Assembly: GCA_902524105.1 (NCBI GenBank)
Contig: CABZCD010000004.1
Location: forward strand, 1-42,160
Reading direction: 5' to 3'
DNA length: 42,160 nucleotides
Source: an uncultured Pelagibacteraceae bacterium
GTDB lineage: Bacteria; Pseudomonadota; Alphaproteobacteria; Pelagibacterales; Pelagibacteraceae
Shown here: piece after piece, positions 1-42,160 of the stretch
How positions within the stretch are numbered: position 1 is the first letter of the stretch
Layout: every line of letters begins with the position of its first letter
Made by a program: the position numbers and the translations under genes
The notes under the pieces: model-generated
Database searches by the model: none
Told to the model about the DNA's origin: nothing
What the model saw: only the letters and a program-made list of their open reading frames with translations

Positions 1-1526
1 ATAGTTTGTTGTGGAGTAAATGTGCCAGAGTTAACTTCTCCGATATGCTGCCACCATAATTGTGCTAGCTTCGGATAATCTGGTACGTTAACACCTGTTG
101 GTGACCAAACATTTCTGTTTTTTGATCTGTAGAACTCTACAAGTCCACCAAGTTCAGGCGCTCTCTTAGTAAAGTGTTTGTGATTAATCGTACTTTTTCT
201 CACAAATGTTATACCAACATCAGCTTTTTTAAGAGAAACTGTTTTTGAAACAGCAAATTGTGCATACAGCCATGCAGCTTTTCTTCTCTCAACATCAGTA
301 GACTTAAATAAAGTCCAAGATCCGACATCTTGATATCCAAGCTTCATACCTTGTTCCCAATAAGGACCTTTTGGTGAAGGACCCATTCTCCATAATGGCA
401 TACCGTTTGCATCAACAACTTTATTATTAGGATTTTTTCCTACTAAAGATGCTGTGAAAGCAGTGTACCAGAAAATTTGCTGAGCAACGTTTCCTGAAGA
501 TAATGATGGTAGAGACTGATAGAAGTCCATAGCAGCAGCTCCTGGAGGTGCGTACTGTCTTAACCACTCATCCCATTTTCTGATTGCATATACTGCAGCT
601 GGACCATTTGTAGCTCCACCTCTTGATACATTCGCACCAACTGGATTACAAGAACCTGGTTCCATTCTTATTCCCCACTCATCTACTGGAACTCCATTAG
701 GTAGTCCTTTACTTCCTGCACCTGCCATTGATAACCAGGCATCTGTCATTCTCCAACCTAAGTCGGGAGCTCTTTTACCATAGTCCATGTGGCCGTATAT
801 TCTTACACCGTCAATTTCTTTAACATCCTCTGAAAAGAATTTAGCTATATCTTCATAGGCAGACCAGTTTACTGGAACACCTAAATCATAACCATATTTT
901 TTCTTAAATGCTTTTTGGATTTCTGGTCTATCAAACCAATCTTTTCTGAACCAATAAAGGTTAGCAAATTGTTGGTCTGGAAGTTGATAAAGATTTCCAT
1001 CAGGACCTGTAGTAAATTGAAGTCCTATGAAGTCATCTAAATCCAACATTGGATTAGTGACAGCTTTACCCTCACCTTTCATCCACTCGGTTAAATTTAC
1101 AGCTTGTTGCATACGCGCGTGCGTACCAATTAAGTCTGAGTCGTTCACATACGCATCGTAAATACTTACGTTCGTTTGCATTTGTGTTTGAACAGCCATT
1201 ACAACATCACCTTCTCCGATGATTTGGTGTTGTACTTTAATGCCAGTTATCTCTTCAAAAGCTTTTGTAAGAGTTTTTGACTCATACACATGGGTAGGTA
1301 TTCCTTCAGATACTACTTTTAAAGACATTCCTTTGAATGGCTTAGCAGCATCGTGGAACCATTGTAGCTCTTTTTCTCTATCTTTTGGAGATAGAACTGA
1401 AAGACTAAATTCCCCATTAGACCATTTCTTAATTGCAGCCATATGACCGTCTGCAAATGCAGAAGAAATAGTTACGATTGAAAATGATACAGCAACAGCT
1501 ATTATTGTTTTCAATGTTTTAAACAT
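1..1526 (-). CDS. ABC transporter substrate-binding protein, glycerol/GlpV-like (3' end runs off the window)
   Basis: Open minus frame from ATG at 1526 (MFKTLKTIIAVAVSFSIVTISSAFADGHMAAIKKWSNGEFSLSVLSPKDREKELQWFHDAAKPFKGMSLKVV...) to the window edge. Has a signal peptide, a long SBP fold and ...GSCNPVGANVSRGGATNGPAAVYAIRKWDEWLRQYAPPGA... Next to glpK. Absent from the ORF track because it has no stop in the window. Confidence 0.8.
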   Translation of the reverse strand, partial: MFKTLKTIIAVAVSFSIVTISSAFADGHMAAIKKWSNGEFSLSVLSPKDREKELQWFHDAAKPFKGMSLKVVSEGIPTHVYESKTLTKAFEEITGIKVQHQIIGEGDVVMAVQTQMQTNVSIYDAYVNDSDLIGTHARMQQAVNLTEWMKGEGKAVTNPMLDLDDFIGLQFTTGPDGNLYQLPDQQFANLYWFRKDWFDRPEIQKAFKKKYGYDLGVPVNWSAYEDIAKFFSEDVKEIDGVRIYGHMDYGKRAPDLGWRMTDAWLSMAGAGSKGLPNGVPVDEWGIRMEPGSCNPVGANVSRGGATNGPAAVYAIRKWDEWLRQYAPPGAAAMDFYQSLPSLSSGNVAQQIFWYTAFTASLVGKNPNNKVVDANGMPLWRMGPSPKGPYWEQGMKLGYQDVGSWTLFKSTDVERRKAAWLYAQFAVSKTVSLKKADVGITFVRKSTINHKHFTKRAPELGGLVEFYRSKNRNVWSPTGVNVPDYPKLAQLWWQHIGEVNSGTFTPQQT

Positions 1527-1626
1527 TAATTCCCCTCTGTTGTTTGTTATTTTTAATTATTGAAACAAAATAGAACCATATTGTACAGACTTAATTCTTA
1601 AAAAAAAAATACAACTTGAAATTGTT

Positions 1627-3108
1627 TTAATTAATGAGAGCTCTTTTTATAGCTTTAGACCAACCTAATAAAAGTGTTTTTCTATTATTATTTTTCATTT
1701 TTGGAGTAAATTTTTTTTCTAAACTCCAATTTTTTGAAATATCTTTTAAAGATTTATAAATTCCAATTTTAAGACCAGCCATAAATGCCGCACCCAATGC
1801 GGTAGTTTCATGAACTTTAGGTCTATAAACTTTGACGTTAACTATATCTGATAAAAATTGTGAGAACCAATTATTCATGACCATTCCTCCATCTACTTTT
1901 ACCATTCTTGGTCGCAAACCATCATGTTTCATTGCTTCAAATAAATCATATGTCTGATATGCTACTGACTCTACAGTGGCTCTAACTATTTCCTTTGGAC
2001 CTGTATCTCTTGTTAATCCACTTAAAACTCCTCTTGAATTTTGGTTCCAATATGGTGCACCCATACCTGTAAAAGCTGGAACTAAATAGACATCCTTGTT
2101 GTCATTTAAAGACTTTAAAATTTTTTCAGTTTCATAAGCTTTTTTAAAGAATTTCATTCGATCTCTTAACCACTGAACACCAGCTCCTGCAATAAAAATA
2201 GATCCCTCCATTGCATAAGTAGTTTTTCCGTTAATTCTATATCCAATTGTAGTGAGTAATCTATTTTTAGAATAGATCTTTTTTTGACCTGTATTTAATA
2301 ATACAAATGCACCTGTTCCATAAGTGCTCTTCAATGAGCCTGGTTCAAAACAGCATTGACCTATTGATGCAGACTGTTGGTCACCAACAACTCCAGTTAT
2401 CGGAATTGATTTACCTGTAATTGATTGATGTGTTGAACCATAATCATCTGCACAATTTTTTACCTCAGGAAGAATATGTTTTTTAATTTTTAAAATATTT
2501 AATATTGTATCATCCCATTTATTTGAAGTTATATTAAAAATCATAGTTCTACTTGCATTTGTTGCATCTGTTGCATGGATCTTGCCTTTAGTTAATCTCC
2601 AAATTAAGAAGCTATCAATTGTTCCAAAAAGAAGTTGTTTTTTGTTCATTAATTTTCTAGCTAATGCTACATTATCTAATATCCATTTTATTTTCGTACC
2701 TGAAAAATATGAGTCAATTGGCAGGCCTGTTTTATTAAAAATAAGAGTTTCTTTGTTTTGTTTTTTTAACTTTTTACAATATTCAGCTTGTCTACGATCC
2801 TGCCAGACTATAGCTTTATAAACTGTTTTACCGGTTTTTTTATCCCATAAGACTGTTGTTTCTCTTTGGTTGGTAATTCCAATTGTCAAAATTTCACCAC
2901 GTAATTTTTTTGCCTTTGCAATTACATCTTTTAAGACTTTTTTTGTGGTATTCCAAATTTCTTCTGGGTTATGCTCTACCCATCCACTTTTTGGAAAATA
3001 TTGTGTGAATTCTTTTTGAGAAGAAAAAACTGGCTTACCTTTTAAATCAAATAGTATCGCTCTATTTGAAGTAGTTCCAGCATCTATAGAAATAATAAAT
3101 TTTCTCAT
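1627..3108 (-). CDS. glpK: glycerol kinase
   Basis: 493 aa FGGY kinase; SIDAGTTSNRAILFD N-terminus, GDQQSASIGQ, STYGTGAFVLLNTG. Confidence 0.96.
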   Translation of the reverse strand: MRKFIISIDAGTTSNRAILFDLKGKPVFSSQKEFTQYFPKSGWVEHNPEEIWNTTKKVLKDVIAKAKKLRGEILTIGITNQRETTVLWDKKTGKTVYKAIVWQDRRQAEYCKKLKKQNKETLIFNKTGLPIDSYFSGTKIKWILDNVALARKLMNKKQLLFGTIDSFLIWRLTKGKIHATDATNASRTMIFNITSNKWDDTILNILKIKKHILPEVKNCADDYGSTHQSITGKSIPITGVVGDQQSASIGQCCFEPGSLKSTYGTGAFVLLNTGQKKIYSKNRLLTTIGYRINGKTTYAMEGSIFIAGAGVQWLRDRMKFFKKAYETEKILKSLNDNKDVYLVPAFTGMGAPYWNQNSRGVLSGLTRDTGPKEIVRATVESVAYQTYDLFEAMKHDGLRPRMVKVDGGMVMNNWFSQFLSDIVNVKVYRPKVHETTALGAAFMAGLKIGIYKSLKDISKNWSLEKKFTPKMKNNNRKTLLLGWSKAIKRALIN

Positions 3109-3110
3109 AC

Positions 3111-3317
3111 TTATTTATTTAAAATTTTTTTTTTTTCTTTTTCATATTCATATCCACTTATTAAACCAGACTTGTATTGATCCTGTAAAGATTTTAGTTG
3201 ATCAGAAATGTTAGTTGTTTCTTTTAAGTTTTGACTGTCGTTTGCGTAAGAAAAAGTGGATACTAAAATATTTAAAATTAAAAATATTAAAATCTTTTTC
3301 ACCCGAATAACTCCCAT
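3111..3317 (-). CDS. small secreted protein with SHOCT-like C-terminus
   Basis: 68 aa; N-terminal signal peptide (KKILIFLILNILVSTFSYA) and LKSLQDQYKSGLISGYEYEKEKKKIL, typical of SHOCT. The start may be internal (MGVIR overlaps the next gene). Confidence 0.55.
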   Translation of the reverse strand: MGVIRVKKILIFLILNILVSTFSYANDSQNLKETTNISDQLKSLQDQYKSGLISGYEYEKEKKKILNK

Positions 3318-4345
3318 TTAAGTTCAAGTTTTTTATCCTCTACAATAGCATTGATCATACTAAGCATTAAAGGTAATTTTTTTTCATCAAAATCCTCATT
3401 AACTTTTTTTGCAATTTCTTTTGCCAAATCAGCTCCCTCAACTGTAACATTTTCCATTTTTGTTTTTTTTGCCTCTGAAAATGTTAAGCCTTCCCCAATA
3501 TAAGCTCCCATTTTAGCATTTCTTCCACCACCAGTACTAACATATAAATCACCTAAACCTGCTAAGCCTTTTACTGTTTCTTTTTTTCCTTTTAAATGTT
3601 CAACAAATACTTCCATTTCATGTATCGATTGTTTAATTAATGCTGAGGATGTGTTTAAATAATTTTTCTCTCTTACATCATTCGAAATATCTTTACCGCA
3701 CAAACCTTTTGCTGAGCCAACCGCCATAGAAAATATATTTTTGATAGCAGCAGAAACCTCTACGCCATTTAAATCGTCAGAAAAAGACGTGTGGTAATAA
3801 TTTGTATTTAACATTTTAGCAATTTTTTTCGCGGTTTTTATATCTTCATTAGCAATTACAACACTACTATGAACCCTGTTGGCTAATCCAGAGGCAAGAC
3901 AAGGGCCACCTACGGCTGAAATGTTAATTTTATTAATACCTTTATCAGCCAATAATCTTTTAAGCTTATCAACTAATAACTCGTAATTATTATTGTAAAT
4001 GCTCAAACCTTTTGTGAGCATAAGTATATCAGGTATTTTTTTGTTTTTATAAATTATACTTAATTGTTCAGAAACCCATTCAATTCCTTTTGAACTTATT
4101 CCTAAAACGATTAAATCGACTTCGATATTTAATAAGTTATTCAAATTTTCAAATTTATGTACTGCAACTTTTTTATCTATTTTTATGTTTAATCCAGGAT
4201 GAAGATTGTCGTTACTTTTTAAATTATCGATAAAATCATTTTCTAAGTGCGTTCCAACTATATTGACCTCATGTTTGTTGTCTAAGCATGGTAAAGAAAA
4301 AGCTGTTCCCATCGCACCAGCACCGATTATAATAATTTTTGACAT
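3299..4345 (-). CDS. NAD(P)-dependent glycerol-3-phosphate dehydrogenase-like protein (GpsA family, divergent)
   Basis: 348 aa; IIIGAGAMGTAFSLPC Rossmann motif, GVEVSAAIKNIFSMAVG catalytic-Lys region, GLAGLGDLYVSTGGGRNAKMG. Confidence 0.8.
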   Translation of the reverse strand: MSKIIIIGAGAMGTAFSLPCLDNKHEVNIVGTHLENDFIDNLKSNDNLHPGLNIKIDKKVAVHKFENLNNLLNIEVDLIVLGISSKGIEWVSEQLSIIYKNKKIPDILMLTKGLSIYNNNYELLVDKLKRLLADKGINKINISAVGGPCLASGLANRVHSSVVIANEDIKTAKKIAKMLNTNYYHTSFSDDLNGVEVSAAIKNIFSMAVGSAKGLCGKDISNDVREKNYLNTSSALIKQSIHEMEVFVEHLKGKKETVKGLAGLGDLYVSTGGGRNAKMGAYIGEGLTFSEAKKTKMENVTVEGADLAKEIAKKVNEDFDEKKLPLMLSMINAIVEDKKLELKWELFG

Positions 4346-4347
4346 AT

Positions 4348-5760
4348 TTATTCTTTAATAAAAAGTTTTTTGAACAATATAAGCACTGATATTAACTCAA
4401 TTTTTCCAATTATCATAAATATTATTAAAAATAATTTTGTACTATTTAAAAGATTAGAAAAATTGATATCACTTACTCCATATAATGATGAGTTGGTCGT
4501 ATTGGTAAGAGTTAATATAGATAATTTAAATGAATTTTCAAAATTTATATTATCAAGGACAAGTACGCTTGATAAAATAAAAATTCCTATAAAAAAAGAT
4601 ATAAATATTAAAAAAGATAAATTTACAGTTTGATTATCAATTTTTTTTTCTGAATAAAAAATAGTATTATTAAAAACGTTATTTGGTCTTACAAGCCTTA
4701 TTATCTCTGCTGCTGCTGTCTTAATTAAAATGTAAACCCTTATAAATTTGATGCCTGACGAATTTGAAATTAAAGTTCCTCCCATTGCACATAATAATAT
4801 AAAAATAATTGTCCCATCAATTTTTTTCGTGAAGGATATACCGGAATTACTTATGCTTGTAATAATATTAATGATGATATCACTAATTTTAATGTTGCCG
4901 ATAGAATAAAACAGTATGAGTGACAAAGCCAATATAAAAACTATTAAAAATATATCTTCTTGATGATTATTAATAATTTTTTTCTTGCTATAAAAATTGA
5001 AAATAAAAAAAATATTTAAAGTTGGTATTAAAAGAACAATCGCAAGAATATAATGATTATCTTTAAGAAAGATTTGACTTAAACTATTTGAAGGTAAGAA
5101 ACCTCCATTTGAAATTATGGACATTGAAAGATTTAAAGAATTAAATAACCTTACGTTCCCTATATTGAGAATAATAAATATTAGCAGTGTTAGTAAAGAA
5201 TAAACTAAGAATATTTGCAGTATAGCATTTTTAGTATTAGACTTTGAAAAAAATCCCAAGTTTCCAGTATGCACCAAATGATTTAATCTGAAATTATACT
5301 GATTGTTTGAGAAAATAATTATCAAAAAAATAAGAAAATACAAACCACCTATCCATTGCGAAGATGACCTCCATAATATTAATGTAGGATCTAAATACGT
5401 GATATTTTCAAAAATAGAAAAGCCAGTTGAAGTAAGACCAGAGAAACTTTCAAAAATTGAGTCTACAAATGTTATTTGATAATTACTTAAATAGTATGGC
5501 AGAGAAATAAAAAAAGAGGAAAAAGAATATACAAAAATAATTAATAGTAATTGATCATAAAAACTAATTTTTTTTACAGAAGTTTTCCCATAATAGTAAA
5601 AAAATATTCCAGTCACTAAAGTAAGAAAAAAAGTAATTGTATAAGACTCTATACTTAAAAAATAATCAAAATAAGTTGAATAAAGTATGTTCAAAAATGA
5701 AAGTCCTGACAAGGGAAAGATGAAAAAACCCAAATAAAATAAAATAGCTTTATAATTCAT
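4348..5760 (-). CDS. TrkH-family potassium uptake protein
   Basis: 470 aa polytopic; SGLTSTGFS first pore loop, SNGGFLP second, SNSGISF third, and C-terminal IIFMIIGKIELISVLILF as in TrkH. Confidence 0.85.
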   Translation of the reverse strand: MNYKAILFYLGFFIFPLSGLSFLNILYSTYFDYFLSIESYTITFFLTLVTGIFFYYYGKTSVKKISFYDQLLLIIFVYSFSSFFISLPYYLSNYQITFVDSIFESFSGLTSTGFSIFENITYLDPTLILWRSSSQWIGGLYFLIFLIIIFSNNQYNFRLNHLVHTGNLGFFSKSNTKNAILQIFLVYSLLTLLIFIILNIGNVRLFNSLNLSMSIISNGGFLPSNSLSQIFLKDNHYILAIVLLIPTLNIFFIFNFYSKKKIINNHQEDIFLIVFILALSLILFYSIGNIKISDIIINIITSISNSGISFTKKIDGTIIFILLCAMGGTLISNSSGIKFIRVYILIKTAAAEIIRLVRPNNVFNNTIFYSEKKIDNQTVNLSFLIFISFFIGIFILSSVLVLDNINFENSFKLSILTLTNTTNSSLYGVSDINFSNLLNSTKLFLIIFMIIGKIELISVLILFKKLFIKE

Positions 5761-5770
5761 TTAAATATTT

Positions 5771-6547
5771 TTATCTATTGGCGCTTTTTTGTCTTTTAAT
5801 TTCACTTTTAATTCTATTTACCAAACTTCTGTTGCTGTCAAATAATAATCTTATTTTAATTTTTGTATTTCGTTTTATCGTGAGACTTTTTACATTTCTT
5901 AGTTCTATGTTGTCGGCTACTGCAGCTATTGGTCTTTTTTTTGAATTTAAATTTTTAATTTTCACAATTGATTTGTTTGAAATGATTTTTCCTTTCCATC
6001 TTCTAGGTCTAAAAGGGCTTATAGGAGTTATGGCTAACTTTCCAGAATTCAATGATAAAACGGGGCCATGAACTGATAAATTATAAGCTGTGCTTCCAGC
6101 AGGTGTTGATACAAGCACTCCATCACCTATAAGTTTTTTTATAACCTGTTTTTGTCCGATAGAAATATTTAGTGAGGCAGTCTGTTTACTTTGTCTAAAA
6201 ATAGAAATTTCATTTATTGCTATTAAATGTTTTTTCATACCTTTTCCGTATGAGCAATTTACAGATAAACTATTTATAGTAGTTTTTTTTGACTTCATTA
6301 TTTTACGTTCTAAAAGATTAATATTTGAATTGTTCATTAAAAATCCATACGAACCACAATTTACACCATAGAATGGTTTGTTAAATTTGTAATATCTTTT
6401 TAAGTTTTTCAACATAAAGCCATCTCCACCGAAAACCACAATGTTAGATGCTTTAAAAGGGGAAAAATTTTTAAACTTCTTTGACAATTTTTTCTTAAAG
6501 TTTTGTGATTTTTTATTTTTATCAAAGATAAAATGAAATTTTGTCAT
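5771..6547 (-). CDS. nadK: NAD kinase
   Basis: 258 aa; FGGDGFMLKNL (GGDGT-like), GVNCGSYGFLMN, DGVLVSTPAGSTAYNLSVHGP. Confidence 0.92.
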   Translation of the reverse strand: MTKFHFIFDKNKKSQNFKKKLSKKFKNFSPFKASNIVVFGGDGFMLKNLKRYYKFNKPFYGVNCGSYGFLMNNSNINLLERKIMKSKKTTINSLSVNCSYGKGMKKHLIAINEISIFRQSKQTASLNISIGQKQVIKKLIGDGVLVSTPAGSTAYNLSVHGPVLSLNSGKLAITPISPFRPRRWKGKIISNKSIVKIKNLNSKKRPIAAVADNIELRNVKSLTIKRNTKIKIRLLFDSNRSLVNRIKSEIKRQKSANR

Positions 6548-6552
6548 ATTAA

Positions 6553-6608
6553 TGGTGCCCTCGGCCAGACTCGAACTGGCACTCCCAAAAGGGCAAGGAT
6601 TTTAAGTC
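6553..6608 (-). repeat. partial tRNA-Leu 3' half; distal attachment-site copy (direct repeat of 7344-7399)
   Basis: 56 bp identical to 7344-7399 (tggtgccctcggccagactcgaactggcactcccaaaagggcaaggattttaagtc), offset 791 bp. Reads from anticodon loop to CCA; no 5' half present. Confidence 0.93.
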
Positions 6609-6701
6609 TCTTTCCCTTTTATTAATGTTGATATCTTTAAATTTTTTCATCCACTTTCTTTCAATGTGCACTAATAGCACAAATAATGCACTTATTCATT
6701 T

Positions 6702-7292
6702 TCAACAATAATCAGGATAATACTCAGCTTTAACCTTATAAATACCCTTTATTTTTTTAGTATTAATTTTTTCATATCCTTTAATTACTTCTAAATTAAA
6801 TGGATTGACTATTGAAAAATCAAATACTTTATTATTAACAAAGTATCCTACTAGAAGTTTGTTATCATAATCAATAATGCTACTACCAACGGACCTCATT
6901 TGTTTACTAATATCAATCTTCTCTTCATCATACAGTAAAATTTGACCATCATTATAAACATTGGACTGATTTATAATTGCTACAGTAAATTTATTATTAT
7001 ATTCATATGGAATACTAATTTTTCTTTGTTTATTTATAGAAATTTGTTTCACTTCAAAATTATTATCTAATGTCTTGGTAATATTTATTGTTGAAGACTT
7101 ACTTCCAAATAATATTTCTGATGGATTGCATTTTAAAATTTTAGAGAGTTCAACAGCATTTATTGAGCTGATTTCTCTATTATTTTTAATCCATCTATTA
7201 ACAGTGGCTGGGTCCCTCCCCAACTTTTTTGCAAGCTGAGCCTGACTCATGTTTAAATCAAATAATTTTTCTCTCAGGAAATTTCTTGACAT
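6702..7292 (-). CDS. XRE-family HTH regulator with degenerate S24/CI-like C-terminal domain
   Basis: 196 aa; N-terminal HTH MSQAQLAKKLGRDPATVNRWIKNNREISSINAVELSKILKCNPSEILFG. C-terminal ILLYDEEK...NKLLVGYFV...VNPFNLEVIKG...IKGIYKVKAEY resembles S24/LexA-CI C-domains. Confidence 0.8.
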   Translation of the reverse strand: MSRNFLREKLFDLNMSQAQLAKKLGRDPATVNRWIKNNREISSINAVELSKILKCNPSEILFGSKSSTINITKTLDNNFEVKQISINKQRKISIPYEYNNKFTVAIINQSNVYNDGQILLYDEEKIDISKQMRSVGSSIIDYDNKLLVGYFVNNKVFDFSIVNPFNLEVIKGYEKINTKKIKGIYKVKAEYYPDYC

Positions 7293-7297
7293 ATAAT

Positions 7298-7333
7298 CAA
7301 TTTAAATTGTATAATATACAATTAGATTGTCAA
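7298..7333 (-). promoter_or_regulatory. predicted promoter and operator of the XRE regulator
   Basis: Minus-strand TTGACA (7333-7328), 16-bp spacer, TACAAT (7311-7306). 19-bp perfect palindrome AATTGTATA-A-TATACAATT at 7305-7323, plus 12-bp palindrome CAATTTAAATTG at 7298-7309. Start codon at 7292. Confidence 0.6.
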
Positions 7334-7343
7334 GATGTTTTTG

Positions 7344-7429
7344 TGGTGCCCTCGGCCAGACTCGAACTGGCACTCCCAAAAGGGCAAGGATTTTAAGTCC
7401 TTTGTGTCTACCAATTTCACCACGAGGGC
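7344..7429 (-). tRNA. tRNA-Leu (anticodon UAA), CCA encoded
   Basis: Reverse complement GCCCTCGTGGTGAAATTGGTAGACACAAAGGACTTAAAATCCTTGCCCTTTTGGGAGTGCCAGTTCGAGTCTGGCCGAGGGCACCA. Acceptor GCCCTCG/CGAGGGC pairs; anticodon stem AAGGA/TCCTT with loop CTTAAAA; long variable arm; GTTCGAGTC T-loop. Confidence 0.95.
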
Positions 7430-7498
7430 TTTAGTCATATTTTGTTGATATTGTTAATATATTAATACACAAGAGTTTTAAAGAAGTAAAAAAAAATT

Positions 7499-8242
7499 TT
7501 ATCTATTAATTTTGCGAAAATCTTTTGAAACATCTCCCCAATGACATCTGGGAAAAAATGGAAAACTATCTGTAGCAAAATACCTATAATTACCATCAAA
7601 TACTCTACCATTGCACTCATCTAAATCACCGCTGCCATCTATAAATTCGTAATCCTGTTTAAATGATCCATCATATTTACCAAAAGGTTTAATTTTTCTA
7701 TTTCCTTTTTTAAGCTGCCATGAAGTTTTAAACTTTCCAGGTATATATAAAATTTCAAATCCGTCGGCTGCATAACCAATTAATGATTGTCCATTTAATA
7801 ATAATGATGAATTAGGTTTGTGGTAATGATAAAGTCCTCTAAAGTCTAAATGACCGTTATATTCATCAATTCCAAATATTTTTTCAAAAGGTCTAATTGC
7901 TTCCAAATTTAATCCAGATGATTGATTTTGACTATGTTTTTTAGGAGAACTTTCATCAAACCAAGCTGCGGTGCTTGGTCTAATTGGAATGCCAGAAAGA
8001 GTAACACCAACTGTGGAAACAATATATCTTGAGGTTTTTTTCTTCGCTGGTTTTTTTGAAAAACAAAATTTTAAATTTTGTTTTTTAAAAATATTTGGGT
8101 TACCTTTTGTTGGGAATTTTCCAATTTTATGATTTGGAACTCCATTTGAAATAATGCATTTTTGTTCTGAGGATTGTATAACAGTGCTTTTAATGGTTAG
8201 TAAAAAGCCAAACAAAATAATTAAATAATTAATTCTTTTCAT
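7499..8242 (-). CDS. secreted YHYH-domain protein
   Basis: 247 aa with signal peptide; FRGLYHYHKPNSS, IGYAADGFEILY, GDLDECNGRVFDGNYRYFATDSFPFFPRCHWG match the YHYH-protein pattern. Confidence 0.75.
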   Translation of the reverse strand: MKRINYLIILFGFLLTIKSTVIQSSEQKCIISNGVPNHKIGKFPTKGNPNIFKKQNLKFCFSKKPAKKKTSRYIVSTVGVTLSGIPIRPSTAAWFDESSPKKHSQNQSSGLNLEAIRPFEKIFGIDEYNGHLDFRGLYHYHKPNSSLLLNGQSLIGYAADGFEILYIPGKFKTSWQLKKGNRKIKPFGKYDGSFKQDYEFIDGSGDLDECNGRVFDGNYRYFATDSFPFFPRCHWGDVSKDFRKINR

Positions 8243-8268
8243 TTTTTTCCATAGAATTAACTGAAAAA

Positions 8269-9477
8269 CTACCCTTTGACACTACCAGATGTAAGGCCAC
8301 TAACCAAATATTTTTCAAAATATATAAAAATAAAAAGCACTGGTAGGGTAACTATAACAGATCCAGCCATTAAATATTGGCGCGGAGTTTCCGCATCCCC
8401 ACTTAAATATTGAATAGCCCTCGATAAAGTAAATGATTTGGGACTATCTAAAAACATTAAAGAAAATAGAAATTCATTCCATGCTATCATAAAAACATAT
8501 AGTGCTACCGATGCAATCGCTGGTAAACTTAGTGGAATAATAATTTTTAGAATAATGCCAAACCAATTTTGGCCATCCATGATACCTGCATCTTCAATTT
8601 CTTTAGGAATACTTTTAAAATACCCTTGCAACATATAAATAGCTACTGGAAGTGTCGTGGCTGTATAAACTATCAATAGACCAAAAATTGAGTTTCTTAA
8701 TCCTAGTTGACTAAATACAGTATATAACGGAATTACTAAAACTATAGCTGGAAACATATAAATAATTAAAATTGAAGTTGATAAAAAATTTTTACCAAAG
8801 AAATTTAACCTTGCAACTGCGTAAGCTGCTGGAATTGCAAATAACAACGTAACAATAACTGTTCCGATAGAAACAGCTGAACTTATTAAAATGTATCTAC
8901 CAAAATTATAAGTTTCAAAAATTACAAAATAAGATTTAAATAATTCTGGCAAACTTTTAGAGTAGTCTAGACTAAAATCGAGTGGATTGACTAATAAAGC
9001 AATTTGAGTTTTGAAGCTTGTAACTAGCATAATATAGAACGGAAATAAAATTACAAAAGCAAAAAAAACAATTCCAAACAAAGTGATAAAATCAAAGATA
9101 ATTTTTTCGGATATGAAATCTTCAGTTAAAGATTTTGTATCATATTTTTTTAATTTATTTGTAAAAAATAGTATTATTAAGAAAACTCCAAATATATACC
9201 AAAAAGGAGATGTTTCATTAAAGTAAAAATATAAAAAAGAAAATAAAAATGATAGTGAAAATATTTTAATTAAGTGATTAATTCTTTTTCCAATTAATAC
9301 AAATAATAAAGATAAAATAATACCATTAAAAAAGTTTCCTGTGATATTAAGATTCGTAAAGTTTAAACCTTGAAGCGTAGACATGATTTTCCAAATCGAC
9401 AAAATGGATGTAAGAAAAAAAGATGAAATAACCAAAAATATTGTTGTAGATTTAAATTTCATTTGCTTTTTTCCCAA
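8269..9477 (-). CDS. sugar ABC transporter permease (MalG-like) with extended N-terminal TM region; start probably 9462
   Basis: Binding-protein-dependent permease motif EIEDAGIMDGQNWFGIILKIIIPLSLPAIASVALYVFMIAWNEFLFSLMFL. About 125 aa of additional hydrophobic N-terminal sequence. Confidence 0.88.
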   Translation of the reverse strand: MGKKQMKFKSTTIFLVISSFFLTSILSIWKIMSTLQGLNFTNLNITGNFFNGIILSLLFVLIGKRINHLIKIFSLSFLFSFLYFYFNETSPFWYIFGVFLIILFFTNKLKKYDTKSLTEDFISEKIIFDFITLFGIVFFAFVILFPFYIMLVTSFKTQIALLVNPLDFSLDYSKSLPELFKSYFVIFETYNFGRYILISSAVSIGTVIVTLLFAIPAAYAVARLNFFGKNFLSTSILIIYMFPAIVLVIPLYTVFSQLGLRNSIFGLLIVYTATTLPVAIYMLQGYFKSIPKEIEDAGIMDGQNWFGIILKIIIPLSLPAIASVALYVFMIAWNEFLFSLMFLDSPKSFTLSRAIQYLSGDAETPRQYLMAGSVIVTLPVLFIFIYFEKYLVSGLTSGSVKG

Positions 9478-10711
9478 TTAGTCTAAAATAAATAATCATA
9501 AATGATAAAAGCAACATCACTATAACAATTGAAACAGCAGAACCCATTCCAATATCTGAAACAGCAAAGCCTTGCTGATAAACATTTATAGGTAACGTTC
9601 TTGTTCCAGATGCTCCACCAGTTAATAAAAAAATATCTTCAAATTTATTAAAGTTCCAAATAAATCTAATCATAAACAAAATAGAAATAATCGCTGTAAT
9701 TTGAGGAAGTGTAATATGTATAAATTTTTGAACTGGACTTGCTCCGTCTACTTCTGCTGCTTCATATAAACTTTGTGGAATAGCTTGTAATCTGGCTAAT
9801 ATAAAAAGAAAAGCTAGAGGAAAATAACGCCAAATTTCAAAAAATATAACTGTTGTTAATGCCAACCTTAATTTGAAATCAAATCCAAATATACTTATTG
9901 TAATATATTTTTGGCCTAATAAATTAATTGGTGACTCAATAATATTAAAGTTAACCAATAGAGCATTTAAAGTTCCACTATTAGGATCTAGCAATAATGT
10001 CCAAGTATAAGCTAATGCAACAACAGGGCCTACATATGGAAAAAGAAGAATGCCACGCATATAAGATCTCCCTTGGATGTTTTGATTTACCAATTGCGCC
10101 GCTAAAATCCCAAAAATTATTGCACCCACTGTACCAAAAAAAGTGAAGTAAAATGTAGTTGAAAGTAAATCAATAAAATTATTTTCGTAAAAAACTTTTT
10201 TAAAGTTTTCTAGAGTAAAATTTGTTGTTAGTAATGGATTATCTGATTTTCCACTTAAAATTGGTTTTTGAGATTTTATTATTTCTTTTTTAATTTTTTC
10301 ACCATCTATATTTTTTAATATTATTTCAAAATTTTCTTTATATTTTGCTTCCCAATTTCCAAAATCACAAATGATCTTTTTAGATTTAAAATTACATCTT
10401 GAGTCTAAATTTAATATTGAAATATTTTTAGGAAATTTATCTTGGAATTTAACATTTCTTATTTCTTGAATTAATGAACTATTTCTTAATTTATAAACAA
10501 TTTTTAATTCTGACCCATCATCAGAAAAAGATTTAACGATTTTTTTAGCTCTAGGTTCTGGAATTCTTATATCTTTTAACTCAATATCTTTAAAACTTAT
10601 CCAAATATTTGCAAATATTGGAAATAATACAATTGCGAAAACTAACAAAACTGCTGGTAAGACTAGAGTGTAAGCAGTTCTTTTTTCTAATTTTAATAAT
10701 GTATTGCTCAT
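9452..10711 (-). CDS. sugar ABC transporter permease (MalF-like) with periplasmic insertion domain
   Basis: EAAEVDGASPVQKFIHITLPQITAIISILFMIRFIWNFNKFEDIFLLTGG EAA motif; about 100-aa soluble insertion after TM1. Confidence 0.88.
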   Translation of the reverse strand: MSNTLLKLEKRTAYTLVLPAVLLVFAIVLFPIFANIWISFKDIELKDIRIPEPRAKKIVKSFSDDGSELKIVYKLRNSSLIQEIRNVKFQDKFPKNISILNLDSRCNFKSKKIICDFGNWEAKYKENFEIILKNIDGEKIKKEIIKSQKPILSGKSDNPLLTTNFTLENFKKVFYENNFIDLLSTTFYFTFFGTVGAIIFGILAAQLVNQNIQGRSYMRGILLFPYVGPVVALAYTWTLLLDPNSGTLNALLVNFNIIESPINLLGQKYITISIFGFDFKLRLALTTVIFFEIWRYFPLAFLFILARLQAIPQSLYEAAEVDGASPVQKFIHITLPQITAIISILFMIRFIWNFNKFEDIFLLTGGASGTRTLPINVYQQGFAVSDIGMGSAVSIVIVMLLLSFMIIYFRLIGKKANEI

Positions 10712-10714
10712 AAT

Positions 10715-10747
10715 AAAAAGCGGATAATAAAGTATTATCCGCTTTTT
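10715..10747. terminator. strong intergenic hairpin (attenuator or terminator-like) between binding-protein and permease genes
   Basis: AAAAAGCGGATAATA-aag-TATTATCCGCTTTTT: 15-bp perfect inverted repeat, 3-nt loop, A/T tracts on both sides. Confidence 0.8.
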
Positions 10748-10760
10748 ATAAATTTATTTT

Positions 10761-12089
10761 TTAAAACTTAGCTAATTCAGCGTTTATTTTATTAACCGCT
10801 TCATCAACTGAGATTTGATCATCTATGTATTCTCTGGTGATTCTATTTAAGAACTGAGAATTAATGATTTTCGATGCTCGAGAAAGTTCACCCTCTTTAA
10901 CTCCCCATCTGTTTGCAGTATCTAAACCAGCAACAATGTTATCAATAACATCTGCAGAATACAGGTCAGTTAATGGTGCCTTTCTATCAACACCTACAGG
11001 TAATTTACTCCATGCTTTCGTGTAAGCACTTGGGTCACTCTTGTTTCCTCTTCTTACAGGAAATTTTCCTTCAGGAGCTATTCCTAATGTCGCTGTATAT
11101 CCCTCGCTCATTGAATACTCTATGAATTTTTTAGCTTCGTCAGTATCTGCATCTGCTGTTATTCCAAAGTATCTTACATCAGCCCAAGCAGCTCCTTTTT
11201 TATTATTTGGTCCACTAAAATTAGTAATAAAACCAGTTTTAGAGGCTAGCTCTGGTGAAGTAGGATCATTATTTATTGTTGGAGGAGCAGAGTCTCTTAA
11301 TCCTGCTAACTCATCCATTATAAATGGAGACCAAATAACCATTGGTGTTTTTCCAGCGAAATATAAAGCTCTAGATTGTTTCCAGAACAATTCTCCAGGA
11401 GGACTTGCTTTAGCAATTACTTTGTAAAATTCTAGAGAATTTTTTAATGCTTTACCCTGCTTTTTAGTTCCACCTTTTTTAACAAAGTTAACTCCATTTG
11501 CTAAAAGTACATGCTCTAATACTTGACTCATAAAGTTTTCATCTGTTTTGGTAGCTGCAACAAATCCAAACATGTCATTACTTGATAATGTATTTACAGC
11601 TTTGACAATATTTGCATATGATGTTGGTGGTTCTAATCCAGCCTTTGCAAATAAATCTTTTCTATAAACAACCATTTGTGTCCAACCATCAACTGGAACA
11701 GCTGCAATTTTTCCACCTTTCTTAGCCATATTTAATGCGCCTGGTGCAAATGTTTTTTTTCCCAAAGACTTAACAACATCATTATTTGCATCTACATCTA
11801 ATATGCCTGCTTCAGCCCATGGCAAAACATATTGTAGAGTGTGATAAATAACATCTGGCAGATCTCCCGCTGCAGCAGCTGCAGTAGCTCTTGTTCCAAG
11901 ATCTTTTTCCTCAATTGGTATGACTTCAACTTTGATGCCTGTTTTTGCTTCAAAGGCTTTGGCCATTTCCCCTTGCTTTGCCATTCTCTCTGGTTGGACT
12001 TCTGTTGTCCAAAATTTAATATCTGCAAAACTAGTATTAAAAATTAAAAATACTATTACAAATATACTAATTAAGATTTTTTTAATCAT
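10761..12089 (-). CDS. sugar ABC transporter substrate-binding protein
   Basis: MIKKILISIFVIVFLIFNTSFADIKFWTTEVQPERMAKQGEMAKAFEAKTGIKVEVIPI...; start at 12089 preferred over the track's 12146 because of the signal peptide and an upstream GGGGG RBS. Confidence 0.9.
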   Translation of the reverse strand: MIKKILISIFVIVFLIFNTSFADIKFWTTEVQPERMAKQGEMAKAFEAKTGIKVEVIPIEEKDLGTRATAAAAAGDLPDVIYHTLQYVLPWAEAGILDVDANNDVVKSLGKKTFAPGALNMAKKGGKIAAVPVDGWTQMVVYRKDLFAKAGLEPPTSYANIVKAVNTLSSNDMFGFVAATKTDENFMSQVLEHVLLANGVNFVKKGGTKKQGKALKNSLEFYKVIAKASPPGELFWKQSRALYFAGKTPMVIWSPFIMDELAGLRDSAPPTINNDPTSPELASKTGFITNFSGPNNKKGAAWADVRYFGITADADTDEAKKFIEYSMSEGYTATLGIAPEGKFPVRRGNKSDPSAYTKAWSKLPVGVDRKAPLTDLYSADVIDNIVAGLDTANRWGVKEGELSRASKIINSQFLNRITREYIDDQISVDEAVNKINAELAKF

Positions 12090-12199
12090 ATAACCCCCTT
12101 TTTTTATTGCCTTAAATCTAGCAGTGTAATAAATTTTTAACAACAATTAATGTTATACTGTTACACAAGAATTGGTTAAAATCCTTAGAATTTTTATAA

Positions 12200-13252
12200 A
12201 TGTCAAAAATTGTTATTAAAAATCTCGAAAAATCATACGGTGATAATAAGGTTATAAGTAATTTTAATATTAATATAAATGATGGAGAATTTATTGTTTT
12301 AGTAGGTCCCTCAGGTTGTGGAAAATCTACTTTATTAAGAATGATATCAGGACTAGAGAATATCGATCAAGGAGAAATTTTTTTAGATCAAAAATTAATA
12401 AATAATCTACTTCCTTCTAAACGTGAAATAGCAATGGTTTTTCAATCCTATGCTTTATACCCACATATGAATGTTTTTGAAAACATGTCCTTTGGCTTAA
12501 AAATGGAAAAAATTTCAAAAAGTGAAATTAATCAAAAAGTTAATAATGCTGCAGCAATACTTCAAATTGAAGATTTACTTGAAAGAAAGCCTAAACACCT
12601 TTCAGGTGGACAAAAACAAAGAGTTGCTATTGGTAGAGCAATCACGAGGAGTCCTAAAGTTTTCTTATTTGACGAACCATTATCGAATCTTGATGCCGCT
12701 TTAAGATCTGAAATGAGGGTTGAAATATCTAAGCTGCATGAAAAAATGAATTCAAATATAATTTATGTAACACATGATCAAGTCGAAGCAATGACCTTGG
12801 CTGATAGAATTGTAGTTCTTAACAAGGGAAATATCGAACAATATGGAACACCTAATGAGATTTACTCAAATCCAAATAATATTTTTGTTGCAGAATTCAT
12901 TGGATCACCAAAAATGAATATAATTAAGATTAATAAAGAACACATTGTGAATTCAAACACTTTGCACTTGTTCAATAATAAAATAACTTTTGATAATATA
13001 GAATTTAAAGATGAGATTTATCTAGGTATTAGACCTGAAGATATAAGCTTAGAAAGCAATCTTGAAATCGAATTAGAGGTAAAAATTGATCTCGTAGAAA
13101 ACTTAGGGTTTGAAAAAATTATTTATTCTAAGGTTTCAAATAATCAAATTATTATTAAATCATCAAAAAATATTAGTAGCAATTCACTGAAAGTATCTTT
13201 TTCAAAAAATAAGGTATTATTTTTTAACAAACATAAAAATAGGATTAGATAA
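12200..13252 (+). CDS. sugar ABC transporter ATP-binding protein (MalK/UgpC family)
   Basis: Walker A GPSGCGKST, signature LSGGQKQRVAIGRA, Walker B VFLFDEPLSNLDA, H-loop YVTHDQVEAMT, C-terminal TOBE-like GIRPEDI. Confidence 0.95.
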   Translation: MSKIVIKNLEKSYGDNKVISNFNININDGEFIVLVGPSGCGKSTLLRMISGLENIDQGEIFLDQKLINNLLPSKREIAMVFQSYALYPHMNVFENMSFGLKMEKISKSEINQKVNNAAAILQIEDLLERKPKHLSGGQKQRVAIGRAITRSPKVFLFDEPLSNLDAALRSEMRVEISKLHEKMNSNIIYVTHDQVEAMTLADRIVVLNKGNIEQYGTPNEIYSNPNNIFVAEFIGSPKMNIIKINKEHIVNSNTLHLFNNKITFDNIEFKDEIYLGIRPEDISLESNLEIELEVKIDLVENLGFEKIIYSKVSNNQIIIKSSKNISSNSLKVSFSKNKVLFFNKHKNRIR

Positions 13253-13282
13253 TTTCTTTTGGATAAGTTCTAATATTTAATT

Positions 13283-14125
13283 TTAAGCTTTAACAACCCT
13301 GTGTTTTTGTTTTCCTAATTTATCTATTCCTAGGATAAGTTCCTCTCCACCTTTTAAAAATTTAGGTGGTTTCATATTTTCTCCCACGCCATTAGGTGTT
13401 CCAGTGCAGCATATGTCTCCTGGATATAAAGTCATACAGTGACTCATATAAGAAACGAGTTGTTCTAAATTAAAAATCATATCTTTGGTGTTTCCAGTTT
13501 GCATTCTTTCACCATTTACATCCAAAAACATGTTAAGATTATTGTAATCTTTAACTTCATCTTTTGTAAGAATGTATGGTCCTATTGGTCCAAAAGTATC
13601 AAATCCTTTTCCTTTGTCCCAAGTAAGACCTTTGTTTTTTTGAAATTCTCTTTCACTTACATCTGTGACTAAGAAAAACCCTAAAATATAATCTAGGGCA
13701 TTTTTTACATCAACATATTTTGCTTTTTTTCCCATTACGAAACCAATTTCAACTTCCCAATCAGTATGGTTTGAATTTTTTGGGACTTCAATGTCATCGT
13801 TAGGTCCAACTATGCAATTCGTAAATTTTGAAAAGATAATTGGTTCTTTGGGAATGGGTAAATTTTGTTCTGTTGCATGATCTTTAAAATTTAGGCCAAT
13901 TCCTAAAAACTTTGAAGGATTTTTAACACAAGCTCCTATTCTAGAGTTTGCATTAAGAGCTGGTAAATCTTTAATATTTAATTTTTTTATCTTTTCAATA
14001 GTTTCAAAATTTAAATTGTCTGGATTTAGATCAGTTATAACACTTGATAGATCTTTATAAGAACCATCTTTATCTATTATTGCTGGTTTTTCTTTACCTA
14101 ACTCACCTATTCTACAAAGTTTCAT
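13283..14125 (-). CDS. fumarylacetoacetate hydrolase family protein
   Basis: 280 aa; FLGIGLNFKDHATEQNLPIPKEPIIFSKF, DWEVEIGFVMGK, GDICCTGTPNGVG. Confidence 0.92.
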   Translation of the reverse strand: MKLCRIGELGKEKPAIIDKDGSYKDLSSVITDLNPDNLNFETIEKIKKLNIKDLPALNANSRIGACVKNPSKFLGIGLNFKDHATEQNLPIPKEPIIFSKFTNCIVGPNDDIEVPKNSNHTDWEVEIGFVMGKKAKYVDVKNALDYILGFFLVTDVSEREFQKNKGLTWDKGKGFDTFGPIGPYILTKDEVKDYNNLNMFLDVNGERMQTGNTKDMIFNLEQLVSYMSHCMTLYPGDICCTGTPNGVGENMKPPKFLKGGEELILGIDKLGKQKHRVVKA

Positions 14126-14129
14126 AGTT

Positions 14130-15041
14130 TTATTTAATTATGTTTCTTAAACTTGTTTCTAAAATTTTTCCCTTTAATGTCTTTATATTTACCTTTATAT
14201 TTTTATCAACTCTCATATCTACCCCATTTTTCCATATTCCAGCAGCTAAATGCATAATACCTATCTCATTATTAGGGATATTTGGCTCTTTAAATGTTTT
14301 ATTTCTTTCGTCATAAACCGGGAGAAGATGGCTTGTAATCCAATTGTGACTAATGGGTAAAAATTCTGTTGGGATATTATCTAAATAGACCGACATGTTG
14401 ATCGCTAATCCCTCTGATCCAAACACTCTTCCTTTATTTAAAACTTTTTTTAAGTTATTTTGCCAAGTTTGCCAACTAGGTGAATTTTTCATTAGAGAAA
14501 AAACTCCAATATTTAAATGCGGTGCGAATGCTATTTTTCTTGCGTTATTTTCTGAAACGCCTGACATTTTAGCGTGCTTATAATTTTGAGTTTTGATAGC
14601 TGCAAATTTCCCAAGTATCCAATTTACTTTTGCTAAGCTTCTATAGCCAGGCCCTATTGATTGTGTGATACCTAATTTATTATTTTCGCAAGCTTTAAAA
14701 TAATTTTCAACACAACTCCAAGAATTTATCCAAGCATCGCAATCTATCCATAAATATTTATCATAGTTAGGAAAATATTTGGGCAAAAAAGCTCTGGACA
14801 CTTGGCTTTTCAACCATTCTTTATTTTTCTTATGAAAAGGTATTTCTATATCCCACTCTGCTTTTTTAATCTCATCAACCGAGGTGCTTATTTTATCAAC
14901 TTGATTAGGGGTTAGGCCTGCATCTAAAACACAAATATTAATTTTTTCACTTTCTTCAAATTTTCTGATTGAATGAATGAGCTCTTCAAGTAGTGGAAAA
15001 TAATTTGAGTCTGAAAGTGTGACTATTGTTTTTTTTGTCAT
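14130..15041 (-). CDS. glycosyltransferase (GT8-like, DxD motif)
   Basis: 303 aa; N-terminal TIVTLSDSNYFPLLEELIHSIRKF, YLWIDCDAWI metal-binding motif, HLAAGIWKNG. Confidence 0.6.
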   Translation of the reverse strand: MTKKTIVTLSDSNYFPLLEELIHSIRKFEESEKINICVLDAGLTPNQVDKISTSVDEIKKAEWDIEIPFHKKNKEWLKSQVSRAFLPKYFPNYDKYLWIDCDAWINSWSCVENYFKACENNKLGITQSIGPGYRSLAKVNWILGKFAAIKTQNYKHAKMSGVSENNARKIAFAPHLNIGVFSLMKNSPSWQTWQNNLKKVLNKGRVFGSEGLAINMSVYLDNIPTEFLPISHNWITSHLLPVYDERNKTFKEPNIPNNEIGIMHLAAGIWKNGVDMRVDKNIKVNIKTLKGKILETSLRNIIK

Positions 15042-15932
15042 TTATTCGATCCAATTTGAGTATTTTTTTTTATTAATCTTAATATAATTTGGAAGTTCAC
15101 TTCCATCTGTTGGTTTTAAATTTTGTGTTCCATCAAATTTTTCATTTTTCATATCAGCTCTCAAATTATAAATAGACTTTTTATTTTTAATTATTTCCTT
15201 AATTTTTTCTTCGCCCAATGGGTTAATATCATATTCTCTGTGATGAAGATAAGTTCTCATTTTTTTTTCAATTTCTGCTGGTGATTTCATATTAGAAAAA
15301 TGCCATCCACCGTTTTCTATAACTTTAATATTTGAATATTTTTTATTAGAAAAAAATACATCCAGTCTCCAAAAAGGATATTTTTTATCTTTGACATTTC
15401 TTAGCCATTGAGGTGATTTAAGTTCCTTATATTTACATGCCTTGGTTCCTAACCATGGCATATCCTCTAACTTAAGATTAAATTTGTAGTAATAAAAATT
15501 TTGTTTGAATAAAATTATCTCATTATTTATATTTTCTAATTCAAGATTAGATAAATTTGGTATTTCATCAACATCTGAAATTAATATTAAATCATCTGGA
15601 CTTGCTTCTTTTAAACCATTTGTAATTCCATTTCTTTGATAGTTTTCTCTTTTCAGTGCATTCATAATGTACTTGGAATTTTTTTTATCATCCGTATCAC
15701 TATCGTTGATGATTTCTAAATTACTAGGTTCATTTTCTAAGATTACATAATTAATCTTATTTTTGAATTTAGAATATTTATTGATATCAAATAAAAGATT
15801 TCTTTTTTCTCCACTATGAGTAAATTTACTTTCAACTACTATAAATTTAGTCACATGCTCATCTAAAATATTAAAGCGAAGATCAGCCACTAAATCTTCG
15901 TCGTAGAACATAAAACAGTCGTAAATTCTCAT
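15042..15932 (-). CDS. glycosyltransferase family 17-like protein
   Basis: 296 aa; IYDCFMFYDEDLVADLRFNILDEHVTKFIVVESKFTHSGEKR, LILISDVDEIPN, NGGWHFSNM. Confidence 0.8.
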   Translation of the reverse strand: MRIYDCFMFYDEDLVADLRFNILDEHVTKFIVVESKFTHSGEKRNLLFDINKYSKFKNKINYVILENEPSNLEIINDSDTDDKKNSKYIMNALKRENYQRNGITNGLKEASPDDLILISDVDEIPNLSNLELENINNEIILFKQNFYYYKFNLKLEDMPWLGTKACKYKELKSPQWLRNVKDKKYPFWRLDVFFSNKKYSNIKVIENGGWHFSNMKSPAEIEKKMRTYLHHREYDINPLGEEKIKEIIKNKKSIYNLRADMKNEKFDGTQNLKPTDGSELPNYIKINKKKYSNWIE

Positions 15933-16684
15933 ACTTTTTTAATTTTTTTCTTTTTTACAATATTTTTTAAAATGTCCTTTTTACATAAAGAAATTTTATG
16001 TTTTTTTTGAGACCTCAAAACTATAGATACACCTATTCTTCCAAGTCTGAAAAATGGATAGCTTCCTATATCTATATCTTTTTTGAATTTTTTTTGTATT
16101 TTTGATAATTCTCTAGATATGTTGCTTTCTACTGTAATAAGGTTAATCGAGTCACTAAAAACTTTTGAACCTTTATTTAAATATTTACTGCAATTATGTA
16201 TCATTGATTTTAATATTATAGGTACGCCAGGAAGGCAAAAAACATTTTTTATTTTAAAACCAGGTGCAGCACTCGAAGGATTATAAATAAGATCAGATCC
16301 TTTTGGCATTTTGCTCATTTTTTTTCTTCCATCATTGAAGTTTATTTTACCGTAATATTTTTCTAAAATTTTAAAAGCTTCTGGATGGTAATCATATTTA
16401 ACTTTAAATACTTTAGAGATAGACTTTGCGGTAATATCGTCATGGGTTGGACCTATTCCACCAGTAGTAAAAACATAATTAAACTTTTTTCTAAGGTCAT
16501 TCGTTGTTTTAATAATTTTTTTTTCATTATCAGGAATTACTCTTACTTCATTTACAGATATTCCATTTTTTTCATTTAACCATTTTGAGATAAATGAAAC
16601 ATTTAAATCTTGAGTTCTTCCAGATAAAATTTCGTTGCCTATAACTAAAATAGCTGCATTTACTTTTTTGAATTTTTTCTTCAT
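15929..16684 (-). CDS. molybdopterin-binding (CinA/MoaB N-terminal-like) protein
   Basis: 251 aa; AAILVIGNEILSGRTQDLN, FTTGGIGPTHDDITAKS, PGFKIKNVFCLPGVP. Confidence 0.88.
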   Translation of the reverse strand: MKKKFKKVNAAILVIGNEILSGRTQDLNVSFISKWLNEKNGISVNEVRVIPDNEKKIIKTTNDLRKKFNYVFTTGGIGPTHDDITAKSISKVFKVKYDYHPEAFKILEKYYGKINFNDGRKKMSKMPKGSDLIYNPSSAAPGFKIKNVFCLPGVPIILKSMIHNCSKYLNKGSKVFSDSINLITVESNISRELSKIQKKFKKDIDIGSYPFFRLGRIGVSIVLRSQKKHKISLCKKDILKNIVKKKKIKKV

Positions 16685-16697
16685 ATTAAAATTATAT

Positions 16698-17393
16698 ATG
16701 ATTTTTGAAAATGAATTAATAGCAGGTGTATTAATTAAAAGATATAAAAGATTTTTCGTTGATATAAAAGTTCAAAATAAAGTTATTACAGCACACTGTC
16801 CAAATACAGGCTCTATGATGGGATTATTAAAAAAAGGAAACAAAGTATGGTTTACTAAATCGAATGATATTAAAAGAAAATTGAGATGGACTCTTCAGAT
16901 TATAGAGGTAAATGGAGAAAAAGTTGGGATAAATACTCACTTGACTAATAAAATTTTTTACGAAGCTTTATCTAAAGGAAAAATCATAAATATAAAAAAA
17001 AACGATACTTTATTTAAAGAGAAAAATTTTAATAAAAATACAAGATTCGATTTTTTTATTAAAAGTAAGGATAAAGGAAGTTTTATTGAGGTAAAAAATG
17101 TTACTTTATCTAGATTCAAAAATATTGCTGAGTTTCCTGATGCTGTTACAGAAAGAGGTTTGAAGCATATAAAAGAGTTAATTGAAGCAAGAAATCGAGG
17201 TTTTGATATTTACCTAGCTTTTGTAATACAACGAGAAGATTGTAAAAAATTTAAGATAGCAGAAGATATTGATCCCAAATATAAAAAATTATTAACATTT
17301 GCATTAAAAAATAAATTAAAAGTTATTTGCTATGATTGTAAATTTTTATCAAAAGGAATAGTAATAAATAACAAAATTAATTTTATAAAATGA
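16698..17393 (+). CDS. sfsA: SfsA family (sugar fermentation stimulation) protein
   Basis: Start MIFENELIAGVLIKRYKRF at 16698; CPNTGSMMGL, FIEVKNVTL, FPDAVTERGLKHIKELIEA. Confidence 0.9.
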   Translation: MIFENELIAGVLIKRYKRFFVDIKVQNKVITAHCPNTGSMMGLLKKGNKVWFTKSNDIKRKLRWTLQIIEVNGEKVGINTHLTNKIFYEALSKGKIINIKKNDTLFKEKNFNKNTRFDFFIKSKDKGSFIEVKNVTLSRFKNIAEFPDAVTERGLKHIKELIEARNRGFDIYLAFVIQREDCKKFKIAEDIDPKYKKLLTFALKNKLKVICYDCKFLSKGIVINNKINFIK

Positions 17394-18151
17394 TTGAAAG
17401 TTTTGAAAAAACAAAGTTGGCTGGTTCTATTGCTGCTGGAGCTTTGGATGAGGTAAACGATATAATAAAACCTGGAATAAGTACCGTTGCAATTGATGAA
17501 TTATGTTATCAATATATTAATGACCACAAAGCTTTTTCTGCTCCTTTATTTTATAGGGGCTATCCAAAATCTTGTTGTACTTCAGCAAATCATGTTGTTT
17601 GCCATGGTATTCCCTCTGAAAAAATTTTAAATGAAGGTGATATAATTAATGTTGACGTAACCGCCATTAAAGATGGTTGGCATGGTGACACGAGTAGAAT
17701 GTTTATTGTTGGAGAATGTTCTGTAAAGGCAAAAAAACTTATTAAAAGTACTTATATTGCTATGATGAAAGCAATTGAGATTATAAAAGCAAATGTAAAA
17801 ATTGGTAACATAGGTTATACAATTCAAAAAAGTGTTGAAGCTGATGGTTTTTCAGTAGTTAGAGATTTTTGTGGACACGGAATAGGAAAAAAATTTCATG
17901 AAAGTCCCAATGTTCTTCATTATGGTGAAAAAAACTCAGGTCAAGAACTTAAAGAAGGAATGATATTTACTGTTGAACCTATGATCAACTCAGGAAAATT
18001 CGAGACAAAAACTTTAAAAGATGGATGGACTGCTGTTACAAAAGACAAGTCATTATCAGCACAATTTGAACACACTGTTGGTGTAACTAAAGAAGGATAC
18101 GAAATTTTTACTTTATCAAAAAAAGGTTTAAATTTTCCTCCAAATTTATAA
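17390..18151 (+). CDS. map: type I methionine aminopeptidase
   Basis: 253 aa; VVCHGIPSEKILNEGDIINVDVTAIKDGWHGDTSRMF, GHGIGKKFHESPNVLHYG, FTVEPMI. Confidence 0.95.
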   Translation: MIESFEKTKLAGSIAAGALDEVNDIIKPGISTVAIDELCYQYINDHKAFSAPLFYRGYPKSCCTSANHVVCHGIPSEKILNEGDIINVDVTAIKDGWHGDTSRMFIVGECSVKAKKLIKSTYIAMMKAIEIIKANVKIGNIGYTIQKSVEADGFSVVRDFCGHGIGKKFHESPNVLHYGEKNSGQELKEGMIFTVEPMINSGKFETKTLKDGWTAVTKDKSLSAQFEHTVGVTKEGYEIFTLSKKGLNFPPNL

Positions 18152-19446
18152 TGATTGATAGATATTCAAGAGAATTACTAAAAAATATTTGGAGTGATTA
18201 TAATAAGTACTCACTATGGCTTAAAATTGAAATAGCTTCAGCTGAGGCGATGGAAAAATATAAGATTATTCCAAGAGGCGTTTCAAAAAAAGTGAGAAAA
18301 AAAGCAAAAATAAATCCAAAAAGAATTTTAGAAATTGAAAAAAAAGTAAAACACGATGTCATAGCTTTTCTGACATCAATAACTGAAAAAGTAGGTAAAG
18401 AAGCAAGATATCTTCATAAAGGTATGACCTCATCAGATGTTCTAGATACATGTTTAAATTTACAATTAAAACAATCTGGTGAAATTTTAATCAAAGACTT
18501 AGATTTGCTATTATCTTCCATTAAGAAACAGGCTAACAAACATAAGTTTACTATTTGCATAGGAAGAAGTCATGGTATTCACGCCGAACCAATAACTTTT
18601 GGTTTGAAGATGCTCTCATTTTATCAAGAGTTTGTAAGAAACAGAAAAAGACTATTGGACTCAATAAATGAGGTGTCTACTTGTGCAATATCAGGCGCAG
18701 TCGGTACTTTTGCTAATATTGATCCTAAAATAGAAAGTTTTGTAGCAAAAAAGTTAAAGCTTAAAGTTGAGCCGATATCTACTCAAGTAATTCCTAGAGA
18801 TCGTCATGCTCAGTTTTTCTCTACTTTAGGAATTATTGCAAGTTCTATTGAAAGATTTGCTGTTGAGATAAGACATCTTCAAAGAACAGAAGTTTTAGAA
18901 GTTGAAGAATTTTTTAGTAATAAACAAAAAGGATCTTCAGCTATGCCACATAAAAAAAATCCTATCTTAAGTGAAAGTTTAACTGGTCTGGCCAGATTAA
19001 TAAGGTCTAATGTCTCACCAGCTTTGGAGAATATAGCCTTATGGCATGAAAGAGATATATCACACTCTTCTGTTGAAAGAAATATTGGACCCGACTCAAC
19101 AATTGCTTTGGATTTTGCTCTAGTAAGATTAAACGAAATTATTAAAAATTTGAATATTTATCCCAAAAATATGAAAAAAAATTTAGATTTAACAAATGGT
19201 TTGTTTTTTTCTCAAAGAGTTCTATTAGAGCTTACATCCTCTGGTTTTACTCGAGAACAAGCTTATTCAATCGTTCAAAAAAATGCTATGAAGACTTGGA
19301 AAAATAACACTTCATTTTTAAGAAATTTATCAAAAGATCAAAAAGTTATTAAAAAAATACCTGTTAATAAATTAAAAAAATTGTTTGATTTAGGTTACCA
19401 TTCCAAAAAAATTAATATAATTTTTAAGAGAGCATTAAAAAAATAA
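18151..19446 (+). CDS. purB: adenylosuccinate lyase
   Basis: 431 aa; SNKQKGSSAMPHKKNPILSESLTGLAR signature; YLHKGMTSSDVLDT. Confidence 0.95.
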   Translation: MIDRYSRELLKNIWSDYNKYSLWLKIEIASAEAMEKYKIIPRGVSKKVRKKAKINPKRILEIEKKVKHDVIAFLTSITEKVGKEARYLHKGMTSSDVLDTCLNLQLKQSGEILIKDLDLLLSSIKKQANKHKFTICIGRSHGIHAEPITFGLKMLSFYQEFVRNRKRLLDSINEVSTCAISGAVGTFANIDPKIESFVAKKLKLKVEPISTQVIPRDRHAQFFSTLGIIASSIERFAVEIRHLQRTEVLEVEEFFSNKQKGSSAMPHKKNPILSESLTGLARLIRSNVSPALENIALWHERDISHSSVERNIGPDSTIALDFALVRLNEIIKNLNIYPKNMKKNLDLTNGLFFSQRVLLELTSSGFTREQAYSIVQKNAMKTWKNNTSFLRNLSKDQKVIKKIPVNKLKKLFDLGYHSKKINIIFKRALKK

Positions 19447-19452
19447 TCTCAT

Positions 19453-20244
19453 ATGAATAAAGGTAAAAAACTTTACGAAGGAAAAGCAAAAATTATCTAT
19501 TCAACAAATGATAAATATTTAGTCATTCAGCATTTTAAGGATGACGCCACTGCTTTTAATAATCTCAAAAAAGCAAAAGTTGAAGGTAAAGGTGTTTTGA
19601 ACAATAGAATATCTGAGTATCTTTTGTCTAGCTTATCGCAATGTGGGATAAAAACTCACTTTATAAAAAGGCTTAATATGCGTGAACAATTAATTAGGCG
19701 TGCGGAAATTATACCTATTGAATTTATAGTAAGAAACGTAGCTAGTGGATCATTAACAAAAAGACTTGGTATTCCAGAGGGCACTGTTTTGGAAAAACCT
19801 CTATTAGAGTACTGTCTTAAAAACGATGAACTACAAGACCCAATAGTATCCAAAGAGCATATTTTTAATTTTGACTGGGCAACAAAAGAGGAAATAAAAA
19901 AAATAGATAGAATGACTTTGAGAATTAATGACATACTAATAGGTCTATTCAAAGGTATAGGTATAAAATTAGTAGACTTTAAAATTGAATATGGAAAGGC
20001 GTGGAACAAAGACAAAGGTGAAAATGAAATCGTCTTGGCAGATGAAATTAGTCCGGATACTTGTAGACTTTGGGACTCAAAGACTGAAAAAAAACTTGAT
20101 AAAGATAGATTTAGAAAAGACTTGGGCAATATAATAGAAGGTTATCAAGAAGTAGCTCGGAGATTAAGCATTATGCCAGAAATAGGAAATGTTAAAGAAG
20201 TTAATTTCAGTAAATCAAGCTCAATAAAATTCAAAAAAAAATAA
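19453..20244 (+). CDS. purC: phosphoribosylaminoimidazole-succinocarboxamide synthase
   Basis: 263 aa; KKLYEGKAKIIYSTND, IPIEFIVRNVASGSLTKRLG, LADEISPDTCRLWD. Confidence 0.95.
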   Translation: MNKGKKLYEGKAKIIYSTNDKYLVIQHFKDDATAFNNLKKAKVEGKGVLNNRISEYLLSSLSQCGIKTHFIKRLNMREQLIRRAEIIPIEFIVRNVASGSLTKRLGIPEGTVLEKPLLEYCLKNDELQDPIVSKEHIFNFDWATKEEIKKIDRMTLRINDILIGLFKGIGIKLVDFKIEYGKAWNKDKGENEIVLADEISPDTCRLWDSKTEKKLDKDRFRKDLGNIIEGYQEVARRLSIMPEIGNVKEVNFSKSSSIKFKKK

Positions 20245-20245
20245 A

Positions 20246-20485
20246 TTGAAATTAGCAGTCATCATAACTCTTAAGAAAGACGTTCTTGACCCTCAAGGAA
20301 AAGTGATTGAGCAGACATTACAGAATATGGGTATAAATTCTTTGAAAAATTTAAGACAAGGCAAATATATAGAAATTGAATTAGATGAGTTAGATGAAAA
20401 AAAAGCTCATAATACTGTGGAAAATATATGTAAAAAACTTTTAGTTAATCTAATCATAGAGGAATATAAAATAACAAAAATTTAA
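20246..20485 (+). CDS. purS: FGAM synthase subunit PurS
   Basis: 79 aa, TTG start; VLDPQGKVIEQTLQNMGINSLKNLRQGKYIEIELDE; between purC and purQ. Confidence 0.93.
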   Translation: MKLAVIITLKKDVLDPQGKVIEQTLQNMGINSLKNLRQGKYIEIELDELDEKKAHNTVENICKKLLVNLIIEEYKITKI

Positions 20486-21162
20486 TGAATTCAACTGTAA
20501 TTGTATTTCCTGGGTCAAACTGTGATAGAGACGTGGCAACAGCTCTTACAAAACTCCAGTTTAAAAATAAAATGGTTTGGCATAAGGATAATAATTTACC
20601 CAAATCAGATCTGATTGTTATACCAGGGGGATTTTCATATGGCGATTATCTGAGATCAGGTGCTATTGCAGCAAAATCGAATATATTAAAAGAAGTAATT
20701 AGAGCAGCAAATTCTGGTTGTCTTATATTAGGTATTTGTAATGGTTTTCAAATACTTATTGAAACTGGTCTTCTTCAAGGTGCTTTGTTGAGAAATCGAA
20801 GTCTTAAATTTATTTCAAAAGATGTTTATTTAAAAGTAATAAATAATGACAACAAATTTTGTAAAAATTACAAAAAAAATAATATAATTAATCTAAATAT
20901 AGCCCACAACGAAGGAAACTATTTTACTCAAAAAGATCATTTGAAAGAACTAGAGGACAATGCGCTTATACCTTTTAAGTACTGTGATAAAGAAGGTTCA
21001 ATAAATGATAACAATAATCCAAATGGATCTATAAATAATATAGCTGGAATATTAAATAATAAGAAAAATATTTTAGGCATGATGCCTCACCCTGAAAGAA
21101 TGATAGACAGCTTAATAAGCAACACGGATGGGATTGGATTATTTAATAGTATTTTAAATTAA
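20485..21162 (+). CDS. purQ: FGAM synthase subunit PurQ
   Basis: 225 aa glutaminase; [38 protein letters not shown]. Confidence 0.95.
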
Positions 21163-23357
21163 TGAAAATTACCAAAGATATAATTGAGTCACACGGTTTA
21201 AAATTAGATGAATACTCAAAAATTAAACAACTATTGGATAGAGAACCTAATTATTTAGAACTTGGTATTTTTTCAGCAATGTGGAATGAGCATTGCTCAT
21301 ATAAGTCATCAAAAGTTCACTTAAAAAAACTACCAATTAAAAATAAAAATGTAATTCAGGGTCCAGGAGAAAATGCTGGAGTAATAGACATTGGTGATGA
21401 TGATGCAATAATATTTAAGATAGAAAGTCATAATCATCCCTCTTTTATTGAGCCTTATCAAGGAGCAGCAACAGGTGTTGGAGGAATATTAAGAGATATT
21501 TTTACAATGGGAGCTAGACCTATAGCCCTATTGAACTCTATTCATTTCGGAGACCCAAATAATAAAAAAACAAAAAATCTCTTAAATGGTGTTGTATCTG
21601 GTATTGGTGGTTATGGTAACTGTATTGGAATTCCTACAGTTGCAGGAGAAACTAAATTCCATAAGACTTATAATGAAAATATTTTAGTTAATGCCATGGC
21701 TGTAGGTTTAGCCAACAAAAAAAAGATTTTTTATTCAAAGGCTAAAGGTATCAATAAAGCTGTTGTATATGTTGGTTCTAAAACTGGTAGAGATGGAATT
21801 CATGGAGCATCTATGGCTTCAGCAGAATTTGATGAAAATTCTGAGGATAAAAAACCCACCGTGCAAGTTGGGGACCCTTTTACAGAAAAACTTTTAATGG
21901 AAGCTTGTTTAGAATTAATGAAAAAAGAATCAATTATTTCTATACAAGATATGGGTGCAGCCGGTTTGACTTCTTCGAGTGTGGAAATGGCACATAAAGG
22001 AAACTTAGGAATTGAATTAAATTTGGATAAAATTCCATGTAGAGAGGAAAATATGAGTCCATACGAAATGATGTTGTCGGAAAGTCAAGAAAGAATGCTA
22101 ATTATTTTAGAGGATGGAAAAGAAAATGAAGCAAGAGAAATTTTTAAAAAATGGGATCTCGACTTTGTTGTCATAGGAAAAACTACTGATACCAAAAATT
22201 TATCATTAAAATTTCAAAAAAAAATTGTAGCTACAATACCAATTGATGCTTTGTCCTCCAAAGCACCATTATATGATAGAAAATGGTCAAAAAAGAAATT
22301 AAGTAAAAAGAAAACAAATATAAAAGAACTTAAAAAGATCAAATTTGATGAAGCTTTTTTTAAAATTCTATCATCCCCAAATCATTCAAATAAAAAGTGG
22401 GTAACAGAACAATACGACCAAATGGTCATGGGTGATACCATAGAACGATCTGGCGCAAATGCTGCTGTTATTAAAATACATAATAAAGACAAAGCAATTG
22501 CTGTAACTGTAGATTCATCTGCCAATTATTGCAAATCTCATCCTCTAAGTGGAGGTAAACAAATTGTTTCTGAGAGTTGGCGAAATTTAATATCTGTTGG
22601 TGCTAAACCTATTGCTATCACAAATTGTTTAAATTTTGGAAATCCAGAGAACCCTGAAGTTATGGGAGAGTTTGCGGAAAATATACTAGGAGTTAAAGAG
22701 GCATGTGAATTTTTAGATTATCCTGTAGTTTCTGGAAATGTTTCATTTTATAATGGAACAAATAACAATAATATTTTCCCTACACCAGTAATTGGTGGAG
22801 TTGGATTAATAAAAAATCTCAAAAAAATCCAAAACCATAGATTTAAAAAAATTGATAGCAAAATTTTAATAATTGGTAAAACATTTGGTCACCTTGATCA
22901 AAGTGTTCTTATAAATGAGATGTATAATGTGAACGATGGAATACCTCCTGAGGTTAATTTATTAAATGAGAAAAATAACGGTGAAATAGTTCTTAAATTA
23001 ATTAATGAGGGTTTTGTAAATTCTGTACACGATATATCTACTGGAGGTATTATTTTAGCATTGGCCGAGATGTCTTTAAGTTCTCAAATCGGTGTAAAAA
23101 TACTTAAACCAAAAAAATTATCTAATATTTTTGAATATTTTTTTGGTGAAGATCAAAGTAGGTACGTAGTTGAAGTAGATAAAAATAATTACTTTAAAAT
23201 TGAAAAATTATTAAAGGACAATAATATATATTTTGAAAATATTGGAGTTACACAAAAAGATTCGTTCGAGTTGGATAAAGATTTAAAGACAAGCGTAAAA
23301 GAGCTTTATGAGATAAATAATAAGTGGTATAATAATTTTAATGGCCTTATCAGTTGA
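21162..23357 (+). CDS. purL: FGAM synthase subunit PurL
   Basis: 731 aa; [62 protein letters not shown]. Confidence 0.96.
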
Positions 23358-23571
23358 AGAAATTAAAAAGCATATACTTGACGCTATACCTGACGCATCG
23401 ATTGAAATTAAAGATTTAATGGGTGACAATAATCACTATTCAGCAATTATCAAATCTAAGATATTTAAGGGTATGAATAAAATTGAACAACACAAATTAG
23501 TTTATAAATCTTTAAAAGGTAAGATGGGTAATGAGTTGCATGCCCTATCACTAACAACAGAAGAAAAATAA
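23341..23571 (+). CDS. BolA family protein
   Basis: 76 aa; [42 protein letters not shown]; paired with grxD. Confidence 0.9.
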
Positions 23572-23572
23572 T

Positions 23573-23890
23573 ATGAATATAAAAGAAAATATACAAAACA
23601 TAATAGATCAAAATGATATATGCTTATTTATGAAAGGCACTCCTGATTCTCCTCAGTGTGGTTTTTCAATGGCTGTATCAAATGTTTTAAAACACTTAAA
23701 TGCAAAATTTAAAGGTGTAAATGTTTTAGAAGATGAAAATTTAAGACAAGGAATTAAAGATTTTAGTGATTGGCCAACTATTCCTCAGTTATACGTTAAA
23801 GGAGAATTTATTGGGGGCTGTGATATTGTTAAAGATATGTTTGAAAAAGGTGAATTAAAAAAAATTTTAGAAGAAAAAAAATTAATCTAA
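23573..23890 (+). CDS. grxD: monothiol glutaredoxin (Grx4 type)
   Basis: 105 aa; FMKGTPDSPQCGFSMAV (CGFS active site), DWPTIPQLYVKGEFIGGCDIVKDM. Confidence 0.95.
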   Translation: MNIKENIQNIIDQNDICLFMKGTPDSPQCGFSMAVSNVLKHLNAKFKGVNVLEDENLRQGIKDFSDWPTIPQLYVKGEFIGGCDIVKDMFEKGELKKILEEKKLI

Positions 23891-24508
23891 TTATCTTGAA
23901 TAGTATTCAATAACTAAATTTGGTTCCATTATTACAGGATAAGGAACTTCTGAGAATTTTGGCACTCTAACTAACTTGACAGATTTACTTTTGCCATCTA
24001 ACTGAATGTACTCTGGAATTTCTCTTTCTTTACTTTGTATAGAACCATCAATTACATTAAGTTTTTTTGAATTTTCGTTCACTTCAACTTGATCTGTATC
24101 TTTTAAAAGATAACTTGAAACATTTACCCTTTTTTTATTTACTTTAATATGTCCATGGTTGATTAATTGTCTGGCTGCAAAAACGGTTGGTGCAAGCTTA
24201 GCTCTATAAACAACCGTATCAAGTCTAGTTTCTAATAAAGCAATTAAATTTTCAGATGTGTCTCCTCTTTTTGATAGTGCCTTTCTATAAATATTTCTAA
24301 ACTGTCTTTCGTTTATATTTCCGTAATATGCTTTAAGTTTTTGTTTTGCTTGAAGTTGAATACCATAATCTGTTGGTTTACCTTTTTTATTTTGACCATG
24401 CTGACCTGGTGGATAAGCTCGAACATTAAATGGGCTCTTAGGTCTTCCCCAAAGATTCGCTTTCAATCTTCTATCAACTTTATGTTTTGATTTTAATCTT
24501 TTTGTCAT
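23891..24508 (-). CDS. rpsD: 30S ribosomal protein S4
   Basis: 205 aa; ETRLDTVVYRAKLAPTVFAARQLINHGHIKVNKKRVNVSSY S4 domain; Y(G)xxYRRxLSKR-like FRNIYRKALSKRGDT. Confidence 0.96.
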   Translation of the reverse strand: MTKRLKSKHKVDRRLKANLWGRPKSPFNVRAYPPGQHGQNKKGKPTDYGIQLQAKQKLKAYYGNINERQFRNIYRKALSKRGDTSENLIALLETRLDTVVYRAKLAPTVFAARQLINHGHIKVNKKRVNVSSYLLKDTDQVEVNENSKKLNVIDGSIQSKEREIPEYIQLDGKSKSVKLVRVPKFSEVPYPVIMEPNLVIEYYSR

Positions 24509-24546
24509 TATTTGATCACGGGTTTACAAGGTTTAGGGGGTAAATG

Positions 24547-25224
24547 TCAATTGAGCTTTTTTTTATTTTTACTCAAAGAGCCAATTAAACTACCTAAAAT
24601 CCTTAGTTCTTTGTCGTCTGGCTCCATCCTATAAAATAAATTGTTTATATTTTTTATCATTGAGCTTCTTTTTTCAGGAGGTTTAAAAAAGTTTTTCTGT
24701 TCAAGTTTAGTAACAAGTAACTTAATTATTTGAGATAACTTACCCTTTTGACCTATATTTTTATTAAAAAGTAGCTGTTTAGTGAGTTTGAAATTATTTA
24801 ATTTAAATATTTCATAGCAAACCAGTGATACTGAATGGGAAAGGTTCATTGATTTAAATTTTGGTGATGATGGTATTTGAACTACATAGTTTGCATAAGA
24901 TAAATCTAGATTTGATAAACCTGATGCCTCTGGACCAAACATTAAACCAATTTTTTTTTTATTAATATCTCTTTTCCTAGCACTGAATGAAAAGATTATA
25001 TCAAAATTTTGAATAGCTGAGTTAGTGCTATCGAATACCCTTGTTTTATTTAAAATATCAAAAGCGCCAACAGAAGTTGCCTTGGCTTTAATATTAGGCC
25101 AACCATGTTTTGGATTAGTAATGATTAAATTTTTAAATCCAAAATTTTTTAATGATCGTGCAGACGCTCCAATGTTCTCACCAAGTTGTGGTTTAATTAA
25201 AATAAAACCATATTTATTTTTCAT
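24547..25224 (-). CDS. SpoU-family RNA 2'-O-methyltransferase (TrmJ-like)
   Basis: 225 aa; FILIKPQLGENIGASARSLKNFGFKNLIITNP, LMFGPEASGLSNLDLSYANYVVQIPSSPKFKSMNLSHSVSLVCYE. Confidence 0.9.
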   Translation of the reverse strand: MKNKYGFILIKPQLGENIGASARSLKNFGFKNLIITNPKHGWPNIKAKATSVGAFDILNKTRVFDSTNSAIQNFDIIFSFSARKRDINKKKIGLMFGPEASGLSNLDLSYANYVVQIPSSPKFKSMNLSHSVSLVCYEIFKLNNFKLTKQLLFNKNIGQKGKLSQIIKLLVTKLEQKNFFKPPEKRSSMIKNINNLFYRMEPDDKELRILGSLIGSLSKNKKKLN

Positions 25225-26818
25225 GAATATTTGCTGGCGCTTTTTCTTTAAACAATTTGTATTCTAAACTATCTATTAATGCTTTAAATGAAGCTTCAAT
25301 AATATTTTCAGAAACACCAATTGTAAACCAGCTTTTCCCAGTTTTATCAGTGCTTTCAATAGAAACTCTTGTGGTTGCTCCTGTACCAGTATTTAAAATT
25401 CTAACTTTGTAGTCTAGAAGCTTAAGATCAGAAAAATATTTGTAGTATTTTTCAACCTTTTTAAAATTTGATCTAATTGCATTATCCAGTGCATTTACGG
25501 GTCCATTTCCTTCACCTTGACAATGGATTTCCTTACCATCAATTATAAAAGTAACCTCTGCAGTTGTTTTTAATTCATTATCTTTTTTTACATTCACATT
25601 ATAGTTTTTAACTTTCAAATATTCTGGAAGTTTCCCTAATAATTTATTGGCCAAAAGTTCAAAAGATGCATCAGCACCATCGTACGAATAACCAGTAAAC
25701 TCTCTTTCTTTAACTTCATTTAAAATTTTTTGAACATTGGTGTCTTTTGAATCAATTTTTATTCCATAGTTTTCAAGTCTAGATATTATATTTGATCTTC
25801 CAGCTTGATTTGAAACAATAATATTTCTATGATTACCAACTTCTTTTGGATCTATATGTTCGTAGGTTTTTGGGTCTTTTTTTACTGCAGAAACATGTAA
25901 TCCTCCTTTATGAGAAAACGCGGATCCGCCAACATAAGCCATGCTTTTGTTAGGTTTTTTGTTAAGAACTTCATCTAAAAACCTAGAGCATTCAGTTAAT
26001 GATGAAAGTTTTTTTTTGTTTATATTTAAATCAAATTTATCACTAAAAGTTTTTTTTAAAAAAAGTGTTGGGATAATAGACATTAAGTTTGCATTACCGC
26101 ATCTTTCTCCTAAACCATTAATAGTTCCTTGTATTTGTCTAGCTCCAGCTAATACAGCCGTTAAAGAGTTGCTTACAGCATTTTCAGTATCGTTATGAGC
26201 GTGAATACCTAAATTTTTTCCTGGAATTACTTTGATAACACTGTTTATTATTTCTCCAACCTCATTAGGTAAGGTTCCACCATTAGTATCACATAAAACT
26301 ACCCATCTAGCTCCCTCATCATAAGCTTGTTTTAAACAATCAAGTGCGTAATTAGGATTATTTTTATATCCGTCAAAGAAATGTTCAGCATCAAAAAGAA
26401 ATTCTTTATTATTTTTTACAAAATGTTTAGCTGTCTCTTTTATGTTTTTTAAATTATCTTCATTTTTTATACCTAAAGCAGTTTTGACATGAAAATCCCA
26501 TGTTTTTCCAACAACGCAAACTGTTTGACAATCAGCGTTTATTAAAGGAGATAAATTTGGATCATTATCTGCACTAACTCCATTCTTCTTCGTCATCCCA
26601 AAAGCTGTAAATTTTGAGTTTCCAAGATTAGGGGATTTATCAAAAAATTCATTATCTATAGGATTTGCACCTGGCCAACCACCTTCTATGTAATCAACTC
26701 CTATATTGGATAGAATTTTTGCAATCTTATTCTTGTCTTCAACTGAAAAATCAACCCCCTCAGTCTGTGCTCCGTCTCTTAAAGTCGTATCAAAAATATA
26801 TATTTTTTCTTTGCTCAT
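25214..26818 (-). CDS. cimA: (R)-citramalate synthase
   Basis: 534 aa; IYIFDTTLRDGAQTEGVDFSVEDK, YIEGGWPGANPID, HAHNDTENAVSNSLTAVLAGARQIQGTINGLGERCGNANL, C-terminal LeuA allosteric-type domain. Confidence 0.9.
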   Translation of the reverse strand: MSKEKIYIFDTTLRDGAQTEGVDFSVEDKNKIAKILSNIGVDYIEGGWPGANPIDNEFFDKSPNLGNSKFTAFGMTKKNGVSADNDPNLSPLINADCQTVCVVGKTWDFHVKTALGIKNEDNLKNIKETAKHFVKNNKEFLFDAEHFFDGYKNNPNYALDCLKQAYDEGARWVVLCDTNGGTLPNEVGEIINSVIKVIPGKNLGIHAHNDTENAVSNSLTAVLAGARQIQGTINGLGERCGNANLMSIIPTLFLKKTFSDKFDLNINKKKLSSLTECSRFLDEVLNKKPNKSMAYVGGSAFSHKGGLHVSAVKKDPKTYEHIDPKEVGNHRNIIVSNQAGRSNIISRLENYGIKIDSKDTNVQKILNEVKEREFTGYSYDGADASFELLANKLLGKLPEYLKVKNYNVNVKKDNELKTTAEVTFIIDGKEIHCQGEGNGPVNALDNAIRSNFKKVEKYYKYFSDLKLLDYKVRILNTGTGATTRVSIESTDKTGKSWFTIGVSENIIEASFKALIDSLEYKLFKEKAPANIHEK

Positions 26819-28167
26819 TTATAGTTCCAAGTCGTTTTACCTTTTTCATCTTTTATATCAATACCTTCTTTATTTAAATCATCTCTTATTTGATCAGCGA
26901 GTTCATAATTGCCTTTTTTTTTGGCTTCCTCACGATCTTTAATTCTGCTTAATATATTGTCTTCAGAGATTTTAGCTTTACTTTTTTTGTACTCAGCTCT
27001 TTTTTCTGCACTTTCATTAAATAAGCCAATTAAACGACATGCCTTGTTAAATTCTTTTTTTTTATCTTTGTCTCCATTTTGTGATTGTTGAAACAACTTA
27101 TGCAACTTAGAAATATAAAGTGGAGTATTCATGTCATCTAATAAATCATTAAAACACTCAGGTGTTTTTTCACTTACTTCAGAGGAGTACATTGAATACC
27201 ATTTATCTAAAGTTTTTGATTGTTCTGTGAGTAATTCGTTATTCCAATCCAATGGTTGTTTATATTGAGCGCTTAATAAAGATAAACGAACCACCTGCCC
27301 TGAATATTTTTTGGTTGCATCTTTTATTGTTGTTATATTGCCAAGTGATTTTGACATTTTTTCTTTATTCATAGTTACAAAACCGTTGTGTACCCAATAG
27401 TTAGCAAATTTGTCTGTTCCATTATAAACACACGATTGAGCAATCTCATTTTCATGATGCGGAAAAATTAAATCTAATCCTCCGCCATGTATATCAAAAT
27501 TTTTACCTAAATATTTTTCACTCATTACTGAACACTCTAAATGCCATCCTGGTCTACCTCTTCCCCATGGCGAGTCCCAACCAGGATCATTATTATCTGA
27601 AGGTTTCCAAAGAACAAAGTCTAAAGGATCATTTTTTAATTTAGATACTTCAACTCTAGCACCAGCTTTAAGATCATCTGGATTTTTATTTGAAAGCTCA
27701 CCATATTTTTTAAAAGAACTTACTTTAAAAAAAACATGTCCCTTTTTTTCATAAGCGGCATTTTTTTTAATTAGTTTTTTTGTCATGTTTATCATATCTT
27801 CAACATGATCAGTTGCTCTTGGTTCTTTAGTTGGATTTAAACAAAATAAAATTTTACAATCGCTGTGAAATTTTTCTGTTACAGATTTTGTTAAATCTGA
27901 AATTTCTATTTTTTTAATTTTTGAAGCTTCAATAATCTTATCATCTATGTCTGTTATATTTCTTACATATGTAATTTTTTTTTTTCCATAAAGTTCAATG
28001 AGTATTCTGAAAAGAAGGTCAAACACCACTATAGCACGAGCGTTACCAACATGAGGATTGTCATAAACAGTTGGCCCACAAGCATATAAGGAAACTTTAT
28101 CTTTATTTATTGGATTGAAAATTTCTTTTTTATTTGTAAGTGAGTTAGTTAATTGTAAATTATTCAT
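26815..28167 (-). CDS. cysS: cysteinyl-tRNA synthetase
   Basis: 450 aa; YACGPTVYDNPHVGNARAIVVFD, GWHLECSVMS, HHENEIAQS, KMSKSLGN. Confidence 0.96.
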   Translation of the reverse strand: MNNLQLTNSLTNKKEIFNPINKDKVSLYACGPTVYDNPHVGNARAIVVFDLLFRILIELYGKKKITYVRNITDIDDKIIEASKIKKIEISDLTKSVTEKFHSDCKILFCLNPTKEPRATDHVEDMINMTKKLIKKNAAYEKKGHVFFKVSSFKKYGELSNKNPDDLKAGARVEVSKLKNDPLDFVLWKPSDNNDPGWDSPWGRGRPGWHLECSVMSEKYLGKNFDIHGGGLDLIFPHHENEIAQSCVYNGTDKFANYWVHNGFVTMNKEKMSKSLGNITTIKDATKKYSGQVVRLSLLSAQYKQPLDWNNELLTEQSKTLDKWYSMYSSEVSEKTPECFNDLLDDMNTPLYISKLHKLFQQSQNGDKDKKKEFNKACRLIGLFNESAEKRAEYKKSKAKISEDNILSRIKDREEAKKKGNYELADQIRDDLNKEGIDIKDEKGKTTWNYK

Positions 28168-28630
28168 TAAATTTGCAAACTGGTATAGGATTCATTTTGT
28201 GTAAGTTTTTTTCTCTTATCTTTAAATATTTCTGATAGTTAGGATCATCTTTATTTTCCATAGCTTTTTCAAGATCTTCATAACTCATTCCTAATTGTTG
28301 GACATCGTTTCTTCCATCATCCCACAATCCATCTGTTGGTTGAGAGTCTATAATTTCATTTGAAACTCCAAGATATTTACCTAGCTCCCAAACTTGAGTT
28401 TTTGTACAATCAGCTATTGGAGATATATCTACACCCCCATCACCATATTTAGTATAAAAGCCAACGCCAAAGTCCTCAACTTTATTCCCTGTTCCAACTA
28501 CAATACCAGAATTAGCTGCTGCTACCTGATAAAGGGTTGCCATTCTTAATCTAGCTCTTGAATTTGCAAATCCGTGCTCATTATCAAAGTTATTTAAAAC
28601 TTTAGAAAAGGATCCAAATATTTTGTCCAT
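28160..28630 (-). pseudogene. nadE: NAD synthetase, 5'-truncated (C-terminal part only)
   Basis: 156 aa; ANSRARLRMATLYQVAAANSGIVVGTGNKVEDFGVGFYTKYGDGGVDISPIADCTKTQVWELG matches the NadE C-terminal half. The N-terminal SGGxDS ATP-pyrophosphatase P-loop is absent and the frame closes at TAA (28663-28661) upstream. Confidence 0.85.
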
Positions 28631-28643
28631 CTCGATTAAGTGA

Positions 28644-29210
28644 TGTTCAACATTTTTCGCTTATGCATCTATACTATTTATTTCATTAACCCCCATAGCT
28701 ATTGCATTTTTAAAGCCTTATCAGAAGTCAAGAATTTTAACTTTTTTAAATCCAGACAGAGATCCTCTTGGTGCAGGATATCAAATAATACAATCAAAAA
28801 TTGCAATTGGATCAGGCGGTCTTTTTGGAAAAGGATTCTTAAACGGATCCCAGAGTTATTTAGATTATCTCCCTGAAAAACATACAGATTTTATATTTAC
28901 CTTATTTTCTGAGGAATTCGGTTTTGTTGGCTCTTTATTCATTTTAATCCTTTATAGCGTGATCATTTTTAGATTAATTAAAATTGGAGATATGACCAGA
29001 AGTAGCTTTGGAAAGCTTTATTGTTACAGTTTTGCTACTGCTTTCTTTATATATGTCACTGTAAATATGGGCATGGTGTTAGGACTTTTACCAATAGTAG
29101 GTGCTCCATTACCAATTTTGTCCTATGGAGGTTCCTCGATGATGGCAATAATGTTAGGTCTTGGTATAGCCATGTCTTGTAGAGTCTACAAAGACACCCC
29201 AGTAAATTAA
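28644..29210 (+). pseudogene. rodA: RodA/FtsW-type peptidoglycan polymerase, 5'-truncated (C-terminal part only)
   Basis: Frame open from 28644 (after TGA 28641-28643): ...SILFISLTPIAIAFLKPYQKSRILTFLNPDRDPLGAGYQIIQSKIAIGSGGLFGKGFLNGSQSYLDYLPEKHTDFIFTLFSEEFGFVGS...GAPLPILSYGGSSMMAIMLGLGIAMSCRVYKDTPVN stop 29210. No upstream N-terminal half. Confidence 0.88.
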
Positions 29211-29306
29211 ATTAAAATTAGTATAATTGGACCAAAATGAACCTAATTTAAAAAAATTAGTACTTGCTTTACTAATGTTTAGATGATCTAATTTAATTAT
29301 AAAATT

Positions 29307-29762
29307 ATGTTTGGTGATAAAAAATCGATAAAAGACTCAGAAAGATCTTTAATTAGTGAAACAGTTAGTATTGACGGAACTTTAAACAGCTCAGGAGCAA
29401 TTGATGTTGCTGGTTTAGTTAAAGGTCCGGTTTACTCAAAAGAAATAGTTATTAAAGAAACAGGTTCAATATCAGGTGGTGTTGAGGCAGAAACTGTCGA
29501 AATTCATGGCCACCTTGATGGAAAAGTTTCAGCAGATAATGTAGTTATTGGTTCAACAGGAGTTGTAAAAGGAGATATCGAATTTTCTCAAAATTTAAGA
29601 ACAGAAAGCGGCGCTGATATCGAAGGTTATATCAAAAAAACGGCATCAAAAAGTAAAATCACTGGGGACTTCTTATTTTCAAAATCAAAAGAAGAGAAGA
29701 AACCAAAAAAGAACGGCAAACCTGACGCGAATGTAAATAAAGAGAGCGAAGCTCTGATTTAA
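29307..29762 (+). CDS. bactofilin / polymer-forming cytoskeletal protein
   Basis: 151 aa; ISETVSIDGTLNSSGAIDVAGLVKGPVYSKEIVIKETGSISGGVEAETVEIHGHLDGKVSADNVVIGSTGVVKGDIEF beta-helix repeats. Confidence 0.92.
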   Translation: MFGDKKSIKDSERSLISETVSIDGTLNSSGAIDVAGLVKGPVYSKEIVIKETGSISGGVEAETVEIHGHLDGKVSADNVVIGSTGVVKGDIEFSQNLRTESGADIEGYIKKTASKSKITGDFLFSKSKEEKKPKKNGKPDANVNKESEALI

Positions 29763-29807
29763 TCTATCGCACTATAAATATTATAAATTTTAAACTATAT
29801 TAATTTC

Positions 29808-31055
29808 ATGAGTAATTATAAATGTCACTCAGTTGGAATTATAGGTGCGGGTATACAAGGAGTTTGTATAGGACTGCAATTAATTAAAAAAGGAATTCCA
29901 GTAACCATCTTCGATAAAAATGATCCTGGTAGTATGAGCTCTTATGGTAATGCTGGTCATTTTTCTCCTTACGCAGTAGTTCAGTTAAACAGACCTGATG
30001 TAATTTACGACATTCCTAAAATGTTATTAAGTTCCTATGGACCCTTAGCTTTAAAATGGAATTATATTCCTAAAATGATCCCTTGGATATTAAAATACTT
30101 AAAATCTTCAACAAAAAAATCGATGATGCATACGACGAAGTATATGCATCAAATTTTAGATCTATCTCTAAGCGCATATGATGAAATTTTAAGTGAAATA
30201 GATACAACAAATTTAGTTGAGAGAAAAGGAATCATATATATTTGGACAAATAAAAATTTAAAAAGTAGAAAGATGGAAATAAAAATTAGGCAAGATCTTG
30301 GAATAAAACAAAAACTTCTAAGTAAAGAAGAAATTTTAGAACTAGAACCAAATCTCAGCCCTGTTTTTGATGCTGGAGTTTTTTATGATTACGCATACCA
30401 CGCTAGAGATCCGAAAGAGATAACGAAAAAACTTTTTGAACTATTTTTAAAATCAGGGGGCAAGTTTAAAAAAGAAGAAGTTATGACTGTAGAGCAAACT
30501 AAATATAATCAGACACAAGTAAAAACAAATTCAGAAATATTCAACTTTGAAAAAATTGTTTTGGCTTGCGGTGCTTTTTCAAAAAAACTAACTGATCAAC
30601 TAGGTGAAAAAATACCTTTAGACACAGAAAGAGGATACCACGTTCATTATAAAAATATGGATCATCTTCTTAAAAGACCGGTCATTTTTCTCGACAGAGG
30701 TTTCGGCATGACCCCAATGAACCAGGGTTTAAGAGCAGTAGGTACAGTTGAACTTGGTGGATTTGATAATCCAATATCAAAAAAAAGAATTGATTATATA
30801 GATAAATGTGCAAAAGAATTATTACCTCAACTTGGGAACTTTCAAGATGAGTGGTTAGGATTTAGACCAACGCTTCCAGATTTCTTGCCTGTTATTGGAC
30901 CCTCATTAAAAAATAGAAATATTATTTATGCTTTTGGTCATCATCATTTAGGCTGGACTTTGGGAGCAATTACTGGAAAGATTGTGTCTGGAATAGTTAA
31001 TGAGGAGAAGACTAATTTAGATTTAACTCCTTATAGTTCCGCTAGATTTAACTAA
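29808..31055 (+). CDS. FAD-dependent oxidoreductase, D-amino-acid dehydrogenase-like
   Basis: 415 aa; VGIIGAGIQGVCIGLQLIKKGIPVTIFDKNDPGSMSSYGNAGHFSPYAVVQL, EWLGFRPTLPDFLPVIGPS, HHHLGWTLG. Confidence 0.87.
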   Translation: MSNYKCHSVGIIGAGIQGVCIGLQLIKKGIPVTIFDKNDPGSMSSYGNAGHFSPYAVVQLNRPDVIYDIPKMLLSSYGPLALKWNYIPKMIPWILKYLKSSTKKSMMHTTKYMHQILDLSLSAYDEILSEIDTTNLVERKGIIYIWTNKNLKSRKMEIKIRQDLGIKQKLLSKEEILELEPNLSPVFDAGVFYDYAYHARDPKEITKKLFELFLKSGGKFKKEEVMTVEQTKYNQTQVKTNSEIFNFEKIVLACGAFSKKLTDQLGEKIPLDTERGYHVHYKNMDHLLKRPVIFLDRGFGMTPMNQGLRAVGTVELGGFDNPISKKRIDYIDKCAKELLPQLGNFQDEWLGFRPTLPDFLPVIGPSLKNRNIIYAFGHHHLGWTLGAITGKIVSGIVNEEKTNLDLTPYSSARFN

Positions 31056-31063
31056 GGATTAAA

Positions 31064-31957
31064 TTGTCAAAAAATTACTTAGCATATTCACTACTTGTGT
31101 TTGCGACATTATGTTGGTCAGGCAATTTTATAGTAGGTAAATTTGCTTATCTATTTGAAGTACCTCCATTAACTTTAAACTTTTTAAGATGGGTTTCAGT
31201 TTGGATAATTTTAATTCCATTTACTTATAAAGAAATTTTAGACAATTTTAATTACATTAAAAAAAATTGGATGGTAATAAGTTTTATGGGAGTTATTACT
31301 ATAAGCACGTTTAACTCTGTCGTATATTTTGCGCTGAATTATACCCAAGTAATAAACGCAGTATTAGTTCTTGCTGCAATTCCAGCTATAACAATAATTA
31401 TTTCATCCTTAATGAAAGTAGATAAAACAAATATTTTTCAAGTAATAGGATTACTATTATCAATTATAGGAATTAGCGCAATTATTTCAAATGCTGACCT
31501 TAATAAGATCCTATCTTTAAGCTTTAATAAAGGGGATATATGGATGTTGGTTTGTGTTCTCTCTTGGTCAATTTATTCAACATTACTTAAGAAACATAGT
31601 TTTAAATTTTCTCAATTCACTTTGATACAATTAATGGTCACGGTTGGAATAATATTTTTAATTCCACAATTTTTTTACGAAAGATCAATCGGTCTAGAAG
31701 TAAATTTTAATAAAGCGTTTTTCGTTATTCTATTTTATGTTGTTATTTTCCCCGCGTTAGCAGCTTATTACTGCTGGCAGAAAGGTGTAGAGATAGTCGG
31801 ACCAAATCGAGCAACAATGTTTGTTCAATTAATGCCATTACTGAGCGCTATATTAGCAATTATAATATTTAGAGAAAAACTTGAATTATACCACTTTATA
31901 GGTGCCGCATTTATTTTGTCAGGTATTTATTTATCAAACAGGAAATTAAATGCTTAA
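31064..31957 (+). CDS. EamA/DMT-family transporter
   Basis: 297 aa, TTG start; ten-TM DMT pattern, CWSGNFIVGKF, VVIFPALAAYYCWQKGVEIVGPNRATMFVQLMPLLSAILAIIIFREKL. Confidence 0.9.
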   Translation: MSKNYLAYSLLVFATLCWSGNFIVGKFAYLFEVPPLTLNFLRWVSVWIILIPFTYKEILDNFNYIKKNWMVISFMGVITISTFNSVVYFALNYTQVINAVLVLAAIPAITIIISSLMKVDKTNIFQVIGLLLSIIGISAIISNADLNKILSLSFNKGDIWMLVCVLSWSIYSTLLKKHSFKFSQFTLIQLMVTVGIIFLIPQFFYERSIGLEVNFNKAFFVILFYVVIFPALAAYYCWQKGVEIVGPNRATMFVQLMPLLSAILAIIIFREKLELYHFIGAAFILSGIYLSNRKLNA

Positions 31958-32900
31958 AGTTGCGGTTTTAGATGATTATCAAAATATTTTCAGTCAGATT
32001 ATTAATTTAGATGAGTATAAATCAAAATATGAGTTTACAATTTTCAATGAGCCTTTTCAAAATGAATTAGAAACTATTGAGGCTTTAAAAGGCTTTGAAG
32101 CTATATTTATTATGAGAGAAAGGACGAAAATTACCAAAACTTTAATTTCAAATTTACCAAAGTTAAAATTTATTATGACCTCTGGAACTAGAAATAAAGC
32201 TATTGATTTAGATGCAACAAAAGAAAATAAAATATTGGTATGCGGAACTGATATAAATTCTAATCCAGCTGCAGAAGTCACCTGGGCTTTAATACTTGGA
32301 TTAATAAGAAATTTAAAACAAGAAATTGACAATATGTTCCAAGGATATTGGCAAACGACTATTGGTTATGAGCTTAGGGGAAAAAGATTGGGTATAATAG
32401 GTTTAGGTAAAATTGGATGCCAAGTTGCTAAAGTTGGTCAAGCTTTTGGTATGGAAGTTTCTGCTTGGAGTGAAAACCTTAACTTATCTGAAGCTAATAA
32501 ATTAAAAGTTTTACCAATGAGCAAAGATGACTTAATTAAAACTTCAGATATTTTGTCAATCCATGTTGTTTTAGGAGACAGATATAAAAACTTAATTGCT
32601 AAAAAAGAATTACAACAAATGAAAAAAACTTCTTTTTTAATTAATACCTCGAGAGGGGAAATTATAAATGAAAAAGATCTAATTGAGGCCTTAGAAAATG
32701 ATGAGATTGCTGGTGTTGGTTTAGATGTTTATAATCAAGAACCCTTACCTCAAGACCATAAGCTTAGGTTCTTACCTAATGCTTTTTTATTGCCGCACTT
32801 GGGATATGTTACTGTGGAAAATTATTCTAAGTTTTATTTTCAGATGATAGAAAACCTCAATTCATGTATTAATAATAAGCCGATTCGAGAAATTAAGTAA
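31950..32900 (+). CDS. D-2-hydroxyacid dehydrogenase family protein
   Basis: 316 aa; LRGKRLGIIGLGKIGCQVAKVGQAFGMEVSAWS, TSFLINTSRGEIINEKDLIEAL, GVGLDVYNQEPLP, NAFLLPHLGYVT. Confidence 0.92.
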   Translation: MLKVAVLDDYQNIFSQIINLDEYKSKYEFTIFNEPFQNELETIEALKGFEAIFIMRERTKITKTLISNLPKLKFIMTSGTRNKAIDLDATKENKILVCGTDINSNPAAEVTWALILGLIRNLKQEIDNMFQGYWQTTIGYELRGKRLGIIGLGKIGCQVAKVGQAFGMEVSAWSENLNLSEANKLKVLPMSKDDLIKTSDILSIHVVLGDRYKNLIAKKELQQMKKTSFLINTSRGEIINEKDLIEALENDEIAGVGLDVYNQEPLPQDHKLRFLPNAFLLPHLGYVTVENYSKFYFQMIENLNSCINNKPIREIK

Positions 32901-33009
32901 AAATACTTTACAATTTCTGGTTGTTTTTGATAAGCTCAATGTGAGCAAATAAATGTTTTTATGTAATGTAAATAACATATAAGCATTTGAAATAAAGAGA
33001 GAGGGAAAA

Positions 33010-33351
33010 TTGAAAAAAGTTTTAGTTAGCATAACGCTTACTATGTTTCTCACTGGCTGTGCAGAAACTATGGCTTTATTAGGTCCAGCATCTACATCAT
33101 TAGGTGGAGGTAATATTGCGCGATCCTCTTTCACATCTGCGGTGGATTACGGAATTAAAAAGTCGACTGGCAAATCAAGTATTGAACATGCCATCGGTTT
33201 TGCAGAAAAACACAACCCAGAGAGAGAAAAAGTGAAATGTGTCAACTTTCTCGAAGTTACCGAAACTGAAGTCTGCTCAATTCTAAAAAAAAGAGTTTCG
33301 GAATTAAAAAGTCAAATAAATAAAAGATCGAAAATCAAAATCTTAGATTAA
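33010..33351 (+). CDS. small predicted lipoprotein of unknown function
   Basis: 113 aa, TTG start; MKKVLVSITLTMFLTGCAETMALLGPASTSLGGG has lipobox LTGC. Confidence 0.65.
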   Translation: MKKVLVSITLTMFLTGCAETMALLGPASTSLGGGNIARSSFTSAVDYGIKKSTGKSSIEHAIGFAEKHNPEREKVKCVNFLEVTETEVCSILKKRVSELKSQINKRSKIKILD

Positions 33352-33390
33352 TTCACTGGCTGACATTAAATTTTTTTGGTACCTTAAATC

Positions 33391-34641
33391 GTGAAAAAAA
33401 AATATTCAATTGCTAGTATATTAAAGAATTCATTATCAAATAATGAAAATTGGGGGAAAATGTGGAGAAATCCAAGCCCAAAAAAACATTATGATGTAAT
33501 TATAGTAGGTGGCGGAGGACATGGATTAGGAACTGCTTACTATCTAGCCAAACATCATGGAATAAAAAATATTGCTGTAATAGAGAAAGGCTGGTTAGGA
33601 AGCGGTAACACCGGAAGAAATACTACAATAATAAGATCTAATTATTTGTGGGACGAAAGTGCATATCTTTATGATCATGCAGTAAAACTTTGGGAAAATT
33701 TATCAGAAGATTTAAATTATAATATGATGTTTAGTCAAAGAGGAGTTTTAAATTTAGCACACAATGAACATGATATTAAAGAAATCAAAAGGAGAGTTTC
33801 TGCTAATAGATTAAATGGATTAGACACAATGTGGCTCGATAAAAACGAAGTTAAAGATTTAGTGCCAATAATGAATACAGATAACCTTAGATATCCTGTT
33901 TTAGGAGCTGCTTACCAACCTAGAGGAGGAGTAGCAAGACATGACGCTGTTGCTTGGGGATATGCAATGAGAGCTGATGAATTAGGTGTAGATATAATTC
34001 AAAATTGCGAAGTCAAAGGAATTAAAACGGATAATTATAAAGTTGAGGGTGTAGAAACAACAAAAGGTTTTATTAAATCTAGTAAGATTGGCGTTGTAGC
34101 TTCTGGTCACACAAGTGTTCTTGCAGCAACTGCTGGTGTAAGACTTCCTTTACAAAGCAGACCTTTGCAAGCTTTAGTGTCTGAACCTATTAAACCAGTC
34201 ATCAACACAGTTGTTATGTCAAATGCTGTTCACGCTTACGTCAGTCAATCAGATAAAGGTGAATTAGTAATTGGAGCCGGTACAGATGGGTACAATTCTT
34301 TTACGCAAAGAGGTGGGTACGATGTTATTGAAGAAACTGTTAGGGCTATAGTTGAACTTTATCCAATATTTGGAAAAATGAAAATGTTAAGACAATGGGG
34401 AGGGATAGTTGATATTTGTCCCGACGCAAGTCCAATTATAAGTAAGTGTGAAGTTGAAGGTTTATATTTTAATTGTGGTTGGGGAACAGGTGGTTTTAAA
34501 GCTACACCAGGTAGTGCAAATGTATTCGCGCATACTATTGCTAAAGATGAACCTCACAAAATAAATGCTCCTTTTGCTCTAAGCAGATTTTCTGATGGTA
34601 GATTAATAGATGAGCATGGTGCAGCAGCAGTTGCACATTAG
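33391..34641 (+). CDS. soxB: sarcosine oxidase subunit beta
   Basis: 416 aa, GTG start; [58 protein letters not shown]; followed by soxD/A/G. Confidence 0.96.
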
Positions 34642-34643
34642 TC

Positions 34644-34994
34644 ATGATTTTAATTAAATGTCCATATTGCGGTTATAGAGATCAGTCAGAGTTCACAAGT
34701 GGTGGCGAGGCACATGTTATTCGACCAAAAAATCCACAAAGTTTATCTGATAAAGATTGGGGTGAATATGTTTTTTATAGAAATAATCCTAAAGGTATTT
34801 TCTATGAAAGATGGGTTCATTCACACGGATGTAAAAAATGGTTTAATGTAGTTCGAAATACTGCAACGGATCAAATATTAAAAGTATACAAAGTTAACGA
34901 AAAAAGACCTGATCTAAGCGAGTTTGAAAATACTTTAAAATCTCCATCTGGTGAGCCTTTAGTGGGGTCAGGAAATTTTGCGGTAAAAAAATAA
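34644..34994 (+). CDS. soxD: sarcosine oxidase subunit delta
   Basis: 116 aa; IKCPYCGYRDQSEFTSGGEAHVIRP, NPKGIFYERWVHSHGCKKWFNVVRNT (zinc-binding Cys/His). Confidence 0.96.
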   Translation: MILIKCPYCGYRDQSEFTSGGEAHVIRPKNPQSLSDKDWGEYVFYRNNPKGIFYERWVHSHGCKKWFNVVRNTATDQILKVYKVNEKRPDLSEFENTLKSPSGEPLVGSGNFAVKK

Positions 34995-34995
34995 A

Positions 34996-37977
34996 ATGAC
35001 AGCCATTAATAATGATTGCCAATATATCTCTAAGAATAAGATATCATTTACTTTTGATGGCAAAATTTATTCAGCTTATGATGGAGATACTGTAGCCTCA
35101 GCATTATTAAGAAATAATGTTAGATTGGTAGGGAGAAGCTTTAAATATCACAGACCTAGAGGAATATATACTTGTGGAATTGAAGAGCCTAATGCATTGG
35201 TACAGATAATAAGTGAGCACAATGAGCCTAACACTCGAGCAACGATTAAACGGGTTTATGATGGAATGGAGATAATAAGCCAAAATCGATGGCCATCCTT
35301 GAGACATGATTTTGGAGCAATTAATAATATTCTTTCACCGATATTCTCAGCTGGTTTTTATTATAAAACTTTCATGGGACCGAAAGGTTTTTGGAAAAAT
35401 CTTTATGAACCTTTAATTAGACGTTCAGCTGGATTAGGTAAACCACCAAAAAATTTCAGATCTAAAAGCACCCATCAATATCACAATACTGACGTGGTTA
35501 TCATAGGAGCAGGGTTGAGTGGGTTAGCTGCAGCTAAAAAATTTATAAATACGAAATATAAAGTTTTGCTTATCGAACAAGATTGCTATTTGGGAGGTAT
35601 ACTTAAAAATTCAAATAAAGTTAAAACTATAAACGAATTGACTCCTCAAGAGTGGATAAGTGAAACTGAGGAATTAATTTTAAATTCAAAAAATATTACT
35701 ATTTTAAAAAATACTTTAGTAACAACATATAACTTTACAAATCATCTTATAGCTTTAGAAGATAAGTTTGCTGGTAAAAAAATTGAACTTAATAAATCAG
35801 AGCTTACACTTCACAAAATCAGAACTTCAAACACTATTATAACTAATGGTCATATAGAAAGATTTATTTCTTTTAGAAATAATGATTTGCCAGGAGTAAT
35901 GTTAGCGTCTTCATTTGAAAAATATATTCACCGATACGGTGTTGTTCCTGAAAAAGAACCGGTTATATTTACAAACAATTCATCTTCATTAAGCCTACTT
36001 AAAAAGTTAATAAGCTTAGGGTGTAAACCAAAAGCTTACATTGACTCTAGAAAAAAAGACAATATTGAAACTGAAATAAAAAAAATTTTAAAAGATAATG
36101 ATATTTCATTTTTTAGCGATGCGGAAATAGAAGGGTGTGATGGTAATAAAAAAATAGAGACCATTACTATAAGACAAGGTAAATCATTTACTAAGTTAAA
36201 GTCTTCAATGTTATGTGTTTCAGGTGGATACAATCCTGATATACATTTATTCACTCAATCTAAAGGTTTAGTCAAATGGGATAAAAATATTCTTTCATTT
36301 AAACCTGATACACCTTTTCAAAAAACTATTACTTTGGGATCAACAAGTGGAAATTACAATTTTAAAAAGTTATGTGATGAAATTAATGAAAAACTTTCAA
36401 TTTTAAAAACAAAAAAAGTGTCATTAGATATTAACTTAAACGTGCCGAATAAATTTTCTATTAATGAATTATGGGAAACGAAAAAGAAGAATAATTCTAA
36501 TTGGTCAAAATCTTTTATAGACCTTCACAACGATGTTACAATCAAAGATTTGAAACAGGCTATAACAGAGGGATTTGATCGTATTGAGCATTTAAAAAGA
36601 TATACAACAAATAGTATGGGAACTGACCAAGGTAAAATTAGTAGCATTAATTCTCTAGCGATAGTCTCAAAGATGTTAAAAAAAGAAATCTCAGAGGTTG
36701 GCACTACTACTTATAGACCACCTTATGCACCATTAAGCTTTGCAGCTATTGCAGGAAGAAGTACTTATGAATTTTATGATCCTGAAAGAAAAACCTCAAT
36801 TCACTCATGGCATTTAAAAAACAATGCTGTTTTCGAAGATGTAGGACAATGGAAACGACCTTGGTATTTTAAAGCAAGTGAAAACGAAACCATGTATCAA
36901 GCAGTGCAACGCGAGTCAAAAATGTTAAGAGAGAATGCTGGAATTTTAGACGGTAGCACCCTAGGAAAAATTGAAATTAAAGGAAGAGATGCTTTGGAAT
37001 TTATGAATTTAATGTACACCAATGCTTTTTCAAAAATGAAAGCAATGACATCTAGATACGCTATGATGCTAGGTGAGGATGGCATGATTAAAGATGATGG
37101 AATAATCTGTAAAATAAGTGATCAGCATTTTATTGCTACGACTACATCAAGCGGGGCACCAAAAGTACTTGCTGATATGGAAGAATATTTGCAAACAGAG
37201 TGGCCTCATTTACAAGTTTTTTTAAATTCCATTACTGAACAGTTTTCTACATTTAACATTAGCGGACCCAAAACGAGGGAAATTATGATGAAAGTATTTC
37301 CTGATATTGATTTTAGTAACGATGCTTTCCCATTTATGACTTTTAAAAACTTTGATTATAAAGAAACTAAAATCAGAATTATGAGAGCTAGCTTTACAGG
37401 TGAATTAGGTTATGAAATTTATATTCCTCCAAAGTTTGGTTTAAAGCTCTGGGAAGAAATATTTTCTTGCGGTAAAGAGTATAATTTAATTCCATATGGA
37501 ACTGAAACAATGCATTTACTTAGAGCAGAAAAGGGCTACATCGTTATTGGTCAAGAAACTGATGGCACAGTCACCCCTATAGACCTCAATTATAATTGGA
37601 TGATAGGTAAAAATAAAAAAGACTTTATTGGAAAAAGATCTCTATCTCGTCCCGATACCTCTAGAGAAGACAGAAAACAACTTGTAGGTCTTTCACCTAT
37701 CAATAAAAAAGATATAATTGAAGAAGGACAACATATAGTCGAATTAAACGAGTTACCAAAAAAAATTACAAATCCAATTAAATATCTGGGACATGTTTCC
37801 TCAGGTTATCACAGTCCAAATTTAAATCATTCAATTGGTCTCGCTATGATAAAAGGCGGTAAAAATTTACTTGGGCAGAAATTTTTTGTCACCGCCACGG
37901 GAAAAACTAAAAACATTCCTGTGGAAATAGTTAAGCCAGTATTTATTGATCCAGAAAATAAAAGGTTAACTTCATGA
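34996..37977 (+). CDS. soxA: sarcosine oxidase subunit alpha
   Basis: 993 aa; YDGDTVASALLRNNVRLVGRSFKYHRPRGIYTCGIEEPNALVQ, FAD domain VVIIGAGLSGLAAAKK, C-terminal GcvT-like GELGYEIYIPPKFGLKLWEEI. Confidence 0.96.
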   Translation: MTAINNDCQYISKNKISFTFDGKIYSAYDGDTVASALLRNNVRLVGRSFKYHRPRGIYTCGIEEPNALVQIISEHNEPNTRATIKRVYDGMEIISQNRWPSLRHDFGAINNILSPIFSAGFYYKTFMGPKGFWKNLYEPLIRRSAGLGKPPKNFRSKSTHQYHNTDVVIIGAGLSGLAAAKKFINTKYKVLLIEQDCYLGGILKNSNKVKTINELTPQEWISETEELILNSKNITILKNTLVTTYNFTNHLIALEDKFAGKKIELNKSELTLHKIRTSNTIITNGHIERFISFRNNDLPGVMLASSFEKYIHRYGVVPEKEPVIFTNNSSSLSLLKKLISLGCKPKAYIDSRKKDNIETEIKKILKDNDISFFSDAEIEGCDGNKKIETITIRQGKSFTKLKSSMLCVSGGYNPDIHLFTQSKGLVKWDKNILSFKPDTPFQKTITLGSTSGNYNFKKLCDEINEKLSILKTKKVSLDINLNVPNKFSINELWETKKKNNSNWSKSFIDLHNDVTIKDLKQAITEGFDRIEHLKRYTTNSMGTDQGKISSINSLAIVSKMLKKEISEVGTTTYRPPYAPLSFAAIAGRSTYEFYDPERKTSIHSWHLKNNAVFEDVGQWKRPWYFKASENETMYQAVQRESKMLRENAGILDGSTLGKIEIKGRDALEFMNLMYTNAFSKMKAMTSRYAMMLGEDGMIKDDGIICKISDQHFIATTTSSGAPKVLADMEEYLQTEWPHLQVFLNSITEQFSTFNISGPKTREIMMKVFPDIDFSNDAFPFMTFKNFDYKETKIRIMRASFTGELGYEIYIPPKFGLKLWEEIFSCGKEYNLIPYGTETMHLLRAEKGYIVIGQETDGTVTPIDLNYNWMIGKNKKDFIGKRSLSRPDTSREDRKQLVGLSPINKKDIIEEGQHIVELNELPKKITNPIKYLGHVSSGYHSPNLNHSIGLAMIKGGKNLLGQKFFVTATGKTKNIPVEIVKPVFIDPENKRLTS

Positions 37978-38507
37978 CAAACATATTATCAATTCCTGGT
38001 GTAAAAGTTTCACAAAAAGATTATCATCAAATAATAATTAGAGGGAATGGACTTGAAAAATTTAATAATACAATTGAAGAGAAAACCTCAATTAAACCAC
38101 CATCAAAAAACTTAGAGATCAAGTACGATTTAAATTATCTATTTGCAAAAAATTCTTTTGATCAGTGGAGTTTAATTTTAATGGATAAAAAGGAACATCA
38201 TCAAATTTTAAACTTGGTATCTTCGATTAATACTAATGAAAATATGCTTGCCTCTGATTATTCTTATGGGCAAGTATACTTTGAAATTGAAGGGGAAAAT
38301 AAAGACTACTTTATAAATCAATTAACTCATTTTGATTTGAGAGAAGAAAAATTTCCAAAATCAACTATGGCCCAGACTATTATTGCAAGAATAGACTGCT
38401 CAATTTATAATTTAGGAAATAAGTTTGTTATAACTTGTAATAAGTCCTATGAGGATTATTTTCAAAAAAGATTAAAAGATAGTGCTTTATTAAGTAACGC
38501 CTCTTGA
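37974..38507 (+). CDS. soxG: sarcosine oxidase subunit gamma
   Basis: 177 aa; position after soxA, FPKSTMAQTIIARIDCSIYNLG, SYEDYFQKRLKDSAL. Confidence 0.85.
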   Translation: MTNILSIPGVKVSQKDYHQIIIRGNGLEKFNNTIEEKTSIKPPSKNLEIKYDLNYLFAKNSFDQWSLILMDKKEHHQILNLVSSINTNENMLASDYSYGQVYFEIEGENKDYFINQLTHFDLREEKFPKSTMAQTIIARIDCSIYNLGNKFVITCNKSYEDYFQKRLKDSALLSNAS

Positions 38508-39413
38508 ATACCTAAACATTTTACGTCTAGTATTTAAACCATAGTAAATAATAGAAAAAGTCATAAAAGCACCACCTATAAATGTGTTTAGACTTGGTAC
38601 CTCATTAATTCCAAACAAAGGTAACCAAACCCAAAATATTCCAGCCAAAACCTCAGTAAGAGATAATAAAGTTAACTCAGCAGCAGGTAAAAATTTTGAT
38701 TTCAAAGAATATAATATTAATCCTGAGCAAACTAAAAAGCCATGTAAAGAAGATAGAGATGAATTTTTTAATGAAATAAATATATTATCTCCTTTAAATA
38801 TAAGAACTATTATCGCAACGAAGGTACAGAAAAGACCACCCATTGCAACCGTTGTTAATTTTGGAGTATTTTTTCGCCATCTGAGAGTAACCGTATATCC
38901 TGCAAATCCAAGTGAAGACAACAGACCATTTATTAAACCGAACAACGTACCACCATTTTTACTGTCAAATGACATAAATATTATTCCTATAGCTGCTATT
39001 GAAATTGAAATTAATGTTGGTTTAGATATTTTTTCTTTTAGAAAAATATAAGCTAAAATTGATGCTAAAAATGGCATTGCAGCTAGCATTAATAAAGTTA
39101 TTGCCGCTTCAGTTGCTATTATTGATAGAATGAATGTAACTTTAGCAATACCTAAACTTATACCACCTATAAATCCAGATAATCCTATTTTACTATAATT
39201 CTTTGTAAATTTTTTACCTTCAATCAAAAACAAATAAATATTTAAAACTAAAAAAATAACTGAACCTCTAAAAAATAAATACTGCCAAGCTATTAGTTCT
39301 GCTCCATCAATGTTTCTGACAACAAGTGGCCCAAAAGACCAAAAGATACCAGCTATTAAAACTACGATAGCAGCGGGACTATTTTCTATGATTTTTAACA
39401 TTTCGGAAAGCAA
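38490..39413 (-). CDS. EamA/DMT-family transporter
   Basis: 307 aa; GIFWSFGPLVVRNIDGAELIAWQYLFFRGSVIFL, SKFLPAAELTLLSLTEVLAGIFWVWLPLFGINEVPSLNTFIGGAFM. Confidence 0.9.
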   Translation of the reverse strand: MLSEMLKIIENSPAAIVVLIAGIFWSFGPLVVRNIDGAELIAWQYLFFRGSVIFLVLNIYLFLIEGKKFTKNYSKIGLSGFIGGISLGIAKVTFILSIIATEAAITLLMLAAMPFLASILAYIFLKEKISKPTLISISIAAIGIIFMSFDSKNGGTLFGLINGLLSSLGFAGYTVTLRWRKNTPKLTTVAMGGLFCTFVAIIVLIFKGDNIFISLKNSSLSSLHGFLVCSGLILYSLKSKFLPAAELTLLSLTEVLAGIFWVWLPLFGINEVPSLNTFIGGAFMTFSIIYYGLNTRRKMFRYSRGVT

Positions 39414-39447
39414 TTATGCTTTCTTTAAGATAAATGCAATAGTTATT

Positions 39448-41055
39448 TTACATATTTCCGTACTTGGGACCACCACCACCTTCAGGGGTAACCCAAATAA
39501 TATTTTGGGAAGGCTCTTTAATATCACAAGTTTTACAATGGATGCAGTTTTGTGAGTTTATCACAAATTTTTCCTGCTGAATTTCGTAAACACCGACAGG
39601 ACAATATCTTTTAGCCGGTTCATCGTACTTTTGAAGAGTGTATTTAATTGGTAATTCTGGATCTTTAAGTTTTAAATGCACCGGTTGATTTTCGGTATGG
39701 TTAGTTCCAGTAAGATAAACTGAACTCGTTTTGTCAAAAGTTAACTTACCATCAGGTTTTGGATAATCAATTTTAGGCATTTGATCTGCAGGTTTTAAGG
39801 CTTCATGGTCAGCATGTTTATGTTTTAAAGTAAATGGTAGTTTTCCTCTAAAAAGAATCTGGTCAATACCTGTAAAAATAATACCCATTATTAAACCCCA
39901 GCTAAAACTTGGTTTAACATTTCTTGCTGCGTATAACTCTTTGTAAGCCCAACTTTCTTTGAATTTTTTTTCATATATAGATAGATCTACTTTATCTTTG
40001 ATATGCTCTATAATTGTTTCAGCTGCAATTATTCCACTTTTCATTGCTGTATGAGAGCCTTTAATCTTTGGCATATTTAAAGTTCCAGCATCACAACCGA
40101 TTAGCAACGCTCCTGGCATATACATTTTGGGTAGACTTTGAATACCACCTTCTATTAAAGCTCTTGCTCCAAAAGAAATTCTTTTTCCTCCTTCAAACAT
40201 TTTTCTAATTGACGGATGAGTTTTAAATCTTTGAAACTCATCAAACGGCGAAAGATGTGGATTTTGGTAATCTAAACCAATAACGTATCCTAAATAAATT
40301 TGTCTATTTTCTGCATGGTATATAAAGCTTCCACCATAAGTATTTTTATCTAATGGCCATCCTGCAGTATGCATTACCAAACCTTCTTGGTGCTGCTGTT
40401 CACTAACTTCCCATATTTCTTTTAAACCAATACCGTACTGTTGTGGATTTTTTCCCTTATCTAAATTAAATTTTTTAATTAATTGTTTGCCTAAGTGGCC
40501 TCTACATCCTTCTGAAAAAACTGTAACTTTAGCATGTAAATCCATACCTTCTTGAAAAGTATCTTTTTTATTACCCTCTTTATCTAAACCCATATCCTGT
40601 GTTGCTACACCCTTAACAGACCCATCTTCATTATATAAAACTTCACTTGCTGGAAATCCTGGAAATATCTCTACACCAAGTTTTTCAGCCTGTTCTGCAA
40701 GCCAACGGCAAAGATTAGCTAAACTAATAATGTAATTTTTATGATTTTTTTGAACAGCTGGTAAAAGCCACGTCGGCCAACTTAAAGAAGAATTTTTCCC
40801 AAGAAATAAAAATTTTTCCTTACTTACTTTTGTTTTAATTGGTGCATTTTCATTTTTCCAATTTGGCAATAATTCATCTAGCGCCTGTGTTTCAAATACG
40901 TTACCGCTTAAAATATGAGCGCCAACTTCAGATCCTTTTTCAAGAATACAAATGCTTAAATTTGAATCAAGTTGTTTAAGTTTTATTGCAGTAGTTAGGC
41001 CTGCTGGTCCTGCACCAACAATAACCACATCATATTCCATTGCTTCTCTAGACAT
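39448..41055 (-). CDS. electron transfer flavoprotein-ubiquinone oxidoreductase
   Basis: 535 aa; YDVVIVGAGPAGLTTAIKLKQ, EVGAHILSGNVFE, C-terminal 4Fe-4S YCPVGVYE...NSQNCIHCKTCDIKEPSQNIIWVTPEGGGGPKYGNM. Confidence 0.95.
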   Translation of the reverse strand: MSREAMEYDVVIVGAGPAGLTTAIKLKQLDSNLSICILEKGSEVGAHILSGNVFETQALDELLPNWKNENAPIKTKVSKEKFLFLGKNSSLSWPTWLLPAVQKNHKNYIISLANLCRWLAEQAEKLGVEIFPGFPASEVLYNEDGSVKGVATQDMGLDKEGNKKDTFQEGMDLHAKVTVFSEGCRGHLGKQLIKKFNLDKGKNPQQYGIGLKEIWEVSEQQHQEGLVMHTAGWPLDKNTYGGSFIYHAENRQIYLGYVIGLDYQNPHLSPFDEFQRFKTHPSIRKMFEGGKRISFGARALIEGGIQSLPKMYMPGALLIGCDAGTLNMPKIKGSHTAMKSGIIAAETIIEHIKDKVDLSIYEKKFKESWAYKELYAARNVKPSFSWGLIMGIIFTGIDQILFRGKLPFTLKHKHADHEALKPADQMPKIDYPKPDGKLTFDKTSSVYLTGTNHTENQPVHLKLKDPELPIKYTLQKYDEPAKRYCPVGVYEIQQEKFVINSQNCIHCKTCDIKEPSQNIIWVTPEGGGGPKYGNM

Positions 41056-41076
41056 GAAATTACTATATCAAACTAG

Positions 41077-42030
41077 TTATTTTTGGATAGTATTCAGTTT
41101 GTTCAACTCAGCCAAAAATTCTGGAAGAGCCTTAAATAAATCTGCTTCTAAACCGTAGTCAGCAACACTAAAAATAGGTGCTTCACCATCTTTATTAATT
41201 GCGACAATTATTTTGCTCTCTTTCATACCAGCAAGATGCTGAATCGCTCCTGAAATTCCAACAGCAATATACAAATCAGGCACTACTACTTTTCCTGTTT
41301 GACCAACCTGATGATCGTTGCTTATATAACCAGCATCAACAGCAGCTCGAGATGCACCCACTGCAGCATTAAGTTTATCTGCTATATCAGTTATTAATTT
41401 AAAATTTTCTCCACTTTCTAAACCTCTGCCTCCTGATACAACAACTCTTGCCGTTCCAAGCTCTGGCCTTTCTGATTTTGTTTCCTCTCTCTTAATAAAT
41501 TTTGAAATATTTGGTATATCAACCGCTTCAATTTTTTCAATTTTAGCAGAGCCACCAGTTTTTTCAGCTGGTTCAAATGAAGTAGGTCTAATAGTTACAC
41601 ATTTTTTTTTATCATTACTTTTTACTGTTGCAAAAGCATTACCAGCATAAATAGGTCTTATAAAAGTATCAGGACTAGAAACTTTAATAATATCACTTAC
41701 TTGAGAAATATCTAATGCAGCTGCTACTCTCGGCATAAAATTTTTTCCAAAAGTATTTGCAGACGCTACAATATGATCATATTGCTCTGCAGCTTTTGTT
41801 ACTAAAGGAGCTAAGTTCTCAGGCAGATAATTTTGATAATTAGGTGAGTCACACCATAACACTTTCTTAACTAAAGGCACACTTGCTATTTCTTTTGATA
41901 CATTCTCACAATTTGAACCAGCTACTAAAACATGAACATCGATGTTAATCTTAGATGCTGCAGTGATAGCATTTAATGTAAATGGTTTTAATTTTGAATT
42001 GTCATGTTCTGCTATTAATAATACTGACAT
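41077..42030 (-). CDS. etfA: electron transfer flavoprotein alpha subunit
   Basis: 317 aa; RPELGTARVVVSGGRGLESGENF, LYIAVGISGAIQHLAGMKESKIIVAINKDGEAPIFSVADYGLEADLFKALPEF. Confidence 0.96.
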   Translation of the reverse strand: MSVLLIAEHDNSKLKPFTLNAITAASKINIDVHVLVAGSNCENVSKEIASVPLVKKVLWCDSPNYQNYLPENLAPLVTKAAEQYDHIVASANTFGKNFMPRVAAALDISQVSDIIKVSSPDTFIRPIYAGNAFATVKSNDKKKCVTIRPTSFEPAEKTGGSAKIEKIEAVDIPNISKFIKREETKSERPELGTARVVVSGGRGLESGENFKLITDIADKLNAAVGASRAAVDAGYISNDHQVGQTGKVVVPDLYIAVGISGAIQHLAGMKESKIIVAINKDGEAPIFSVADYGLEADLFKALPEFLAELNKLNTIQK

Positions 42031-42160
42031 TATAATACCTTAGCTTCATTTTTAAGTTTACTTACTAATTCAGCAACGTTTGCAACTTTAATTCCAGCTT
42101 TCCTTTTTGGTGGTTCCTCCACTTTAATCTGTTGAATTCTATTTGTTAGATCTAAGCCTA
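42030..42160 (-). CDS. etfB: electron transfer flavoprotein beta subunit, C-terminal end (runs off window)
   Basis: Minus frame ...LGLDLTNRIQQIKVEEPPKRKAGIKVANVAELVSKLKNEAKVL, TAA stop at 42032-42030 overlapping the etfA ATG. Typical EtfB C-terminus. Confidence 0.88.
   Translation of the reverse strand, partial: GLDLTNRIQQIKVEEPPKRKAGIKVANVAELVSKLKNEAKVL

Follow-up and report, generated by a model that had tools for sequence, protein, structure and literature searches.

CIMEs (cis-mobilizable elements) have been described as decayed ICEs or IMEs that keep attL and attR (PMC5704250). A phage strategy has been named tRNA-dependent lysogeny in mycobacteriophages, in a description that makes no mention of a tRNA intron or of a satellite (PMC10865867).

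The locus considered here lies in a stretch of 42,160 nucleotides from an uncultured Pelagibacteraceae bacterium (contig CABZCD010000004.1), referred to below as the window; its genome, G000 in our sample, is 67% complete. SAR11 bacteria are regarded as streamlined, with few mobile elements. Between the gene for tRNA-Leu(UAA) and nadK, the window carries a 735-bp insert that we interpret, with a probability of roughly 0.78, as a minimal non-autonomous integrative element whose junction copies a prophage attR and which would be moved by the integrase of a helper-type phage.

The tRNA-Leu(UAA) locus and its native state

The first-pass annotation of the window described a 56-bp duplication of the tRNA 3' half around a 735-bp spacer; the exact direct repeat, the tRNA found by ARAGORN and the list of open reading frames bear this out. 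The repeat covers tRNA nucleotides 31-86 and the spacer (6609-7343) contains a single sizeable open reading frame (Table 1). Identity begins at nucleotide 31. This point lies two bases outside the anticodon loop, on its 5' side, and coincides with the left end of the 9-bp core GACTTAAAA of the phages presented below.

Table 1. Position of the insert, its ends and its neighbors in the window.
Feature	Position	Strand	Basis and remarks
nadK, conserved neighbor marking the native site	5771..6547	-	Pfam and relatives
Displaced original tRNA 3' half, attR-like junction beside nadK	6553..6608	-	Exact repeat; coincides with the place of the native tRNA 3' end of relatives
Putative crossover core GACTTAAAA, 9 bp, tRNA nt 31-39, anticodon loop	6600..6608	-	Identical to the common core of phage attP sites
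Phage-type P arm, element right end	6609..6691	-	Aligns with sister elements better than shuffled controls do, and marginally so with the L247 prophage arm
Three putative integrase arm-type sites GTGCAT / GTGCTA / GTGCAC	6666..6691	-	-83, -72 and -63 from the core; same positions in L255
Cargo gene, 196 aa, HTH_3/XRE N-terminus	6702..7292	-	Pfam; similarity to P22 C2 repressor
Perfect palindrome ATTGTATATTATACAAT, putative operator	7306-7322		Overlaps the predicted -10 box
Predicted promoter TTGACA-16-TACAAT	7306..7333	-	Sequence; the consensus scan as such did not exceed chance
Element left end, 56-nt tRNA 3' half	7344..7399	-	Exact repeat; halves differ in sisters L244 and L255
Intact tRNA-Leu(UAA)	7344..7429	-	ARAGORN and empty-site relatives; chromosomal 5' half with a 3' half that would be element-borne, functional attB rebuilt

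Approximately 100 genus genomes possess both tRNA-Leu(UAA) and nadK, and in most of them a few bases separate the end of the tRNA from nadK. The empty sites that had been sought, with the tRNA directly before nadK, exist in the closest relatives, where the order is tRNA, 5 bp and nadK. The displaced 3' half of the window likewise ends 5 bp before nadK; because relatives keep their sole tRNA 3' end at this place, the copy at 6553 is read as the original and the copy within the intact tRNA as the one that arrived with the element. The exact identity of the two copies had been taken as a sign of recent integration. This argument fails, since the 86-nt tRNA sequence is identical in nearly all genus genomes and a perfect 56-bp match therefore gives no date. 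The existence of empty-site relatives also runs counter to the possibility that all relatives would carry both copies with the same spacer. An assembly duplicate is not credible either, as independent genomes display the same architecture with other cargo.

None of the 151 genus genomes searched encodes a PF00589 integrase at the tRNA-Leu locus, and the sole PF00589 protein of G000 is Xer-sized. Inserts of 0.9-2.1 kb with no detectable tRNA fragment also occur between tRNA-Leu and nadK (L062-L068 and L070-L074), several of which resemble sugar- or methyl-transfer enzymes.

The cargo gene of the window

The C-terminus of the 196-aa protein has no match. Among solved structures, those closest in sequence with a genuine HTH match are chains of the P22 C2 repressor, and the gene may encode a self-regulated repressor of the phage type. 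Whole-protein relatives were absent from the genus and order sample, the viral contigs, the genome contigs and the phage records, and a search across the SAR11 family returned weak matches restricted to the HTH range, at 24-36% identity. The XRE element is missing from all other genus genomes tested. The comparison of the 735 bp with phages, suggested at the outset, yielded no match among phage records. A single-sequence AlphaFold model of the protein (mean pLDDT 36) was too poor to use.

Sister elements in SAR11

Within the genus, a 3'-half fragment downstream of the tRNA is found in G000 and G101 only; these two genomes have the core-adjacent sequence in common and differ in cargo. In another SAR11 genus, the fragment is also present in G243 and G280. 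A displaced half can be separated from a whole tRNA by a search pattern with A instead of G before GACT, which matched one viral contig and 12 genome loci, every one of the latter in a record with the title Pelagibacteraceae or Candidatus Pelagibacter. Counts by genome and by locus overlap, L246, L250 and L251 being taken as G243, G101 and G280, respectively. An integrase lies beside the junction in two of the 12 genome loci and in the viral contig; none is found at the junction in the other 10. Eight of these 10 integrase-less elements have both ends on one contig and measure 317-1191 bp. Seven display an intact tRNA and a complete displaced half (L244, 1106 bp; L245, 390 bp; L246, 317 bp; L250, 1027 bp; L251, 1191 bp; L252, 1099 bp; L255, 426 bp), the eighth (L253, 631 bp) retains the intact tRNA with a displaced half truncated by the end of the contig, and in L248 and L254 the sequence breaks off on the tRNA side.

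The cargo varies from one element to another and the right end is common to them, consisting of three GTGC sites 10-11 bp apart, GACTTAAAA and the tRNA 3' half. PDC-S02 candidate defense nucleases are encoded by L244, L250 and L252, a NOV_C/DUF3427 protein with PDC-S36 and PD-T4-1 matches by L251, small putative lipoproteins by L245 and L246, and other small proteins by L248, L253 and L255. L250 and L252 have PDC-S02 proteins at 94% identity and nadK proteins at 74% identity, a disparity that points to horizontal transfer of the cargo. The two 3' halves are not the same in L244 and L255, where the copy inside the intact tRNA departs from the displaced one, as would be expected if the element brings its own 3' half. 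Separately, a degenerate tRNA-Leu-like stretch lies just before the GTGC sites, upstream of the arm, in L244, L251 and L252; that of L251 reads GGTAGACGTGAAGGACTTATGGTCTACC and contains a 7-bp inverted repeat.

The attachment arm

The GTGC sites occupy the same positions relative to GACTTAAAA in the window element and in L255 (-83/-72/-63), the cargo of which is unrelated. They are found at -85/-74/-64 in L245, L248, L253 and L254, at -95/-84/-73 and -96/-85/-74 in the prophage junctions L249 and L247, and at about -96/-85/-75 in free phage forms (IMG/VR), where GACTTAAAA and then unrelated sequence follow. In the uncultured phage Deep1-GF2-KM23-C739 (KT997847), they fall inside the end of the integrase gene, at -84/-73/-64. 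The number of GTGC sites per locus exceeds that of dinucleotide shuffles in most loci, not in all (P 0.0005 to 0.073), and their positional match is the stronger argument.

Arm alignments were controlled with letter shuffles, not dinucleotide shuffles. The arm of the window element aligns best with other mini-elements (scores of 87 with L250, 70 with L245 and 69 with L246, for a null of 44) and just above the control with prophage L247 (48), a marginal value not to be pressed. Its exact core-proximal arm had no match in the viral contigs. A score of 107 was obtained between L255 and KM23, for a 99.5% null of 36, and we conclude that at least one sister element, L255, retains the 3' end of a phage integrase gene as a non-coding fossil, together with half of attP.

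This near identity of the L255 arm with a phage integrase gene end and attP gives some substance to the first-pass proposal of a stripped-down prophage, which proves only partly right. Taken further, it would make the window insert a dead remnant, no longer mobile, from which everything was deleted except the attR end and one regulator; the phage-repressor-like cargo and the absence of the element from all other genus genomes tested agree with such a fate. We judge it unlikely, on account of the left end, where a rebuilt tRNA stands in place of a phage attL with its P' arm, of the many elements combining common ends with unrelated intact cargo, of the near-identical PDC-S02 genes in divergent hosts, and of the arm sites, whose matched positions independent decay would not preserve. 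The arm bears equally on a swap of cargo by homologous recombination, without any site-specific step. The tRNA halves and nadK do supply homology for such an exchange, and other cargo is found between tRNA and nadK with no repeat among L062-L074; nevertheless, homologous exchange would not create an arm with phased GTGC sites adjoining the core, nor a repeat that starts precisely where the phage core does, and its probability appears very low.

Helper-type phages and prophages

Larger elements, for which the first-pass annotation had suggested a search, and prophages are present at this site. The same arm and core adjoin an integrase in SAR11 podophages and in prophages at tRNA-Leu(UAA). Contig C27 of G556 contains a podovirus prophage of at least 26 kb with terminase, head, tail and internal virion proteins, among which matches to terminase, major head and tail families were recovered; its integrase sits at the prophage edge that faces nadK, ahead of the tRNA 3' half found there. 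G558 displays a similar arrangement and L170 provides a matching 5' (attL) junction. The integrases of these 3'-type phages and prophages are 347-366 aa long. The phage attP has only the 9 bp of GACTTAAAA in common with the tRNA, followed by unrelated sequence; with so short an overlap, the tRNA gene is split upon phage integration.

Among the 10 phage records longer than 10 kb that encode an integrase, seven carry an intron-bearing tRNA-Leu(UAA) and two an intronless one. The group I intron is placed in the anticodon, after GGACTT, and may shield the phage tRNA copy from the integrase. In L153-L165, G186, G187 and G577, the phage tRNA-Leu(UAA) gene is interrupted inside the anticodon by a group I intron (RF00028), halfway through the attachment core of the phage itself. 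Viral contigs with the exact 3' half had been candidates for attP sites and were rejected, as they correspond to tRNA-Leu genes of phages that contain a group I intron. In L159, after position 3974 on the reverse strand, an intron-bearing tRNA-Leu of phage type is followed by sequence resembling the start of nadK, as if a phage tRNA copy had replaced the host gene. Two successive arms are found in phages L289 and L290, of which the outer resembles the arms of mini-elements more than those of other phages; this arrangement would fit an exchange with elements as well as a phage lineage supplying the arm of those minis.

A proposed route of movement

The attachment site of the element would comprise a P arm with three GTGC sites, GACTTAAAA and the tRNA-Leu 3' half, as does the attR of the podovirus prophages. 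A phage tyrosine integrase, provided by an infecting phage or by a prophage, would bind the arm and the core, with strand exchange taking place within the core. The element would thus enter the tRNA gene, rebuild the tRNA with its own 3' half and shift the original 3' half toward nadK. Recombination of the elements by such an integrase is deduced from these junctions, and the same applies to the route of transfer, for which two schemes may be envisaged. By accretion, a phage would integrate in the rebuilt tRNA and generate the order attL - phage - attR1 - element - attR2; an ordinary attL x attR2 reaction would then release a composite of phage and element, which would be packaged. Alternatively, the phage integrase would act in trans. 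Of the readings offered in the first-pass annotation, the evidence favors that of a very small non-autonomous element mobilized in trans; mobilization in cis, by way of a tandem arrangement, is equally plausible. The element is attR-like at its right end and has at its left end a rebuilt attB. Lacking a P' arm, the elements would need a reaction of the attB x attR type for stand-alone integration. Such a reaction is not canonical for well-studied integrases. No composite of phage and element was found in the viral contigs, and no circular form of the element was seen.

Cassettes of the 5' type upstream of the tRNA

A distinct set of cassettes occupies the other side of tRNA-Leu, in the window (7430-13282), in L069 and L099 and in about 40 other genus loci, sometimes in tandem. 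These 5'-type cassettes are composed of an AGTCTC-repeat arm, one or two genes, a conserved promoter and the tRNA 5' half (nt 1-39). The YHYH gene of the window matches a G067 cassette at 86%, and its sugar ABC transporter is also encountered in the 6.9-kb cassettes of L085-L087. In L167 (7799 bp, with repeated ends) and L186, the tRNA 5' half and an AGTCTC-like arm precede a 545-549 aa integrase, to which L167 adds a primase-like protein; both are probable autonomous partners of the 5'-type cassettes.

The window element shares its locus and its anticodon-loop crossover with many of these cassettes, and might itself be regarded as a member of this family inserted in the reverse sense. We consider this extremely improbable: the arm motif differs, the other half of the tRNA is carried, and the integrases of autonomous relatives belong to a different family (545-549 aa versus 347-366 aa).

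Significance and comparison with known systems

In a limited search of the open-access full-text literature, no comparable sub-kilobase elements were found. If the phage integrase is borrowed, the minimal non-autonomous element proposed here would permit cheap swapping of single genes at one fixed site, several of these genes being candidates for defense. The element family unites integrase-less elements, tRNA-dependent lysogeny and defense cargo, which are usually studied apart, constitutes a testable case for the minimum size of a site-specific mobile element, and suggests why phages encode tRNAs and why an intron sits at precisely this place. A broader proposal, which we advance tentatively and hold to be somewhat doubtful, is that of a previously unrecognized class of ultra-small phage parasites, one gene and a few hundred bases in size, which would depend solely on an attR captured from tRNA-splitting SAR11 podophages, would travel by accretion as packaged composites and would often carry anti-phage genes directed against competitors of the helper, the helpers shielding their tRNA by an intron in the core.

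Like CIMEs, the element has neither integrase nor transfer genes (one XRE open reading frame, no PF00589 at the locus) and is flanked by repeats of its integration site (PMC5704250). CIMEs may move in tandem with an integrase-bearing element (PMC5704250), as the accretion scheme would have it for the element. Unlike CIMEs, it does not keep both attL and attR of an autonomous relative: its junction matches a phage attR, its left end is a rebuilt attB without P' arm, and the elements measure about 0.3-1.2 kb. The integration-module-free ssrA islands of Dehalococcoides are similarly integrase-less, with repeats of an RNA-gene 3' end and integrase-bearing relatives adjacent, whereas they involve serine recombinases, a tmRNA target, far larger sizes and no phage (PMC3146451). 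As phage satellites such as P4 and PICI do (PMC8628076, PMC11389934), the element would depend on a phage for movement; in contrast to them, it encodes no integrase, replication or hijacking genes of its own. Tycheposons are also tRNA-anchored variable islands of streamlined marine bacteria, and they span 4-200 kb with a tyrosine recombinase (PMC10872708), compared with 735 bp and no recombinase here. Integron cassettes and CALIN have attC sites, whereas the ends of the element are a tRNA half and a phage-like arm. Finally, the helper-type phages conform to tRNA-dependent lysogeny, with a short core (about 10 bp; here 9 bp in the anticodon loop), a tRNA that is not rebuilt and, in most of them, a tRNA of the same isotype (PMC10865867). 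The SAR11 system departs from it in that the element itself would rebuild the tRNA and in that most phage tRNA copies bear an intron in the core.
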